Below are positions 1 to 64,000 of a stretch of DNA of 64,000 bases, piece by piece. The DNA is taken from assembly GCA_937891785.1 (NCBI GenBank), contig CALAGN010000040.1, positions 1 to 64,000 on the forward strand, given 5' to 3'. Positions within the stretch are counted from its first letter, which is position 1. Each line of letters starts with the position of its first letter. Source of the stretch: an uncultured Octadecabacter sp. (GTDB taxonomy: Bacteria > Pseudomonadota > Alphaproteobacteria > Rhodobacterales > Rhodobacteraceae). The notes beneath the pieces were generated by a model that worked only from the letters and a program-made list of their open reading frames with translations, was not told the origin of the DNA and searched no databases. A program made the position numbers and the translations under genes.

Positions 1-123
1 GGCCGGAAGCAGACCTGCCAACCCGTCCAGCTTTGGGGTGCAAGCCACAAATCGTCAGGCACGGACCTGCGGTGACGCAAGTCAGGCGTTGGGCAGTCAC
101 CACACGATTGTTATTGCCGCCAG

Positions 124-1836
124 CTAGTCGCGGGTTCCTGCAAACCGTTCGGCCCAATCGCTACGCTCGTCATCCGTGATTTTGCGGAATGTGACTTCGG
201 GCACACTAAAGGCGTGACCAACGGGCAGGGCCGTCAATGCGCTGCGCACGTCGTCGGGCCAAGCCGTATCGGGCACACGCATCGCCTCGAGTAATTCGGC
301 TGCAGCATCGGGGATGAACGGCGCAGACAGCGCGGCATAGAACGGGATCAGGTTCAGTGCGAGCCGGATTTGCGCCGCTGCCTGATCGGGGTCTGTCTTG
401 AACGTGGTCCAAGGTGCTACCCCTTGCAGGTATTCATTGCCCAGCGTCCAGATTGCGCGCAATTCGGCAGCTGATTTGCGCACCTCCATGGCGTCCATAT
501 GGCCCTGATAGGCTGTCAGGCGGGTCGACAAATCGGCAATCAACTGCTCTTCTGGCGCCCCCCACGTGCCGCCAACGGGTACGTTTTCGCTGAACTTCGA
601 GCGGCAGAATTTCGTCACACGCGACACGAAATTGCCCAGCACATCCGCCAAGTCTTTGTTCACATCGGTCTGGAATGTCTCCCAGGTAAATTCTGCGTCC
701 GACGATTCTGGTGCGTGGCTTAGCAACCACCAGCGCCAATAGTCCGCAGGTAGAATTTCCAACGCCTGATCCATAAACACGCCACGCCCGCGCGAGGTAG
801 AAAACTGACCGCCGTCATAATTCAGGTAGTTGAACGATTTTATGTAATCGACCAGCTTCCAAGGCTCGGCGCTGCCTTTGATCGTCGCGGGGAACGACAG
901 GGTGTGGAACGGCACGTTATCCTTGCCCATGAACTGCGTATAACGCACATCATCCGCGCCTTTATCGGTGCGCCACCAGCGTTCCCAGTCCGTGCCCTTA
1001 CCGGCATCGACCCATTCTTGGGCACAAGCGATGTATTCGATCGGAGCGTCAAACCAGACGTAGAAAACCTTGCCTTCCATGCCCGGCCAATCTTCAGTGC
1101 CGCGTTTGACAGGCACGCCCCAGTCCAGATCGCGGGTAATGCCACGATCTTGCAATCCGTCGCCGTCATGCAACCATTTCTTGGCGATGGATGTGGTCAG
1201 CAGCGGCCAATCAGTTTTTGAACTGATCCAAGCGTTCAGATCGTCCTTGAGCTTGGATTGGCGCAAATACAGGTGTTTGGTTTCGCGCATTTCCAGCTCG
1301 GTGCTGCCGGAGATGGTGGAATGTGCGTTGATAAGATCGACTGGATCAAGCTGCTTGGTGCAGTTGTCGCATTGATCGCCGCGCGCGGACTCGAACCCGC
1401 AATTGGGGCAGGTGCCTTCGATATAACGGTCAGGCAGGAAGCGCCCGTCGGCGACGGAATAGACCTGATTTTCAGTCACTTCTTGGATCAGCCCTGCAGC
1501 GGCCAAAGCGCCGGCAAAATACTGGGTCAGCTTGTGGTTCTGGGGGCTAGAAGAGCGCCCGAAATGATCAAACGACAGGCGGAACCCTTGCGCGATCTCG
1601 GCCTGAACGGCCCACATATCGGCGCAATATTCGGCCACAGGTTTGCCTGCCTTCGCGGCGGCCAATTCGGCGGGCGTGCCGTGCTCGTCAGTGGCACACA
1701 AAAACAGAACTTCATTGCCGCGCGCGCGCAGATAGCGGGCATAAAGATCGGCGGGCAACTGGCTGCCGATCAGGTTTCCAAGGTGTTTGATCCCGTTGAT
1801 ATAGGGGATCGCTGAGGTAATAAGATGTCGTGCCAT
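124..1836 (-). CDS. metG: Methionyl-tRNA synthetase
   Basis: Charges tRNA-Met with methionine in the cytoplasm (570 aa). The class I signature appears near the N-terminus as [12 protein letters not shown] (HIGH equivalent), and the second catalytic loop appears as FSTSRGRG in place of KMSKS, as in the MetG group that carries this substitution. A zinc knuckle CPNC...CDNC lies near residues 142-157. I start at [12 protein letters not shown], where the family homology begins; an in-frame ATG eight codons upstream (1860) is possible. It lies downstream of the MFS gene on the same strand, after a 189-bp gap holding an SDR remnant. Function is certain from motifs and length. Confidence 0.97.
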
Positions 1837-1921
1837 GGGTCTGCCTTTTCGTGCGGTCATGGCCCGTCTAGTGCGATTGCTGCCAAAGGGCTAGGGGGCG
1901 GTGTGATTGGCCCCGTGATTA

Positions 1922-1972
1922 TTATTGAGCTGTGTATCCACCATCGACCAGATAGTAGCTCCCGGTGATGAT
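1922..1972 (-). pseudogene. C-terminal remnant of a short-chain dehydrogenase
   Basis: Between metG and the MFS gene the minus strand encodes IITGSYYLVDGGYTAQ followed by TAA. This is the characteristic SDR C-terminus (TG...VDGGY). An in-frame TGA sits immediately upstream, and no Rossmann or YxxxK part is present before it, so only about 16 codons survive. I infer the tail of a deleted gene. It could be chance, but the match to the SDR ending is unusually complete. Confidence 0.6.
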
Positions 1973-2025
1973 TCAACTGATGCTGCGAGGGTATTTTAGC
2001 CATGCGCAATATACCTTTACCTGGG

Positions 2026-3252
2026 TTAAGACTTGTCGCGGCTGCGTCGCAGCAAACGCCCAATCGTGAAGGATGTGCGCGGCGCATAGACATAGGGCGT
2101 GCGGTCGGTGGGCACATTGCGAACCCTCATGCGGGCAAGACCAAAGATCACAAGCGCGATATGACCGACCGAGATAAAGGCGAATAGCGCTGCGGGTCCA
2201 TAGGCCGTGATCAGCGCCGAGGTGAGCCAAGGTGCTGCAATGGCACCGACTGCGTAAAAGAACATCAGTGCGGCTGACAGTTCGACCCGCTCTTCGCTGC
2301 TCGCAAAGTCATGGGCATGTGCAGCGGAAATCGAATAGATCGGAAAGCTGGTAAAGCCGAAAAAGGCTGCGGCAAGCATGATGCCGATTGTGCCCAATGA
2401 CGCTGTCGCGACCGTAATCGCACAAGCCACAACCGCCGCGACGGACATCGCGATCAGCACCCAGCGGCGATCATATTTATCGGCCAGCCAGCCCGTAGGA
2501 TACTGCGCGAGCGCGCCGCCCGCGACAAAAGCAGCAAGGAAATAGCCGATCTGGCTGGCCTGCAAGCCAACTTCTTGGCCATAGATGGGGCCCACCATGC
2601 GGAAAGACGCGCTCGACATGGCGGCGACGATCACACCCACCACCGCCAGTGGTGACATGCGCCATGCCAACATTGGACGCAGGCGCGGGGCCTTTGGCGT
2701 TTCTGGTTGGGATGCTTTGGTGAGCGTCAACGGCAGGATCGCGGCGCAGCACAGGATCGTCAGGATATTGTAGGCCAGATAAACCTCAAGATCGGCAAGC
2801 GCGCCAATCATGAACTGTGCCATGAATGACGCGCCCATATCGACAATACGGTAGCTTCCCATTGCCCGTCCGCGTGTTTCATTGGTCACTTTGGCCTGCA
2901 ACCATGCCTCGATCACGGTGTAGCAGCCCGCGACGCAGATGCCGGACGCAATGCGCATGATCGCCCAAGCCGTCGGGTCTATGGTGATCACATGTGCGGC
3001 CATACCAATCGCACCCATCGCCGTGAACGTCGCAAACGCGCGAGAATGGCCGACGTTGCCCATCAGGCGAGGGGCCCACCAGCAACCGATGAAAAAGCCA
3101 AAGAAATGCGCTGATCCGAGGAAACCCACCTCGGCGCGGGTAAAGTCGTAAGACAGCCCCGTGAGTGCGTCGAGCGGGCCAACACCGCCCGACGAAAGCT
3201 GCAACAGGGCGACGGATAAGAACAGCGAGGCAAAGGAGATCATCATGCGCAT
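2026..3252 (-). CDS. MFS transporter (YcaD-like)
   Basis: A 408-aa inner-membrane major facilitator with about 12 hydrophobic segments. An MFS motif-A-like loop, GWLADKYDRRWVL, occurs after TM8, and loop RGRAMGSYRIVDMG is seen in the first half. The family resembles YcaD/drug-type MFS carriers; the substrate cannot be read from sequence. The start is one of several clustered ATGs (3252, 3246, 3243). It is divergent from the aldo/keto reductase at 3375. Confidence 0.85.
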   Translation of the reverse strand: MRMMISFASLFLSVALLQLSSGGVGPLDALTGLSYDFTRAEVGFLGSAHFFGFFIGCWWAPRLMGNVGHSRAFATFTAMGAIGMAAHVITIDPTAWAIMRIASGICVAGCYTVIEAWLQAKVTNETRGRAMGSYRIVDMGASFMAQFMIGALADLEVYLAYNILTILCCAAILPLTLTKASQPETPKAPRLRPMLAWRMSPLAVVGVIVAAMSSASFRMVGPIYGQEVGLQASQIGYFLAAFVAGGALAQYPTGWLADKYDRRWVLIAMSVAAVVACAITVATASLGTIGIMLAAAFFGFTSFPIYSISAAHAHDFASSEERVELSAALMFFYAVGAIAAPWLTSALITAYGPAALFAFISVGHIALVIFGLARMRVRNVPTDRTPYVYAPRTSFTIGRLLRRSRDKS

Positions 3253-3374
3253 GAGGGTACCTTGGCCTGCGCCCCCTTGCGCCGCTAGGGCTTATTCGAC
3301 ATCGCGTGTCGCTTTGGGTTGTTCTTGCGGGCGGGCGGGCTAATGTCTGCCAATATGATTTGGAAAGGCCTGAT

Positions 3375-4418
3375 ATGAAACAGATACCGCTTGGCAGTAG
3401 CGACATCATGGTCAGTGATTGGTGTCTTGGGACGATGACCTTTGGCACGCATACATCCGTGGCCGATAGTGGTCGCCAGATTGATATGTGTCTGGATGCG
3501 GGGATCAACTTTCTCGATACGGCGGAAATGTATCCGGTGAACCCCGTCGCGGCTGAAACGGTCGGCCAGTCCGAAGAGGCAATCGGCGCGTGGGTCGCGG
3601 CAAGCGGGCGGCGTGACGCGGTAGTGATTGCCACCAAAGTGTCGGGCGCAAATGGTGGATTTGTGCGGGGCGGAGCGGGGTTTAACGGCGGCAATATCGC
3701 GCAGGCCGTGGACGATAGCCTGCGGCGTTTGAACACCGATGTGATTGATTTGTATCAGCTGCACTGGCCTGATCGTGGGTCATATATGTTCCGCCAAAAC
3801 TGGACTTATGACCCGTCAGGACAGGACCGGACGGCAACGCTGGATCATATGGACAGCGTGCTGGGTGCGATGCAGGCACAGATCGATGCGGGCAAGGTGC
3901 GCGCGTTCGGTCTGTCCAACGAAAGCGCTTGGGGTACTACCCGCTGGATAGATCGTGCCGCAGCCGTCGGTGGCCCACGCGTGGTGTCCGTGCAAAACGA
4001 ATATTCGCTTCTGTGTCGGTTGTTTGACACCGACATGGCGGAAATGGCGGTGAACGAGGATGTGACATTGCTGTCGTTTTCGCCCCTCGCGGCAGGGCTG
4101 TTGACTGGCAAATATCAAGGCGGACAGGTGCCCACAAACAGCCGGATGCAGTTTTCCCCTGAAATGGGCGGGCGCAAATCGGTGCGTGTTTTTGATGCGG
4201 TTGATGCATATTTGCAGGTTGCGCACGGTCATGGGCTGGACCCAGTGCATATGGCATTGGCTTGGCAAAGAAGCCGTCCATTTCCGGTAGGCGCGATCTT
4301 TGGCGCGACCACGGTGGCACAGCTAGAGCATCTGCTCGCCAGGCGGGACCTAGAGTTGGATGACGCGGTCCTAAAGGCACTGGACGCTGTCCATTACGCC
4401 CATCCGATGCCCTACTAG
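3375..4418 (+). CDS. Aldo/keto reductase (Tas-like)
   Basis: A 347-aa NADPH-dependent aldo/keto reductase of the Tas/AKR group. The catalytic tetrad is visible: Asp and Tyr in FLDTAEMYP, Lys in VIATKVSG and His in YQLHWPDR. The C-terminal nucleotide-binding part contains FGATTVAQLEHLL. The start is ATG 3375, preceded by GGAAAGG. It lies 118 bp upstream of the BKACE gene and may be the first gene of the carnitine island, but aldo/keto reductases are common and its substrate is unknown. Confidence 0.88.
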   Translation: MKQIPLGSSDIMVSDWCLGTMTFGTHTSVADSGRQIDMCLDAGINFLDTAEMYPVNPVAAETVGQSEEAIGAWVAASGRRDAVVIATKVSGANGGFVRGGAGFNGGNIAQAVDDSLRRLNTDVIDLYQLHWPDRGSYMFRQNWTYDPSGQDRTATLDHMDSVLGAMQAQIDAGKVRAFGLSNESAWGTTRWIDRAAAVGGPRVVSVQNEYSLLCRLFDTDMAEMAVNEDVTLLSFSPLAAGLLTGKYQGGQVPTNSRMQFSPEMGGRKSVRVFDAVDAYLQVAHGHGLDPVHMALAWQRSRPFPVGAIFGATTVAQLEHLLARRDLELDDAVLKALDAVHYAHPMPY

Positions 4419-4536
4419 CGGGATCGCCTTTTGATAGCTGCGCCTCTGGCAGGAGCTTCAAGAACAGAAGAACTTGGGGTTGCGTGCGTGGTGGGAATCG
4501 CGGACGATCATTTGGAACGAGCAATGGAGGGCTGAC

Positions 4537-5451
4537 ATGCCGCTAGAGATGAACCGCGAGGTGTTTATCACCGCCGCTGTGACCGGATCAGGATCGACTC
4601 AAGATCGCAGCCCTCATGTGCCCCGATCACCCGAACAGATCGCCGCCAGTGCGATTGATGCGGCCAAAGCGGGTGCCGCCGTGGTGCATTGCCATGTGCG
4701 CGACCCCGAAAGCGGTGTGCCGTCACGCCGGTTGGACCTTTATCGCGAGTTGACAGAGCGCATTCGCGCGGCTGACGTCGATGTGGTTTTGAACCTGACT
4801 GCAGGGATGGGCGGCGACATGATTTTTGGCGGTGTAGACGCGCCGCTGCCAACGATTGCGGGCACCGATATGGTTGGCGCGACTGAACGGGTGGCCCATA
4901 TTGCGCAGTGTCTGCCCGAGATTTGCACCCTTGATTGTGGCACGATGAATTTCGCCGAGGCCGATTATGTCATGACCAATACGCCGGGCATGTTGGTGGC
5001 TATGGGCACCATGATGACCAAGCTGGGCGTAAAGCCCGAAATCGAGGCATTTGATACCGGCCATCTTTGGTATGCCAAGCAGTTGGTAAAAGACGGCGTG
5101 CTGGAACCGGGCGCGCTGGTGCAACTGTGTATGGGCGTTCCGTGGGGCGCGCCGGACGATCTCAATACCTTTATGGCGATGGTAAATAATGTGCCCGACG
5201 ACTGGACGTTTTCCGCATTTGGCCTGGGCCGCGCCCAGATGCCTTATGTGGCGGCCTCGGTGCTGGCAGGGGGCAACGTGCGCGTCGGGCTTGAGGACAA
5301 TCTGATGCTGGATCGCGGCGTTATGGCGACCAATGCGCAGCTGGTAGAGCGCGCGGCCAGTATTGTTGAAAACCTTGGCGCGCGGGTGATTGGGCCCGAA
5401 GACGTGCGCAAGAAACTGGGGTTGATCAAGCGCGCGCCGGTCGCCGGTTGA
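4537..5451 (+). CDS. BKACE-family dehydrocarnitine cleavage enzyme
   Basis: A 304-aa member of the beta-keto acid cleavage enzyme family (annotated elsewhere as 3-keto-5-aminohexanoate cleavage protein). It starts at ATG 4537 after the strong site GGAGGG. Seen: N-terminal strand VFITAAVTGSG, metal-binding HCH in AAVVHCHVRDPESG, and LEDNLMLDRGVMATNAQLV near the C-terminus. BKACE enzymes use acetyl-CoA to split a beta-keto acid into acetoacetate and a CoA ester. The carnitine dehydrogenase fusion 1.2 kb downstream makes 3-dehydrocarnitine the likely substrate, with betainyl-CoA the product. The assignment of substrate is from context. Confidence 0.85.
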   Translation: MPLEMNREVFITAAVTGSGSTQDRSPHVPRSPEQIAASAIDAAKAGAAVVHCHVRDPESGVPSRRLDLYRELTERIRAADVDVVLNLTAGMGGDMIFGGVDAPLPTIAGTDMVGATERVAHIAQCLPEICTLDCGTMNFAEADYVMTNTPGMLVAMGTMMTKLGVKPEIEAFDTGHLWYAKQLVKDGVLEPGALVQLCMGVPWGAPDDLNTFMAMVNNVPDDWTFSAFGLGRAQMPYVAASVLAGGNVRVGLEDNLMLDRGVMATNAQLVERAASIVENLGARVIGPEDVRKKLGLIKRAPVAG

Positions 5452-5780
5452 AGCGTTTTGCGGCGCTGATGGTTTTGCTGGCCGCGTGTCAGGTCGAAGA
5501 CCCATCTGTGCAGCTTGGCGGCATGTCTTCGGCCGAGGAGATGGCCTGTCTGGGGCAGGGTGGCACGGTAGATATGGGCGGGTTGGCCGATGTTGCGCAT
5601 TGTGTGCTGCCGATGGCGGATGCCGGGCAAAGTTGCACCACGGGAGCAAGCTGCGACGGGGGGCTATGCCTTGTGCAGGGCAGCAGCGACACAACTGGCC
5701 AATGCGTGCCGCGCAGCCCGTTTTTCGGCTGTCACGACGTTGTGGAAAACGGTAGTGTGGCGACCTTATGTTTGGATTGA
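5448..5780 (+). CDS. Small Cys-rich lipoprotein
   Basis: A 110-aa predicted lipoprotein with signal MKRFAALMVLLAAC; the lipobox Cys is residue 14. The TTG start at 5448 overlaps the BKACE stop codon (TTGA), implying translational coupling. The mature part contains several further Cys residues (for example CLGQGG, CVLPMADAG, CTTGASCDGGLC, CVPRSPFFGC), which suggests a disulfide-stabilised periplasmic fold. I do not recognise a family. It overlaps the next gene by 13 nt. Confidence 0.7.
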   Translation: MKRFAALMVLLAACQVEDPSVQLGGMSSAEEMACLGQGGTVDMGGLADVAHCVLPMADAGQSCTTGASCDGGLCLVQGSSDTTGQCVPRSPFFGCHDVVENGSVATLCLD

Positions 5781-6331
5781 TCGCGCGGATTTTCGCGATG
5801 TGGGCGCTTGGTATGGCGGCGGGTTGTGTCGCTACCGTGCCGTCGCGTGATGCATCATATCGCGACCAAAGCGCGCTGATTGCCAGTCAGGTTGACGTGA
5901 GCGCTCAAGATATGGATGGCACTTGGCATGTGCGCCAACAGGTCACCGGTGCATGGCCGCGCGGAGCCGGAACTGTGCAGATTTCCGCTGATGGTGGTGC
6001 CCTGATTCTGAGCGAGGTTGCGACGGCCTGCAATGCTGACAACCTGTGCGAACCTGCGACGTTTGTGACCCGCTATGAACCAACGCTTCATGGGCGGTTT
6101 CGCAAGGTTATGCTGGGGGATGCCCGGTCTGGGCTTAATGCTCCGGACGCGCTTTGGGTGCTGTGGATGGACTATGATCGCCGCACGTTTGTCGCAGGCG
6201 ATCCATCGGGGAGCTATGCTGCGATCTTTGATCACCAGCCGACGGGCGGGGCAGATCGTATCGTGGCAGCGCGGGACATTCTGGATTGGTTTGGATATGA
6301 TATATCCCGACTCGAGGAGAGACGCAGATGA
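5768..6331 (+). CDS. Lipocalin-like lipoprotein
   Basis: A 187-aa protein with an N-terminal hydrophobic segment ending in lipobox MAAGC (Cys about residue 20), so probably outer- or inner-membrane anchored. The body has lipocalin (Blc-type) features: DMDGTWHVRQQV near the first strand, a strand-rich centre, LWVLWMDYDRRTFVAGDPSGSYAAIF and a C-terminal helix RIVAARDILDWFGYD. Lipocalins bind small hydrophobic ligands in a beta barrel. Overlaps of 13 nt upstream and 4 nt downstream place it in one operon with BKACE and the next lipoprotein. Confidence 0.7.
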   Translation: MFGLIARIFAMWALGMAAGCVATVPSRDASYRDQSALIASQVDVSAQDMDGTWHVRQQVTGAWPRGAGTVQISADGGALILSEVATACNADNLCEPATFVTRYEPTLHGRFRKVMLGDARSGLNAPDALWVLWMDYDRRTFVAGDPSGSYAAIFDHQPTGGADRIVAARDILDWFGYDISRLEERRR

Positions 6332-6621
6332 AGAAAATGATTCTTGCCGCGGTGCCGCTTTTGGCTGCTTGTGAAGACATGCCAGCGGGTGCGGGAATTG
6401 GTGGCGGGTCAACCGGCGGCGGCGGTATCCGTGAATACCTCGTGCTTGGCTCGTCGATGAGCTTTGAGGAGTGTCGCGCCCGTGGTGGTGTTATCATTCG
6501 TGACGACGGCAGCCCGATGATCGCCTGTGATCCGCGTGTCACGCGCCAGCCAGTGCCTGCAAATGAATTCGACCACCCTGGATCGCCCATGCCGCAAGCG
6601 GCTGCGGCGACCGAGGGTTAA
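6328..6621 (+). CDS. Small lipoprotein
   Basis: A 97-aa predicted lipoprotein with signal MKKMILAAVPLLAAC (Cys 15), followed by a Gly-rich linker GAGIGGGSTGGGG. The C-terminal part has two Cys (EECRARGG and IACDPRV) and little else. The ATG at 6328 overlaps the preceding stop by 4 nt (ATGA) and follows GAGGAGAGACGC. No family recognised. It lies 49 nt before the carnitine dehydrogenase start. Confidence 0.7.
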   Translation: MKKMILAAVPLLAACEDMPAGAGIGGGSTGGGGIREYLVLGSSMSFEECRARGGVIIRDDGSPMIACDPRVTRQPVPANEFDHPGSPMPQAAAATEG

Positions 6622-6670
6622 TCAATCACAATCAGGGGCTATGGCTCCGACGTTTCTAGGGGGAGCGGAC

Positions 6671-8134
6671 ATGGGTAACACGGCAGCCATAATTGGTGGC
6701 GGGGTCATCGGCGGTGGCTGGGCTGCGCGGTTCTTGCTTGCGGGATGGGACGTGCGGGTGTTTGACCCCGACCCAAATGCGCAGCGCAAGATTGGCGAAG
6801 TTCTAGAAAACGCGCGCCGGTCTTTGCCGGGGTTGTCGGACGTGGCCTTGCCTGATGAAGGCACGCTCTCGTTTCACGATGCCATGTCAGATGCCGTTTC
6901 TGGGGCTGTTTGGATTCAAGAAAGCGTGCCTGAACGGTTGGAGCTAAAGCAAAAGGTCTATCAGACCTTGCAGGAACACTGCGCGGCGGATGCGGTGATC
7001 GGGTCATCCACCTCCGGATTCAAGCCGTCCGAATTGCAGGGCTGCGCGACGCGCCCCGAACAGATCGTAGTCTGCCATCCGTTTAATCCGGTTTACCTGT
7101 TGCCGCTAATCGAACTGGTGACCACGGACGCGAACGGCAATGACTTGCCCGACCGCGCCGAAAATATCCTGCGCGAGATCGGCATGTTTCCTTTGCGCCT
7201 TACCAAAGAGATCGACGCGCATATTGCCGACCGCTTCCTCGAAGCCGTCTGGCGCGAGGCGCTTTGGATGATCAAGGACGGCATTGCGACGACCTCTGAG
7301 ATCGATGAGGCCATTCGCATGGGGTTCGGGTTGCGCTGGGCACAGATGGGATTGTTCGAAACCTACCGGATTGCAGGTGGCGAAGCAGGGATGCGGCATT
7401 TCATCGAACAATTTGGCCCCTGCCTGTCGTGGCCTTGGACCAAATTGATGGACGTGCCGGAGCTGACTGAAGAATTGATCGACGCGATTGCAGATCAGTC
7501 GGATGCGCAATCGGGGATGCACACGATCCGCGAGTTGGAACGCATTCGCGACAACAATCTGGTGACAATCCTGCGCGGGTTAAAGGCGCAAAACTGGGGT
7601 GCGGGGCAGATTTTGAACGCGCGTGACAAGGCGAGCAAAGTCATAGCAACAACGCTTGCTGAAGTTGCGGATATCACCCAACCTGTGTTGACCGTCAGTC
7701 GCGCGGTGCCGTTGGATTGGACCGATTACAATGGCCACATGAACGAGGCGCGCTATTTGCAGGCTTTTGGCGATGCCACCGACCGGATAATGATGATTGT
7801 TGGCTGTGATGCTGACTATATCGCGAAGGGTGGCAGCTATTTTTCGGCCGAAACCCATATCCGCCATGTGGACGAGGTTTATGCGGGCGCACGCATTCGG
7901 GTCGAATCTCAGGTTCTGCTGGGCGCAGGCAAAAAGATGCATCTGTTTCATCGGATGTTGGAGGGGGATCGATTGTTGGCGACGGGCGAACAAATGCTGA
8001 TCCATGTTGAACTCGCCACCCGCAAGGCCAGTGATCCCGCTACAAGCGTTGCCGAACCGCTCGCCAAATTGGCGAATGCCCACGCCAAACTGCCCCGCCC
8101 CGAAGGGGCCGGTGCTGCCGTCGGTGTGCGCTGA
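6671..8134 (+). CDS. lcdH: Carnitine 3-dehydrogenase / betainyl-CoA thioesterase fusion
   Basis: A 487-aa two-domain enzyme. Residues 1-~320 are a 3-hydroxyacyl-CoA-dehydrogenase-type fold with NAD loop IIGGGVIGGGWAARF, SSTSGFKPSEL, and catalytic HPFNPVYLLPLIELV. This matches L-carnitine dehydrogenase, which oxidises carnitine to 3-dehydrocarnitine. Residues ~340-470 form a 4HBT hotdog domain starting VPLDWTDYNGHMNEARYL. The domain pair is known in alphaproteobacterial LcdH proteins. With BKACE upstream, the likely route is carnitine to dehydrocarnitine to betainyl-CoA to glycine betaine. The start is ATG 6671 after AGGGGGAGCG; ATG 6641 is an alternative. The stop overlaps the SDR start (TGATG). 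Confidence 0.9.
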   Translation: MGNTAAIIGGGVIGGGWAARFLLAGWDVRVFDPDPNAQRKIGEVLENARRSLPGLSDVALPDEGTLSFHDAMSDAVSGAVWIQESVPERLELKQKVYQTLQEHCAADAVIGSSTSGFKPSELQGCATRPEQIVVCHPFNPVYLLPLIELVTTDANGNDLPDRAENILREIGMFPLRLTKEIDAHIADRFLEAVWREALWMIKDGIATTSEIDEAIRMGFGLRWAQMGLFETYRIAGGEAGMRHFIEQFGPCLSWPWTKLMDVPELTEELIDAIADQSDAQSGMHTIRELERIRDNNLVTILRGLKAQNWGAGQILNARDKASKVIATTLAEVADITQPVLTVSRAVPLDWTDYNGHMNEARYLQAFGDATDRIMMIVGCDADYIAKGGSYFSAETHIRHVDEVYAGARIRVESQVLLGAGKKMHLFHRMLEGDRLLATGEQMLIHVELATRKASDPATSVAEPLAKLANAHAKLPRPEGAGAAVGVR

Positions 8135-8883
8135 TGCGTGTGCTGATCACGGCAGGTGGCAGCGGTATCGGGCATGCCATGGCGCAGGCTTATGACGCGG
8201 CGGGCTGGGATGTTTCGATCACAGATGTGGATGCTGATGCGCTTGCCGCTTGCCCGTCCACTTGGACATGCCATCGCGCCGATGCCGCGAATGAAACGGC
8301 CATGGCGGATGTGTTTGCAGGCCTGCGCGCAGGTGGTCTTGACGTTCTTTGTGCCAATGCGGGGATCGCGGGTCCGACTGCACAGGTGGAAGATGTGGCA
8401 CTTGCCGATTGGCAACGCTGTGTGTCCGTCAACCTTGAAGGCGCGTTTCTGGCTGCGAAATATGCAGCTCCGATCATGAAGGCGCGCGGCGCCGGTGCGA
8501 TGGTGTTCACATCCTCGACCGCAGGCATCTATGGCTACCCGAACCGGGCGCCCTATGCGGCTGCTAAATGGGCAATTATCGGCCTGATGAAAACCCTCGC
8601 AATGGAACTGGGTCCGTTTGGCATTCGCGCCAACGCGATCTGCCCCGGTGCCGTTACGGGCCCGCGCATGGACGGCGTCATGGACCGCGAGGCGGTGGCC
8701 AAAGGTATGACACGCGATCAGGTCTATGCGGGCTATGCCGCCGGAACGTCCATGCGCAGCTTTGTGAGCGCGCAAGACATTGCGGACATGGCGCTTTTCC
8801 TTGGGTCAAATGGCGCAAAGATGGTCAGCGGGCAGGTTATCGCCGTCGACGGACACACGGAAAATCCTGACCCAAAGCTTTAG
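8134..8883 (+). CDS. Short-chain dehydrogenase/reductase
   Basis: A 249-aa classical SDR. The cofactor loop is TAGGSGIG (Ala in place of the usual Gly of TGxxxGxG), followed by NAG in LCANAGIAGP, catalytic Ser in FTSSTAGIYG, YAAAK, and the C-terminal SGQVIAVDGH. The ATG shares its A with the lcdH stop, so the two are coupled. A role in carnitine metabolism, such as acting on D-carnitine or another hydroxy intermediate, is only inferred. It overlaps the convergent XRE gene by 4 nt. Confidence 0.9.
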   Translation: MRVLITAGGSGIGHAMAQAYDAAGWDVSITDVDADALAACPSTWTCHRADAANETAMADVFAGLRAGGLDVLCANAGIAGPTAQVEDVALADWQRCVSVNLEGAFLAAKYAAPIMKARGAGAMVFTSSTAGIYGYPNRAPYAAAKWAIIGLMKTLAMELGPFGIRANAICPGAVTGPRMDGVMDREAVAKGMTRDQVYAGYAAGTSMRSFVSAQDIADMALFLGSNGAKMVSGQVIAVDGHTENPDPKL

Positions 8884-9740
8884 CGGATCAGCGGGCGCAG
8901 TCCGTCCAGATGGGCGATGATCCCGCGCGACCCGACCGAGGATTCGCGAACCAGCAAATCAAAATGGCGGGTCAGGAATTGCACGCGTTCTGTGTCGCGG
9001 AACGCCATATAGTTTTGCCCCAAATAAAGCACCGCCAACATTGGTCCGAAAACTGTCACGGGCGCTGAAAACATCCGGTGCGCGTCAAACAGATGCACCC
9101 GCAGCGCGGGGTAAAGCTGTTCGTGCAGAGCGGCGATATGATCAAGCTCGGCGTGGCGCAGTTCAGCCGAAAGGCCGGTATAATATCCGCTGCCCTCGGC
9201 CAAAGCCTGCAATTCGTAAAGCGGCATGGCGATTTCATAATCAGACCGCGCCACGCGAATCCAATCAAGCCTGTCTTGCGATGCACCAATCGCCTGTTCC
9301 GTGGTCCGGCCCAGCGCGGGGCCATATTCCCAGCGCAACATATCGGTTGTCTTCATCATATCGGGCAATCCCGCAGGCACATGACGGATTTTGTATCCCT
9401 CGGCCTCTTGGTGCCACGCAAAGACTTGTTCATCCACAAGGGCGCGAGGGGCTTGCGTGATCGTCAAGGCCGCCGCGATCAAATCGGCGGCTTGTTCAGG
9501 GCGGTCTGACAGGCTCAGCAACCAATCAGCACTGACCCCAAGCGCTGCGGCACATTCGGCGACCAGTTGCGCATTTGGCAGGCGCGGGCCGTCCGATTTC
9601 AGAAGTTGCGACAGGGTTGATCTGTCCACGCCGGCGCGCCGCGCTAGCGCGCTTTGAGTCGCGCCGGTTTCTGCCATGGCGGCGGCAAGGCGCGTGCGAA
9701 ACGCTAAGGCGCGGTCATGTTTGTCAATTTTTATCACCAT
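8880..9740 (-). CDS. XRE-family regulator of the carnitine island (inferred)
   Basis: A 286-aa regulator with an N-terminal HTH_XRE (about residues 15-75: TQSALARRAGVDRSTLSQLL) and a ~200-aa C-terminal domain with no family I recognise; it is not an obvious cupin. ATG 9740 begins MVIKIDKHDRALAF; a TTG start at 9779 would add 13 hydrophobic residues and is less likely. It is convergent with the SDR, sharing TTAG at the stops. It faces the carnitine operon, so it may sense a pathway intermediate, which is an inference. Confidence 0.85.
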   Translation of the reverse strand: MVIKIDKHDRALAFRTRLAAAMAETGATQSALARRAGVDRSTLSQLLKSDGPRLPNAQLVAECAAALGVSADWLLSLSDRPEQAADLIAAALTITQAPRALVDEQVFAWHQEAEGYKIRHVPAGLPDMMKTTDMLRWEYGPALGRTTEQAIGASQDRLDWIRVARSDYEIAMPLYELQALAEGSGYYTGLSAELRHAELDHIAALHEQLYPALRVHLFDAHRMFSAPVTVFGPMLAVLYLGQNYMAFRDTERVQFLTRHFDLLVRESSVGSRGIIAHLDGLRPLIR

Positions 9741-9846
9741 AAGGAAACATATATCACAAATGATGGAAAATGTGAACAATTAACAGAATGGGCAGCGCGC
9801 CGGACCTGTGGCTATGTCGTGTCACACACCCCAACAGGAGCCCCCC

Positions 9847-10050
9847 GTGGAAAGCTGGCATCGATCCTTTATTAAAGCTGTCGTTTGGAACGTGATCGGC
9901 CTCACTGTTATGCTGGGCGTCGGGTTTGCCTTTACCGGATCAATCGCGCTGGGCGGGGCCATGGCCATGATCAACACCGCGATCGGCCTTTGCAGCTATG
10001 TCCTTTACGAACGGGTCTGGTCGCGCATCAACTGGGGGCGGCATGTCTGA
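9847..10050 (+). CDS. DUF2061 membrane protein
   Basis: A 67-aa protein with two hydrophobic helices (AVVWNVIGLTVMLGVGFAFTG and ALGGAMAMINTAIGLCSYVLY) and the DUF2061 ending YERVWSRINWG. GTG 9847 is chosen because CAGGAG lies 7 nt upstream; an upstream in-frame ATG would add an unrelated polar segment. The gene overlaps the desaturase start by 8 nt. The function of DUF2061 is unknown; a link to the desaturase's membrane substrate is inference. Confidence 0.8.
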   Translation: MESWHRSFIKAVVWNVIGLTVMLGVGFAFTGSIALGGAMAMINTAIGLCSYVLYERVWSRINWGRHV

Positions 10051-10933
10051 CGTGCGCGCCATTGAATGGCCAACCCTCACGCTGATTGCGGGATGTTATT
10101 GCGTCTGGGCGTTGGCTGTTTTCTGGCTCGCAGCGCATTGGCCCGTGCTGGCGGTGATCGTTGCCGCAATCGCAATCGCGCAGCAGTCATCCCTACAACA
10201 CGAGGCGATTCACGGTCATCCGACGCGCCTGGAATGGCTGAACGTGGCGCTGGTCGCGCCTGCGTTATCGTTGTGCGTCCCCTACTTGCGGTTTCGTGAT
10301 ACCCACTTGGCGCATCACACCGACGAGACATTGACTGATCCCTACGATGATCCCGAAAGCAACTACCTTGATCCCGTGGTCTGGTGTCGGTTGGCGGGGC
10401 CGGTGCAGGTGATCTTGCGGTTCAACAACACACTGGCGGGGCGGTTGTTGATCGGACCGCTGGTTGGGCAGATATCATGGATGGCGTCTGACTGGCGCGC
10501 GATGCGGCGCGGAGACCGCGCAGTACTGCTGGGCTGGTTGGTGCATATTCCGGCTGCTGCCGTGGTGATATGGATCGTGGCGCTGTCGCCGATGCCTATC
10601 TGGGCCTATCTGATTGCCGCCTATATCGGTCATGCGCTGATCAAAATTCGCACGTTTCTGGAGCACCGCGCGCATGTCGATGCAAAGGGCCGCACTGTAA
10701 TCGTCGAAGACCGTGGACCGCTGGCATTACTGTTCCTTAACAACAATCTGCATGTGGTGCATCACGCGCATCCCGGCGTGCCTTGGTATCGCTTGCCGCA
10801 GCTTTATGCCGCGCGGCGCGATGATTTTCTGCGCCAGAACCACGGCTATCGTTACAGGTCATACGTTGAAGTTATGCGCCGCCATTTCTGGCGGGCAAAA
10901 GACCCGGTGCCGCATCCTCTCTGGCGCGATTAG
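10043..10933 (+). CDS. Fatty acid desaturase family protein
   Basis: A 296-aa integral membrane di-iron desaturase. The three histidine clusters are visible: HEAIHGH (near residue 53), HLAHH (near 90) and HVVHHAHPGVPWYRL (near 238), with an additional HALIK...HRAH region. Four or more hydrophobic helices flank them. ATG 10043 follows GGGGGCGG and overlaps the DUF2061 gene. Whether the substrate is an acyl lipid or a carotenoid cannot be decided from this sequence. Confidence 0.9.
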   Translation: MSDVRAIEWPTLTLIAGCYCVWALAVFWLAAHWPVLAVIVAAIAIAQQSSLQHEAIHGHPTRLEWLNVALVAPALSLCVPYLRFRDTHLAHHTDETLTDPYDDPESNYLDPVVWCRLAGPVQVILRFNNTLAGRLLIGPLVGQISWMASDWRAMRRGDRAVLLGWLVHIPAAAVVIWIVALSPMPIWAYLIAAYIGHALIKIRTFLEHRAHVDAKGRTVIVEDRGPLALLFLNNNLHVVHHAHPGVPWYRLPQLYAARRDDFLRQNHGYRYRSYVEVMRRHFWRAKDPVPHPLWRD

Positions 10934-10955
10934 GGAAAACGCCGCATAGGGGCGC

Positions 10956-11858
10956 ATGGATACATGGATCCCGATAACAATTCTGGCCGCAGTGGCACAG
11001 ACCGCGCGCTTTGGACTGCAAAAGCAGTTAAAGGCTACGCGTTTGTCCACGGCTGGCACAACCTTTGCGCGGTTTGTCTATTCGGCACCATTGGTAGCGC
11101 TGATTATGCTGGGCTATGGCACAGCCAGCACGCAGGCCATCCCTGCGATCCCGACGCATTTCTGGGCTTACGCGCTGACTGGTGGCACAGCGCAAATCTT
11201 GGCGACGATGTGCGTGGTCGCGCTGTTTGCGCATCGTAATTTCGCCGTGGGCATCTCGTTCAAAAAGACCGAAGTCATCATGTCGGTCATCGTTGGCATG
11301 ATCGTGCTGCGCGAAGGCGTGAGCTGGACAGGGTTCGCCGCGATCCTGCTGGGGTTATTGGGCGTGTTGTTGTTATCTGATCCGCCTGCTGCAACCGGTC
11401 CGTGGCACCGCCGTATTTTCAATCGCGCGGCGGGTTTGGGCGTTTTGTCGGGGCTATTATTCGCCATTTCCGCAGTGGGGTATCGCGGCGCGGCGCTGTC
11501 ACTGTCGCACGGCGATGCACTGCTGCGTGCGCTGACCACGCTGGCCTGCGTCACGGCGTTTCAGACACTGGCGATGGCAGCGTATATGGCATGGCGCGAA
11601 CGCGGCGAGATCGGCCGCGTGTTCGCCGTCTGGCGTGTGGGACTACTGGTGGGGATCAGCAGTATGATCGGCTCGATCTGCTGGTTTACGGCCTTTGCGT
11701 TGCAAACGGTGGCCTACGTCAAAGCACTGGGTCAGGTCGAACTTATCTTCTCGTTCCTCGTTTCGGCGTTAATTTTCAAAGAAAAAACCACGGCCCGCGA
11801 ATATCAGGGTGTGGTGGTCCTTTGCGTGGCGATCATTGCGCTGATTGTCTTTATCTAA
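10956..11858 (+). CDS. EamA/DMT-family transporter
   Basis: A 300-aa inner-membrane protein with ten hydrophobic helices in two EamA repeats; the second half ends with LGQVELIFSFLVSALIFKEKTT, typical of the family. Substrate unknown. Its last 8 nt overlap the convergent NUDIX gene, so the two transcripts must overlap at their 3' ends. Confidence 0.88.
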   Translation: MDTWIPITILAAVAQTARFGLQKQLKATRLSTAGTTFARFVYSAPLVALIMLGYGTASTQAIPAIPTHFWAYALTGGTAQILATMCVVALFAHRNFAVGISFKKTEVIMSVIVGMIVLREGVSWTGFAAILLGLLGVLLLSDPPAATGPWHRRIFNRAAGLGVLSGLLFAISAVGYRGAALSLSHGDALLRALTTLACVTAFQTLAMAAYMAWRERGEIGRVFAVWRVGLLVGISSMIGSICWFTAFALQTVAYVKALGQVELIFSFLVSALIFKEKTTAREYQGVVVLCVAIIALIVFI

Positions 11859-12534
11859 GCGGGCTGCGGCCACCCAGTTGCACAACAAAGCGGTCCTCGT
11901 CGTCATTGATAAAGAACGGCACCGTGGCTGGCGGCGAAGGGTCAGCAACGCGCGCGGCGATTTCGGCCAGCACAACTTCGGTGATGAACGGCAAGTCGAA
12001 ATCACGCGCCTTGGCGAGCGGAATCCATTGCAGATCGCTAAGTTCGTCCTCGGCATGGGTGAAATCATCGGGGTCACTGCGCAAGGCATCAGCATCGGCG
12101 AGGAAAAACCGCGCATCAAAGCGGCGCGGCAATCCCTTTGGCGTGATCGCGCGGAACACGAATTGCAGCCCGTTAGGCGTCGGGCGATGACCCGTGCGGG
12201 CAAACCCGCGCCAGCCTTGCGGTGCATCTGGCCAATCAGCAGGAACACCCAGTATTTGGCCAGTTTCCTCCCACAGTTCGCGAATGGCGGCGGCGGCCAG
12301 CGCGCTGGCAGGCAGGGTGCTGTTTTCGCCAAGGCGTGCATCGCAGGGTGCGGGGATTGGATGGACCAACGGGATGTCTGCGTCTCCGGCATCAACAGCG
12401 CCACCGGGAAAGACGAACTTGTTGGGCATGAACGCCGCTTTTGCACCACGTTGTCCCATCAGGATGCGCGGGGCCGTGGCGCGATCGCGCAGCACGATAA
12501 TCGTGGCGGCGTCCCTTATTGCGGTCTTGTCCAT
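11851..12534 (-). CDS. NUDIX hydrolase
   Basis: A 227-aa NUDIX protein. The Nudix box is split by an insertion: GGAVDAGD at about residues 44-51 and AAIRELWEETGQILG at about 80-95, as in the long NUDT7/NUDT19-like group. It begins MDKTAIRDAATIIVLRD at ATG 12534; longer in-frame extension upstream is not conserved-looking. It probably hydrolyses a nucleoside-diphosphate-linked compound; the substrate is not assignable. It lies 20 nt after DUF983 on the same strand. Confidence 0.88.
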   Translation of the reverse strand: MDKTAIRDAATIIVLRDRATAPRILMGQRGAKAAFMPNKFVFPGGAVDAGDADIPLVHPIPAPCDARLGENSTLPASALAAAAIRELWEETGQILGVPADWPDAPQGWRGFARTGHRPTPNGLQFVFRAITPKGLPRRFDARFFLADADALRSDPDDFTHAEDELSDLQWIPLAKARDFDLPFITEVVLAEIAARVADPSPPATVPFFINDDEDRFVVQLGGRSPLR

Positions 12535-12554
12535 GTGATATTCCCCTCGTCGTG

Positions 12555-12956
12555 CTAGGCGGGGGCGCCAAACCCGTGCATGCGCCGCGACCATTGTATG
12601 GCGACAACGACACCCTTAAGCCGTGGCAAAAGGAAAAGCGACAGCGCCACAACGCCAACCGTAAAGACGGTGGCTAGCACCAAAGGTTCGGGGCGAAAGC
12701 GGGTAAAGGCAATGTGGATCAGCGGGGCCATTATGTGGCCAACCACAAGGATCGTCAGATATGCAGGCCCGTCATCGGCGCGATGGTGAAGCAATTCCTC
12801 GCGGCAAACGGGGCATTCATCCACAACTTTCAGATATCCGTTAAACAAATGACCCTCGCCGCAATTGGGGCATTTGCGCTGGAAACCGCGCCACATCGCG
12901 CGTTTTGCGGGGCGATCATCCTCAGCTAGGGAGGCTGTGCTGATGTCATGGGTCAT
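12555..12956 (-). CDS. DUF983 family membrane protein
   Basis: A 133-aa protein with the DUF983 pattern: RGFQRKCPNCGEGHLFNGYLK, then CPVC, then two hydrophobic helices (AYLTILVVGHIMAPLIHIAF and LATVFTVGVVALSLFLLPRLKG). The zinc-ribbon-like Cys pairs precede the membrane part. Start ATG 12956 follows AAAGGA by 9 nt. DUF983 function is unknown; in alphaproteobacteria it commonly lies by a NUDIX gene, as here. Confidence 0.88.
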   Translation of the reverse strand: MTHDISTASLAEDDRPAKRAMWRGFQRKCPNCGEGHLFNGYLKVVDECPVCREELLHHRADDGPAYLTILVVGHIMAPLIHIAFTRFRPEPLVLATVFTVGVVALSLFLLPRLKGVVVAIQWSRRMHGFGAPA

Positions 12957-13020
12957 GGTTCGGGGTCCTTTGCGTGACCCCAGACATGCGGGTTGGGCGT
13001 CCAAATGGAAAGAGGACAAA

Positions 13021-13092
13021 ATGTCGTTGCGGCGCGATGTCGCGAAAATAGTTTGGGCCAGAGCGACGGAAAGTCTGGCGTGGCCCGTTTGA
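13021..13092 (+). CDS. Possible 23-residue micro-ORF
   Basis: ATG 13021 follows AAAGAGGAC closely and opens a 23-codon frame (MSLRRDVAKIVWARATESL...) ending in TGA. It lies in the divergent region between DUF983 and the EF-hand gene. The Shine-Dalgarno spacing is good, but nothing else supports expression. It may be a leader peptide or chance. Confidence 0.25.
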   Translation: MSLRRDVAKIVWARATESLAWPV

Positions 13093-13150
13093 GGTACATC
13101 GGCAGCAGTTGAGGGCCGCCGGTTAAGTTGAACCTCGAAAGGAAAAACAA

Positions 13151-13675
13151 ATGAAAACGACACTCTTGATGGCAGGTATCGCCACGGCACTGATGGTAAA
13201 CATGGCCGAGGCGCGCGCGCCCGGTGGTGCTGATGGCCCAATGTTGCCCGAATTCTCGCAGCTTGACGCCGATGGTAATGGTCAGGTGACCACTGAAGAA
13301 ATGCAGGCCGGAATGCAGGCGCAAGGCGCTGAACGGTTCGCCGCTGTTGACACAAACGGTGACGGCGCGCTTTCGGCAGAAGAGCTGGCTGCCGCGGCCG
13401 AGGCCCGCGATGCGGAACGCCGTGGAGGCAATGTTGAACGCATGATCAGCCGTATGGATACCAACGAAGACGGTTTGCTTCAGATGGAAGAAATGCAAGC
13501 GCGTGGCGACGGTCACCGCGAGCGCGGCAATCGTGGCACTGGCGGTGAAGATCGTATGTTCGCGCGAATGGACACCAGTGATGACGGCATGCTGAGCGCG
13601 GAAGAATACGCAGCTGCCAAGGCATTTATGGCTGAACGTGGTGATCGCGATGGCCGTGGTCGTGGCGGCAACTAA
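13151..13675 (+). CDS. Secreted EF-hand protein
   Basis: A 174-aa protein with a signal peptide (residues 1-22, ending AEA-RA) and four EF-hand calcium loops: DADGNGQVTTEE, DTNGDGALSAEE, DTNEDGLLQMEE and DTSDDGMLSAEE. The first, second and fourth have full acidic ligand spacing. The linker and C-terminus are Arg/Gly rich (GDRDGRGRGGN). AAAGGA precedes the start. It probably binds calcium in the periplasm. It sits upstream of the ECF sigma factor on the same strand, separated by 105 bp with a large hairpin. Confidence 0.88.
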   Translation: MKTTLLMAGIATALMVNMAEARAPGGADGPMLPEFSQLDADGNGQVTTEEMQAGMQAQGAERFAAVDTNGDGALSAEELAAAAEARDAERRGGNVERMISRMDTNEDGLLQMEEMQARGDGHRERGNRGTGGEDRMFARMDTSDDGMLSAEEYAAAKAFMAERGDRDGRGRGGN

Positions 13676-13686
13676 GCTGTAACCGG

Positions 13687-13740
13687 TTGGTGCCCGCCCA
13701 TCGTTCCCTCCCCCAGTCTTCTCAGACGGGGTGGGCACCA
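13687..13740 (+). terminator. Large hairpin between EF-hand gene and ECF sigma factor
   Basis: Left arm 13688-13699 (TGGTGCCCGCCC) pairs with right arm 13729-13740 (GGGTGGGCACCA), 11 Watson-Crick pairs plus one G-U. An inner helix GTCT/AGAC can form in the loop. It lacks a T-tract, so it may be a processing, Rho-linked or attenuation structure and not a simple terminator. Confidence 0.5.
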
Positions 13741-13780
13741 GCATTGCCGAAAGCGGCGCGAGTGATTAGCAAAGCGATCA

Positions 13781-14380
13781 ATGAACAAGACACCCAATCA
13801 GGGCGCCCTCGTGGATGCACCGGACGAAGCGCTTCTGATTGCTTATGCGAACGGGGATATCGCGGCTGCGCAGGTCTTGGCGGTTCGCCTTGCACCAAGG
13901 ATCATGGCGCAAGCGATCCGCATGCTGCAGAACCACGCCGAGGCCGAGGATGTGACCCAAGACGCGCTAATGCGGTTGTGGAAAATCGCACCTGATTGGC
14001 GCCAAGGCGAAGCGCAGATAACCACGTGGCTTTATCGTGTGGTAGTCAATCTGTGCACGGATCATTTGCGCAAGCGCAGGCGCGGCGTCGCACTGGATAC
14101 TGTGGCCGAACCGGAAAGTGGCGCGCCATCTGTTGCGCAGCAGATGCAGGACGACACACGGATGACTGCGCTGCGCGATGCATTGGCCGATCTGCCGGAA
14201 CGGCAGGCCCAAGCGGTGGCGTTACGCCATTTAGAGGAACTGGGAAATCCCGAGATTGCCCAGATTATGGACATCAGTGTCGAGGCAGTCGAGAGTCTGA
14301 TCGCACGCGGGAAACGGGCATTGGCGCAAAGTTTAGCGCCACGCAAAGCAGAATTGGGGTTTGAAAATGACGAACCATAG
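13781..14380 (+). CDS. ECF sigma factor (RpoE-like)
   Basis: A 199-aa sigma-70 family protein with only regions 2 and 4. Region 2 includes AEAEDVTQDALMRLWKIAPDW and WLYRVVVNLCTDHLRKRRR; region 4 includes LPERQAQAVALRHLEELGNPEIAQIM and VEAVESLIARGKRAL. It directs RNA polymerase to stress promoters. The next two genes follow tightly, as in the common Rhodobacteraceae cluster of ECF factor, small membrane protein and periplasmic metal-sensor protein. Confidence 0.93.
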   Translation: MNKTPNQGALVDAPDEALLIAYANGDIAAAQVLAVRLAPRIMAQAIRMLQNHAEAEDVTQDALMRLWKIAPDWRQGEAQITTWLYRVVVNLCTDHLRKRRRGVALDTVAEPESGAPSVAQQMQDDTRMTALRDALADLPERQAQAVALRHLEELGNPEIAQIMDISVEAVESLIARGKRALAQSLAPRKAELGFENDEP

Positions 14381-14723
14381 CGACGACAAAATGCTGGATG
14401 ACCTGTTTGGTCAGGCCCGTGCCACGCCTGCGCAGCCTTCGGATGCGTTGATGGCGCGGATTGCGGCGGACGCTGTTGCAGTCATGCCTGCGCCCATGGC
14501 CCATGCCCCAAAGGGTACGCGCGTCGGCTTCTTGGCAGTCCTTGCCGCAGCCCTTGGCGGGTGGCCGGTTATCAGTGGTCTGACAGCCGCAACCGTCGCG
14601 GGTGTCTGGATCGGGTTTTCTCCGCCACAAAGCCTTGATACCATCGCTAACGACCTTTGGGGAGGCAGCGACATAACTGTGCCGTTCCTTGAACTAAGCG
14701 ACCCATTTGGATTGGAGGGCTAA
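14367..14723 (+). CDS. Small membrane protein, putative anti-sigma partner
   Basis: A 118-aa protein, soluble at the N-terminus (DDKMLDDLFGQARATPAQPSDALMARIAADA) with one transmembrane helix near residues 50-78, and a short periplasmic tail. It overlaps the sigma gene by 14 nt (ATG 14367; a TTG at 14361 is the alternative). Position and topology suit an anti-sigma factor that tethers the ECF protein, but no zinc-binding anti-sigma motif is present. Homologues are sometimes mislabelled dihydroorotate dehydrogenase. Confidence 0.65.
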   Translation: MTNHSDDKMLDDLFGQARATPAQPSDALMARIAADAVAVMPAPMAHAPKGTRVGFLAVLAAALGGWPVISGLTAATVAGVWIGFSPPQSLDTIANDLWGGSDITVPFLELSDPFGLEG

Positions 14724-14726
14724 GCC

Positions 14727-15227
14727 ATGAGCACGCCTGAGACACCTATGAAACCCACACCGATGCGCCCTGGCTTGCGCGTTGTGCTTGTGATTTCGCT
14801 TGCGCTGAATTTGATGGTTGCCGGTGTCGTTGCCGGAATGGTCTTTTCTGGTCGCGGACCGGCAGGTGATGCCTATCGGGTCGATCTGTCGCTTGGTCCG
14901 TTTGCCCGCGCACTTGCACCAGAAGACGTGGTGTCGATCCGCAACGATCTGATTGATCGGCGAAGGGATATGCGACGTGACCGGCGGGCGATGATTGCGG
15001 ACACACGTGGCCTGATCGTGATTCTGCGCGATGATCCCTATGATGCTAATGCGGCAGCTGAAATTCTGTTGCGCCAGCGTGCGCTCGTGGCCGATCTTCA
15101 GACGATAGGGCAGGATCTTGTGCTTGCACGGATCGCCCAGATGGCCCCTGAAACACGCGCGGCATTTGCAGATCGGCTGGAACGTGAAATGCGCCGGATG
15201 GGGCGCGATACAGAGCGTAGTAATTAG
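14727..15227 (+). CDS. Periplasmic heavy-metal-sensor-like protein
   Basis: A 166-aa protein anchored by one N-terminal helix (LRVVLVISLALNLMVAGVVAGMVF). The remaining helical, Arg-rich periplasmic domain resembles the CnrX/ZraP (heavy-metal resistance, Spy-like) superfamily: RNDLIDRRRDMRRDRRAMI and MAPETRAAFADRLEREMRRM. No metal-binding His/Cys set is evident, so metal sensing itself is uncertain. It starts 3 nt after the anti-sigma-like gene and shares TTAG with the convergent pleD-like gene. Confidence 0.75.
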   Translation: MSTPETPMKPTPMRPGLRVVLVISLALNLMVAGVVAGMVFSGRGPAGDAYRVDLSLGPFARALAPEDVVSIRNDLIDRRRDMRRDRRAMIADTRGLIVILRDDPYDANAAAEILLRQRALVADLQTIGQDLVLARIAQMAPETRAAFADRLEREMRRMGRDTERSN

Positions 15228-16624
15228 GCCGCAGACATGCTGACCGTGTTGCGACCAGCGGTCTTTGCGTCAAACAATGCGGCATCGGCACGGCTCATGA
15301 TGGTGGTTGTGGCTTCGGTGGCATTCGCATCGCTTTGCCCCAGCGCGACCCCAATCGACACAGTGACAGGGATCGCCTTGCTGGTGGATTTACTCTGAAA
15401 CGGGCGTTCATGGATCAAAGTACAAAGCCGTTTGGCGGCATCGCGGGCCTTGGCTGCGCTGGTATCGGGCATGGCTATCAGGAATTCTTCGCCGCCAATC
15501 CGCGCAATCATATCAATCGCACGCAGGTTGTTGCGCAGCCGGTTGGATACTTCGGTCAAAACCTCGTCACCGACGCCGTGGCCATAGGCGTCGTTAATGG
15601 CCTTGAAGTGATCAATATCAAGGACCATCACCGCAAAATCACGCCCCGTATCGGTTGCGCGATCACCCATCCGTTTTAGGTGGGGAAGGGCATAGCGGCG
15701 GTTGAACAACCCTGTGAGCGGATCAGTGACAGCCGCTTGCAGTCCGCTGCGCACCGTGTCGCGCAGCCTGTCTTGCTGATGCTTGCGATGCAAAAGCGTG
15801 TCAAAGCGATGTGCCAGTTCCGCGCCATCGGCACGCGCCGGCACAACATCGTTCGCGCCAAGATCAAGAACCATCGCAGCCACATCGTTGGCCCCATCGG
15901 GGCAGCGCACCAGCAGTGCGGCGTGACGCGTATCCGACCGGCTGCGCAATTCCGACACGAGCCGGAAAATCTGCGCCGGCCCCATGCCAAGTGCTGCGTC
16001 CTGTTCGCGGGTCGCGTCGATCACAAAAAGGTCCGGCGCTGGGCGCACGTTGAAACGTGCAAACAGTTCTTCGGGATGAAACCGCGCGCAACTACGCCCG
16101 TTCCCCGACACCAGTTCGGCGCAGGCCATTTGTTCGGGATCGGTGCGCGCGGTGACGATAGCGATTTCCCCAGCGGGAACGAATGCCGCGCGCGCCTCGG
16201 CGAAACCGAGCGCGCGTTTCGTGTCGTCGCGCAATCGCAATTCGGAGTCGGCATCCCGCGCGCGCAATAAACTTCGAATGCGCGCCTGCAATACCGCGTC
16301 ACTTATGGGTTTGGTCAACAGATTGTCGGCCCCGGCACATAGCGCAGCAACACGTGTCTGTGGTGAGTCGAATTGGCCGGTCGCAATGATCGGAATGTGC
16401 GCCGTTTTGGGATTCCCCTTAATTGCGCGAAAGAAATCAAAAGCTGCCGCCTCGTCGTTGGCTGTGTCGCAGATAATCAGATTGGGCAGCGCGCCTTTCA
16501 ACGCGGTTTTTGCTTCTTTTAGAGAGGCACAAGGGCGCACTTCATGCCGGCTCGCAAGAAGGTTCACCTTCAATACGATTCTGTTCGTCGCGACGGTATC
16601 GACAATCAGAATTTTGCCAGACAT
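15224..16624 (-). CDS. pleD: PleD-type response regulator / diguanylate cyclase
   Basis: A 466-aa c-di-GMP synthase. Domain order: receiver 1 (residues 1-~120; phosphoacceptor Asp in LIICDTAN), receiver 2 (~150-285, degenerate), then GGDEF (~300-466). The active site is intact: RIGGEEFLIAM. The inhibitory I-site RAID lies exactly five residues before GGEEF, so product inhibition is expected. PleD governs the motile-to-sessile switch in Caulobacter. It starts at MSGKILIVDT; a longer start at 16666 lacks support. DUF3572 lies divergently next door, a frequent alphaproteobacterial neighbour. Confidence 0.92.
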   Translation of the reverse strand: MSGKILIVDTVATNRIVLKVNLLASRHEVRPCASLKEAKTALKGALPNLIICDTANDEAAAFDFFRAIKGNPKTAHIPIIATGQFDSPQTRVAALCAGADNLLTKPISDAVLQARIRSLLRARDADSELRLRDDTKRALGFAEARAAFVPAGEIAIVTARTDPEQMACAELVSGNGRSCARFHPEELFARFNVRPAPDLFVIDATREQDAALGMGPAQIFRLVSELRSRSDTRHAALLVRCPDGANDVAAMVLDLGANDVVPARADGAELAHRFDTLLHRKHQQDRLRDTVRSGLQAAVTDPLTGLFNRRYALPHLKRMGDRATDTGRDFAVMVLDIDHFKAINDAYGHGVGDEVLTEVSNRLRNNLRAIDMIARIGGEEFLIAMPDTSAAKARDAAKRLCTLIHERPFQSKSTSKAIPVTVSIGVALGQSDANATEATTTIMSRADAALFDAKTAGRNTVSMSAA

Positions 16625-16716
16625 TATTGTCGTCCCTTCATGGGCCATCCTAGCCCGATGACACATATTGGCTTTGAATGGTTAAGAAACTGTTTCCGCA
16701 ATCGTAAGGAATGCAA

Positions 16717-16995
16717 ATGAGTCCTGAACAGGCCGAGGTTATCGCGATAAAGGCCTTGGGGTGGCTTGCGGGCCACGACGATCTTGGGCCGGCTTTTTTG
16801 GGGCACACCGGCGCTAGCGCAGAGGATTTGCGCGCCAGAACTGCGGATCCGGCGTTTCTAGCCTCGGTTCTTGAGTATTTGACCATGGATGATCAATGGA
16901 TCATTGCTTTTTGTGACGCCGAGAATCTGGCCTATGATCGACCGTTGCGCGCACGGTACGCCTTGCCCGGTGCGGAGATGATGAACTGGACCTGA
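16717..16995 (+). CDS. DUF3572 family protein
   Basis: A 92-aa acidic protein that begins MSPEQAEVIAIKALGWLAG and ends with the DUF3572-like LYVLT...DDQWIIAFCDAENL pattern. AAGGA precedes ATG 16717 by 6 nt, so I prefer it to ATG 16711. It is divergent from pleD, the usual placement of this family. Molecular function unknown. Confidence 0.82.
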   Translation: MSPEQAEVIAIKALGWLAGHDDLGPAFLGHTGASAEDLRARTADPAFLASVLEYLTMDDQWIIAFCDAENLAYDRPLRARYALPGAEMMNWT

Positions 16996-17076
16996 GGGCG
17001 TGTAGCAGCGTCAAAGTTAACAAGATCGTGAGGTAAACCTTGCCGCGCGAGTAACCAATCTTACGGATATCCTAAC

Positions 17077-17775
17077 ATGCGCATCGAAGGAATTCTTTTC
17101 GACAAGGACGGCACCTTGTTTGATTTCAACGCCACGTGGGGCAGCTGGACCCAGGGCCTTTTGGCAGATGAAGGCGGGGGCGATGCGGCTCTTGTGGCCA
17201 ATCTGGCCGATGTGCTGGGGTACGATCTGGCCACAAGTCTGTTTCGCCCAGATAGCATCGTGATCGCCAATACAGCCAGCTTTGTAGCGGATGCCATTCT
17301 GCCGCTGCTACCGCCGCAATCCAAAGCGGAGCTGATCGCACGAATGAACGCCAAATCGGCCCATGCGCCGCAAGCCGAAGCGACACCGCTTGGTCCGCTC
17401 CTGCATGATCTCGCGATGCGTGGCTTGCGGCTTGGTGTCGCAACCAATGATGCCGAAGCCCCCGCGCGCGCGCACCTTGAAGCGGCAGGTGTGGTTGACC
17501 GGTTTGATTTCATTGCTGGATTTGACAGCGGCTTTGGCGCGAAACCCAGCGCGGGGCAGTTGCTCGCGTTTAGCGCGCATGTGGCGATTTCGCCGGACCG
17601 TTGCGCGATGATCGGCGACAGTCTGCACGATCTACACGCAGCACAGAGTGCCGGCATGGTGGCGGTTGGGGTGCTGACGGGGCTTGCTTCGCGCGCTGAT
17701 CTTGCACCGGCTGCGGATGTTGTGCTGGACAGTATCGCCGATATTCCTGCATGGCTTGACAGTTCCGCGGCCTGA
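17077..17775 (+). CDS. HAD-family phosphatase (Gph-like)
   Basis: A 232-aa haloacid-dehalogenase hydrolase. Motif I is DKDGTLFDF (nucleophile Asp at residue 9), motif II GVATND, motif III a Lys in GFGAKPSAG, and motif IV IGDSLHDLHAA. The helical cap between residues 15 and 85 fits the phosphoglycolate phosphatase subgroup. Substrate not fixed by sequence. It lies upstream of mttB with an 85-bp gap containing an imperfect inverted repeat around TTTGCGAC/GTCGCGAA. Confidence 0.88.
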   Translation: MRIEGILFDKDGTLFDFNATWGSWTQGLLADEGGGDAALVANLADVLGYDLATSLFRPDSIVIANTASFVADAILPLLPPQSKAELIARMNAKSAHAPQAEATPLGPLLHDLAMRGLRLGVATNDAEAPARAHLEAAGVVDRFDFIAGFDSGFGAKPSAGQLLAFSAHVAISPDRCAMIGDSLHDLHAAQSAGMVAVGVLTGLASRADLAPAADVVLDSIADIPAWLDSSAA

Positions 17776-17860
17776 TCGCGGTTTGCGACAAAACACGTCG
17801 CGAACTGGACCGCATGTCAGAACGGCGGGCGCGATGCTGGGTTTAATGATGGAGAGCCCA

Positions 17861-19420
17861 ATGACCGATGCCCCAACCCGCAAGCGCCGCGCTGGCGGAC
17901 GTGCTGCAAACACGGCCCGACGTGGCGCGCAACTGTTCAAGCAAATGCCGTTCAATCCGCCGATCAATATCGACCGCCCGACCGAACCGTTGGACGGCGA
18001 CGGTGTGCAGGCGATCCACGATGGCGCGATGCGGATCCTTGAAGAGATCGGCATCGAGTTTCTGAACGAAGAAGCCATTGAAATCTTCAAAGAAGCGGGC
18101 TGCATCGTTAACGGCACCAACGTGCGCATGGGACGTGACTGGGTGATGGAAATGCTGGCCAAAGCGCCATCGCAATTCACCATCACCCCACGCAATCTGG
18201 ATCGGGAAATCACCATTGGCGGCAATCATATGGTGTTCGGCAATGTGTCCTCTCCGCCCAACTATTTTGACCTCGAGATCGGTAAGAAGGTCAGCGGCAA
18301 TCGTGAACAATGCGCAAATCTTTTGAAATTGACGCAGTATTTCAACTGCATCCATTTCGCAGGCGGTTATCCGGTGGAACCCGTGGACGTACATGCTTCT
18401 GTGCGCCATTTGGACGTGGTGCATGACAAATTGCTGCTGACGGATAAAGTCTGCCATGCTTATTCACTTGGCAAGGAACGGGTCGAGGACGTGATGGAAA
18501 TGGTCCGCATTGCAGGCGGGCTCACGGACGAAGAATTCGCAGCCAAGCCGCGCATGTATACCAACATCAACTCCACTAGTCCGCTAAAGCATGATGTGCC
18601 GATGATTGACGGCTGCCTGCGTGCGATCCGCAAAGGGCAAGCGGTCATCGTGACGCCATTTACACTTGCTGGTGCGATGGCTCCTGTCACCATGTCGGGT
18701 GCTGTCGCACTGTCGATCGCTGAGGGGCTGTCAGCGATTGCCCTGTTTCAATACGTTAAACCGGGTTGTGCCTGCGTGATCGGCACCTTCACCAGCAACG
18801 TTGATATGATGTCGGGTGCGCCCGCCTTTGGCACGCCCGAATATATGCGCGCCACGCAGATGACCGGTCAGATGGCGCGGTTTTACGGACTACCGATGCG
18901 CGCATCCGGCGTGTGTGCTGCCAACGTGCCGGACGGGCAGGCCATGTGGGAGACCTCCAATAGCCTATGGTCAGCCGTGCAGTCCGGCACGAATGTGGTC
19001 TATCACGCAGCGGGCTGGCTTGAGGGTGGGCTGATTGCGTCCCCCGAAAAGTTCATCATGGATTGTGAAATTCTCCAGATCATCCAGCGCTATATGGACC
19101 CCGCGATTACCGCCACGGGGCCGGATGAAATTGCGATTGATACAATTCGCGAAGTTGGCCCCGGCGGGCATTACTTTGGCGTGCAGCACACCCAAGATCG
19201 ATATGAAACCGCATTCCATCAACCGTTTGTCAGCGACTGGCGCAACTTCGAAGCGTGGGAACTGGCGGGCAGTATCTGGACCGCCGAGCGCGCCCATAAA
19301 ATGTTCAAGAACATCATCGCTGAATTCGAAGCGCCGCCGATGGATATCGCCATCAAAGAAGAACTCGCGGCCTTTGTCGAACGCCGCAAAGTTGAAGGCG
19401 GCGCGCCGACCGATTTCTAG
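17861..19420 (+). CDS. MttB-family (non-pyrrolysine) methyltransferase
   Basis: A 519-aa member of the trimethylamine methyltransferase superfamily (COG5598). Landmarks: basic N-terminus TRKRRAGGRAAN, AGCIVNGTNVRMG, NINSTSPLKHD, CVIGTFTSNVDMMSGAPAFG and GPGGHYFGVQHTQDRYE. No in-frame TAG interrupts the gene, so it lacks pyrrolysine and belongs with MtgB-like enzymes, whose studied members demethylate glycine betaine or related quaternary amines onto a corrinoid protein. No corrinoid protein, RamA or methyl-THF methyltransferase lies nearby. GGAGAG precedes ATG 17861. Substrate is inferred; glycine betaine would link to the carnitine island. Confidence 0.88.
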   Translation: MTDAPTRKRRAGGRAANTARRGAQLFKQMPFNPPINIDRPTEPLDGDGVQAIHDGAMRILEEIGIEFLNEEAIEIFKEAGCIVNGTNVRMGRDWVMEMLAKAPSQFTITPRNLDREITIGGNHMVFGNVSSPPNYFDLEIGKKVSGNREQCANLLKLTQYFNCIHFAGGYPVEPVDVHASVRHLDVVHDKLLLTDKVCHAYSLGKERVEDVMEMVRIAGGLTDEEFAAKPRMYTNINSTSPLKHDVPMIDGCLRAIRKGQAVIVTPFTLAGAMAPVTMSGAVALSIAEGLSAIALFQYVKPGCACVIGTFTSNVDMMSGAPAFGTPEYMRATQMTGQMARFYGLPMRASGVCAANVPDGQAMWETSNSLWSAVQSGTNVVYHAAGWLEGGLIASPEKFIMDCEILQIIQRYMDPAITATGPDEIAIDTIREVGPGGHYFGVQHTQDRYETAFHQPFVSDWRNFEAWELAGSIWTAERAHKMFKNIIAEFEAPPMDIAIKEELAAFVERRKVEGGAPTDF

Positions 19421-20295
19421 GGCGCCAGGCAGGATTCAAACTGCGCCGCCATCTGGGTTAGCATTGCGGCGTAGTGATCGGGCCCCGCCGGAATGCTGGC
19501 ACCCAACGCATCGACCTGTGCTGTGCGCACAGATGTACCTTCGCCCACCAGCGCAGCCCAACGGGTATCAACCTGCGGGTCGGTCATAATGCAAGTGATC
19601 GCATCTTGGTCAAGGATGGCTTGCAGGTTGGCGATGCGCGCCGCACTTGGTGTTTGCGCGTCTGACAGGGCAATCGCGCCGCTGGCAGGCATGGAAAAAC
19701 GCCGCGCGAAATAGCCATAGGCATCATGAGCCACCAGATAAGGCGTGCCGCGCAACGGGGTCAGGCGGGCGTCGATCTCGGCTGCTAGGACCTCGATTTC
19801 TAAACTCGCTTCATCGGCATTGCGGGCGTAGATCACGCCATTGTCAGGATCGGCCGCCGTCATCGCCGCCGCGATATTCGTTAACCAGACCTGTGCCACA
19901 TCCGGGTCAAGCCACGCATGTGGGTCAGTGTCGCCGTGATCATGGTCGTCGTGGCCAGCCTCCAACCCGATCACGTCCCAGCCGTTGGTTTCCAGCAGAG
20001 TCAGCACTGTGGCGTCGCCGGTGAAATCGTGGATCGGATCATGCAACCACGGAGTCAGCCCTTCGCCGACCCAAATCATGACCTCGGCGTCGTTCAGCGC
20101 GCGTGCGTCTGATGGGCGCAGAGCATAATCATGCGGCGAGGCTCCAGCGCGTAGCAGCAGAGTGGGCGCGCCCAGATCACCCATGACCTGCGCCACAAGG
20201 CTATGCACGGGGGCAATATCGACGAGCACTTTGGGCGGTTCAGCCCGCAGGGCAGCGGGGGCTAGCAGCAAAACGGATAGGGCGAAACGGAACAT
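19417..20295 (-). CDS. znuA: Zinc ABC transporter substrate-binding protein
   Basis: A 292-aa periplasmic zinc-binding protein with signal peptide FALSVLLLAPAALRAEP. Zinc ligands are visible: His in VDIAPVHSLVAQVMG, the His-rich loop GHDDHDHGDTDPHAWLDP, and His in YLVAHDAYGYFARRF. It delivers zinc to ZnuBC. The start at ATG 20295 is supported by AAGAGG 5-6 nt upstream. Its promoter region contains the Zur palindrome shared with the divergent zur-znuC-znuB operon. Its stop overlaps mttB (CTAG). Confidence 0.95.
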   Translation of the reverse strand: MFRFALSVLLLAPAALRAEPPKVLVDIAPVHSLVAQVMGDLGAPTLLLRAGASPHDYALRPSDARALNDAEVMIWVGEGLTPWLHDPIHDFTGDATVLTLLETNGWDVIGLEAGHDDHDHGDTDPHAWLDPDVAQVWLTNIAAAMTAADPDNGVIYARNADEASLEIEVLAAEIDARLTPLRGTPYLVAHDAYGYFARRFSMPASGAIALSDAQTPSAARIANLQAILDQDAITCIMTDPQVDTRWAALVGEGTSVRTAQVDALGASIPAGPDHYAAMLTQMAAQFESCLAP

Positions 20296-20334
20296 AGCAA
20301 CCTCTTGCATTGGGTGGATGTGGTAGATATAATT

Positions 20335-20352
20335 GATATGTTATAACATAAC
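20335..20352. promoter_or_regulatory. Zur operator (palindrome)
   Basis: A perfect 14-bp palindrome, TATGTTATAACATA (20337-20350), extended to GATATGTTATAACATAAC. It matches the alphaproteobacterial Zur consensus and lies between divergent znuA and zur, 17 bp before the zur ATG. Zinc-loaded Zur bound here should repress both transcription units, including zur itself. Confidence 0.88.
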
Positions 20353-20368
20353 AACCCTATGGATCACA

Positions 20369-20863
20369 ATGGCCCGTCACGATAAATCTGCGACCCCGCT
20401 CGGGTTTGCCGCGCACGATCACACCGCCTGTCAGTCCCGCGCGCTGGCGACAGCCGATCAGCTTTGTGCAGCGCGCAGGGTGCAATTCACACCCGTGCGT
20501 CGGCGGGTGCTAGAGATTTTGTTGGAAAGCCACGAGGCGCTGGGCGCTTACGATGTGCTGGCACGCCTGAACGCCGAAGGGTTGGGATCGAAGCCACCCG
20601 TGGCTTATCGCGCCTTAGCGTTTCTTGTGGATCAGGGCTTTGTGCATCGGATCGAACGGTTGAATGCATTCATTGCCTGCGCCGACCCCAGCCATGACCA
20701 TAGCCCTGCGTTTATGATCTGTCGCGCCTGCGGCACTGTCGCCGAAGCGCACGCGCAGATGCCGCTGGGTGACAGCGCCGCGCGCAGTGGCTTTCAGATC
20801 GAACAGACCGTGATCGAAGCCGAAGGCCTGTGCCCCGATTGCCAAGAGGTGCGCACGCCATGA
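20369..20863 (+). CDS. zur: Zinc uptake regulator, Fur family
   Basis: A 164-aa Fur-family repressor. The winged helix covers residues ~30-90 (VQFTPVRRRVLEILLESHEALGAYDVL...KPPVAYRALAFLVDQGFVHRI). Metal and dimer region: ACADPSHDHSPAFMICRACGTVAEAH and GLCPDC, giving two CxxC pairs as a structural zinc site. ATG 20369 begins MARHDKS; an upstream ATG would lie inside the operator. Genomic position next to znuABC and the Zur box fixes the identity as Zur over Fur or Mur. It overlaps znuC by 4 nt. Confidence 0.95.
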   Translation: MARHDKSATPLGFAAHDHTACQSRALATADQLCAARRVQFTPVRRRVLEILLESHEALGAYDVLARLNAEGLGSKPPVAYRALAFLVDQGFVHRIERLNAFIACADPSHDHSPAFMICRACGTVAEAHAQMPLGDSAARSGFQIEQTVIEAEGLCPDCQEVRTP

Positions 20864-21585
20864 GCTTGTTAGAGCTGAAAGGGATCGAGGCTCGCCATAG
20901 CGCAGGTGCCGTGTTGCACAACGTGTCCTTGTCGATCGAACCGGGCGAGATTGTCACGATTGTCGGTCCTAACGGGTCGGGAAAATCAACGCTGTTGCGG
21001 ATCATGATCGGAGCGCTGCAACCGACCAAGGGCAGCGTCACCCGCGCGCCTGATCTGCGGATCGGTTATGTGCCGCAAACCCTGCATATTGATCCGACCT
21101 TGCCGATGACCGTCCGGCGGTTCCTTGATCTTCCCAATCGGGTCGGCGCAATTGATGCGGCGGCGGCGTTGGAAAAGGCGGGCGTTGCAGGGCTTGGGCA
21201 GCAACAAATGGCGACCCTATCGGGCGGGCAATTCCAGCGGGTGCTACTGGCGCGCGCGATCCTGTCACGACCGAATTTGCTGCTACTAGACGAGGCAACG
21301 CAGGGCTTGGATCAACCCGGATCAGCCAGTTTCTATCGCCAAATTGATGCCGTGCGCCACGAACTTGGCTGCGCTGTCGTGATGGTCAGTCATGAACTTC
21401 ATGTGGTGATGAGCGCCTCGGATCGTGTGATCTGTCTGAACGGGCATATCTGTTGCGAAGGGACGCCGGATGTCGTCACAGCCGCACCTGCCTACCGCGA
21501 ATTATTCGGGACGGGGACCAAAGGCGCGCTGGCACTCTATCGCCACGATCATGACCACGATCATGACCATGGGGATCACGCCTGA
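20860..21585 (+). CDS. znuC: Zinc ABC transporter ATP-binding protein
   Basis: A 241-aa ABC ATPase. Walker A is GPNGSGKST, the signature LSGGQFQR, Walker B LLLLDEAT and H-loop VSHELH. The C-terminus ends in a His/Asp tail (HDHDHDHDHGDHA), a feature of zinc-system ATPases that may bind zinc. The ATG overlaps the zur stop (ATGA), and its own stop overlaps znuB (TGATG), so the three genes are coupled. Confidence 0.96.
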   Translation: MSLLELKGIEARHSAGAVLHNVSLSIEPGEIVTIVGPNGSGKSTLLRIMIGALQPTKGSVTRAPDLRIGYVPQTLHIDPTLPMTVRRFLDLPNRVGAIDAAAALEKAGVAGLGQQQMATLSGGQFQRVLLARAILSRPNLLLLDEATQGLDQPGSASFYRQIDAVRHELGCAVVMVSHELHVVMSASDRVICLNGHICCEGTPDVVTAAPAYRELFGTGTKGALALYRHDHDHDHDHGDHA

Positions 21586-22373
21586 TGTTGGACGATTTCA
21601 TCATCCGCGCGGTTTTGGCCGCCGTGGGCACGGCCCTTGCGACGGGCCTGCTTGGTTGTTTCGTGGTTTGGCGGCGTATGGCCTATTTTGGCGACGCCAC
21701 TGCCCATGCGGCTATTCTTGGTGTGGCCTTGTCACTGGCGTTTTCGGTGTCGATTTTCGCGGGCGTGTTGGCGGTGTCTTTGGCGGTGGCCCTTCTGGTC
21801 TTTGCTCTCAGCGGGCGGGGCGTGGCGATGGACACGTTGCTGGGTGTGGTCTCGCATGGCGCGCTCGCTTTGGGGCTTGTGGCGGTGTCGCTGGTGCCCG
21901 GAACGCGGCTTGATCTTGACGCCTATTTGTTTGGCGATGTGCTGTTGGTGAGCGTCGAAAACCTTGCTGTGATCTGGGGCGGCGCGGTGATCGTAACAGC
22001 AGTGTTGGTGCGCAATTGGGCGGCGTTGTTAACAGCGACGCTATCGCCCGATCTTGCCTTTGCGGCAGATATCAATCCGCGCCGAGAACAACTGATCTTA
22101 ACGCTGCTGCTGGCAATGGTCGTGGCGCTGTCGATCAAAGTCGTTGGGGCATTATTGATCACTGCTCTGTTGATTGTGCCCGCAGCCGCGGCCCGTGGCA
22201 TTGCGCGCACGCCTGAAGGGATGGCAGCCCTTGCGACGCTGATCGGGGTGTTGTCGGCCCTTGGCGGCATGGCGTTAAGTCTGCGGTTTGAAACGCCTGC
22301 GGGACCGTCGATCGTTTGCGTGGCCGTAGCGTTTTTTGCGATCAGCACTGTCGGCGCGCGCATCCGCGCCTAG
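21585..22373 (+). CDS. znuB: Zinc ABC transporter permease
   Basis: A 262-aa ABC-3 family permease with about eight hydrophobic helices. The family's coupling region is recognisable as [22 protein letters not shown], and the late motif [23 protein letters not shown] is typical. It forms the membrane channel for ZnuA/ZnuC. The stop shares CTAG with the convergent dtd gene. Confidence 0.95.
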
Positions 22374-22813
22374 CTGTCAGTATCCAGCCAGATCGTGACC
22401 GGCCCGTCATTTGTCAGGCTCACTTGCATATCCGCGCCAAAACGACCCGTTTGAATCGCAATGCCAAGGGCGGCCATTGCGGCAACAAAGGCCTCGTAGC
22501 TTGTGTTGCCCACCTCAGGCGCTGCGGCTGGCGAAAAACCCGGACGGTTGCCGCGCGATGTGTCAGCGGCCAAGGTGAACTGGCTGACAATCAGGGCAGA
22601 CCCGCCGATATCTGCCAAAGACAAATTCATCTTGCCCGCATCGTCGGCGAAAATGCGCAGCTTGCTGATTTTCACGGCCAGTTTTGCGGGGAGATCAGGA
22701 GTGTCGCCTTGCATGGCGCATACAAGGATCAGCAGGCCGTGATTGCATTCACCTACCAGCGCACCATCCACATGGACCTGCGCGGCTGTGACCCGCTGGA
22801 TCAGGGCCCTCAA
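22370..22813 (-). CDS. dtd: D-aminoacyl-tRNA deacylase
   Basis: A 147-aa DTD1-type proofreading enzyme that removes D-amino acids from tRNA. Both signature motifs are present: [11 protein letters not shown] (SQFTL) and [11 protein letters not shown] (the cross-subunit Gly-cisPro motif). The start overlaps the pfkB stop by 4 nt, making it the last gene of the long minus-strand run from 31.2 kb. Confidence 0.97.
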
Positions 22814-23724
22814 AGGCCCAATTCGGCGGCTGTGGGAGGGTTTGCGCCAGCGCGGGACACGGTAACAGCGGCGGCGCGCACACCAAGGCGAAGTGCGGCG
22901 CTAATTTCGTCCTCGGACAGGGCCGCGATGCGCGCCTTTGTCAGGCAACCGCCACGTTCGAGACCCGCCAGCAGCCCCGCGTTGAACGTATCACCAGCAC
23001 CCACGGTGTCTACAACCTCGGCCCGTTCTGACGGCATGAACACCTTGTGGTTCGCCGTGTAGCCCATGACGCCATCGGCACCTTGGGTGATGCACACCAG
23101 CTTGGCACCCTTTTGCACAAGCCCGATCGCCAGTTCGCCAAGGTCGCCTTCGCCTTCCATCCAATGCAGGTCTTCGTCGCTCAGTTTGATCACATCGGCG
23201 GCGGCCATCATCCGGTCAATCCGCGTGCGGTAGGCGACCACGTCCTTGATGAACGACGGGCGGATGTTCGGGTCGATCATGGTCACGCGGCTTGGGGCCT
23301 CGCGCAGCATAAGCGACTCGTAAACCGCGCCGCAGCCATCCCCAACAAGTGAAATACCCCCAAAGAAAAGCGCATCAGCTTCAACAGCAGGGGCGGCCGT
23401 CATTGTCCGCATGGCTGAATTCTCGTCGTAAAACGCATAGGTCGCCTGACCGTTGACCAGTTTCACAAAGGCCACTGTGCAGGGCGCGACCATGCTTGGC
23501 GAGGGGCTGTGATCAACGCCACTGGCAGTCAACGCGTCCCGCAGGATATCGCCTAGGAAATCCGACGACATACCGCACAGGAATTGGGAGCTTACGCCCA
23601 GCCGCCCGAGCCCTATTGCCGTATTGAATACGGCACCCCCCGGGTAAGGCGCAAACACATCCTCCCCCATGGTCGTTTTGCGCGGCAGCATGTCGATCAG
23701 GGCTTCGCCACAGGACAGAATCAT
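22810..23724 (-). CDS. PfkB-family sugar kinase (fructokinase-like)
   Basis: A 304-aa ribokinase/fructokinase-fold enzyme. N-terminal [13 protein letters not shown] and [15 protein letters not shown] bind the sugar; the catalytic anion-hole motif is [17 protein letters not shown]. The sequence pattern is closest to fructokinases. It starts 15 nt after the zinc-ribbon gene and overlaps dtd. Its place at the end of the Ter-linked run may be read-through only. Confidence 0.88.
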
Positions 23725-23739
23725 ATCAGGTCTCCGGTT

Positions 23740-24861
23740 CTACTGGCTGTTAGCGATAACATATCCGGCGATTCCTGCAACAATCAGTCCGATCACCACC
23801 GCAAATGCGATCTTCCATGCGGAATAAGGACGCTCACCCTGCACGCGGCCGGTGCGGCCGTTAACGACAAAGCGATAGGACTTGCCGCGGTATTTATAGG
23901 CGGCCATCCAGACGGGCAGCAGGATATGTTTGAACGTCACATCGCTGATATCGGTGTCGATTCCGTGGACGCGCTGGCGGTCGCCGCCGATGTCGAATTT
24001 CACATCACGCACGATCACACGATCCATATGTGCGCGGGCCTCGCCATATCCTTCGTCCAGTTCGACCTGATATCCTTCGGCGCGAAAACCGGCCAGAAAT
24101 TCCGGGCGGTAGGGTTCAAGCGCGGACAGATCCCAAGGCTCTAACCCGTCGGTGTATTTCTTGGGCAGGGATTTGGACGCCAGCACCAACACATCATCAA
24201 AGAACCGCGCGACACGCCCCGATTTGCTGTGCCAACGGGTTTTGCGCACACGGACCTGCTCGCGCTTGCCGTTTCGCGTCACGGTTCTGGTTTCGTAATA
24301 ATCTGTTCCACGCTCGCCGCTGTAGTGGCTTTTGGTATCCGCATCGAACGTCCAATAGGGCACATAGATCCCGTTCAATGCGCGCCCCTTGCGGGCATAT
24401 TGTTTGACACCATTGGGCGCGAACCAAAGGCTTCCCAGCCAGTTAGTCATGAACCCGCGCGCCTGGCTCTCATCCAGCGCAAACGGCAGCAGCCCTTTGG
24501 GTTTGATATGACGATGCAGACCTGTATCCGTGACGACCGGCGTTGCACAGAACGGGCACTCAGCGGCATGCGCTGTTTCGTCGATCTCGGTCTGGGCACC
24601 ACAATTTGGGCACTTCACGACGCGGGTTTCTTCGATTTCGGCGTTTGGCAGCTGATCGTTGAGGGCCGCGCGGAAATCCAGCTCGCGGATTGCCCCGCCT
24701 TGGTAGTCGCCCGCTTCCGTCGGTTGCGTGTTGCCGCAATGGTCGCAGATCAGGCGGTCCTCGCCAGGATCAAAGCGCAGGTCCGCGCCGCATTGATCAC
24801 ACGGAAAGCGGTGTTCCTGCACGGGTTCAGCCGTGTCATATGGCGAAGCGGTATTTGTCAT
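23740..24861 (-). CDS. Zinc-ribbon membrane-anchored protein (YdjG-like)
   Basis: A 373-aa protein with two double-Cys ribbons at the N-terminus: CDQCGADL plus CDHCGN (about residues 20-45) and CPNCGAQ plus CPFCATPV (about 84-107). A strand-rich central domain follows (YVPYWTFDADTKSHYSGERG, VFKHILLPVWMAAYKYRGK), and the protein ends in one transmembrane helix (IAFAVVIGLIVAGIAGYVI). Annotation pipelines often call homologues primosomal protein N' or helicase; no helicase motif is present. Bacillus YdjG, a zinc-ribbon partner of SPFH protein YdjI, is the nearest known analogue. AGGTCTTGAA precedes the start. Confidence 0.78.
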   Translation of the reverse strand: MTNTASPYDTAEPVQEHRFPCDQCGADLRFDPGEDRLICDHCGNTQPTEAGDYQGGAIRELDFRAALNDQLPNAEIEETRVVKCPNCGAQTEIDETAHAAECPFCATPVVTDTGLHRHIKPKGLLPFALDESQARGFMTNWLGSLWFAPNGVKQYARKGRALNGIYVPYWTFDADTKSHYSGERGTDYYETRTVTRNGKREQVRVRKTRWHSKSGRVARFFDDVLVLASKSLPKKYTDGLEPWDLSALEPYRPEFLAGFRAEGYQVELDEGYGEARAHMDRVIVRDVKFDIGGDRQRVHGIDTDISDVTFKHILLPVWMAAYKYRGKSYRFVVNGRTGRVQGERPYSAWKIAFAVVIGLIVAGIAGYVIANSQ

Positions 24862-24869
24862 TTCAAGAC

Positions 24870-25034
24870 CTATCTATCGACGATAATTTCCAGATCGCCA
24901 AAGCGTTGCATAAAAGCGGGATCAATCTGTTTTACCAGATATCACGACCAACCATCCCCGCCGACATGCCACCGTTTTCCGCGCAACCCCCACTGCACGC
25001 CGACCTGATCATAAAGCGCGTCGATCTGCGACAT
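24870..25034 (-). pseudogene. Small coupled ORF interrupted by in-frame TGA
   Basis: ATG at 25034 starts 3 nt after the SPFH gene's TAA and reads 30 codons (MSQIDALYDQVGVQWGLRGK... ending GGDGWS) to TGA at 24942-24944. The same frame continues for 23 codons (YLVKQIDPAFMQRFGDLEII...) to TAG at 24870-24872, 8 nt before the zinc-ribbon ATG. Spacing on both sides is that of an operon gene. The likeliest reading is a 54-residue gene with a Trp-to-stop mutation, making a pseudogene. Recoding or a sequencing error are alternatives. No family recognised. Confidence 0.55.
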
Positions 25035-25037
25035 GGC

Positions 25038-26144
25038 TTAGCCTGCGGGCGGTGGCGGTGGCATGACCGTAAAGAGCTGCGCCAGTTCCGCGACCTCGTC
25101 CGCGGTTTTCCATCCGTCTTGGCCAGCGGTCCAGACATGGGTGGTGCGTTTCACATCGCCCTTGGCGACCATCTGGCCGATTGTCGCGCGCGAGAACGGC
25201 CCTGTTGTCGCGCCACCTTCTGCGATGTGCCAGACGTGTTCGACGGGTGGGGGCGGTGGTGCCATCCGTGCGGCGGCGGCGGGGGCCGCGCCCCATGGTC
25301 CAGCCTGTGCCATTTGGCCAGCCATCGCCATGCCCATGCCAGCCCCAAGGCCGGCACCCATCGCGCCGGATGCTTCGCCACCCATACGCAGGGCTTCGGC
25401 GGCGGCGTATTTCATATGCGCATCCAGATCGCCGGTCAGCCCGCGCGACGTGCGGGTATCGAGCGCCTTTTCCACCGCAGGCGGCAGGCTGATGTTCTCG
25501 ATATACAGTTCAGGGATGGAGATACCGTAACCGGCAATCGTATCGGCAATCGCGCCCGCAATCAGCTTGCCCAGATCGGCGGTGTTTGCAGCCATATCCA
25601 GCACCGGAATGCCCGAGGCGGCGATCACGCGTGAAAACTCCTGCACGATGATGTTGCGCACCTGAAAGCTGATCTCGTCCATGGTGAATTCGCCGTCGGT
25701 CCCGACAATCTCGGTCAGGAACTTGGCGGGGTCACTCACGCGCACGGAATAGGTGCCAAATGCGCGAATGCGGGTCGGGCCAAACTCAGGGTCGCGCAGC
25801 ATAATCGGGTTTTTCGTGCCCCACTTCAGATCGTTGAACCGCGTCGTGTTGACGTAGTAAATTTCCGATTTGAACGGGCTTTTGAAACCATGATCCCAAT
25901 GTTGAAGCGTGGTCATGATCGGCATGTTGTTGGTTTCAAGCATATAAAGGCCGGGCGTGAACACATCGGCCAGCTGGCCTTCATGCACGAACACCGCCGC
26001 TTGCCCTTCGCGCACGGTTAGCTTGGCGCCATACTTGATCTCGTGGTCTTCACGCTCAAAGCGCCAAACCATCGTGTCACGCGTGTCGTCGGTCCAATGA
26101 ATGACGTCAATAAATTCGCCGGTTAGAAAATCGAGAATGCCCAT
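25038..26144 (-). CDS. SPFH-domain protein with C-terminal GYF_2 domain
   Basis: A 368-aa protein of the YdjI / virion-core-like SPFH group. Residues 1-~275 are the SPFH (band-7-like) part, with IKYGAKLTVREGQAAVFVHEGQLADVFTPG and FGTYSVRVSDPAKFL. A Gly/Ala/Met-rich linker follows, then a proline run (APPPPP). Residues ~310-360 form a GYF_2/DUF4339 domain (WHIAEGGATTGPFSRATIGQM...WTAGQDGWKTADEVAEL). There is no signal peptide, so it probably assembles on the inner face of the membrane. GGAAGGGAG precedes the start. Neighbours are TelA/XpaC upstream and a zinc-ribbon protein downstream. Confidence 0.85.
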   Translation of the reverse strand: MGILDFLTGEFIDVIHWTDDTRDTMVWRFEREDHEIKYGAKLTVREGQAAVFVHEGQLADVFTPGLYMLETNNMPIMTTLQHWDHGFKSPFKSEIYYVNTTRFNDLKWGTKNPIMLRDPEFGPTRIRAFGTYSVRVSDPAKFLTEIVGTDGEFTMDEISFQVRNIIVQEFSRVIAASGIPVLDMAANTADLGKLIAGAIADTIAGYGISIPELYIENISLPPAVEKALDTRTSRGLTGDLDAHMKYAAAEALRMGGEASGAMGAGLGAGMGMAMAGQMAQAGPWGAAPAAAARMAPPPPPVEHVWHIAEGGATTGPFSRATIGQMVAKGDVKRTTHVWTAGQDGWKTADEVAELAQLFTVMPPPPPAG

Positions 26145-26190
26145 GTGTGGCTCCCTTCCTTGGTTAAATCTGTTTGGCTGCTGGGTGCCA

Positions 26191-27183
26191 TCAACTCTCC
26201 CCTCCCACCAGCTCGCGCGCGATGACGCGGGCGATGGGCGCTGCTTGGGCGGCGGTCATGCGGTTGCGCATACGCGGATCATACAGCATTTTCAGCAGCA
26301 TTTCATCGTGTGTCGTGAGCAGGCCGAATTCTTCGTCGTCGTTAAAGATCGACGGGCGGGCCTGCGGGCTGTCGTTGGCCAAACCCAGACCTTGGGCGAT
26401 TTCTTCGTGGATGCACGCAATGCGCATCAGGTCGGGGTGTTCGCCGCGAATAAGGGCAACTGCGCGGGAATAACTGGCGTCGTTACCCTGGGAAAACGCG
26501 ACAACAAGGCAAAGGGTATCGCGCGGCAGTTCAAGGATCGCGCGCATGGTTGATGTGTTGATGTCGGGCACGATTGCGCGCAATTGCGCCTCGTATCCGC
26601 GCCTGTCGTCCTCATTCAGGATCAGCACATGGAAATTGGCATTCTCGCGGGCGGGTGTGATGCTAAGGCCGGTCAGACGCGCAAGCCGGTTGGCATAGCC
26701 GCGGACAGCGTTGGTGTCAGTGATGCGTTGATTGCTAGAAATGGTGTCGCCAAAAACGATATCCATGCGGATTGGGCGCTCCCAACGGCGAAGATTGCTA
26801 ATCGTCGGTTGGGCGCGAAAGCCGTCAGTTTCGGCGACGTATTCATCAAACAAAGCAATGCGCACGAAATTGCGCGCAAGTTGGGTGTCGGTAAAGGGCG
26901 TGTCTGGTCCGCCGCCATCAGTGCGAAGCAACCCCTGTCCCAAGAGGTCGTTTTGCAGACGCTGATAGTGAACTCGCAAGGCTGCGCTGTCTTGGCTGGC
27001 GGCATCCGGAAGGGTGATCGGGGTGGACATCGGTGGCAGTGGTTCGGTCAGCCCGCCAGGGCGCGAAGGGGGCACGGTGACCGGATCAGCGGACTGCAAA
27101 TCAATACAGGCCGTTAGTCCGGTCAGGGCTAAAAGCCCTAAACTGCGCAGGGCGAATCCTGCAATGTTTCCCGTGTTCCCCAA
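26191..27183 (-). CDS. DUF2927 lipoprotein, metalloprotease-like
   Basis: A 330-aa predicted lipoprotein: signal LRSLGLLALTGLTAC (Cys about residue 26), then a Pro-rich linker. The DUF2927 domain follows, with FVRIALFDEY, WERPIRMDIVF, and ACIHEEIAQGLGLANDSP. HEExxQxxGL resembles a zinc-protease helix, and a second His appears in TTHDEMLLKMLYDPRM. Proteolysis is inferred only. The TTG start at 27183 lies 4 nt after the telA stop with no clear Shine-Dalgarno site, so coupling to telA is likely and the exact start is uncertain. Confidence 0.78.
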   Translation of the reverse strand: MGNTGNIAGFALRSLGLLALTGLTACIDLQSADPVTVPPSRPGGLTEPLPPMSTPITLPDAASQDSAALRVHYQRLQNDLLGQGLLRTDGGGPDTPFTDTQLARNFVRIALFDEYVAETDGFRAQPTISNLRRWERPIRMDIVFGDTISSNQRITDTNAVRGYANRLARLTGLSITPARENANFHVLILNEDDRRGYEAQLRAIVPDINTSTMRAILELPRDTLCLVVAFSQGNDASYSRAVALIRGEHPDLMRIACIHEEIAQGLGLANDSPQARPSIFNDDEEFGLLTTHDEMLLKMLYDPRMRNRMTAAQAAPIARVIARELVGGES

Positions 27184-27187
27184 TCGT

Positions 27188-28390
27188 TTAAACCGCGCCG
27201 GCGGCTGTGCCGATGTTGTGGCCGGTGCCTGTGTCGCGCGCCTTAGCAGCAGATAGCGTCGCCTTAAGCTCGGCTTCCATTGCCTTAAGCTCGACTTCGG
27301 CTTTGGCCCGCTTGCGCTTGCCTTCGTCCGCGATCTGCAAGCTTTCTTCGATGGTGCCGATCAGGTCTGCGTTGGCCTTTTTGATCGCTTCGATATCGAA
27401 CACGCCGCGTTCCATTTCGGTGCGGATCATCTTGTTGGCGCTGCGCAGGTTTTCGGCGTTTGCAGTCAACAACTCGTTCGTCAGATCGTTGGCGTCACGT
27501 ACGGCCACGGCGGCTTCGGCGCTGCGCTGGATCGTGACCGCCTGCGCCAGCTGTGTTTCCCACAGCGGCACGGTGTTGATCAGCGTCGAGTTGATCTTGG
27601 TCACCAGTGACTTGTCGTTTTCCTGCACCAGCCGGATTGACGGCAGCGACTGCATCGTCACCTGACGGGTCAGTTTCAGATCGTGAACACGGCGTTCCAG
27701 ATCGTCTCGCGCAGCGCGCAAGTCGCGCAATTCCTGCGCTTTCATGACACCTTGATCTTCGGGGGCGGCTTCGACTTCGGCGACCTTGCTGGGGATGGTT
27801 TTGTCGTCGAGTTCCTTCAGCTTTGCTTCGCCAGCGGCGATGTAAAGCGCAAGCTCGTCATAAAACGCCAGCGTCTTGTCATAAAGCACATCAAGGCTTT
27901 CGATGTCTTTGAGCAGCACATGTTCGTGGCGCAAAAGATCATCAGTGACCTTGTCGATCTGGCCTTGCACGGTTTCGAATCGCGCGGCGAATTTCGCAGC
28001 CGGTGCGGCGCGGCCCAGCAGTTTTTCCCACCACGACCGTTTGCGACGCACATCCAGTTCGGACACGTTAAACCCGCGGATTGTTGTCACGATCTCGCGC
28101 AGGCTGTCACCGGCGGGGCCGACGTCTTTGTTGCGCACGCCTTGCAGCATAGACTGGCTAATCACCTGCAATTCCGCCTGTGCGGATGAGCCAAAGGAAA
28201 TGATCGAATTGGTGTCTTCCATGTCCAGTTCGGCCATGCGTTTGGTAATGGCAGTCGTGGTCTTTTTGTTTGCGCCTTCCAGCGTCACCAGCTCACCTTT
28301 TGGTTCGGCCAGCACAACAGCGGTGACTTTTTCAACTTCGGCCAGCGAGGCTTGTGCCTTTTGCATATTGTTCACAACGGTATCAGACAT
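27188..28390 (-). CDS. telA: TelA/YaaN family toxic anion resistance protein
   Basis: A 400-aa soluble, almost wholly helical protein of the TelA (KlaA/YaaN) family, associated with tellurite and other toxic-anion resistance. Characteristic segments: GVRNKDVGPAGDSLREIVTTIRGFNV, WWEKLLGRA, VHDLKLTRQVTMQSLPSIRLVQENDKSL and NTVPLWETQLAQAVTIQRSAEA. Long coiled-coil stretches cover the centre. It follows the XpaC-like gene by 21 nt, the same pairing as Bacillus yaaN-xpaC. AAGGGAC precedes ATG 28390. Confidence 0.92.
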   Translation of the reverse strand: MSDTVVNNMQKAQASLAEVEKVTAVVLAEPKGELVTLEGANKKTTTAITKRMAELDMEDTNSIISFGSSAQAELQVISQSMLQGVRNKDVGPAGDSLREIVTTIRGFNVSELDVRRKRSWWEKLLGRAAPAAKFAARFETVQGQIDKVTDDLLRHEHVLLKDIESLDVLYDKTLAFYDELALYIAAGEAKLKELDDKTIPSKVAEVEAAPEDQGVMKAQELRDLRAARDDLERRVHDLKLTRQVTMQSLPSIRLVQENDKSLVTKINSTLINTVPLWETQLAQAVTIQRSAEAAVAVRDANDLTNELLTANAENLRSANKMIRTEMERGVFDIEAIKKANADLIGTIEESLQIADEGKRKRAKAEVELKAMEAELKATLSAAKARDTGTGHNIGTAAGAV

Positions 28391-28411
28391 AATGTCCCTT
28401 TCTAGTGGGGC

Positions 28412-29293
28412 CTAAAGGCCTTCGCGCTGCAAACGATCGCGCAGCACTTTGATTTCAATGTCCATGTCACTGCGGTCGTCCAGCAACAGCTTTTCTGTTC
28501 TTGCGGCAAAATTCTGCTCAAGATCGCCGAGCAGGACTTCGTAATCCGCGCGCGCATCTGCGTCGTGATTGCGCTGGTAAAAATCCACAAATTTGACCGA
28601 CGCGTCGCGTGCCCCCATCAGATAGACGCCCAAGAATTTGCGGGCACCCGTCAGATCGCGCGGGTCTTCTTCGACGGTGCGGATCATGCGACGGGCGGCG
28701 GATTGAAACGCGGCGACGCGCAAATCAAGTGGGCGATCCTTGAGCGTGGCGATATGATCGGCCATGGCGCGCAAATGCGCCTCGGCCTCGTCGACGACGC
28801 GGGCCACGCGATCTTGCTGAAAGGTGTCGATGCCCTCCATGCGTTTGTCGCGCAACGGATCAATACCAAAAGCCGCCACATGCAGCGCGCCGGCAATGAC
28901 GGCATAAAGCATGCCGGCAATCACGCTTGGGTCAGTCGCATAGCTGGCAAGCCCAGCGCCGAGCCCCGTCACAACGGCTGCCAAGGCTTTGCGCGGCAGG
29001 GCAGGGCGGCGCGCAACCTTGCGGGCATCATAAGCCGCCGTGGCACGTAACCCATCGCGCAGCAGCCAGGCACCCAAAGTCAGCAATCCTGCTGCAACCA
29101 GCCCCATCGCAAGGCCAGCGGCCCCCTCGTTCAAAGAGGTAAAGACCAGAATGACAGGGGGCACGAACAACAGGTTTGCACGCGCGCCAGCCGCATCGAC
29201 TTTGCGTTCGTCAATCATTTCGGGCAACTGTGCACCGCGTTTATCGGGCCCGCGCCCATCCGGGCTATGTGCCCCGCCAAATCGTTTTGCCAT
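28412..29293 (-). CDS. XpaC-like (5-bromo-4-chloroindolyl phosphate hydrolysis) protein
   Basis: A 293-aa XpaC-family membrane protein. Two hydrophobic hairpins lie near residues 37-82 (LLFVPPVILVFTSLN; GLAMGLVAAGLLTLGAWLL) and 100-145 (AAVVTGLGAGLASYA; MLYAVIAGALHVAAF). They are followed by a helical cytoplasmic domain (RMIRTVEEDPRDLTGARKFL, LGVYLMGARDASVKF) matching the XpaC conserved part. Despite the name, phosphatase activity is not evident. It partners with TelA by position and is translationally coupled to a 25-residue membrane peptide (3 nt gap). Confidence 0.85.
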   Translation of the reverse strand: MAKRFGGAHSPDGRGPDKRGAQLPEMIDERKVDAAGARANLLFVPPVILVFTSLNEGAAGLAMGLVAAGLLTLGAWLLRDGLRATAAYDARKVARRPALPRKALAAVVTGLGAGLASYATDPSVIAGMLYAVIAGALHVAAFGIDPLRDKRMEGIDTFQQDRVARVVDEAEAHLRAMADHIATLKDRPLDLRVAAFQSAARRMIRTVEEDPRDLTGARKFLGVYLMGARDASVKFVDFYQRNHDADARADYEVLLGDLEQNFAARTEKLLLDDRSDMDIEIKVLRDRLQREGL

Positions 29294-29296
29294 GCC

Positions 29297-29374
29297 CTAA
29301 AGCCCCGCGATCCAGCCGGTCGATATCCCGACAAGCAGCAGGAAAAGTGCGCCATATGCTACGTTTTTGATCAT
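29297..29374 (-). CDS. 25-residue transmembrane micro-protein
   Basis: ATG 29374 is preceded by AGGAG at 8 nt and opens a 25-codon frame (MIKNVAYGALFLLL ... STGWIAGL) ending in TAG, 3 nt before the xpaC-like ATG. It has a Lys at the N-side, then an almost continuous hydrophobic helix, so it is a single-pass membrane peptide. Strong ribosome site, tight spacing and clear hydrophobicity support it as a real gene too short for routine calling. Role unknown; a leader or small subunit for the XpaC-TelA module is possible. Confidence 0.65.
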   Translation of the reverse strand: MIKNVAYGALFLLLVGISTGWIAGL

Positions 29375-29429
29375 GATTACGCTCCTGATCGCAAGTTTAC
29401 GCCCCTAAGATAGTCTGCGCCAAGCATGT

Positions 29430-30275
29430 TTACGAGTGCTCTTGCAATGCGGTGCGTTCCGCGTTGAGTTTGCGGCTATAACCGGATTGCAGCACTTCGA
29501 CGGCAACCAGCACGAGCACCGAGAAGTAGAACGTCGATTTCGACATCGGCACGATTTCCTGACCAAAGACCCTTAGCGCCTGCAACTTGGCCTCGTCATG
29601 GGGCATGCCCATCGCCTCAAGGCCATGCACAGCGGCCTGACCGGATTCACCCAACAAGACGACACCGACGATCAGCAGGATAAACAGGCCCAAAACTTCA
29701 TACATGCGGTTCTTTTGCAGAAATCTGGTCACCCCGTCGGCCAGCAACAGCATAGCCAGCCCGCTGAGGATGATCGCGATCGCAAGGATCGGAAAAACAT
29801 CCGTAATGGCGATCGCCGACAGCACAGAATCAAACGAGAAGATCAGGTTCATCATCACAATCAAAACGACGACCTGCGTGGCGGATTTCGAGGACTTCCC
29901 ATCGACATCGTGATCAAGACGATCAATCGACAGCATATGGCCGATTTCTTTGACGGCCGTATACATGATGAATGCGCCGCCAACGATGAACACGCAGGTG
30001 GCAAAGTTCACGCTGCCCTCGATCACACCGACCCAAGTGAATTCATAGAACGGGGCGTTCAAGGCATTCAGCAATTGGATGATCACAAACAGCAGCACGA
30101 CCCGCAGGGCGACGGCGATGATGATACCCCATGTGCGCACGGCTTTTTGCTGCGCGACAGGCGCACGCTGGCTTTCGATCGAGATATAAAGCAGGTTGTC
30201 GAACCCCAGAACCGCCTGCAAAAAGCAAAGCATCAGCAGGTTGGTCGCGTTTTCAAATGTCACAAGGTCGGCCAT
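29430..30275 (-). CDS. TerC family integral membrane protein
   Basis: A 281-aa TerC-family protein with about seven hydrophobic helices and the two signature half-repeats with Asp in the membrane: LQAVLGFDNLLYISIES near residue 15 and MNLIFSFDSVLSAIAITDVF near 140. TerC proteins are implicated in metal-ion (manganese) efflux and tellurite resistance. ATG 30275 follows GGGGAT; extension upstream is unlikely. It heads the Ter/TelA/XpaC run, 60 nt after rluB and 55 nt before the micro-protein. Confidence 0.92.
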   Translation of the reverse strand: MADLVTFENATNLLMLCFLQAVLGFDNLLYISIESQRAPVAQQKAVRTWGIIIAVALRVVLLFVIIQLLNALNAPFYEFTWVGVIEGSVNFATCVFIVGGAFIMYTAVKEIGHMLSIDRLDHDVDGKSSKSATQVVVLIVMMNLIFSFDSVLSAIAITDVFPILAIAIILSGLAMLLLADGVTRFLQKNRMYEVLGLFILLIVGVVLLGESGQAAVHGLEAMGMPHDEAKLQALRVFGQEIVPMSKSTFYFSVLVLVAVEVLQSGYSRKLNAERTALQEHS

Positions 30276-30335
30276 GTCGTATCCCCAATTGTCGTGTTGG
30301 CTCCAAAATGCACACCACAGCAAACGGGGCAAGGT

Positions 30336-31166
30336 TCAACTGCGCGAGTTTTTCCCCCCTTTAGGGGCTGATTTCGCGTTTCTGGGCGCAGATTTTGTGA
30401 CGTTGCGCCGTGTGCGTTGCGGTTGCGGGCGCTCGGACAGCCCAAGCTGGTCGCGCACGACCCGCGACTTAAGCTCTTCAACTTCGCCCTGTTTAAGGTT
30501 GCCCAGTTGGAACGGGCCATAGCTGATACGGATAAGCCGGTTCACGACCACACCGATCGCTTCCATAGTCAGGCGGATCTCGCGGTTCTTGCCTTCGCGG
30601 ATCGACACGGTGAGCCACGCATTCGCGCCTTGTTGGCGGTCAAACGTGACTTCCATCGGCAGATAATTGATCCCCTCGAAGGTGATCCCTTTGCGCAGCT
30701 GATCCAGCTTCGCTTCGCTGACCGATCCGTTGATCCGCACGCGGTAGCGTCGCAGCCAGCCGGTACTAGGTAGCTCCAACCTGCGCTTGATCGCGCCATC
30801 ATTGGTCAACACCAGCAGACCTTCGGAATTGATATCCAACCGGCCCACAGACATGACGCGAGGCAAGCCTTCGGGCAGTGCGTCAAACACCGTCTCGCGG
30901 CCCTTTTCGTCACGCTCGGTCGTCACAAGGCCGGTAGGTTTGTGATATAGCCAGATGCGCGGCGGATCGGGTTCGCCCACGGGCTTGCCATCAACCACGA
31001 TCTTGTCACGCGGCGTCACGTTCAACGCAGGGCTGTCGATCACCTTGCCATTTACGCGTACGCGTCCCGATTCGATCATGCGTTCGGCTTCGCGGCGACT
31101 GGCAATACCAGCGCGCGACAAGACTTTGGCGATACGGTCGCCTTCGGGTGTGGGCGTGTCATTCAT
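30336..31166 (-). CDS. rluB: 23S rRNA pseudouridine synthase B-type
   Basis: A 276-aa RsuA/RluB-family enzyme. An N-terminal S4 domain (RIAKVLSRAGIASRREAERMIESGRVRVNG) precedes the catalytic domain. The catalytic Asp is in VGRLDINSEGLLVLTNDG, with REGKNREIRLTMEAIG downstream. The C-terminus is Arg/Lys rich. It modifies 23S rRNA (U2605 region in E. coli RluB); RluE/F-type specificity cannot be excluded. Start ATG 31166 follows GGCAGGCGG. Confidence 0.92.
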   Translation of the reverse strand: MNDTPTPEGDRIAKVLSRAGIASRREAERMIESGRVRVNGKVIDSPALNVTPRDKIVVDGKPVGEPDPPRIWLYHKPTGLVTTERDEKGRETVFDALPEGLPRVMSVGRLDINSEGLLVLTNDGAIKRRLELPSTGWLRRYRVRINGSVSEAKLDQLRKGITFEGINYLPMEVTFDRQQGANAWLTVSIREGKNREIRLTMEAIGVVVNRLIRISYGPFQLGNLKQGEVEELKSRVVRDQLGLSERPQPQRTRRNVTKSAPRNAKSAPKGGKNSRS

Positions 31167-31312
31167 CCGCCTGCCATAATCGCGCAAGCGACATTGCGCA
31201 ATCGGCTTGTGGCCCGCGACACCACGCGCATCCCCTATTCTTCTGTTCAAATCCACTCCCATCGGAGGCATCCGCCCTTTGCAAGCCCGCGTGACCCGCC
31301 TAATGATGGACT

Positions 31313-31762
31313 ATGTCATTTCGCAGCCACATGGAGACCGCCTTGGCCGAGGCCCGCGCCGCCGCCATTCGTGGCGAAGTGCCCGTCGGCGCGGTGATCG
31401 TCGATGCCAGCGGCACGGTCATCGCTAGTGCAGGCAACCGGACCTGTGAACTCAACGACCCCACTGCGCATGCCGAAATCCTTGCGATCCGTGCGGCCTG
31501 TGCTGCCTTGGGGCGCGAACGGCTGGTCGATCATGATCTTTACGTTACGCTCGAACCTTGCCCGATGTGCGCTGCCGCAATCAGCAACGCCCGCATTGCG
31601 CGGCTTTACTATGGGGCTAGTGATCCAAAATCGGGCGGGATCGCGCAGGGTCCGCGCGTGTTTGCGCACCCGCAATGCCACCATCGCCCCGAAGTGTACG
31701 ACGGCATCGCGGGCATCGAAAGCGAGGCCATGTTGCACAAATTCTTTTCAGAGCGCCGTTGA
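31313..31762 (+). CDS. tadA: tRNA adenosine(34) deaminase
   Basis: A 149-aa cytidine-deaminase-fold enzyme that makes inosine at the tRNA-Arg(ACG) wobble position. Zinc site: HAE in DPTAHAEILAIRAA and PCPMC in LEPCPMCAAAI. The length is typical of TadA. The C-terminal 15 nt overlap the convergent UPF0173 gene. Confidence 0.95.
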   Translation: MSFRSHMETALAEARAAAIRGEVPVGAVIVDASGTVIASAGNRTCELNDPTAHAEILAIRAACAALGRERLVDHDLYVTLEPCPMCAAAISNARIARLYYGASDPKSGGIAQGPRVFAHPQCHHRPEVYDGIAGIESEAMLHKFFSERR

Positions 31763-32461
31763 AGGCGAGAGCGTGATCACGTCCATCACCTCGGGCGTCA
31801 ACACGTTCACGTTTGGCAGGGCGGCGACCAATGCATCAGCCGATTGTTCTAGGATTGGAAAGGTTTTGTAGTGGCATGGGATCAATGTCGTAAAATTGAA
31901 GTAGCGTTTGGCGGCATAAGCAGCCCGCGCCATATCCATCGTGTAGTGCCCACCCGCGCAAAGTATCCCCACATCGGGTTTGTGCAAATCGCCCATCCAT
32001 TCCATGTCGGCCATGATATCGGTGTCACCGCTAAAGTAGATCGTGTGGCTGTCGCCTGCGATCATATATCCGGCTTCGGATCCGGCATAGGTCGGGCGGC
32101 CGCCGTCAAAGTCGATGCTGGACGAATGGCAGGCATTCACCATGGTGACCTTAACGCCGCCAAGGTCGATCGTGCCACCTTTGCCAAAACCGATCGTTTT
32201 TACACGTTCGGTCTGACCCCAATAGTTGGACAATTCGTGGATGCACAGAATCGGGATATCCAGTTCCCGCGCGATCTCAAGCGTGTTGCCCGCGTGATCC
32301 CCGTGCCCGTGTGAGAGCAGGATATGGGTCGCGCCTGCAATTGCCCTCGCGCGCTGATCTTCCGGGAAAGCGGGATTTCCTGATAGCCAAGGATCAAGCA
32401 GCAAGACCCTGCCACCAATTTCGATCCGGAAACTCGAATGTCCAAGCCAGATAATGTTCAT
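31748..32461 (-). CDS. UPF0173 metal-dependent hydrolase
   Basis: A 237-aa metallo-beta-lactamase-fold protein beginning MNIIWLGHSSFRIE. The metal motif is SHGHGDHAG, with further ligands in VNACHSSSIDFDGG, FSGDTDIMADM and LIPCHYKTFPIL. The UPF0173/UlaG-like group has unknown physiological substrate. AGGAGG precedes the start. It overlaps tadA tail to tail. Confidence 0.92.
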   Translation of the reverse strand: MNIIWLGHSSFRIEIGGRVLLLDPWLSGNPAFPEDQRARAIAGATHILLSHGHGDHAGNTLEIARELDIPILCIHELSNYWGQTERVKTIGFGKGGTIDLGGVKVTMVNACHSSSIDFDGGRPTYAGSEAGYMIAGDSHTIYFSGDTDIMADMEWMGDLHKPDVGILCAGGHYTMDMARAAYAAKRYFNFTTLIPCHYKTFPILEQSADALVAALPNVNVLTPEVMDVITLSPSTAL

Positions 32462-32586
32462 TATTGCCTCCTGTAGCTTCGTCTATAGTGTAGCCGCGCC
32501 TGCGGGTATTACTAGATCGCCGCAGCACCTTGCGACCTGTGTCGGGGGGCGGTAAATGCGACCAAGCAACACAAACGGAGAGACCC

Positions 32587-32874
32587 ATGTCAATAGACAC
32601 GGATACAGCCCGCAAAGTGGCGAAACTTGCCCGCATCAGGGTTCAAGAAGACGCGCTTCCTGCATTGGCTTCGGAATTCAGCGCGATCCTCGGCTTTATT
32701 GAACAGCTTAACGAGGTCGATGTCGAAGGCGTTGAACCAATGACATCTGTGACACCCCAGCGCCTGAAACGGCGTGATGATGTGGTGACCGACGGCGATC
32801 AACAGGCGGCCGTACTGGCCAATGCGCCCGATGCCCGCGAAGGGTTTTTTGCCGTGCCAAAGGTAGTTGAATAA
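32587..32874 (+). CDS. gatC: Asp/Glu-tRNA amidotransferase subunit C
   Basis: A 95-aa Gat[20 protein letters not shown] followed by [22 protein letters not shown] and FFAVPKVVE at the C-terminus, all family landmarks. GatC stabilises GatA in the complex that converts Glu-tRNA(Gln) to Gln-tRNA(Gln), or Asp-tRNA(Asn) to Asn-tRNA(Asn). The start is ATG 32587 after GGAGAG. It shares TAATG with gatA. Confidence 0.96.
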
Positions 32875-34352
32875 TGAGCGATCTTACAAAACTGACGATC
32901 AGTGCCGCCCGTGATGCCCTGCGCAAGGGTGATCTGACCAGCGTCGAACTTACGGCCGCTTGCCTGACGGAAATTGATGCAGCCGATGCGCTGAACGCTT
33001 TCGTGCACAAAACGCCTGAAATAGCGATGGAACAGGCCAAAGCCGCAGATGCGCGCCAAGGTGCGGATGCACCATTGCTGAACGGTATCCCCTTGGGGAT
33101 TAAGGACTTGTTTTGCACAAAAGGTGTTGCGTCACAGGCTGGCAGCCGCATTCTTGAAGGGTTCAAGCCTGAATACGAAAGCACAGTCACCACACAGTTG
33201 TTTGATGCTGGTGCGGTCATGCTGGGCAAGCTGAACATGGACGAATTTGCCATGGGCTCCAGCAACGAAACCTCGACCTATGGCGATGCCGTGAACCCGT
33301 GGAAAGTTGACGATCGCGCCCTGACGCCGGGTGGTTCCTCGGGCGGGTCAGCAAGTGCAGTTGCCGCTGATCTCTGCCTTGGCGCGACAGGCACGGATAC
33401 GGGCGGATCAATTCGCCAGCCCGCCGCCTTTACCGGCATAACGGGCATCAAGCCCACTTATGGCCGCGTCAGCCGCTGGGGCATCGTTGCCTTTGCGTCC
33501 AGCCTCGATCAGGCGGGCCCGATGACCAAAGACGTGCGCGATGCAGCGATTATGTTGCAAGCCATGTGCGGCCACGATCCAAAGGACAGCACCAGCGCCG
33601 ATCTGGCCGTGCCCGACTTCGAGGCAGCCCTGACGGGCGATATTCGCGGCAAAACCATCGGTATTCCCAAAGAATATCATATGGAAGGTATCCCCGCCGA
33701 GATTGAAAAACTTTGGGCCGATGGCACCGCAATGCTGAAAGACGCCGGAGCGAAAATCGTTGATATCACCCTGCCACACACCAAATACGCGCTGCCTGCC
33801 TATTATGTGATCGCCCCTGCCGAAGCCTCAAGCAACCTTGCGCGCTATGACGGCGTGCGCTTTGGCCACCGCGCGAAACTGGACGCAGGTGATGGTATCA
33901 CCGAGATGTATGAAAAAACTCGCGCCGAAGGCTTTGGTCACGAGGTTCAGCGCCGCGTGATGATCGGCACATATGTGCTGTCGGCCGGTTTTTATGACGC
34001 CTATTACAACCGCGCTCGCAAGGTCCGCACGCTGATCAAGCAAGACTTTGAAAACGTGTTTGCGCAGGGTGTTGATGCTATCTTGACGCCTGCGACCCCG
34101 TCAGCTGCTTTTGGATTGGGAGACATGACCGACGCCGATCCAGTGCAAATGTATCTTAATGATGTGTTTACGGTTACCGTGAACCTTGCGGGTCTTCCCG
34201 GCATCGCTGTGCCTGCAGGGCTGGACCGTCAGGGTCTACCGCTTGGCCTGCAACTGATCGGGCGTCCATGGGAAGAGGCGGATTTGCTGAATACCGCTTA
34301 CTCTCTGGAACGTGCTGCGGGATTTGTAGCCAAGCCTGCCAAGTGGTGGTAA
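32874..34352 (+). CDS. gatA: Asp/Glu-tRNA amidotransferase subunit A
   Basis: A 492-aa amidase-signature enzyme that releases ammonia from glutamine for GatB. The Ser-cisSer-Lys triad is seen: Lys in [10 protein letters not shown], and the Ser pair in [18 protein letters not shown] and [14 protein letters not shown]. The C-terminus [19 protein letters not shown] is typical. GatB is not in the window. The first codon overlaps the gatC stop. Confidence 0.97.
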
Positions 34353-34384
34353 GAGCCGCGATAGACAAAAAGGCAGGACCTGTT

Positions 34385-35119
34385 GTGAAGAAGTATCTGA
34401 TTTTGGGTATGGCATGTGCCACGCTCGCCAATTGTGCCCAGCCAGTTCCTGACAGTGGCGCGGGCGTTGGGTTTGGTGACTACGCCCAATACGAGGTTGA
34501 GCGTGCGCGCCGCGAGGCCCTTTTGCAGAGTGGTACGTCGCCCGCTGGTGCGCCGATGGATGCGACAGCAGGTGTTTTGCCGTCAGCCCCCGCCGTAAGC
34601 ACTGGCGCGATTGCATCAACCGAGCTGGCTGCAGCCGGAATTGGTGGGCAAGCCACTGCTCCTGTTATTGGCCGCGCCGGTTTGGACGCCACGCCGGGCA
34701 ATGCCCCACCTGTGATCGTTGAATCAGCCGGAATTTCAGACGAACAGAGCTTTGATGCTGTTGCAGGTCGCGAAAGCATTCAATCTGACGCCGATCGCCG
34801 CGCGGCCCAAGCTGCCGCTTATGAGGTGATTGCCCCCACCGCAGTGCCAACACGCGATGGCAATGTGGGGCCAAATATCGTGCAATATGCATTGCAGACG
34901 ACAAATGCCAAAGGCGTCGAGACCTATCGCCGCTTGGGTCTGTCGGGCCAATCACGGTTCCAGCGCAATTGCGCAGACTACCGGTCCCCCGACGAGGCGC
35001 AGCGCGATTTCTTAAGCCGTGGTGGCCCCAATCGCGATACGCGCGGGATTGATCCCGATGGCGACGGCTTTGCATGTGGCTGGGATCCGGCACCTTTCCG
35101 ACTGGCAGCAGGCAACTGA
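34385..35119 (+). CDS. Lipoprotein with excalibur-like calcium motif
   Basis: A 244-aa predicted lipoprotein. GTG 34385, preceded by AGGAC, gives signal MKKYLILGMACATLANC (Cys 17). A long Ala/Gly/Pro-rich, low-complexity middle follows. The C-terminal 45 residues carry a Cys pair and DPDGDGFACGWDP, like the excalibur calcium-binding motif (DxDxDGxxC). The function is unknown; a cell-envelope role fits the adjacent amidase, which it overlaps or abuts. Confidence 0.72.
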   Translation: MKKYLILGMACATLANCAQPVPDSGAGVGFGDYAQYEVERARREALLQSGTSPAGAPMDATAGVLPSAPAVSTGAIASTELAAAGIGGQATAPVIGRAGLDATPGNAPPVIVESAGISDEQSFDAVAGRESIQSDADRRAAQAAAYEVIAPTAVPTRDGNVGPNIVQYALQTTNAKGVETYRRLGLSGQSRFQRNCADYRSPDEAQRDFLSRGGPNRDTRGIDPDGDGFACGWDPAPFRLAAGN

Positions 35120-35805
35120 ATCCGCAAACTCACAGGTCTCCCAATTGTGGCGCGCGCCGTGATGGCGCGCGCCCTGATATCGTCGTGATCCATTACACGG
35201 CGATGGGTGATCACACCGCCGCCCGTGATTGGTTGTGTCACGCTGATGCAGAAGTTTCAGCGCATTATATCATTTCGGCGCAAGGTGAGGTTGACCAGTT
35301 GGTCGATGAAGCCGCGCGGGCGTGGCACGCTGGGGCAGGGCGCTGGGGTGATGTCACGGACGTGAATTCGCGGTCAATCGGGATTGAGCTGTCCAATACT
35401 GGTGTGACACCCTTTGCCGCCGCGCAAATGGATGCGCTCGAAACCCTGTTGGCAGGGATCATGACACGTTGGAATATCACGCCGGACCGCGTGATTGGCC
35501 ATTCTGACATGGCCCCAGGGCGCAAGGTAGATCCCGGAGCACGGTTCGATTGGGCGCGGCTGGCGCGGCGTGGGATGGCTGTTAAACTGTCGCCCGTTGC
35601 AGGTGCAAAAGTCGACATCGGTCAGTTCTTAAACGATCTGCGCGTGGCCGGATACACGGCAGATGCCTCTGACGATGGCCTGTTGTCTGCTTTTCGCCTG
35701 CGCCATCGCCAAGGCGTGGCAGGTCCGCTTGACGCCACTGATTGTGCGCTTGCGGAACAACTCGCAAAACGCTTTCCCGTTGACCAAACCGTCCCCAGCG
35801 CCTAA
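35074..35805 (+). CDS. N-acetylmuramoyl-L-alanine amidase (AmpD-like)
   Basis: An Amidase_2/AmpD-family cell-wall recycling enzyme. Zinc ligands appear in VIHYTAMGD and VIGHSDMAPGRKVDPG; residues ~165-240 form a peptidoglycan-binding-like tail (VDIGQFLNDLRVAGY...FRLRHRQG). The start is unclear. ATG 35074 overlaps the lipoprotein by 46 nt, while homology begins at SPNCGARRDG, where the only near candidate is CTG 35116 overlapping the upstream TGA. That would give 229 aa. Lack of a signal peptide points to a cytoplasmic AmpD role. Confidence 0.85.
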   Translation: MWLGSGTFPTGSRQLNPQTHRSPNCGARRDGARPDIVVIHYTAMGDHTAARDWLCHADAEVSAHYIISAQGEVDQLVDEAARAWHAGAGRWGDVTDVNSRSIGIELSNTGVTPFAAAQMDALETLLAGIMTRWNITPDRVIGHSDMAPGRKVDPGARFDWARLARRGMAVKLSPVAGAKVDIGQFLNDLRVAGYTADASDDGLLSAFRLRHRQGVAGPLDATDCALAEQLAKRFPVDQTVPSA

Positions 35806-35815
35806 GTCCCACATC

Positions 35816-36220
35816 GCGCGGATGGCTGGGTGATCGCGGGTGGTAACATCCGAGGAAAGTCCGGACTCCACAAGGCATGGTGCCGGGTAACTCCCGGCGG
35901 GGGAAACCCTAGGGATAGCGCCACAGAAAACAGACCGCCTGTGTCCGCACAGGTCAGGGTGAAACGGTGGGGTAAGAGCCCACCGCGCGAGTGGTAACAC
36001 AAGCGGCACGGCAAGCCCCACCAGGAGCAATGCCAAATAGGGGCCCCGCGCGGGCAGGTGCCGCAAGGCATACCGCCGCAAGGATGCCTGAACCCAAGGG
36101 GCCCGGGTTGGCAGCTAGAGGGCGGTTGGTAACAGCCGCTTTAGATGAATGATCGCCCACGGTGGCGCCGCCTTCGGGCAGCGCCACCGGGACAAAATCC
36201 GGCTTATAGGCCGTCCGCGC
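35816..36220 (+). ncRNA. rnpB: RNase P RNA
   Basis: The bacterial class A RNase P RNA, catalytic part of tRNA 5' maturation. The conserved core GAGGAAAGTCCGGACTCC begins at 35852, with GGGGAAACCCTAGGGATAG and ACAGAAAACAGACCGCC following. The ends pair as helix P1: 35816-35826 (GCGCGGATGGC) with 36210-36220 (GCCGTCCGCGC). It begins 10 nt after the amidase stop, and its 3' end lies 3 nt from the convergent ppsA stop. Confidence 0.96.
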
Positions 36221-36223
36221 AAC

Positions 36224-38596
36224 CTACCCCTTTTCGGCAGCCGCCACGTTGGCTTTGACAGCGCGGAACGCATCCGGCGTGACCGAGATGGAATCGATCC
36301 CAAAACCCACCAGCAGTTTGGCAAAAGCAGGGTCGTTACTGGGCGCTTGGCCGCAGAACCCGACCTTGGCCCCGACGGCGTGGGCACGGGTGATCATCTG
36401 TTCGATCATCCACAGCACGGCGGCGTTGTCCTCTTTGAACAGCGGCGCAAGGGTTTCGTTGTCGCGGTCCACCCCAAGTGTCAGCTGGGTGAGGTCATTC
36501 GAGCCGATTGAAAACCCGTCAAAGCGTTTGGCGAATTCTTCGGCCAGAATGACGTTGGCAGGGATTTCGCACATCACATAGACCTGCAGTCCGTCCTTGC
36601 CGCGCTCCAACCCGTTTTCGGCCATGACTTCAAGAACGCGGTCGGCTTCTTGGGGGGTGCGGCAAAACGGGATCATCATCAGGATATTGTCGAACCCTTT
36701 GACCCCGCGCGCCTTGGCAATGGCCTGACATTCCAGCGCGAACCCATCCTTATAGGCATCCGAATAATAGCGTGACGCACCGCGCCAGCCGATCATCGGG
36801 TTTTCCTCGTTGGGTTCAAACTGTGTGCCGCCCAAAAGTGCTGCGTATTCGTTGGTTTTAAAGTCCGACATGCGCACGATCACAGGGTTGGGGTAATGTA
36901 CCGCCGCGATCCGCGACAGGCCCAACGCGAGCGTGTCGGCAAAGTAGTCGGGCTTGTGATCGTACCCGCGGGTGAGGGCCTCGATTTCCGCTTTCACGGC
37001 CTCGTCTGTGAGCTGGTCAAACCGTGTCAGCGCAAGTGGGTGCACCTTGATCGCGTTGTTGACCACGAACTCCATGCGGGCAAGGCCGACACCATCCGCA
37101 GGCAGGCGCCACCAGCGCGATGCAGCCGACGGGTTTGCCATGTTGAACATGACCTTGGTTTTCGTTTCGGGAAGATCCCCCAGATCAATCTCTTCGACCT
37201 CGATGTCTGCGAAGCCTGCGTAGACATAGCCCTCTTCGCCCTCAGAGCAGCTGACGGTGACGTCTTGATCATCGTGCAGAACATGCGTGGCGTTGCCGGT
37301 GCCGACGATGGCAGGCAGGCCCAGTTCGCGGCTGACAATCGCGGCGTGGCTGGTGCGCCCGCCGTGGTCGGTGACGATCGCACTTGCGCGCTTCATGATT
37401 GGCACCCAGTCGGGGTCGGTTGTTTGCGTCACCAGCACGGATCCGTCGACAAAGTTGTCGATATCAGCGGCTGTTTCGATCAGACACACCGGCCCTGTGG
37501 CGACAGCCCCGCCAACGGACAGTCCCGTTAGCAAACGTTCGCCGGTGTTCGTCACGTTATAGTTTTTCATCGCGCCGGTTTCGGCCCGTGATTGCACCGT
37601 TTCGGGACGGGCTTGCACGATATAGAGCTTGCCTGTGTTGCCATCACGCGCCCATTCCATGTCCATCGCACACCCATAGTGGTCCTCGATGGTGCAGGCC
37701 TGACGGGCGAGTTCGCAAATCTCGTCGTCGGACAGCACGAATTTCGCACGTTCCGCGTGGCTGGTGCGCACGTTTTTGACGGCTTTGCCTTCGCCAGCAT
37801 AGATCATCTTGATCTCTTTGGCGCCAAGGGTGCGTTCAACGATAGGCCTGCGCTTGGCGTCCTTCAGGAAGGGCTTGTAGACCATGTATTCATCTGGCGT
37901 CACGGCACCCTGCACGACGTTTTCACCCAAGCCCCAAGTCGCGTTAATCAGCACGACCTTGTCAAAACCGGATTCCGTGTCGATCGAGAACATGACCCCC
38001 GATCCACCGATATCCGAGCGCACCATCTGTTGCACGCCAATCGACAGGGCCACGGCCATGTGATCGAACCCTTGCAGGGTGCGGTAGGTGATTGCGCGGT
38101 CGGTAAAGAGCGACGCATAGCAGCGTTTGCAGGCTGCGAGCAGGGCCGTGTCGCCCTCGACGTTCAGGAACGTTTCCTGCTGGCCGGCAAAGCTGGCGTC
38201 AGGCAGGTCTTCGGCGGTGGCAGACGAACGCACAGCAACTGACGGATTTTCGCTGCCGGTGCGTTTGGCCATTTCTTTGTAGGCCGTCAGGATATCTGCG
38301 CGCAGATCATCAGGCCATTCGCCCGCGTTGATCATCGTGCGGATGCGGGTGCCTGCTTGGTGCAGGGTGATCTTGTGGTTCGCAAGCGCGTCCATTTCGG
38401 CCGTGACGCGTTCATGCAGATTGTTGGCTTTGATAAAGCCACGGTAGGCATCCGAACTGGTCGCAAAACCGGTAGGCACATCAATCCCGTTGGGTCCCAA
38501 CGCGCGAACCATTTCACCAAGCGATGAGTTTTTGCCGCCCACACGCGCAACGTCGCCACGCGCGAGGTGTTCAAACCAAATGACGTTCTCGGACAT
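36224..38596 (-). CDS. ppsA: Phosphoenolpyruvate synthase
   Basis: A 790-aa gluconeogenic enzyme that makes PEP from pyruvate and ATP. Order: N-terminal ATP-grasp pyruvate-binding domain (GKNSSLGEMVRAL; SVAVRSSATAEDLPDASFAGQ), phosphohistidine domain with GGRTSHAAIVSRELGLPA, and the C-terminal TIM barrel ending IGSNDLTQLTLGVDRD and CGQAPSNDP. The length is typical of PpsA; lack of a PpdK-type insertion separates it from PPDK. GGAGAAAATAG precedes the start. It converges on rnpB with 3 nt between. Confidence 0.97.
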   Translation of the reverse strand: MSENVIWFEHLARGDVARVGGKNSSLGEMVRALGPNGIDVPTGFATSSDAYRGFIKANNLHERVTAEMDALANHKITLHQAGTRIRTMINAGEWPDDLRADILTAYKEMAKRTGSENPSVAVRSSATAEDLPDASFAGQQETFLNVEGDTALLAACKRCYASLFTDRAITYRTLQGFDHMAVALSIGVQQMVRSDIGGSGVMFSIDTESGFDKVVLINATWGLGENVVQGAVTPDEYMVYKPFLKDAKRRPIVERTLGAKEIKMIYAGEGKAVKNVRTSHAERAKFVLSDDEICELARQACTIEDHYGCAMDMEWARDGNTGKLYIVQARPETVQSRAETGAMKNYNVTNTGERLLTGLSVGGAVATGPVCLIETAADIDNFVDGSVLVTQTTDPDWVPIMKRASAIVTDHGGRTSHAAIVSRELGLPAIVGTGNATHVLHDDQDVTVSCSEGEEGYVYAGFADIEVEEIDLGDLPETKTKVMFNMANPSAASRWWRLPADGVGLARMEFVVNNAIKVHPLALTRFDQLTDEAVKAEIEALTRGYDHKPDYFADTLALGLSRIAAVHYPNPVIVRMSDFKTNEYAALLGGTQFEPNEENPMIGWRGASRYYSDAYKDGFALECQAIAKARGVKGFDNILMMIPFCRTPQEADRVLEVMAENGLERGKDGLQVYVMCEIPANVILAEEFAKRFDGFSIGSNDLTQLTLGVDRDNETLAPLFKEDNAAVLWMIEQMITRAHAVGAKVGFCGQAPSNDPAFAKLLVGFGIDSISVTPDAFRAVKANVAAAEKG

Positions 38597-38727
38597 CTAT
38601 TTTCTCCAATATCAATATATGGAGCAATTATGTGCCCGCGCGCGCAATGATGCCTTGACGCAAATCATGTCGGGTTTTCGCCCATAGGAGTAACCGGTGA
38701 CTAGGGCCGCATAGAGGGAGAAAACGA

Positions 38728-39096
38728 ATGGATACCCAATCACTTGTCGCAATTGCTGATCAAATCGCAGCCGAGCCGCTTTATGATGCGGCACTGTGTC
38801 AGGCGGCTTTTGAAGGGGCGCAGGCCCATCTTCTAGAGGTAGACGAGGCCATGACTCGTAATGGAGCCTTGGGCGGCACAGATGCCGTTCTGACGGTGAT
38901 AGATCACGGTCTGCCCGGTTGGGCGATCTCGCTGCAAGGCAGCGCAAGCGAGGTGAACGGCCATTGGACGTGTTCACTGCGCCGTCAGGTCGGGCGTGAC
39001 GATGATCCGGCAATAGGCGTCGCCAAGGGGCCTAAATTGTCCAACGTTATGGTCGCGGCATTGCTTAAGGCGCTGACACGCAAGAACCTGAGCTAG
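38728..39096 (+). CDS. Hypothetical protein
   Basis: A 122-aa soluble protein with no signal or membrane segment. A helical N-terminus (IADQIAAEPLYDAALCQAAFEGAQAHLLEVDEAM) precedes a strand-rich centre (GGTDAVLTVIDHGLPGWAISLQG) and ends LSNVMVAALLKALTRKNLS. GAGGGAGAAAACGA gives a strong ribosome site. I do not recognise a family. It stands alone between ppsA (divergent) and rpmG. Confidence 0.75.
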   Translation: MDTQSLVAIADQIAAEPLYDAALCQAAFEGAQAHLLEVDEAMTRNGALGGTDAVLTVIDHGLPGWAISLQGSASEVNGHWTCSLRRQVGRDDDPAIGVAKGPKLSNVMVAALLKALTRKNLS

Positions 39097-39205
39097 ATTG
39101 GCGCGGTTGAGGGTTGACAGCAACGGCCAAGCCGTTAAGTAGCGGGCTTATAATTCACGAACGCGACGGGCTAAGATGCGCCCCGCTTAACCGGAGACAA
39201 GTGAC

Positions 39206-39373
39206 ATGGCGAAGCCGACCACGATCAAAATCCGCCTGAACTCCACCGCGGGGACCGGGCACTTTTATGTGACAAAGAAAAATGCACGCACGATGACTGA
39301 AAAAATGTCGGTCAACAAATATGACCCCGTTGTGCGCAAGCATGTTGAATACAAGGAAGGCAAGATCAAGTAA
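39206..39373 (+). CDS. rpmG: 50S ribosomal protein L33
   Basis: A 55-aa ribosomal protein beginning [20 protein letters not shown] and ending [13 protein letters not shown]. It is the Cys-less form of L33, with no CxxC pairs. GGAG precedes ATG 39206, and a strong terminator follows. Confidence 0.97.
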
Positions 39374-39399
39374 TCTTGCCAGTCTTTGGACAGTGATAA

Positions 39400-39424
39400 G
39401 GCCGCGCCATGTGCGCGGCTTTTT
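39400..39424 (+). terminator. Rho-independent terminator of rpmG
   Basis: GCCGCGC (39401-39407) pairs with GCGCGGC (39413-39419), closing a short loop, and TTTTT follows at 39420-39424. Confidence 0.9.
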
Positions 39425-39429
39425 ACATT

Positions 39430-39828
39430 CTAGGTCCGTGCTGTGACGGTCAGCAAGACCAGCAAGCCAGCCTGCGCGATCAATGTCGCTGACATGCCCC
39501 ACATGCGAAACCGCCAATGGGTGCCGTGCCGCGTGAAATATATCGCGTGCAAGGCGCGGCCCAGCGTGAACAGTGCAGCAAGGATCGCCAGTGCCATCCC
39601 ATTGCCCCCCTGCAATTCGGTCAGTGCCATTACGATCAACGCCATCGGCATCTGCTCAGCGGCATTGGCATGGCCACGGATTCGTTTTTCCATGATCCGG
39701 TCGCCGTTATCGCCAAGCACAATACCATCTGCGCGCCGCATACGGATCACCCGCCACGTCAATATCAGGTAGATGACGCCAGTGGCGACTGCGGCAAGGC
39801 TGGTGATTGGCAGGGTAAAGTCGGCCAT
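39430..39828 (-). CDS. MAPEG family membrane protein
   Basis: A 132-aa four-helix membrane protein of the MAPEG (membrane-associated eicosanoid/glutathione) superfamily. Segments: LAAVATGVIYLILTWRVI; the family pattern ENRIRGHANAAEQMPMALI, here MEKRIRGHANAAEQMPMAL; LFTLGRALHAIYF. GTGAGGATCGAAA precedes the start. It lies just past the BI-1 terminator, so transcription must come through that terminator or from a promoter overlapping it. Substrate unknown. Confidence 0.88.
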   Translation of the reverse strand: MADFTLPITSLAAVATGVIYLILTWRVIRMRRADGIVLGDNGDRIMEKRIRGHANAAEQMPMALIVMALTELQGGNGMALAILAALFTLGRALHAIYFTRHGTHWRFRMWGMSATLIAQAGLLVLLTVTART

Positions 39829-39842
39829 TTTCGATCCTCACA

Positions 39843-39871
39843 GAAAAAAAGGGCCGCCCTTAGGCGGCCCG
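39843..39871 (-). terminator. Rho-independent terminator of the BI-1 gene
   Basis: Read on the minus strand, GGGCCGCC and GGCGGCCC pair around TAAG, followed by a run of seven T. It ends 15 nt before the MAPEG start codon. Confidence 0.88.
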
Positions 39872-39896
39872 TTTAAGTCGTTATGTTCAGCGCTGC

Positions 39897-40670
39897 TTAA
39901 TTGCGGTTGCCCAGCAGTTGCAGCAGGAACATGAACATGTTGATGAAATCAAGGTAGAGGTTCAGTGCGCCCATGATTGCGGCCTTACCAAGCCATTCCT
40001 TGTCGCCGTGGTGGGCATGCTCAAGGTAGGTGTTCTTTATTTTCTGGGTGTCGTAAGCTGTCAGGCCCGCAAAGATAAGCACACCCAGGGTGGAGATTGC
40101 ATACATGATCGCCGGCGACTGCAGGAAAATGTTGACGACCATCGCGACGATCAGGCCAATCACGCCCATGATCAGGAAGCTGCCCCAACCGCTGATGTCT
40201 TTCTTGGTGGTGTAGCCGTAAAGCGACAGACCAGCGAAAGCGATCGACGTGACAAGGAATACCTGAATGATCGAATAGCTTGTGAAGCTCAGGAAGATCC
40301 AGCTGATCGACACGCCCATCGCCATGGCGAATACGTAGAAAAACAGCTGCGCGCCAGCGGCGGACAGGCGGTTAATCATCGCGCCAAAGGCAAAGACCAT
40401 CACCAGCGGCAGGAACATGATCACCCAGCGCAGCGGCGTTGTGTAAAGTGTCACACCGAAATCAGAGAGGAAAAGGCCATTGGCCAGCTGCGCCGAAGCA
40501 GTTCCGGCATCAGCCGTCGCAAGGCCGGAAATGGCCCAAGCGGCCAAGGCCGTGATAATCATGCCTACGGACATCGTGCCGTAAACTTTGTTCATATGGG
40601 CGCGCAGTCCCGCGTCGATATCAACGCTGCGTGCGCCTACCCTTGCATCAATTTGTCTGTAGTCAGCCAT
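39897..40670 (-). CDS. Bax inhibitor-1/YccA family membrane protein
   Basis: A 257-aa protein with seven hydrophobic helices and the BI-1 family ending ALNLYLDFINMFMFLLQLLGNRN. GILIFAGLTAYDTQKIK near residue 200 is the family signature. Bacterial members (YetJ type) act as pH-sensitive calcium leak channels; others bind FtsH. GGAGG precedes ATG 40670. Single gene with its own terminator. Confidence 0.93.
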   Translation of the reverse strand: MADYRQIDARVGARSVDIDAGLRAHMNKVYGTMSVGMIITALAAWAISGLATADAGTASAQLANGLFLSDFGVTLYTTPLRWVIMFLPLVMVFAFGAMINRLSAAGAQLFFYVFAMAMGVSISWIFLSFTSYSIIQVFLVTSIAFAGLSLYGYTTKKDISGWGSFLIMGVIGLIVAMVVNIFLQSPAIMYAISTLGVLIFAGLTAYDTQKIKNTYLEHAHHGDKEWLGKAAIMGALNLYLDFINMFMFLLQLLGNRN

Positions 40671-40840
40671 CAAAGCCTCCAAGGTTGAACTGGTGTCACC
40701 GCTGATGCGGTATCCTTGGAGGTGATATTGGAGTATTCAGTGGCGTTTTCAAGCAATACCGAACGATCTTTGTGCGAAAATCGGATCATTTCGCGCAGGT
40801 TTGCGCACAGTGGCCGGATTCTCGCAGTAATGCGGCCTTT

Positions 40841-41059
40841 TTAGGCACGCCAACCGTTGGGCACATCCCACAAAGGACGGGTGGCTTCGCGCTGGGCGTC
40901 GGCGCGGCTTAGGCCGATGTCACACAGGCGTGCGTCATCAAGTCGAGCCAAGACGCGGCGCTGCTGCCAAACGACGAGCGCCTCGGTGAACAGGCCAAGC
41001 GGAGATCGCATGGCCGAGCGGCGGGCGGCGGTGAAGTGCATGTTGTGTGTCGCGGACAT
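40841..41059 (-). CDS. DUF1127 family small protein
   Basis: A 72-aa Arg-rich protein with the DUF1127 core VWQQRRVLARLDDARLCDIG followed by LSRADAQREA. Small DUF1127 proteins influence RNA turnover and phosphate or carbon physiology in other alphaproteobacteria. It is divergent from the LysR gene, across a region with a long inverted repeat. Confidence 0.88.
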   Translation of the reverse strand: MSATHNMHFTAARRSAMRSPLGLFTEALVVWQQRRVLARLDDARLCDIGLSRADAQREATRPLWDVPNGWRA

Positions 41060-41079
41060 TGGAAGAACCTTTCGAATTG

Positions 41080-41170
41080 GTGATGCATTGTCTGAATTGA
41101 ATCAGGATGATTGATGTATGATGCTAGCTATGACATATTAAAAATGAATATTTGATCGTTAATGCATCAC
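41080..41170. promoter_or_regulatory. Inverted repeat pair between DUF1127 and lysR
   Basis: GTGATGCATT (41080-41089) and AATGCATCAC (41161-41170) are perfect inverted copies 71 bp apart. Each lies just upstream of one divergent start codon (DUF1127 at 41059, lysR at 41181), and the centre is AT rich. Each arm contains palindrome ATGCAT. They may be paired operators, perhaps for the LysR protein. Confidence 0.45.
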
Positions 41171-41180
41171 GGAAATTGAT

Positions 41181-42035
41181 ATGCCGCGCAATCTTGACCT
41201 CACCGCCCTGCGTTCGTTCGTCGCCGTTGCCGATACCGGCGGCGTCACCAAGGCAGCCGGGGTGCTGCATCTGACCCAATCGGCGGTGTCGATGCAGTTG
41301 AAACGACTTGAGGAGTCGATGGGCGTGGTGCTTTTTGATCGTTCGGCGCGCTCCATTTCACTGTCACCCAACGGTGAACAACTGCTGGGATATGCCCGCC
41401 GGATGCTATCGCTGAACGATGAAATCTACAGCCGCCTTACCGCGCAGGAATTCGAGGGCGAGGTCACGCTTGGTGTGCCCCACGACATCGTTTATCCGGT
41501 CGTGCCGCAGATCTTGCAGCGTTTCGCGGCGGAATACCCGCGCGTCCGCGTGCAATTGCTGACCTCGTTTACACGTGCGTTGAAAGAACAATATGCCCGC
41601 GGCGAGGTCGATGTTCTGCTGACGACCGAAGACGAGGTGGGCGAGGGTGGTGAAACGCTTGCCATCAAGCCACTGGTCTGGGTCGGGACCGAGGGCGGGG
41701 CCGCGTGGCGCAATCGCCCGCTGCGGCTGGCCTTTGAAAAGAACTGCATCTTTCGCCAAGGCGTGCTGCGTCGCTTGTCCGAGGCGGGCATCCCGTGGGA
41801 AATGGTTGTTGAAACCAATTCATCCCGCACGGTCGAGGCGACGGTAACAGCCGATCTGGCCGTACATGCTTTGATCGAAGGAACCGAACCGCGCCACTGT
41901 GAACGGATTAACCATGGTGGCGCGCTGCCCGAATTGCGCCAGACCCGCATCAACATGTATCACCGCGAAGCCGAAGATAGCCCGATCGTCGGTGACCTCG
42001 CGCAGTTGATCCGGACGGCCTATAAATTAGCCTAA
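41181..42035 (+). CDS. LysR-family transcriptional regulator
   Basis: A 284-aa LysR regulator. The N-terminal winged helix spans residues 4-63 (LDLTALRSFVAVADTGGVTKAAGVLHLTQSAVSMQLKRLE). The effector domain begins near 90 (GEVTLGVPHDIVYPVVPQIL) with ARGEVDVLLTTEDEV. Its divergent neighbour is DUF1127, the most likely direct target. Effector unknown. Confidence 0.92.
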   Translation: MPRNLDLTALRSFVAVADTGGVTKAAGVLHLTQSAVSMQLKRLEESMGVVLFDRSARSISLSPNGEQLLGYARRMLSLNDEIYSRLTAQEFEGEVTLGVPHDIVYPVVPQILQRFAAEYPRVRVQLLTSFTRALKEQYARGEVDVLLTTEDEVGEGGETLAIKPLVWVGTEGGAAWRNRPLRLAFEKNCIFRQGVLRRLSEAGIPWEMVVETNSSRTVEATVTADLAVHALIEGTEPRHCERINHGGALPELRQTRINMYHREAEDSPIVGDLAQLIRTAYKLA

Positions 42036-42045
42036 ATCAGTCATC

Positions 42046-43002
42046 CTAGGGCGTCACGACGACCTTGCCTGTGGATTTCCGCGTGCTCATCAGCTCAAGC
42101 GATTCTTGTGCGCGGGCAAGCGGCAGGATGTGGCTCACATGTGGGCGCAACCGGCCCTCGGCATGCCACTGCATCAATTCGGCCATGCTCTCGGTCAGTG
42201 CCTTGGGGTTGAACGCAAGGTAGCCGCCCCAATAGAACCCGATCACAGTAACGTTCTTGACCAGAATGATATTGGCCGGAATTTGCGGCACGTCGCCGCT
42301 GGCGAAGCCGATGACGATCACGCGCGCTTCGCGGTTGCAGGCCCCGAGTGCTGATTTGAACAAATCCCCGCCTACGGGGTCATAAACCACATCGGCCCCG
42401 CCCAGTGCTTTGACTTTGGCCTTAATATCTTCGCTGGCATCAATCGTGTGGTCCGCGCCTGCGGCTTGGGCAACGGCCAATTTTTTGGCTCCGCGCGCGA
42501 CGGCGATCACGCGCGCGCCCAAGGCTTTGCCAATCTCGACGGCTGTCAGGCCAACGCCACCGGCAGCCCCCAAGACAAGTAGCGTTTCACCGGGCCGCAA
42601 CTGCGCGCGCCGCGTCAGTGCAAGGTGCGATGTGCCGTAAGCAACCTGAAAACCGGCGGCCTCTGCTGCAGTCATATTATCAGGGACCGCGCGGCACAGA
42701 TCAGCGGGAAATACCCCGTAATCAGCTAAGCCACCGCTACCGCCAAACACCGCCACGCGGGTGCCGATAGCCGGGGCTGTGACGCCCGCGCCAAGGGCCG
42801 TCACCGTGCCGCAAACCTCCATCCCAAGGGTGAAGGGTGGGGTCGGGGTATCTTGGTATGTGCCCTTGGCCATTAACAAATCGGCAAAATTCAGCCCACA
42901 TGCTTCGATCTGCAATGCGACCTGTCCTGCTGCTGGTTGGGGTTTGGGGATTTCGGTCAGCGCTGGCGCGGAATCGAAAGAAGTTAATTGAAATGCAAGC
43001 AT
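42046..43002 (-). CDS. Zinc-independent quinone oxidoreductase (MDR family)
   Basis: A 318-aa medium-chain dehydrogenase of the NADPH:quinone oxidoreductase group. GroES-like N-domain with ACGLNFADLLMAKGTYQ; Rossmann loop GAAGGVGLTAVEIGKALGA near residue 145. Cys/His of catalytic and structural zinc sites are absent, as in QOR. The end VSHILPLARAQESLELMSTRKSTGKVVV is typical. It is convergent with lysR, separated by 10 nt. Confidence 0.9.
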   Translation of the reverse strand: MLAFQLTSFDSAPALTEIPKPQPAAGQVALQIEACGLNFADLLMAKGTYQDTPTPPFTLGMEVCGTVTALGAGVTAPAIGTRVAVFGGSGGLADYGVFPADLCRAVPDNMTAAEAAGFQVAYGTSHLALTRRAQLRPGETLLVLGAAGGVGLTAVEIGKALGARVIAVARGAKKLAVAQAAGADHTIDASEDIKAKVKALGGADVVYDPVGGDLFKSALGACNREARVIVIGFASGDVPQIPANIILVKNVTVIGFYWGGYLAFNPKALTESMAELMQWHAEGRLRPHVSHILPLARAQESLELMSTRKSTGKVVVTP

Positions 43003-43298
43003 TTAAGGGACTCCGCCAATAATTACGATTCGCCTTTAACGACTTTAATATTGTCGGTGTCAGATAGCCAGTAGGCTGGTGCGAAGGCACTGATATACAG
43101 CCAAAAAGTCAGGCTTTCACAAAGAAATGTTGGATTCAGACTAGCCAAAGGTTAGGTATAGGCCTGCAACCGTTGCGTGTTTTAGCTAAATGATTGCATT
43201 CAGTAGGTAGTAACGAATTTTTCGCACAGTCGGCACGCAAATTGATTTGAAAACTTCGCGTCGCCCTGAGCCGAGAATGTAAAAAGAGGACTATTGCA
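43003..43298. other. Non-coding region upstream of PraR-like regulator
   Basis: About 296 bp without a convincing gene, AT richer than its surroundings. It carries the divergent promoters for the quinone oxidoreductase and the XRE gene. TTAA elements occur (for example TTAACGACTTTAA), but not in the TTAA-N7-TTAA spacing expected of CtrA. No riboswitch fold recognised. Confidence 0.5.
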
Positions 43299-43670
43299 AT
43301 GAAACACCCTGTAGATGTTCATGTCGGAAAACGCATCCGTCATCGCCGTTGGATGAATGGGACCACACAGCAGCAACTGGCCGAACAGGTCGGAATCAAG
43401 TTCCAGCAAATCCAAAAGTACGAAACTGGTATGAACCGCGTCAGCGCATCGCGCCTTTGGGATATCGCCAATGCGTTGTCGGTGCCGACCTCGTTCTTCT
43501 TTGACGGGATGGAGGCAAGCAGCGTTCCTGCCGGGTCTGACTCTGATATGCCGAATGATATTCTGGCAGACAAAGAGGCGCTGGAACTGTTGCGGTCCTA
43601 CTATTCGATCCCTGAAAATCAGCGTCGCAGGCTCTATGATCTTGCCCGCGTCCTAAGCCAAGCTGCCTAA
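43299..43670 (+). CDS. XRE-family regulator (PraR-like)
   Basis: A 123-aa repressor with HTH_XRE at residues 10-65: VHVGKRIRHRRWMNGTTQQQ, then QKYETGMNRVSASRLW and IANALSVPTSFFF. The C-terminal tail (ALELLRSYYSIPENQRRRLYDLARVLS) matches the widespread alphaproteobacterial PraR/phage-repressor-like group that controls attachment and surface genes in rhizobia. GAGGA precedes the start by 9 nt. Target genes are unknown here. Confidence 0.9.
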   Translation: MKHPVDVHVGKRIRHRRWMNGTTQQQLAEQVGIKFQQIQKYETGMNRVSASRLWDIANALSVPTSFFFDGMEASSVPAGSDSDMPNDILADKEALELLRSYYSIPENQRRRLYDLARVLSQAA

Positions 43671-43740
43671 AGCGCGCTTGACCTTGCTGCCCGCCCCGCG
43701 TTAGCGCCAGTTCTTAACTGGTGCAGATGCGGGGAGCCGG

Positions 43741-44577
43741 ATGACGACTTTGATAGCACAAATTGACGAGACTCTGCGTGGCGAGCTGATCCGCGCAGCC
43801 CACGCCATGGCCGATGCCGCGCGTCCAGAGACGCTGCGCCATTTTCGCATTCCTGCCTTGGTAAGCGATAATAAACTTGGCCCCGACGGCGGGTTTGATC
43901 CCGTCACCGAAGGCGATCGCGCCGCCGAACGTGCGATGCGCGCCGTCATTGCCAAGCTGCGCCCTGACGACGCGATCCTGGGCGAGGAATTCGGCAACCA
44001 GCCGGGCACCAGCGGTCTGACATGGGTTCTTGATCCGATTGACGGCACGCGCGGCTATATCAGTGGCACACCGACCTGGGGCATTCTTGTGTCGGTCGCC
44101 GACGCCACGGGGCCATTATTCGGCCTGATTGATCAGCCCTACATCGGCGAGCGTTTTGCGGGTGGCTTTGGCATTGCCGAGGTTGTCGGCCCACAGGGAA
44201 CTACGCCCTTGCGGACCCACCCCGCACGCGATCTATCGCAGGCCACGGTGCTCAGCACCTTCCCCGAAGTCGGCAGCCAAGCCGAAGCGCGCGCTTTTGT
44301 TGCCGTTGCAGGGGAGGCACGGCTGACCCGTTACGGAATGGATTGTTATGGCTATGCGCTTGTTGCGGCCGGGCAGGTCGATCTGGTGATCGAGGCCGGA
44401 CTGAACGCCTATGATATTCAGGCCCCGATTGCTGTTATCACGGCGGCGGGTGGTATTGTGACCGACTGGCAGGGTCATCCGGCCCATAATGGCGGGCGTG
44501 TCCTTGCAGCTGCAAATCCACAAATCCACGCGCAGGCCTTGTCGATTTTGCAAGCCAGCGTCGGGGACTTGCCTTAA
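43741..44577 (+). CDS. hisN: Inositol-monophosphatase-family histidinol-phosphatase
   Basis: A 278-aa IMPase-fold phosphatase. Metal-binding motifs: DPVTEGDRAAERAMR, GEEFGNQPG, WVLDPIDGTRGYISG and AGLNAYDIQAPIAVITAAGG. The group with DPIDGTRxF/Y matches HisN histidinol-phosphate phosphatases of alphaproteobacteria and actinobacteria. Other IMPase activity is possible. GGGGAG precedes the ATG. Confidence 0.82.
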   Translation: MTTLIAQIDETLRGELIRAAHAMADAARPETLRHFRIPALVSDNKLGPDGGFDPVTEGDRAAERAMRAVIAKLRPDDAILGEEFGNQPGTSGLTWVLDPIDGTRGYISGTPTWGILVSVADATGPLFGLIDQPYIGERFAGGFGIAEVVGPQGTTPLRTHPARDLSQATVLSTFPEVGSQAEARAFVAVAGEARLTRYGMDCYGYALVAAGQVDLVIEAGLNAYDIQAPIAVITAAGGIVTDWQGHPAHNGGRVLAAANPQIHAQALSILQASVGDLP

Positions 44578-44686
44578 CTGCGCGACCTCCGCTAAAGTTT
44601 GCAAGCGTCGAGTCCTTGTCCCCCTTCTGTCGGCGCAGGCTGTCCTGCCAAATCCACCGAAGGGGGTGGACTGAAAGGACGCTCAG

Positions 44687-46024
44687 ATGGCCACCACTCT
44701 TGTTAAGAATGCCGATACCATCGTGACAATGGATGACACGCGCCGTGAATTGCATGGCGCTGATATCTTGTTGCGCGGCGGTGTCATTGCCGAAATCGGC
44801 GTTGGAATTGAAGCCCCCGGGGCCCAGGTTGTCCTGGCCAAGGGCTGTGTTGTAACGCCGGGTTTGGTGAACACGCATCACCATCTTTATCAAACCCTGA
44901 CCCGCGCTGTGCCCGGCGGCCAAGACGCGCTGTTGTTTGGCTGGCTGCAAACGCTTTATCCGATCTGGGCACGCTTTGGCCCCGAAGAAATGTTCGTGTC
45001 AGCCCAAGCAGGGTTGGCGGAACTTGCGCTGTCGGGCTGTACGATGACATCGGATCATCTGTATCTCTTCCCCAATGGTTCGCGGCTTGATGACACGATC
45101 GCCGCCGCTCAAGAGGTTGGCTTGCGGTTTCATCCCACACGCGGCGCCATGAGCATTGGCGAAAGCGATGGCGGGTTGCCGCCTGACATGCTTGTGGAGC
45201 GCGAAGACGCGATCCTGAACGATTGTATTCGCGTGATTGATGCCCACCATGACGCAAGTGATGGCGCAATGGTCCGCGTCGGTGTGGCACCTTGTTCGCC
45301 ATTTTCCGTCAGCCGCGACCTGATGCGCGATGCCGCAATTCTGGCGCGCGACAAAGGCGTGATGTTGCACACCCATCTGGCTGAAAACGACGAAGACATT
45401 GCCTATAGCCTTGAAAAATTTGGTTGTCGCCCCGGCCAATATGCAGAAGATCTGGGCTGGACGGGCGATGACGTCTGGCACGCCCATTGCGTGAAACTGG
45501 ACGCACAAGAGATCGATTTGTTTGCCCGCTCCGGCACGGGTGTCGCCCATTGCCCCTGTTCAAATTGCCGTCTTGGCAGCGGGATCGCACCTGTGCGCGC
45601 GATGCGTGATGCAGGGGTCCACGTTGGGCTTGGGGTTGATGGATCGGCCAGCAATGACGCTGGAAACCTGATCGCCGAGGCGCGCCAATCGATGTTGCTG
45701 CAACGGGTCGCCAATGGCGCGGATGCGATGAGTGCGCGCGAGGCGCTTGAGATCGCAACGCGTGGTGGGGCGCAGGTGCTTGGCCGCGACGATTGTGGTC
45801 AGATCGCTGTTGGCAAACGCGCCGATATCGCCCTCTGGGATGTGACGGGGGTTGAAAGTGCTGGCAGCTGGGATCCGGCGGCCTTGCTTTTGGCTGGGCC
45901 GACCCGCGTGCGTGATTTGTTCGTTGAGGGGCGCCCGGTGGTGCGCGATGGCCAGATGGTCACGATTGATCTGGAACGGGTTATCGGTGATCAAAACCGC
46001 TTGGCGCGGGCCCTGGCAGGTTAA
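44687..46024 (+). CDS. 8-oxoguanine deaminase
   Basis: A 445-aa amidohydrolase of the Atz/Trz group. Metal motif NTHHHLYQTLTRA, then MLHTHLAENDED, WHAHCVKL and LGVDGSASNDAGN. CPCSNCRLGSGIAPV is characteristic of 8-oxoguanine deaminases, which turn 8-oxoguanine (and isocytosine) into urate and ammonia. AAAGGA lies 8 nt before ATG. Together with guanine deaminase 0.5 kb downstream it suggests purine damage clearance or catabolism. Confidence 0.88.
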   Translation: MATTLVKNADTIVTMDDTRRELHGADILLRGGVIAEIGVGIEAPGAQVVLAKGCVVTPGLVNTHHHLYQTLTRAVPGGQDALLFGWLQTLYPIWARFGPEEMFVSAQAGLAELALSGCTMTSDHLYLFPNGSRLDDTIAAAQEVGLRFHPTRGAMSIGESDGGLPPDMLVEREDAILNDCIRVIDAHHDASDGAMVRVGVAPCSPFSVSRDLMRDAAILARDKGVMLHTHLAENDEDIAYSLEKFGCRPGQYAEDLGWTGDDVWHAHCVKLDAQEIDLFARSGTGVAHCPCSNCRLGSGIAPVRAMRDAGVHVGLGVDGSASNDAGNLIAEARQSMLLQRVANGADAMSAREALEIATRGGAQVLGRDDCGQIAVGKRADIALWDVTGVESAGSWDPAALLLAGPTRVRDLFVEGRPVVRDGQMVTIDLERVIGDQNRLARALAG

Positions 46025-46081
46025 ACCTCGACATTGCGGGGCTTGCCAGCCTAGGATTTACTAAACCCATGGGAGAGTCTT

Positions 46082-46546
46082 ATGCGACACATCGCGTTCT
46101 TGTTGTTTGGTGTGCTGTTATTGGCAGCTTGTGTCACGACGTCGGTCCCCCAAGGTGGCGGCGCGTCGCTGGCAGCGGAGCCCACGTCTGGCGTTGGCAG
46201 CTTACTAAATGCGCAGCGGGCAGAGAACGGACTAGGGCCGGTCGTGCCCAATGCGCAATTGGCCGCTGCCGCGCAGGCGCATGCGCAAGACATGGTGCAG
46301 CGCCGATATTTCGCACACGAAGCCCCGAACGGAACCACATCTGCCGCCCGCGCCCAAGCGCAAGGCTATTGCTATCGTAGCATAGCGGAAAATATCGCCA
46401 GCGGGCAGCCCAGCATAGAGGTTGTGGTGTCGGCATGGATGGGATCACCAAGCCACCGCCGCAATATCCTAAGCAGCAATGCGCGCGAATTTGGTCTTGG
46501 CCGCGTGGGCACGATGTGGGTTCTGGTGTTGGGGTCGTCTTGCTAG
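46082..46546 (+). CDS. CAP/SCP-domain lipoprotein
   Basis: A 154-aa lipoprotein with signal MRHIAFLLFGVLLLAAC (Cys 17) and a short CAP (SCP/PR1) domain: LLNAQRAENGLGPV, AAAQAHAQDMVQRRYFAHEAPNG, ENIASGQPSIEVVVSAWMGSPSHRRNIL and FGLGRVGTMWV. The CAP cavity His and Glu residues are kept. Function in bacteria is undefined. GGGAGAG precedes the start. Stop shares CTAG with guaD. Confidence 0.88.
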   Translation: MRHIAFLLFGVLLLAACVTTSVPQGGGASLAAEPTSGVGSLLNAQRAENGLGPVVPNAQLAAAAQAHAQDMVQRRYFAHEAPNGTTSAARAQAQGYCYRSIAENIASGQPSIEVVVSAWMGSPSHRRNILSSNAREFGLGRVGTMWVLVLGSSC

Positions 46547-47829
46547 CGTAGGGTGCCGTTCACCCAGACCGCTTTAATTGCACGATCGTCGCCCATCATG
46601 ATGGTCGGGAAAAGCGCCTCCCAGATATCACTGGCGCGGTTGGTGCGTTGATCAATCGCGCGGGTCGAGCCAAGGTCGATCACGCAGATGTCTGCGGCAG
46701 CCCCCGCAGTCAGCGACCCGATTTGCCCGCCCATATGCAGCGCCCGCGCAGACCCTTCGGTTGCCAGCCACATCAATTGTGACGGATGCAGCGGGGTGCC
46801 GTGCAGCTGTGCGATTTCATAGGCCGCAGCCATGGTGCGCAGCATTGAAAACGACGATCCCCCCCCGGTATCCGTAGCAAGCCCGACAGAAATGCCGCGC
46901 GCCTTAAGTCCGGCCATGTCAAACAACCCCGACCCGATAAAAGTGTTGGAGGTGGGACAATGCACCAGCGCGCCGCCGATCTCGGCTATCCGGTCAATCT
47001 CGCGCGGCTCAAGGTGGATCGCGTGGCCATAAAGCCCGCGTGCGCCCAACAGACCAGCGCTCTCGTAGGTATCAAGGTAGTCGCGTGATTGCGGATGAAG
47101 GTCGCGCACCCATGCAATTTCATCGAGCTGTTCGCTCAGGTGGGTTTGCATCAAACAATCGGGGAATTCTGTCCAAAGTGCGCCAAGTGCGTGCATTTGT
47201 TTGGGGGTCGACGTGGGCGTGAAACGTGGCGTGATCGCATAACTGGCGCGCCCCTTGCCATGCCACTTTTGCAGCAGGGCCTTGCTGTCGTCATAGGCCG
47301 ATTGCGCCGTATCGCGCAGCCCGTCGGGTGCGTTGCGATCCATGCAGGTCTTGCCAGCGACAACGGCCATGCCGCGTGTGTCAGCCGCCCCAAAGAACGC
47401 GTCGACGCTTTCGGGGTGGATCGTGCAAAAGCTAGTCAAGGTCGTGGTGCCATGATCCAACGCAAGATCAAGCGTGCGCCCGGCGATGTCATCTGCGTAA
47501 GCCTGATCGCCAAAACGCATTTCTTCTGGAAATGTATAGGTGTTGAGCCAGTCAATCAGCCGCTTTCCCCAACTCGCGATCATCGCCGTCTGCGGGTAGT
47601 GCATATGCGAATCCACAAAACCTGCGCTGATCAGCGCGTCGCCATAATCATGGGTTTGTGCCTGCGGGTGCGCGCGTTTCAATACGTCGGCAGGTCCGAC
47701 CTGCACGATTCGCCCGTCAACCACAAGAACACCGCCTTGGCTGTCGTGACGGGTTACGTCGGCCCAATCGGACGTGAGCGGATCGCCTGAAAACGAAAGG
47801 GTTTGCCCCAAAAGAAGATGCTGCGTCAT
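46543..47829 (-). CDS. guaD: Guanine deaminase
   Basis: A 428-aa amidohydrolase that converts guanine to xanthine. Zinc motif GFVDSHMHYPQTAMI, then MQTHLSEQLDEIAWV, YGHAIHLEPRE, and LATDTGGGSSFSML. VHCPTSNTFIGSGLFD is typical of GuaD. It starts at MTQHLLLGQTL; a much longer in-frame extension runs antisense through mgtE and is not coding. No strong Shine-Dalgarno site is visible. Confidence 0.93.
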   Translation of the reverse strand: MTQHLLLGQTLSFSGDPLTSDWADVTRHDSQGGVLVVDGRIVQVGPADVLKRAHPQAQTHDYGDALISAGFVDSHMHYPQTAMIASWGKRLIDWLNTYTFPEEMRFGDQAYADDIAGRTLDLALDHGTTTLTSFCTIHPESVDAFFGAADTRGMAVVAGKTCMDRNAPDGLRDTAQSAYDDSKALLQKWHGKGRASYAITPRFTPTSTPKQMHALGALWTEFPDCLMQTHLSEQLDEIAWVRDLHPQSRDYLDTYESAGLLGARGLYGHAIHLEPREIDRIAEIGGALVHCPTSNTFIGSGLFDMAGLKARGISVGLATDTGGGSSFSMLRTMAAAYEIAQLHGTPLHPSQLMWLATEGSARALHMGGQIGSLTAGAAADICVIDLGSTRAIDQRTNRASDIWEALFPTIMMGDDRAIKAVWVNGTLR

Positions 47830-47941
47830 GCGCGTAACAATAAGTGGCAAAGCTGCGGTTCGTAAACTCTCGTTTTTCAAGAGAGACCTTCTTGCTGGCG
47901 GCGGGTGTTCCTCTATGCTGTGTGCAAATGCGGGGTGATCT

Positions 47942-49312
47942 GTGGAAGATCTGAACGACATCGAAGATGACGGCCATAGCCTTACGAAACGTGTCATGGA
48001 CGCGGTGCTTGATGCTGTCGAGGCGGGTGATGCGGGGCTGGTCGATGACTTGCTTAACCCGCTGCATGCTGCTGACATCGCCGACCTTCTCGAACAGATC
48101 GACAGCAGGGACCGCCGCGCGCTTTTGATCCTATGGCGTGGTGGGATGGACGGGGAAATCCTGTCTGAACTTGAAGAAAGTCTGCGCGAAGAAGTCATTC
48201 AAAGCCTTGCGCCGCTCGAACTCGCCGATGCTGTGCGCGACATGGAAAGCGACGATGTCGTGGATCTTGTCGAAGATCTTGACCATGCGCAACAAGAGGC
48301 GGTTCTGGACGCGCTGGGCATCAACGACCGGATCGCGGTTGAACAGGCGCTGTCCTACCCGGAGGATTCCGCTGGCCGCTTGATGCAGGTCGAAGTCGTG
48401 CGCTCCCCGAACCACTGGAGCGTGGGCGAAACGATTGACTATCTGCGCAGCCATGATGATTTGCCAGAACAATTCTATCATGTCATCCTTGTTGATCCGC
48501 GCATGAAACCAACAGGTTACGTGACTTTGGGTCGCCTTTTGGGCGCGCCGCGCGCCACCAAACTGGCCGATCTAAGCGAGGAGAGCTTTCGCACCTTCCG
48601 CTATGATCAAGACGAAGGGGACGTGGCCTATGCGTTCAATCAGTATCACCTGATTTCGGCCCCTGTGGTTGATGGTGATGACCGTCTGGTTGGTGTGATC
48701 ACCATTGATGATGCGATGATTGTGCTGGACGACGAACACGAAGAAGACATCCTGCGTCTGGCCGGTGTTGGCGAAGGCAGCCTGACCGACCGCGTGATTG
48801 AAACCACGCGTCAGCGCTTTCCGTGGTTGGCTGTGAACCTTGTCACGGCGATCCTTGCGAGCCTTGTGATTTCCTTGTTTGAAGACGTGATCGCGGGCTT
48901 TGTCGCGCTTGCGGTTCTGATGCCAATCGTTGCCTCGATGGGCGGCAACGCGGGCACGCAATCCCTGACCGTGGCCGTGCGCGCGATTGCGACGCGCGAC
49001 CTGACCGGCGCGAACGTCTGGCGGGTGATCCGGCGCGAGGTCTTTGTGGGCTGCGTCAACGGCACGATTTTTGCGGTCACCATGGGTGTGGTTGGCATGG
49101 TCTGGTTCGGCTCGCCGATGCTGGGGGTGGTGATCGGCCTTGCGATGGTGATCAACATGGTTGTGGCAGGGTTGGCGGGCACTGTGATCCCGATCGGTTT
49201 GGAAAAACTGGGCGTTGATCCCGCCCTTGCGTCCGGTGCTTTTGTTACAACGGTGACGGATGTTGTCGGGTTCTTTGCATTCCTCAGTCTTGCTGCGTTG
49301 ATGTTGTTATGA
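47942..49312 (+). CDS. mgtE: Magnesium transporter MgtE
   Basis: A 456-aa MgtE-family channel. An N-terminal superhelical domain (LLNPLHAADIADLLEQID, LEDDDVVDLVEDLD-like repeats) precedes two CBS domains (~140-265; ISAPVVDGDDRLVGVITIDDAM). Five membrane helices follow, with LVISLFEDVIAGFVALAVLMPIVASMGGNAGTQSL holding the selectivity segment. The GTG start at 47942 follows GGGGTGAT. No M-box-like leader seen. The ATGA overlap links it to 5-FCL. Confidence 0.93.
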   Translation: MEDLNDIEDDGHSLTKRVMDAVLDAVEAGDAGLVDDLLNPLHAADIADLLEQIDSRDRRALLILWRGGMDGEILSELEESLREEVIQSLAPLELADAVRDMESDDVVDLVEDLDHAQQEAVLDALGINDRIAVEQALSYPEDSAGRLMQVEVVRSPNHWSVGETIDYLRSHDDLPEQFYHVILVDPRMKPTGYVTLGRLLGAPRATKLADLSEESFRTFRYDQDEGDVAYAFNQYHLISAPVVDGDDRLVGVITIDDAMIVLDDEHEEDILRLAGVGEGSLTDRVIETTRQRFPWLAVNLVTAILASLVISLFEDVIAGFVALAVLMPIVASMGGNAGTQSLTVAVRAIATRDLTGANVWRVIRREVFVGCVNGTIFAVTMGVVGMVWFGSPMLGVVIGLAMVINMVVAGLAGTVIPIGLEKLGVDPALASGAFVTTVTDVVGFFAFLSLAALMLL

Positions 49313-49869
49313 CCGAGCTAGCTGCAGTCAAAAGCGCAGCCCGCAAGGCGGCTTTTGCACGCCGCAAGATTGCGCATGATGGACACTTCGGGGGTGCAGG
49401 TTACCTGTCCGAAGTGCTTGCCGGATATCGTGGTGTGTCGCTGGCGGGGTATATGGCGATGCGAACAGAAATTGATCCTTTGGCGGCGATGGAAGAAGCC
49501 GCCGCACACGGTCCCGTTTGCGTTCCTGTGATCATGGGCAAGGGGCAACCATTGCGGTTTCGCAATTGGGAGCCTGACTGCGAGATGATCGACGGCGAAT
49601 TTGGCGCGCGGGTGCCTGCGATGGGCGATTGGATCACGCCGGAAATTCTGATCGTGCCATTGGTTGCGTTCAGTCGCGCAGGCGGGCGATTGGGCTATGG
49701 CGGCGGCTTTTACGATCGCACACTAGAAGGGCTGCGCGCGCAGCGTGGCACGATGGCGATTGGGTTTGCATATGCAGCGCAAGAGGACGCGGACCTGCCA
49801 CTTGAAGCCACAGATCAGCCGCTTGATCTGATCGTAACGGAATATGGCGTGATTGAACCAAAGCGCTAG
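49309..49869 (+). CDS. 5-formyltetrahydrofolate cyclo-ligase
   Basis: A 186-aa MTHFS-family enzyme that converts 5-formyl-THF to 5,10-methenyl-THF with ATP. The signature GRLGYGGGFYDRTLEGLRAQ is intact, with AGYMAMRTEIDP and VPLVAFSRAGG before it. Its start overlaps the mgtE stop (ATGA). Confidence 0.94.
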   Translation: MTELAAVKSAARKAAFARRKIAHDGHFGGAGYLSEVLAGYRGVSLAGYMAMRTEIDPLAAMEEAAAHGPVCVPVIMGKGQPLRFRNWEPDCEMIDGEFGARVPAMGDWITPEILIVPLVAFSRAGGRLGYGGGFYDRTLEGLRAQRGTMAIGFAYAAQEDADLPLEATDQPLDLIVTEYGVIEPKR

Positions 49870-49897
49870 GGGTGTTGATGGCTAAACACCCGCTAGC
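49865..49897 (+). terminator. Stem-loop after 5-FCL
   Basis: GCTAGGGGTGTT (49865-49876) pairs with AACACCC-G-CTAGC (49885-49897), 12 pairs with one bulged G and an 8-nt loop; the stop codon lies inside the left arm. C-rich sequence, not a T-run, follows, so it may protect the 3' end or act with Rho. Confidence 0.55.
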
Positions 49898-49974
49898 CCC
49901 CGCGATTGCCCCCGTATTTGAGGCCTAGCCGGAACTGACAGCCAACGGCATGGCCCGTTGACGGAAAGTCTGAA

Positions 49975-50223
49975 ATGGGGTCAGCCTGCATATCGGCCCG
50001 CGGCTTGCAACTGTGGGATGAACCTGCGTGTCGGGCCGCACAAGGATGCAGGTTTTGCGCTTTATGCCCCTGTTCTACCACCGTGATCCCGACGCACGCA
50101 GAACGGCTTGTAGGTGCGGACCGGATTGATGGCACCCGTGCGGTGCTGTTCGATTACCCTGACCATATCCACCCGGATCGCCGGCGCCTGACGATCCTGC
50201 GTGTGCTGGCGTATTTCTTATGA
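49975..50223 (+). CDS. Possible small ORF in an otherwise empty 420-bp region
   Basis: The stretch 49870-50289 has no recognisable gene. This 82-codon frame is the best candidate: GGAAAG lies 7 nt before ATG 49975. The product is Cys-rich in its centre (CRAAQGCRFCALCPC) and ends DRRRLTILRVLAYFL. No family recognised, and other frames show short plausible stretches too, so a decayed gene is equally possible. Confidence 0.3.
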   Translation: MGSACISARGLQLWDEPACRAAQGCRFCALCPCSTTVIPTHAERLVGADRIDGTRAVLFDYPDHIHPDRRRLTILRVLAYFL

Positions 50224-50289
50224 GTCGCTCGCGCTTGGGATTTTTATAATTAGCTTGCACTTGGGCGATGGCATTGCTTTACCCCGCCA

Positions 50290-51105
50290 ATGCGAATTTT
50301 ATTTCTAGGCGACGTCATGGGCCGCGCGGGACGCGCGGCTATTACCACCAACCTGCCGCGTTTGCGCGAGGAATGGCGGCTCGATTTTGTTGTGGTGAAC
50401 GGTGAAAATGCGACCGGCGGCATGGGCCTTTCGGGCGCACATGCCAAGACGTTGCTGGACGCGGGCGCTGATGTGTTGACCCTTGGCGATCATGCCTTCG
50501 ATCAAAAAGACATGATGTCGTTCATCGGCAGCGAACAGCGCATTATTCGCCCGATCAACTTTTCCAAAGCGGCACCCGGTGTGGGTGCGCGCGTATTTAA
50601 CGCACCAGGTGGGCGCAAGGTTCTGGTGGCGCAGGTCTTGGGCCAAGTGTTCATGAAACGCCCGTTTGACGATCCGTTTTCAGCTGTAGATGCGGTGCTG
50701 CGTCAGCATCCAATGGGCGGGATGGTGCAGGCCAGCCTGATTGATATGCATTGCGAAGCGACATCGGAAAAAATGGCCATGGGTCATTTCTGTGATGGCC
50801 GCGCGAGCATTGTCGTTGGCACGCATACCCATGTGCCGACCGCTGACGCGATGCTGCTGCCCGCTGGCACCGCCTATCAAACCGATGCTGGCATGTGCGG
50901 CGATTACAATTCCGTCATTGGCATGGACAAAGCCGAACCCCTGCGTCGCTTTATCACCGGCATGCCCAAGGAACGGTTTTCCCCGGCAGCGGCCGAAGCA
51001 ACCCTGTCGGGTCTGTTCGTCGTCACCGATGATCGCACCGGCAAGGCCACGCGCGTGGACATGATCCGCACGGGCGGACGCCTGCAGCAGGCCGCTCCGG
51101 CTTGA
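50290..51105 (+). CDS. YmdB-like metallophosphoesterase (TIGR00282)
   Basis: A 271-aa calcineurin-fold phosphodiesterase. MRILFLGDVMGRAGRAAI, VVNGENATGGMG, LTLGDHAFDQKD and IVVGTHTHVPTADAMLLP supply the di-metal ligands; AYQTDAGMCGDYNSVIGMD is a family signature. Bacillus YmdB hydrolyses 2',3'-cyclic nucleotides and affects biofilm choice. It stands alone with no visible Shine-Dalgarno site. Confidence 0.93.
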   Translation: MRILFLGDVMGRAGRAAITTNLPRLREEWRLDFVVVNGENATGGMGLSGAHAKTLLDAGADVLTLGDHAFDQKDMMSFIGSEQRIIRPINFSKAAPGVGARVFNAPGGRKVLVAQVLGQVFMKRPFDDPFSAVDAVLRQHPMGGMVQASLIDMHCEATSEKMAMGHFCDGRASIVVGTHTHVPTADAMLLPAGTAYQTDAGMCGDYNSVIGMDKAEPLRRFITGMPKERFSPAAAEATLSGLFVVTDDRTGKATRVDMIRTGGRLQQAAPA

Positions 51106-51189
51106 TCTTGGCCTAATCCGCTTGCGCCGCCGCGCGCTTGACGCGAAACTGATCCAGCGCAGTAGGATGGGGCCACAGGATGATGCTTC

Positions 51190-52977
51190 ATGATTGAGCT
51201 TTTCGCAGTCTCGCCCACGGGGCAGGCGGTCATGACCCTGACGGTGGTCGTGGTCATGTTCGTGCTGTTTTTGCGCGAAACCTTTCCGACCGAAGTCGTC
51301 GCAATTACTGGTGTGGCGCTTATGCTGATCAGTGGTGTGCTCCCCTACGAGGACGCGCTGAATGTGTTGTCCAACCCTGCGCCGTGGACCATTGCCGCGA
51401 TGTTCATCGTCATGGGCGCTCTGGTGCGCACCGGCGCCTTGGATGCCTTGACCAGTGTCGCCGAACGCAATGCGAAAACCCGCCCGGCGCTCGCGCTTGG
51501 GGGGTTGATGGCGTTTGTCGTGTTGTCCTCGGCGATTGTGTCCAACACGCCCGTAGTTGTCGTGATGATCCCCGTGTTCGTGCAACTGGCCCGCACAATG
51601 GGGTTATCGGCGTCCAAGTTGTTGATCCCGCTGAGCTATGGTGCGATCCTTGGTGGCACGCTGACCTTGATCGGCACATCCACAAACCTGCTGGTTGATG
51701 GCGTGGCACGCGCGCAGGGCCTTGAACCGTTCAGCATTTTCGAAGTGACGCCGCTGGGCATAGTCCTTGTGATCTGGGGCATGATTTATCTGCGCTTCAT
51801 TGCGCCTGCGCTGCTGCCTGACCGCGATAGCATGGCCAACTTGCTGTCCGATAAATCGAAAATGCGGTTTTTCACCGAGGCGGTGATCCCGCCCGAAAGC
51901 AACCTTGTGGGGCGTGAAGTCACGGGTGTGCAGCTGTTCAAACGCGAAGGCGTGCGCCTGATCGACGTGGTGCGCGGCGATGCCTCGCTGCGGCGCAATC
52001 TGGCGGGCGTAACCTTGCAGGTTGGCGACCGCGTGGTGCTGCGTACGGCGATGACCGAACTATTGTCTTTGCAGGCCACCAAAGAACTGAAACGTGTTGA
52101 TCAGTTGTCAGCCGTGGAAACGTCGACCGTCGAAGTGCTGATTACGCCGGGGTGCAAGATGATTGGCCGCACCCTTGGCGCGCTGCGTCTGCGCCGCCGC
52201 TACGGTGTTTATACGCTTGCTGTGCACCGTCGGAACCAGAATATCGGCCGTCAGTTGGATGAACTGATTGTGCGGGTTGGTGATACCTTGCTGCTGGAAG
52301 GGACGCCCGAGGACATTCAGCGTCTTGCGAGTGATATGGACATGGTTGACGTGTCGCACCCGTCTGCCCGTGCGTTCCGCCGGTCCCATGCGCCGATCGT
52401 TATTGCAGCGCTGTTGGGCATTGTCGGGCTTGCCGCATTTGGTGTTGCGCCGATCTTTTTTCTGGCAATCCTCGCGGTCGCGCTGGTGCTGGTGACCCGC
52501 TGCATTGATGCAGACGAGGCGTTTTCGTTTGTCGATGGCCGCCTGTTGGCACTGATCTTTTCGATGCTCGCGATCGGGGCCGCACTAGAGGCGTCGGGTG
52601 CCGTTGCCTTGATCGTCGATGCGATCGCGCCCGCGCTGGGCATGCTGCCGCCGTTTCTGATCGTTTGGGCGATTTACCTGCTGACGTCGGTGTTGACAGA
52701 AATGGTGTCCAACAATGCGGTCGCCGTGGTGATCACCCCGATCGCGATCGGGTTGGCGACGGCAATGGGCCTTGATCCGCGCCCGTTGGTGGTGGCTGTC
52801 ATGGTCGCGGCAAGTGCAAGTTTCGCAACGCCGATTGGCTATCAGACCAACACGCTGGTTTACGGCCCCGGCGGGTATAAGTTCAGCGATTTCCTGCGCG
52901 TGGGTATTCCGTTGAACCTGACAATCGGGATGCTTGCATCCGTGGTCATCCCGTTCCTGTGGCCGCTTTATCCGTAG
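51190..52977 (+). CDS. SLC13-family permease with TrkA-C domains
   Basis: A 595-aa divalent-anion/sodium symporter. About 11 hydrophobic helices are split by a cytoplasmic pair of RCK_C (TrkA-C) domains at about residues 215-390 (FKREGVRLIDVVRGDASLRRN; GVYTLAVHRRNQNIG). Family motifs SAIVSNTPVVVVMIPVF and LTLIGTSTNLLVDG occur early, and SNNAVAVVITPIAIGLA late. The substrate may be sulfate or dicarboxylate; not assignable. It overlaps the convergent amidotransferase by 10 nt. A paralogue lies at 53718. Confidence 0.92.
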   Translation: MIELFAVSPTGQAVMTLTVVVVMFVLFLRETFPTEVVAITGVALMLISGVLPYEDALNVLSNPAPWTIAAMFIVMGALVRTGALDALTSVAERNAKTRPALALGGLMAFVVLSSAIVSNTPVVVVMIPVFVQLARTMGLSASKLLIPLSYGAILGGTLTLIGTSTNLLVDGVARAQGLEPFSIFEVTPLGIVLVIWGMIYLRFIAPALLPDRDSMANLLSDKSKMRFFTEAVIPPESNLVGREVTGVQLFKREGVRLIDVVRGDASLRRNLAGVTLQVGDRVVLRTAMTELLSLQATKELKRVDQLSAVETSTVEVLITPGCKMIGRTLGALRLRRRYGVYTLAVHRRNQNIGRQLDELIVRVGDTLLLEGTPEDIQRLASDMDMVDVSHPSARAFRRSHAPIVIAALLGIVGLAAFGVAPIFFLAILAVALVLVTRCIDADEAFSFVDGRLLALIFSMLAIGAALEASGAVALIVDAIAPALGMLPPFLIVWAIYLLTSVLTEMVSNNAVAVVITPIAIGLATAMGLDPRPLVVAVMVAASASFATPIGYQTNTLVYGPGGYKFSDFLRVGIPLNLTIGMLASVVIPFLWPLYP

Positions 52978-53702
52978 CGTTGCACGAAACGTTGCAGGAT
53001 CAGTTCCGGCGTTGTGACATCAGCGGCGCGGCACATGGCGATCAGATCGTCGGCGGCGCTTGGATCAAAATAGCCCTTGTCTTTGTAGAGCCGGATTCGC
53101 GTTTCAAAGCCTGCCGCGTCTGCTTCGGGGTGGAACTGCGTAGCGTAGACATTGTCGCCATAGCGGATCATCTGGAACGGGCAATCAGGTGCGGCAACCA
53201 GATGGGTGCAGCCTTGCGGCAGGTCCTGCACTGCCTCTTTGTGGCCAACAAATGCGTGAAAATCTGGCGGTAGCCCGTGTAGGAGCGGATCATTGCGCCC
53301 GCCGTCCGTCAGCGTGCACAGCGCGGCACTCACGGGTTCACCATAGCGCGCTTTGCTAACCTCGGCCCCCAGATGATGCGCCAGAATGCCGATGCCATAG
53401 CAGCAGCCCATAAATGGGTGATCCAGCGCGGTAATCTGCGGCATCAGCGACAGGCAGGCCGCTTCGATCTTGGCTTCTTGCGGGGTTTTATCTTGCGGCG
53501 CGTCACTGACGCAGCCCGGCCCGCCACCGACGATCACACCGGCATAATCGCGCACGTCGATGTCCGATGGCAGGTCTTCGCAGTCCAGCCGGATGCGGCG
53601 CGTTTCGGATGCTGCCAGCCCGCCTTTGCGCAGGATCGCGGCGTATTCATCATCACTCGCCTCGGTTTCGGGGCGTAGTTGCAGGATCAAAAATTTCTTC
53701 AT
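52968..53702 (-). CDS. Class I glutamine amidotransferase (GMP-synthase-like)
   Basis: A 244-aa stand-alone GATase1 domain. The oxyanion strand is VIVGGGPGCVSD; the nucleophile Cys lies in FMGCCYGIGILAHHLG and the His/Glu pair in YATQFHPEAD. It may hydrolyse a gamma-glutamyl compound (GuaA-like or PuuD-like); the acceptor is unknown because no synthetase domain accompanies it. It lies between two SLC13 permeases and 15 nt upstream of the second on the minus strand's reading direction. Confidence 0.88.
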   Translation of the reverse strand: MKKFLILQLRPETEASDDEYAAILRKGGLAASETRRIRLDCEDLPSDIDVRDYAGVIVGGGPGCVSDAPQDKTPQEAKIEAACLSLMPQITALDHPFMGCCYGIGILAHHLGAEVSKARYGEPVSAALCTLTDGGRNDPLLHGLPPDFHAFVGHKEAVQDLPQGCTHLVAAPDCPFQMIRYGDNVYATQFHPEADAAGFETRIRLYKDKGYFDPSAADDLIAMCRAADVTTPELILQRFVQRYG

Positions 53703-53717
53703 TTGCGCGATGTAGCC

Positions 53718-55493
53718 CTAGAGCGGCCAAAAGACCAGAATGGCGGGGATAGAGACCGCGACGACTATGATTTCCAGCGGCAGGCCCATGCGCCAGTAAT
53801 CGCCAAAACTATAGCCGCCGGGCCCAAGAATAAGCGTGTTATTCTTGTGGCCGATGGGGGTGAGGAACGCACAGGATGCGGCCACGGCCACAGCCATCAG
53901 GAACGGGTCAGGGGACACATTCAAGGTCTGCGCCATCTGGATGCCGACGGGCGCTGCGACGATAGTGGTCGCGGTGTTATTTAGCACATCCGACAGCGTC
54001 ATCGTCACGACCATCAACACGGTCAGAATCATCCACGGTGCCATGCCGTTTGTCAGGCTGACCAGCCAGCCCGCGATCAATTCGGTGCCGCCCGATGTTT
54101 CCAGCGCTGCGCCAAGCGGGATCATCGAGCCAAGCAATACAACGACAGGCCATTCGATGTGGTGGTATAGCTCGGACAGAGGGACGATTTTGGCCAAGAC
54201 ATAAGCAACGACGACAAGCCCAAGGGCCACGGGGAGATAGACGAACCCTAAGCTGGCAGCGGCCACGGCCCCGCCGAACAGACCGATCGCCAGCCAAACT
54301 TTGCTATCGGCGGTGACGGCCAATCCACGATCTGCGAGCGGCAGGCAACCGAGCCAGTCAATCACGTCATTGGCGGCTTTTTCTGGCGTTAGGAGCAACA
54401 AGATGTCGCCGGTCTGGATCACAGTTTTGCGCATCTGGGTGCGGATGGTTTTGCCCTTGCGCGAGATCCCCATGAGAACCGTGCTCTGGCGCCACGACAG
54501 GCCGATTGTCTGCGCCGTCTTGCCGTTGATCCGGCTTCCCTCAGTCACGACCACCTCGATCGCCACAAGGCCTTCACCGGCGGCTTTTAGGTGTTCTTCA
54601 CGTTTATCATCAGCAAAGTTGAGCTTTAGCGCCGCGCGAAATTCGTCCAAGGCGTCGGGCGAGGCTTCGATCACAAGTATGTCTTGCGCCCTAAGGGGAG
54701 TATTGTGCGCGGTGCCGTAGCGGCGTTTTCCGTCGCGGATCAGGCCAAGGATTGCGACGTCAGCTTTGTCGGCTGCTTCATAAAGTTCCTGCACGCGTTT
54801 GCCGATTTGTTTGCTATCGGCAGGCACGGTCAGTTCCGCCAAATAGTCGGCAAAAACCTCAAGCGATTTACCCGCGTCGGTGTCTTTTTGCGGGATCAAA
54901 CGCCAGCCAACCAGCGCCACAAACAGCAGGCCGGCGATGGCCGTGACAGCGCCCACGGGGGCGAAATCGAACATCTTGAACGGCTCGCCAAGGCTTTCCT
55001 CGCGGATCGCTGCAATGATGATATTGGGCGGCGTGCCGATCAGCGTGACCATGCCGCCAAGGATCGTGGCGAACGACAGTGGCATGAGTGACAGGCTTGG
55101 TTTTCGGCCCGCTTTGCGCGCGGTTTGCACATCAACTGGCATGAGCAAGGCAAGGGCCGCAACGTTGTTCATGAAGGCCGACAGCACGCCGCCGATCCCG
55201 CCCATAATCGCGATATGAGTGCCCAGATTGCGCGAACTATCAACCAGCGTGCGGGTGATCAGATAGACAGCACCAGATCGCACTAATCCTGCCGAAACAA
55301 CCAGCACCAATGCGACGATAATCGTTGCAGGGTGGCCAAATCCGCTGAACGCATCCTTGGTGGGGACCGCGCCCAGAACGACGCCGATCATTAGGGCAGA
55401 AAAGGCCACGAGATCATAGCGAAACTTGCCCCAAAGCAGCATTCCGAACACGGACCCGAACAGGGTAAAGAGGATGATTTGATCTGTTGTCAT
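53718..55493 (-). CDS. Second SLC13-family permease with TrkA-C domains
   Basis: A 591-aa paralogue of the gene at 51190. Order is the same: helices with NNVAALALLMPVDVQTAR and GGMVTLIGTPPNIIIA, two TrkA-C domains (~200-390), then LNNTATTIVAAPVGIQMAQ and LTPIGHKNNTLILGPGGY. Start ATG 55493 (MTTDQIILFTLFG) is where membrane homology begins; the longer frame upstream crosses an 11-bp tandem repeat. Likely sodium-coupled anion uptake. Confidence 0.9.
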   Translation of the reverse strand: MTTDQIILFTLFGSVFGMLLWGKFRYDLVAFSALMIGVVLGAVPTKDAFSGFGHPATIIVALVLVVSAGLVRSGAVYLITRTLVDSSRNLGTHIAIMGGIGGVLSAFMNNVAALALLMPVDVQTARKAGRKPSLSLMPLSFATILGGMVTLIGTPPNIIIAAIREESLGEPFKMFDFAPVGAVTAIAGLLFVALVGWRLIPQKDTDAGKSLEVFADYLAELTVPADSKQIGKRVQELYEAADKADVAILGLIRDGKRRYGTAHNTPLRAQDILVIEASPDALDEFRAALKLNFADDKREEHLKAAGEGLVAIEVVVTEGSRINGKTAQTIGLSWRQSTVLMGISRKGKTIRTQMRKTVIQTGDILLLLTPEKAANDVIDWLGCLPLADRGLAVTADSKVWLAIGLFGGAVAAASLGFVYLPVALGLVVVAYVLAKIVPLSELYHHIEWPVVVLLGSMIPLGAALETSGGTELIAGWLVSLTNGMAPWMILTVLMVVTMTLSDVLNNTATTIVAAPVGIQMAQTLNVSPDPFLMAVAVAASCAFLTPIGHKNNTLILGPGGYSFGDYWRMGLPLEIIVVAVSIPAILVFWPL

Positions 55494-55547
55494 CCCAAAG
55501 GTGTAGCGCGCGGTGGGCGGTGGCAAAAGCCCAAACTGGGTCAATGC

Positions 55548-55602
55548 AAAGCGTATGGAAAGCGTATGGAAACCGTATGGAAACCGTATGGCTGGCATAC
55601 GG
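55548..55602. repeat. Four tandem 11-bp repeats plus inverted half-copy
   Basis: AAAGCGTATGG occurs twice (55548-55558, 55559-55569), then AAACCGTATGG twice (55570-55580, 55581-55591). CATACGG at 55596-55602 is an inverted copy of CCGTATG. The array lies between the divergent SLC13 permease and yebC. An 11-bp period matches one DNA helical turn, which suits repeated protein binding on one face. Confidence 0.85.
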
Positions 55603-55682
55603 CGCGGCTTGGGATTGCAGGCGGATACCGCTGTGCCATATAGAGGCCCTGAAATCGCATATCGCAAATCGGGAGAGCACCC

Positions 55683-56432
55683 ATGGCAGGCCACTCAAAA
55701 TGGGCAAATATTCAGCACCGCAAAGGGCGTCAGGACAAACTGCGCTCAAAGTTGTTTTCCAAGCTGGCCAAGGAAATCACCGTGGCCGCGAAAATGGGCG
55801 ATCCTGATCCCGACAAGAACCCGCGTCTGCGCATGGCCGTCAAAGAGGCCAAGTCGGTATCCGTTCCCAAGGAAGTGATCGACCGCGCGATCAAGAAATC
55901 GCAAGCGGGCGAAGGCGAAAACTACGACGAAATCCGCTATGAGGGTTATGGCCCCGGTGGCGTTGCCGTGATCGTCGAAGCGATGACTGATAACCGCAAC
56001 CGCACCGCTTCAACCGTGCGCTCGACGTTTTCCAAGAACGGCGGAAATTTGGGCGAAACCGGCAGCGTTGGGTTCATGTTCGACCGCAAGGGGCAAGTGA
56101 TCTATCCCGCATCCGTCGGCGATGCAGATACGGTCATGATGGCCGCAATCGAGGCAGGTGCCGAGGATTGTGAAACCACTGACGAAAACCACGTGATCAT
56201 CTGCGGCGATAGTGACCTGAACGAGGTCAGCACCGCACTTGAGGCCGCATTGGGCGAGTCAGAATCGACCAAGCTGATCTGGCAGCCGAATATGAATACC
56301 GATCTGGACCTGGACGGTTTGGCCAAGCTGATGAAGCTGGTCGACGCGCTGGAAGATGACGACGATATTCAGAGCGTGATCACCAACCTTGATGCCTCTG
56401 ACGAGGTCATGGAAGCGTTTGCCAATAGCTAG
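55683..56432 (+). CDS. yebC: YebC/PmpR family protein
   Basis: A 249-aa YebC-family protein beginning [18 protein letters not shown]. It contains [26 protein letters not shown] and [22 protein letters not shown], all family signatures. Long-form members act as transcriptional regulators or help ribosomes through difficult proline stretches. GGGAGAG precedes the start. Its stop shares CTAG with the LRR pseudogene. Confidence 0.95.
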
Positions 56433-57152
56433 CAGACCACCACGACCGGAATCGAACTGACGACGACCCCTTTTTCGCGCAGAGCTTGGGCAACTGCGCC
56501 CGTCATTGCCTCGTTATAGGGTAGTGCCACTTCACGTAGGGCGGGCATAGACACAAGCGGCGACAGGTCCACCCCGTAAAGACCGTCAACGTTCAGTGTC
56601 TCGATGCTGGGGTGATTGCGCAGCGCGCTGAGGTCGGTGATCCGGGCATAGCTGAGGTTAAGCCTTTTGAGATTGGGCATATTGCGCACAAAAACAACGT
56701 TCGGGATGGGGGTGTAGCCGATGGCTAATTCCTCTAGCCGTGTCAGTTGGCGCAGCACAAGATAATCATCGGTGTCGACACCTTGGATATGCAGCATGCG
56801 CAGGTTCGCGAAATTGACAAGCGGCGAAAGGTCGGTGACGGGGGTGCCGCCAATGTGAATTTCTTGCAGGCCAGTGAGCGGCGCCCGCGCCCAGACCGCT
56901 GAAATCGGTGTAGCTGATCATGACCGCACGCAGGTGCGTCATCGTGCCAAGGGCGCTGTAGTCGGGCAAGCCTTTGCTATCAAGATTAAGGGTCGCGCAA
57001 CGGGTTGCCGCGCAATCGGCAATGATGGCAAACCCTTGATTATAAAGAGGTTTCTAGGTCTCGGTCTCGGTATCGGTCTCGGCCATCTGGCAACTGCCCA
57101 ATGTAACGACTGTGGCGGCGCAGGCCAGACCCTTGCCAATCGCGGCGGTTAT
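56429..57152 (-). pseudogene. Decayed leucine-rich-repeat lipoprotein
   Basis: Read on the minus strand, the remains of a lipoprotein signal (GKGLACAATVVTLGSC) are followed by an acidic repeat, then in-frame TAG at 57054-57056. The same frame resumes with PLYNQGFAIIADCAATRC and LRRs (LPDYSALGTMTHLRAVMIS). A +1 frameshift near 56881-56891 then moves to the frame giving LTGLQEIHIGGTPVTDLSPL and repeats to the end (LKRLNLSYARITDLSALRN). The expected start codon reads ATA. Three separate lesions mark a pseudogene. It overlaps the 5' region of the DMT gene. Confidence 0.75.
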
Positions 57153-57275
57153 TTCGTTGATAATCGTGGCGGCCCCCGTGTGATGTTGCCCAACGGTCGC
57201 CAAAGCCCCCCGTTTCGCGAGTCAGGATTGCCAGACCCCCTTGCGGGCGCGGGCGCGTTGCGATCATCTGCCGAC

Positions 57276-58175
57276 ATGAACGCTTCCCCCAAATCCCCGC
57301 TGATCGGCATATTCTGGATGGTTGTGACGGGCCTGAATTTCGTGGCCGTCACGGCGATTGTGAAGCATGTGGGCGCGGCGATCCCGCCCGCACAGGCGGC
57401 GTTCTTGCGCTATGCCCTTGGGGTGGTGTTTTTGATCCCGATGATCAGGCCGATATTGGCGGCACATCTAACCCGTCGGCAGGTTAAATTGTTCGCCCTG
57501 CGCGGGGTGGTGCATACGCTGGCGGTGATTTTGTGGTTCTTTGCGATGACCCAAATCCCGATCGCGGAAGTGACTGCGATGAATTATCTGTCGCCGATCT
57601 ACGTCACGATTGGTGCGGCGTTGTTCTTGGGTGAAGCCTTGCCGCCGCGCCGTTTGGCGGCTGTCGTTATGGCCTTGATCGGCGCGTTGATCATTCTGCG
57701 CCCCGGTCTGCGCGAGGTCGAAATGGGCCATTTCGCGATGCTGTTCACCGCGCTGGGGTTCGCCGCTGGCTATCTGATCGCCAAGCAATTATCGGGCGAG
57801 GTTTCCGCCCCTGTCGTCGTGGGCATGCTGTCAGTCACGGTCACAATCGGGCTGTTTCCGTTTGCGCTGATGGACTGGGTTACGCCGACGCTGGCCGATA
57901 TCGGCTGGCTGTTTCTTGTCGCCTGTTTCGCAACGGCGGGGCATTACTGCATGACGCTGGCCTTTGCCGCCGCCCCCTTGACGGTCACGCAGCCGGTGAC
58001 GTTCTTGCAACTGGTCTGGGCCGTCATGCTTGGTGCGTTGGTATTCGGCGAAACAGTGGATGGTTGGGTCATTTGCGGCGGTGCCGTAATCATGGCCTCG
58101 ATCAGCTTCATTACATGGCGCGAGGCGCGGGCGCGGCGACAAATCACGCCGTCCGTGCCTGCAACCAAGGGCTAG
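57276..58175 (+). CDS. EamA/DMT-family transporter
   Basis: A 299-aa ten-helix membrane protein with two EamA repeats. Landmarks: AAFLRYALGVVFLIP, EVTAMNYLSPIYVTIGAALFLGE and FLQLVWAVMLGALVFGET. It starts at MNASPKSPLIGIF; the longer upstream frame is antisense to the LRR pseudogene. It differs from the DMT protein at 10956, so they are not recent duplicates. Substrate unknown. Confidence 0.88.
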   Translation: MNASPKSPLIGIFWMVVTGLNFVAVTAIVKHVGAAIPPAQAAFLRYALGVVFLIPMIRPILAAHLTRRQVKLFALRGVVHTLAVILWFFAMTQIPIAEVTAMNYLSPIYVTIGAALFLGEALPPRRLAAVVMALIGALIILRPGLREVEMGHFAMLFTALGFAAGYLIAKQLSGEVSAPVVVGMLSVTVTIGLFPFALMDWVTPTLADIGWLFLVACFATAGHYCMTLAFAAAPLTVTQPVTFLQLVWAVMLGALVFGETVDGWVICGGAVIMASISFITWREARARRQITPSVPATKG

Positions 58176-58217
58176 CAACCTCTCGACTCTGCCGTGTGCA
58201 GGCCCAATATAGGGGCT

Positions 58218-60182
58218 ATGTCACTTCCGCCCGGTTTCCTTGATGAATTGCGCAACCGACTGAGTATTTCTCAGGTCGTCGGGCGCAAGGTCATGTGGGA
58301 TGCCCGCAAGTCCAATCAGGGCAAGGGTGACATGTGGGCGCCTTGCCCCTTTCATCAAGAAAAAAGCGCGTCTTTTCATGTAGATGACAGCAAGGGATTT
58401 TATTACTGCTTTGGCTGTCATGCCAAGGGCGACGCGATTTCGTTCGTGCGTGAAACCGAGAATGTCGGGTTCATGGAAGCAGTCGAGATTCTGGCGCGCG
58501 AGGCGGGGATGCCCGTGCCGGAACGTGACCCGCAGGCGCAGGAAAAGGCGGATCACCGGACCCAACTGGTCGAAGTGATGGAGCAGACGGTGCAGTTTTT
58601 CCGGCTACAACTGAACACTGGCGGTGGTGCAGGTGCGCGCGATTATCTGGCGGGACGTGGACAGCCGGATGGTTGGTTGGATCGCTGGGAAATCGGATTT
58701 GCGCCGGATGGTTGGCAGGGACTGTGGGATCATCTGACGGGCAAGGGCGTGTCCGAGGATCTGATCATGGGCTGTGGTTTGGCCAAGCCATCCAATCAAG
58801 GCAAGAAGCCCTACGATACGTTTCGCAACCGGATCATGTTCCCGATCCGCGATGCGCGCGGACGTTGCATTGCCTTTGGGGGTCGCGCGCTGGACCCTGC
58901 CGACAAGGCGAAATACCTAAACTCACCGGAAACGGAATTGTTCGACAAGGGGCGGAGTTTATACAACCTTGGCCCCGCGCGTGAAGCGGCGGGGAAGGGG
59001 CAATCGCTGGTCGTAGCCGAAGGCTATATGGACGTGATCGCACTGTCGGAGGCGGGCTTTGGCGCGGTCGTGGCCCCCCTTGGCACGGCGATTACTGAGA
59101 ACCAGCTGATGATGCTGTGGCGGGTCGCGCCCGAGCCGATTATCGCGCTGGATGGTGACACAGCAGGCCTGCGTGCGGCGATGCGGCTGATTGATTTGGC
59201 ACTGCCGTTGCTAGAGGCCGGACAGTCGCTGCGGTTTGCGTTGATGCCCGAGGGCCAAGACCCCGATGATCTGATCCGTGGGCAGGGTGCCGGGGCGATG
59301 GGTGCGGCGTTGGACAAGGCGATGCCGATGGTCGAATTGCTGTGGCAGCGCGAAACCGAAGACCGTGTTTTTGACAGCCCAGAACGCAAGGCGGCGCTCG
59401 ATAAGACCTTGCGCGAAAAGATAAAACTGATTCGCGACCCGTCGATCCGTGGCCATTATGGGCAAGCGATCAAGGAAATGCGTTGGGAGTTATTCACGCC
59501 GCGCCGTGCGGCCCCGAACAGGGCCAAGGGCAACTGGACTGGGCGTGGCAAATGGCAGCCGCCAAGTGTGCCGCATCAAAGCACGAAATCGTCGATGCTG
59601 GCGATTGGCGGGACAGGCGAAGACCATCTGCGCGAGGCGGTGATTTTGGCAACGCTGATTGCCAATCCACTGGTTGTGAACGGGTTTTGGGGTGCGATTG
59701 AACGGATGATCTGTTCGACGCCTGATCATGGCCATTTGCGTGATGTGATCTTGCGACATGGCGATGCGGGCGCCGATTTGCGGGCCGAGGTCGAGGCGGA
59801 AATCGGGCCAGAGCCCCTTGCAAAGCTGTTCACCCAAGCCCACGTGGCAATTGCACCAGCGGTGCGCAAACCTGACAATGGCGAGGTCGCCAAGATGTGC
59901 CTTGCCGAAGAACTGGCGAAACTTAGCGCGCGGCGCGGCCATCTGCATGAAATCCAAGAGGCAATCGAGGACATTTCTTCGGATGTTGCCGATGAACGGG
60001 TGACCAGGCGGTTGGCGCAATCCGGCGATGCAATGAACCGCGCGGGACGCCTTGATGATGATGACAGTGCGGAATTTGACACCAGTTCAAACGGTGCGTT
60101 GCTAAAGAAAGTTGAGCGCAGCGAATTTGATCGTCTTTTAGGGGGTATCGACTTTGCAAAGCGCAGCGCGCGCCCTAAGTAG
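58218..60182 (+). CDS. dnaG: DNA primase
   Basis: A 654-aa primase that lays RNA primers at the replication fork. Zinc ribbon [12 protein letters not shown] plus [11 protein letters not shown] at residues ~40-70; the catalytic TOPRIM core has [16 protein letters not shown] and [15 protein letters not shown]; the C-terminal DnaB-interacting region follows. The start is [15 protein letters not shown] at 58218. It precedes rpoD, the conserved dnaG-rpoD macromolecular synthesis order. Confidence 0.97.
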
Positions 60183-60204
60183 AGCGACTGGCAACAGGTC
60201 AAAA

Positions 60205-60274
60205 GAATCAGGGGTATCGCCTTGCGAATCACCCCCGCAACAGGTTGATTCGGACACAATCGAATCACCGAATC
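60205..60274. promoter_or_regulatory. Cluster of five GANTC (CcrM) sites before rpoD
   Basis: GANTC occurs at 60205-60209, 60226-60230, 60247-60251, 60262-60266 and 60270-60274 in the dnaG-rpoD gap. Four are GAATC, one GATTC. CcrM methylates GANTC in alphaproteobacteria. GGGGT/ACCCC arms near 60210-60235 can also form a small stem. A cell-cycle or methylation-sensitive rpoD promoter is inferred. Confidence 0.55.
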
Positions 60275-60312
60275 ACTTCCACGGGCGTCAGCCCTTCCGC
60301 AAGGAGCCTCAC

Positions 60313-62292
60313 ATGGCCGCGAAAGACAACGATGACCGCAAAGTGGATGACGGCGATGGCTCACTCGATATGAGCCAAGCGGCCGTCAAAAAGATGATCG
60401 CCGATGCGCGTGAACGTGGCTACATCACCTACGATCAGTTGAACAAAGTGCTGCCGCCCGAACAGGTCAGCAGCGACCAGATCGAAGACGTAATGTCGAT
60501 GCTGTCCGAAATGGGCATCCAGATCACCGAAGAAGAAGAAAGCGAAGAGGTCGACGACGACGGCAAGGGCCGTGATGTGACGACCACAGGCGGGCCGCGC
60601 GAAATCGCGCTGGCAGGCGCTGACAACGAAAAGCTGGACCGCACCGACGACCCCGTGCGGATGTATCTGCGCGAAATGGGCAGCGTAGAGTTGTTATCGC
60701 GCGAGGGCGAAATTGCCATCGCCAAGCGGATCGAGGCTGGCCGCAACACGATGATTCTGGGCTTGTGCGAAAGCCCGCTGACATTCCAGGCGATCACAAT
60801 CTGGCGCGACGAATTGCTGTCCGAGGACATCCTGCTGCGCGATGTGATCGACCTTGAGACTACATTTGGCGACCAGCTTGAGGAAGAAGCCGGCATCACC
60901 GCCCCCGTGGTCGAAGGCGCGAGCACGAGCGAAGAAAAAGACGACAAGCCCGAACTAGATGCCGACGGCAATCCGATCACCAAGGACGATGACGACGACG
61001 ACGACGAGGACGAGCAGGCCAACATGTCGCTGGCCGCGATGGAGGCCGCACTTAAGCCGCGTGTGCTCGAAACGCTTGACGTGATCGCCCGAGACTTTGC
61101 CAAACTGTCGGATATGCAGGACGCACGGATTTCCGCACAGCTGAATGAAGATTCCAGTTTTTCCGCTAAAGAAGAAAAGAAATACCAAAAGCTGCGGTCT
61201 GAAATAGTGGAATTGGTGAACTCGCTTCACTTGCACAACAACCGGATCGAAGCCCTGATTGACCAACTTTACGGTATCAATCGCCGCATCATGCAGATCG
61301 ACAGTTCGATGGTAAAGCTGGCCGACCAAGCCCGCATTAACCGCCGCGAATTTGTCGAGGCGTATCGTGGGCGCGAGCTTGATCCCAACTGGCTTGACGA
61401 CATGGGCGTAAAGGCTGGGCGTGGCTGGCAGGCGTTTATCGAACGCTCGAGCGGCAAAGTCGAAGAACTACGCACTGAAATGGCGCAAGTCGGTCAGTAT
61501 GTCGGTGTTGATATCACCGAATTCCGCCGCATCGTGCAGCAGGTCCAAAAGGGCGAAAAAGAAGCCCGTCAGGCCAAGAAGGAAATGGTCGAAGCGAACC
61601 TGCGCTTGGTCATTTCGATTGCAAAGAAATATACCAACCGTGGCCTGCAATTCCTTGATCTTATTCAAGAAGGTAACATCGGCCTGATGAAGGCCGTGGA
61701 CAAATTCGAATACCGTCGCGGCTATAAATTCAGCACCTATGCCACATGGTGGATCCGTCAGGCGATCACGCGCTCTATTGCTGATCAGGCCCGCACGATC
61801 CGTATTCCGGTGCACATGATCGAAACGATCAACAAGCTGGTGCGGACAGGTCGCCAGATGCTGCATGAAATTGGCAGGGAACCGACGCCCGAAGAACTGG
61901 CCGAAAAGCTGCAAATGCCGTTGGAAAAGGTCCGCAAGGTGATGAAAATCGCCAAGGAGCCGATTTCGCTTGAGACACCGATTGGTGACGAGGAAGACAG
62001 CCAGCTGGGTGACTTCATCGAGGATAAGAACGCGGTTCTGCCGCTGGATTCCGCGATTCAAGAAAACCTGAAAGAAACCACAACACGGGTTCTGGCATCA
62101 CTGACGCCGCGCGAAGAACGTGTGCTGAGGATGCGGTTTGGCATCGGCATGAACACCGATCATACGCTGGAAGAAGTTGGTCAGCAGTTTAGCGTGACCC
62201 GCGAACGGATTCGCCAAATCGAAGCCAAGGCGTTGCGGAAACTGAAACACCCCAGCCGGTCGCGCAAGCTGCGCAGCTTCCTGGATCAGTGA
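60313..62292 (+). CDS. rpoD: Primary sigma factor RpoD (sigma-70)
   Basis: A 659-aa housekeeping sigma factor. Region 1.1 ([23 protein letters not shown]), region 1.2 ([30 protein letters not shown]), and an acidic non-conserved insert ([10 protein letters not shown]) are followed by region 2 ([48 protein letters not shown]), region 3, and region 4 ([24 protein letters not shown]). AAGGAG precedes ATG 60313; the longer frame overlapping dnaG is not coding. A terminator follows the stop. Confidence 0.98.
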
Positions 62293-62298
62293 TAAATG

Positions 62299-62320
62299 CG
62301 GGCGCTTGGGCGCCCGTTTT
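62299..62320 (+). terminator. Rho-independent terminator of rpoD
   Basis: CGGGCGC (62299-62305) pairs with GCGCCCG (62310-62316) across a short TTGG loop, and TTTT follows, 7 nt after the rpoD stop. Confidence 0.88.
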
Positions 62321-62398
62321 CACATCACGCCGACGACGCTCCGCGTTCGGGGCAGCCGGTCACACCGCGCAGCACTAAAGCGCGCGCGGCATAGCCTG

Positions 62399-63976
62399 CT
62401 ACCCAAGCCCATCGGGGTAGAACCGGGCCAGCTCGGATTTGAGCGGCCCAAGGTGTTTGTCATAACGCCGCCAGCGCTGCACGGATGTTTGATAGACTGG
62501 CTGGCGCACCTGCCACACCGACAAGGTCCGCGCGCGCTTTTCTGAATTCTGAAAATCAAGGCAGGCCGGATCCCAGTCCAATCCGAGAAAATCAATAACC
62601 CGACGTGCAGTGCCTTCGGTATCGGCCACGGTATCTTCGTAAGCGACGTCCATGATCTTAATTGGCAGCACCGTCGCCCAGTGTTTCATAAGCTTGTCAT
62701 AGGCGCAGTAATAGCGGCCAAGGTTGCCTAAATCGCGGGTGTAGCTGTGCCATGGTCCCAAGGGCTGCATGTAGCAAGACACGCAGTTGTCCATCGGATC
62801 GCGGCGCGCATGCAACACACGACCCTTTGGGAACATCCGTGCAAAAAGTCCAAGTAATTCAAAGTTATGCAGCTTCTTGTCGACAATGCGTTTGGCATCA
62901 GGGGCGGCACTGCGTATTTCGTGCAAGTATTTCTGGGCCAGAATTTCGGTGTCTTTTTGGGTCATGTTTTTGATCATGTGCACAAGTGCTGCACCGTTAT
63001 GTTCGGGCAGCTTGAGATCACGCATCATGTTGCTAAGGGCGGCACTTTCGCCGACGCCTGCAACTTCGGAATGTGAGGTCAGAACCTGTTCCAACAATGT
63101 GCTGCCGGATCGCGGCATTCCGACGATCAGGACAGGTGTTTCGTCATTTGATCCGCCGCCACCGAAATAGTCGGCCCGCGTGATATTGCTGCATTGGGCA
63201 TCAACAAACCCTTGATACCCTTGGGCGTTGTGCAGCACGGTTTCTTCGGCTTTGGCCCGCGCGAACAGATCAAACGCTTCGTCATAGGCAGCCATGTCAT
63301 CGCGTGCCTTTGCAAGCATCGCCAGTGCCTTGGTCCGGTCGCCCTTCTTTAGGTCTTGCAGGTTTGCCACGATCTTGTCGCGCAAGTGCTGATAGATCGG
63401 ATCGTCCTCGTGCATCTTGCCGGTCAGGCTGTAAATGCTGTGCAATTGCAGATTGTCCGGCTCATCGGCGAAAATCTCGCGGCACATGATTTGTGCATCG
63501 TCCATGCGACCGGCGGCGCGCAGCACCGTCGCCAGTTGCAAGCGTGATTGCAGATGATTGGGGCGAATTGCGAGTGCGGCTTGAACGGCGGCGATTGCAT
63601 CGTCGTGGCGATCCATCTGATAATAGATGGTTGAGGCAACATAAAGCACATCCGGTTTGCGCGGCGCAAAGGCCATGGCGCGCTTCAGGTGCTTCAGGGC
63701 CGTTTCAAAGCGTTTGATGTTGCAGGCCGCCTCGGCCGCCTCAAGATGCGCGCGCACGGATTTGGGTATGATCTTTAGCGCGCGTTCTGCTGCGGTCAGC
63801 GCTTGTGGAAAATCATGGGTGACACGGTTGTGCAATTGCGCCAGCGCAACCCAAACGGCTTCGTCCTTGGGGCGTCGCTTTGCCTCTGCCTCAAGCAGGT
63901 GCATCGCATCTTGCTTGCGTCCGGCACTGATCAGCGCATTCAATTGCGCCCCGACGGTGATGGGTTTGCCTGCCAT
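62399..63976 (-). CDS. TPR-repeat sulfotransferase
   Basis: A 525-aa protein with N-terminal tetratricopeptide repeats (residues ~35-200: AVWVALAQLHNRV, ALTAAERALKIIPKSVRAHL, ALKHLKRAMAFAPRKPDVLY, AIAAVQAALAIRPNHLQ). A sulfotransferase domain follows. Its PAPS loop is VLIVGMPRSGSTLLEQVLTS and the 3'-phosphate contact RVLHARRDPMDNCVSCYMQ. The TPR-sulfotransferase form is common in Rhodobacteraceae; the acceptor (protein or glycan) is unknown. It converges on rpoD. Confidence 0.9.
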   Translation of the reverse strand: MAGKPITVGAQLNALISAGRKQDAMHLLEAEAKRRPKDEAVWVALAQLHNRVTHDFPQALTAAERALKIIPKSVRAHLEAAEAACNIKRFETALKHLKRAMAFAPRKPDVLYVASTIYYQMDRHDDAIAAVQAALAIRPNHLQSRLQLATVLRAAGRMDDAQIMCREIFADEPDNLQLHSIYSLTGKMHEDDPIYQHLRDKIVANLQDLKKGDRTKALAMLAKARDDMAAYDEAFDLFARAKAEETVLHNAQGYQGFVDAQCSNITRADYFGGGGSNDETPVLIVGMPRSGSTLLEQVLTSHSEVAGVGESAALSNMMRDLKLPEHNGAALVHMIKNMTQKDTEILAQKYLHEIRSAAPDAKRIVDKKLHNFELLGLFARMFPKGRVLHARRDPMDNCVSCYMQPLGPWHSYTRDLGNLGRYYCAYDKLMKHWATVLPIKIMDVAYEDTVADTEGTARRVIDFLGLDWDPACLDFQNSEKRARTLSVWQVRQPVYQTSVQRWRRYDKHLGPLKSELARFYPDGLG

Positions 63977-64000
63977 TGCGGCCTCCTGCGTTGGTTGGGT

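Follow-up and report, generated by a model that had tools for sequence, protein, structure and literature searches.

A conserved XpaC-TelA-SPFH/GYF-zinc-ribbon gene run, a candidate membrane-maintenance unit of a mostly marine bacterial family

The window, the whole 64,000-nucleotide stretch of DNA analysed, carries six named genes on the minus strand at positions 23740-30275, encoding TerC, XpaC, TelA, DUF2927, SPFH/GYF and zinc-ribbon proteins. The features of the locus are listed in gene order.

29430..30275, minus strand: TerC-family membrane protein, 281 aa (PF03741, 4e-37); accessory, in a minority of loci
29297..29374, minus strand: transmembrane micropeptide, MIKNVAYGALFLLLVGISTGWIAGL, 25 aa; 3 nt before xpaC, with AGGAG upstream
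28412..29293, minus strand: XpaC-type membrane protein, 293 aa (PF10112, 3e-25)
27188..28390, minus strand: TelA, 400 aa (PF05816, 4e-108)
26191..27183, minus strand: DUF2927 lipoprotein, 330 aa (PF11150, 4e-60); matrixin-like predicted fold with the zinc site substituted
25038..26144, minus strand: SPFH protein with C-terminal GYF_2 and proline tail, 368 aa (PF13421 Band_7_1, 2e-101; PF14237, 3e-18)
24862..25037, minus strand: probable gene remnant, counterpart of a 107-aa gene intact in locus L032
23740..24861, minus strand: double zinc-ribbon protein with C-terminal membrane anchor, 373 aa; eight invariant cysteines

Successive gaps measure 55, 3, 21, 4, 46 and 176 nt, and a further 15 nt separates the run from a PfkB kinase gene. 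The initial annotation had described seven minus-strand genes with gaps of 3-55 nt. Six of these are the named genes and the seventh must be the 25-residue open reading frame at 29374..29297, which locus counts and selection indicate to be real; the gap range holds throughout except between the SPFH and zinc-ribbon genes. That 176-nt gap probably contains the remains of a 107-aa gene found intact in L032, a locus of the same genus, judging from a comparison of the 5' end by eye and an alignment of the 3' block; neither gene nor remnant belongs to a Pfam or NCBIfam family. Promoters and terminators at the locus showed no clear excess over expectation, a search of the window returned no riboswitch at the gathering threshold, and the leader RNA fold (z = -1.7) gave no usable signal.

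Of 149 family genomes sampled, 133 have TelA, and 100 family loci were fetched around it, one per genus or nearly so. Its same-strand neighbours occur in a fixed order: XpaC in 98 loci (it is missing from two), DUF2927 in 94, SPFH/GYF in 94, the zinc-ribbon protein in 92 and TerC in 20. Neighbours and order are also kept in 80 named loci. The shared gene order is far beyond chance, and the run is a genuine, conserved feature of a large, mostly marine bacterial family; the initial annotation had named a lack of adjacency in relatives as refuting its proposal, and these loci did not refute it. TelA and the YdjI-type SPFH protein are also present or absent together, with 131 of the 149 genomes containing both, 15 neither and 3 discordant (131/2/1/15; Fisher p 1.5e-17, kinship ignored). 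On a 33-row tree, all SPFH-linked TelA sequences lie inside one branch with 100/100 support.

Directly before xpaC, a membrane micropeptide is encoded in 95 of 98 family loci and in 77 of 79 named loci, where the xpaC start was set by tblastn. The same test applied upstream of TelA, DUF2927, SPFH and zinc-ribbon genes as a control gave 1/99, 0/93, 0/94 and 0/92, respectively. Sequence comparison indicates that the micropeptide is under coding selection, with a pN/pS of 0.46 (0.43 on 39 disjoint pairs), the lowest among the six frames. It is about 25-30 residues long, the range of 24-33 being set by where start codons were sought, and the variants tried match no Pfam or NCBIfam family. Outside the family, a possible micropeptide occurs in loci L136 and L166 and none in most others.

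XpaC, TelA, SPFH and zinc-ribbon genes are kept together without DUF2927 in 4 of 34 loci outside the family, belonging to four other families, and the core is therefore taken to be these four genes. DUF2927, absent from all four of those loci, was rejected as a core member; in the class sample outside the family it is never beside TelA, the nearest miss being locus L146 (genome G260), where DUF2927 and a weak TelA are 5.4 kb apart on opposite strands. The proposal that the locus merges two modules agrees with the wider distribution, given that many Alphaproteobacteria join XpaC-TelA to SPFH-zinc ribbon and that each pair occurs apart elsewhere.

The window TelA matches PF05816 with 361.8 bits (cut-off 30) over model positions 4-331 of 332 and is single copy in its genome, as in nearly all TelA-bearing family genomes. 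It is predicted to be all-helical with a long hairpin (130-208/211-327), although the model is weak (pLDDT 71.9, pTM 0.54). A kinship of TelA with ESCRT-III/PspA or with alpha-pore-forming toxins was considered: its best fold matches are of the ClyA/AhlB type with Z about 12, below the level that is meaningful for long helical bundles, and PspA/Vipp1 is not among the matches listed for this weak model. The window XpaC carries two hydrophobic segments. TelA and XpaC proteins are reported as widespread and named for tellurite, with no mechanism described in that account; a Listeria TelA-family mutant is there more sensitive to nisin (4-fold) and to tellurite, and a B. subtilis TelA homologue is induced by poly-L-lysine (PMC12791056). 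Paracoccus TelA has been listed in the proteome of an early biofilm on plastic (PMC11962581). No paper joining TelA, XpaC and TerC was found in the open-licence library searched, and none of the terms sought is present in a Ruegeria proteogenomics study (PMC3305630).

The SPFH protein lacks a hydrophobic segment in 94 of 94 sequences and carries PPPP within its last 20 residues in 91 of 94. Flot (PF15975) is absent from the window copy, whose matches at E up to 0.1 are Band_7_1, Band_7 and GYF_2 only. The zinc-ribbon protein possesses eight cysteines (C21, C24, C39, C42, C84, C87, C102 and C105) that are invariant across 93 sequences, and 90 of 92 have a membrane segment at the C terminus; family-model matches of the window copy all fall below cut-offs. 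These properties fit the earlier suggestion of an SPFH scaffold with a zinc-ribbon anchor. Among solved structures, the only relative found by sequence for TelA, SPFH and DUF2927 was the GYF domain of a gliding motility protein (E 0.00095).

TerC, which has seven hydrophobic segments in the window copy, was considered as a core member and rejected: only 20 of 100 family loci have it upstream of xpaC in the same orientation, as do 27 named loci (flank available for about 78 of 80), so its inclusion in the unit by the initial annotation was not borne out. A hand count nevertheless placed TerC of the window kind in 29 genomes and beside TelA in 25 of them, counting frames of at least 270 aa (E 1e-38 to 4e-34) and leaving out a 213-aa match in genome G059 and a weaker one in G054. 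This association is consistent with a toxic-oxyanion or metal module, in which TelA, TerC and the zinc-ribbon protein guard against tellurite or metal imbalance and the SPFH protein merely organises them. Manganese efflux activity and metalation of exported enzymes are documented for TerC proteins (PMC10550928), and R. sphaeroides telA figures in a review's list of loci for tellurite resistance (PMC6955997); this gene is probably the orthologue of the family TelA, because nearly all TelA-bearing family genomes have a single copy. However, 80 of the 100 loci showed no TerC next to xpaC, the core Pfam matches point to no transporter or reductase, and tellurite sensitivity could also be caused by envelope damage. 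A metal module is rather unlikely.

The DUF2927 lipoprotein has an invariant lipobox cysteine (Cys26) in 94 sequences and an AlphaFold model with pLDDT 91.2. The best match of the model in VIA-align is MMP-7 (Z 11.8, rmsd 2.7, 147 residues aligned), and all 50 matches listed are matrixins; Foldseek gave a best E of 4e-4, with only two rows below 0.001. Profile comparison with matrixins by hhalign gave E 0.3 with misalignment, and a broader alignment brought the motif into register at E 0.083. The likeness to matrixins (MMP, peptidase family M10) consists of the predicted fold and a Glu at the catalytic position in the motif alignment. Matrixins, however, have an HExxHxxGxxH zinc site, whereas the usual DUF2927 site is EExxQxxGxxND, found in 92/93 and 77/78 sequences, with HExxH in 0/93 and 0/78. 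Ten of 12 distant or paralogous members also carry this motif, another has DD in place of ND, and the last (L261) is without it; HExxH occurs in none. The initial annotation had named a periplasmic HExxQ lipoprotein, a misreading of the motif: the window copy reads HEEIAQ, and EExxQ is the register that is conserved. As modelled, DUF2927 probably has a matrixin-like fold with the zinc histidines replaced and would be a pseudo-protease. The open-licence library searched yielded no DUF2927 paper.

A predicted lipoprotein with a protease-like modelled fold and a conserved site would suit a module for secretion or membrane-protein quality. In such a module the SPFH scaffold would gather a complex for translocation or proteolysis, exported peptides would be ligands of DUF2927, and metal loading would fall to TerC. 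Copurification with SecY, SecDF, FtsH and the flotillins FloA/FloT is reported for the TerC proteins of B. subtilis (PMC10550928). Neither DUF2927 nor TerC is core, and the explanation appears improbable.

Genes of no evident relation also flank the run in many of the 100 family loci (rsuA 84, DTD 63, PfkB 54), which raises the case for gene order without joint function, with two old gene pairs retained at one stable chromosomal site. Against this, rsuA, PfkB and DTD were not found in the four outside-family loci in which the core is intact, and the core persists where rsuA is distant and inverted (family loci L075, L096, L103 and L120, the first without DUF2927). A Paracoccus replicon carries the core minus XpaC, which was not found there, between flanks unlike those of the family loci, and TelA and SPFH are lost jointly; a purely positional explanation is given little weight. 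A barrier against membrane-attacking peptides or phages is very unlikely, given that none of the six window proteins matches a PADLOC model at E up to 0.01 and that the run is in nearly all family genomes whereas defence systems are patchy, although the 4-fold nisin sensitivity of the Listeria mutant and the carriage of TelA by several large phages would be in keeping with it.

The reading preferred here, with a probability of roughly 0.4, is that the locus is one membrane-maintenance unit with an XpaC-TelA-SPFH/GYF-zinc-ribbon core and TelA as effector in the place of PspA; its products probably act together to protect the cell membrane. The unit and its parts are well supported, and we infer from them a mechanism in which the zinc-ribbon protein would bring SPFH/GYF, itself soluble, to the inner membrane, where the latter would form a scaffold, perhaps linked via its GYF domain and proline tail. 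XpaC and the micropeptide would hold the long helical TelA at the membrane, and TelA would stabilise the stressed membrane, occupying the position of PspA beside YdjG/H/I in Bacillus. The DUF2927 lipoprotein would be an addition of this bacterial family, binding or sensing in the periplasm, and TerC, where present, may add manganese export or metal loading. A bolder extension, in which XpaC-TelA is a membrane-repair effector pair acting on SPFH scaffolds and replacing PspA, forms in this family part of a transmembrane machine with the micropeptide at its head and a pseudo-matrixin lipoprotein as periplasmic sensor, and in which large phages took SPFH-XpaC-TelA sets for managing host membranes, is doubtful.

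A near-universal putative family operon that ties TelA/XpaC to an SPFH scaffold gives these proteins a testable role in membrane protection and offers a genetic system for them outside Firmicutes. DUF2927 gains a suggested fold, that of an inactive-looking matrixin by prediction, and attention is drawn to the micropeptide, for which there is no Pfam or NCBIfam model.

By analogy, the locus is best read as a PspA-independent relative of Bacillus subtilis pspA-ydjGHI, with XpaC-TelA at the position of PspA. Both encode an SPFH protein without a membrane segment together with a putative membrane anchor, and Band_7_1 also matches in the B. subtilis control genome; the zinc-ribbon protein and YdjG are likened by this putative role. 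In B. subtilis, YdjI is probably soluble, and YdjG/H are required for its membrane targeting and for PspA placement (PMC8581546). The Bacillus operon has PspA, whereas the window locus has XpaC-TelA, DUF2927 and the micropeptide instead. PspA (PF04012) has no match in the window genome and exceeds the cut-off in 25 of 149 family genomes; an anticorrelation with TelA was considered and rejected, with PspA in 3 of 15 genomes that have neither TelA nor SPFH and in 22 of 133 TelA genomes.

XpaC directly upstream of TelA recalls xpaC-yaaN (telA) of Bacillus and Listeria, and the pairing stated for Bacillus by the initial annotation is seen in a B. subtilis record, which reads csfB-xpaC-yaaN; unlike the window locus, that record has no SPFH or zinc-ribbon protein annotated nearby. 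Conversely, SPFH-zinc-ribbon pairs without an adjoining TelA occur on Vibrio and Comamonas replicons and in genome G296. In the replicon pairs, an SPFH protein of the same class as in the window precedes a zinc-ribbon homologue, with GYF_2 present in Vibrio; the stretches contain no XpaC-TelA, and the Comamonas protein has HTH_17 and no GYF_2. Among phages, an SPFH protein was found near TelA in only 2 of 8 stretches, in which part of the proteins were scanned: phage SA1 has a Band_7 protein some 3 kb away from TelA, and jumbo phage Phosso encodes YqiJ-flotillin-XpaC-TelA, with SPFH directly before XpaC-TelA. The Phosso SPFH is of the flotillin class (Flot present) and is accompanied by YqiJ with no zinc-ribbon homologue found in the stretch, unlike the window locus, and the set is an independent pairing of SPFH with TelA.

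The gene run is encoded on contig CALAGN010000040.1 of a 3.3-Mb genome, and its TelA shares up to 90% identity with Octadecabacter records, with named relatives in Rhodobacteraceae/Rhodobacterales. The genes are arranged as follows, separated from TerC to PfkB by intergenic gaps of 55, 3, 21, 4, 46, 176 and 15 nt, respectively:

30275..29430, minus strand, TerC
29374..29297, minus strand, 25-residue ORF (micropeptide)
29293..28412, minus strand, XpaC
28390..27188, minus strand, TelA
27183..26191, minus strand, DUF2927 lipoprotein
26144..25038, minus strand, SPFH/GYF protein
24861..23740, minus strand, zinc-ribbon protein (ZnR)
next after the zinc-ribbon protein, minus strand, PfkB kinase
ORF after the PfkB kinase, minus strand, DTD (assigned by eye)

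The 176-nt gap between SPFH and ZnR (24862-25037, minus strand) is, judging from the sequence, probably a remnant of both ends of a 107-aa gene that is intact in a locus of the same genus (L032:11968-12291) and matches no known family; the 5' end was matched by eye and the 3' block by alignment. At six loci (L033, L035, L048, L065, L081 and L098) an extra membrane protein, cytochrome b561-like by eye, intervenes between SPFH and ZnR. The sole Rfam match in the window at the gathering threshold is a bacterial RNase P class A RNA (35818-36222, plus strand).

The gene run holds up as a conserved unit, with XpaC-TelA-SPFH-ZnR as its core of four genes and a micropeptide that is conserved as well. 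TelA was found in 133 of 149 genomes of the same family (132/148 genera), taken to be Rhodobacteraceae in view of the TelA identity and the named relatives. Among 100 fetched family loci, genes on the same strand within 8.5 kb of TelA included XpaC in 98, DUF2927 and SPFH in 94 each, and ZnR in 92, followed by rsuA (84), DTD (63), PfkB (54) and TerC (20). The 80 named loci gave XpaC 79, DUF2927 78, SPFH 72, ZnR 69 and TerC 27, where the respective flank was present in approximately 79, 78, 73, 71 and 78. TelA and a strong SPFH match occurred together in 131 of the 149 genomes and were jointly missing from 15, leaving three discordant (Fisher p 1.5e-17, a statistic that ignores relatedness); the gene present lies at a contig end in two discordant genomes, and the SPFH match is a contig-end fragment in the third.

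At 95/98 family loci and 77/79 named loci (the latter with the start of xpaC set by tblastn), an ORF whose product has a hydrophobic tail stops no more than 24 nt from the start of xpaC. Applied in front of TelA, DUF2927, SPFH and ZnR, this test returned 1/99, 0/93, 0/94 and 0/92. The last 24 codons are stop-free in frame in 95/95 sequences and, aligned without gaps from the stop, give a pN/pS of 0.46 (0.43 on 39 disjoint pairs); the other five frames give 0.62-1.92. The search for a start codon covered 24-33 codons upstream of the stop and found one in 166 of 173 micropeptides (95 family, 77 named and the window's own, which is preceded by AGGAG). Variants compared with Pfam (four) and NCBIfam (six) matched no convincing family.

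In a class-wide sample of 190 genomes, TelA was found in 19 (17 over the cut-off), three of them in the family. The core occurs in 4 of 34 stretches from outside the family, representing four families (L135, L136, L137 and L139), in which DUF2927, rsuA, PfkB and DTD were not found. In L166, which comes from a different class, XpaC-TelA precedes a short protein that matches GYF_2 (9e-10) and, weakly, SPFH (Band_7_1, 0.0027). The remaining stretches show a far-side XpaC, only XpaC as a partner, or a partnerless TelA. Two stretches carry another order, TelA, a ~525-aa lipoprotein-like protein and XpaC (L134:6835-10870 and L145:6717-10289). Strong YdjI-type SPFH genes number nine in the 190 genomes, of which seven adjoin TelA by hand count, three in the family; the other two are an SPFH-ZnR pair (G296) and an SPFH gene beside a weak ZnR match (G160). 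In a 33-row TelA tree, every SPFH-linked row falls inside one 100/100 branch, which also includes three unlinked rows: L140, L131 and L138, the last on a 3-kb contig. On the large Paracoccus ferrooxidans replicon pFER4 (L284), TelA-DUF2927-SPFH-ZnR-carbohydrate kinase sits between unlike flanks, with no detectable XpaC.

The lipobox cysteine and C225/C257 of DUF2927 are invariant in 94 sequences. An AlphaFold model (63 sequences; pLDDT 91.2, pTM 0.85) had matrix metalloproteinases as its top solved structures in Foldseek (best E 4e-4, two rows <0.001), and matrixins made up 50/50 of the VIA-align matches listed (best Z 11.8, rmsd 2.7, 147 residues). EExxQxxGxxND is present in 92/93 and 77/78 operon proteins, HExxH in none of these 93 and 78. 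Among a further 12 members, distant or paralogous, ten retain EExxQxxGxxND, another carries DD in place of ND and the last is without the motif. Across 14 aligned sequences the E, E, Q, G, N and D positions do not vary, while the preceding H is variable. Profile comparison with bacterial matrixins failed for the close set (E 0.3); a broader set gave E 0.083, placing the motif on HExGHxxGLxH with a common 'L..D....LY' end. We read DUF2927 as a family with a predicted matrixin fold whose metal site is substituted, a model-based fold placement that would be new, and infer that it is catalytically inactive. The window's own genome encodes another DUF2927 protein on contig C12 (L252:4103-8059), which is extended at length at its C-terminus and flanked by a VWA_CoxE protein and an AAA ATPase, MoxR-like by eye, and L261 (genome G307) carries several DUF2927 genes close together, one without EExxQ.

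The low-confidence TelA model consists entirely of helices and includes a long hairpin; its matches to ClyA-type bundles (Z ~12) are not evidence of kinship, and sequence search found no solved relative. The SPFH protein lacks a hydrophobic segment in 94/94 and has PPPP within its last 20 residues in 91/94, and ZnR ends in a hydrophobic segment in 90/92.

The function of the unit is a reasoned guess, with a probability of roughly 0.4. In B. subtilis, as described in PMC8581546, the probably soluble SPFH protein YdjI depends on YdjG/H both for its own membrane localization and for positioning PspA at the membrane. PspA was not found in the window's own genome by profile search and exceeds the cut-off in only 25/149 family genomes, showing no anticorrelation with TelA. 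Because YdjI and YdjG/H place PspA in B. subtilis and PspA is rare in the family, TelA-XpaC may, by analogy, occupy PspA's place; the recruitment and effector steps are likewise proposals. The role of the TelA family elsewhere is envelope-related, since a Listeria mutant shows increased sensitivity to nisin and tellurite (PMC12791056). Flotillins copurify with B. subtilis TerC proteins, according to PMC10550928, and TerC may contribute Mn export or metal loading.

Among named records, a Jeotgalibacillus TelA has neither XpaC nor SPFH annotated or detected nearby, and the two modules stand apart, XpaC-TelA in B. subtilis (xpaC-yaaN) and SPFH-ZnR in Vibrio coralliilyticus and Comamonas. TelA homologues also occur in large phages, including Prevotella Lak phages (540-552 kb), an uncultured 636-kb phage, Staphylococcus jumbo phages (259-274 kb) and Lactobacillus LpeD (145 kb), many further records being short fragments. 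Staphylococcus phage SA1 encodes a Band_7 protein ~3 kb from TelA, and SPFH was not found among the subset of proteins scanned in six other phage stretches (L295 with our own models alone). The jumbo Sinorhizobium phage Phosso (PV764938, L287:858-5038) encodes YqiJ-flotillin-XpaC-TelA in a row; its SPFH protein, a flotillin, is of a different class from that of the family operon, and this row supports the SPFH link as an independent case.
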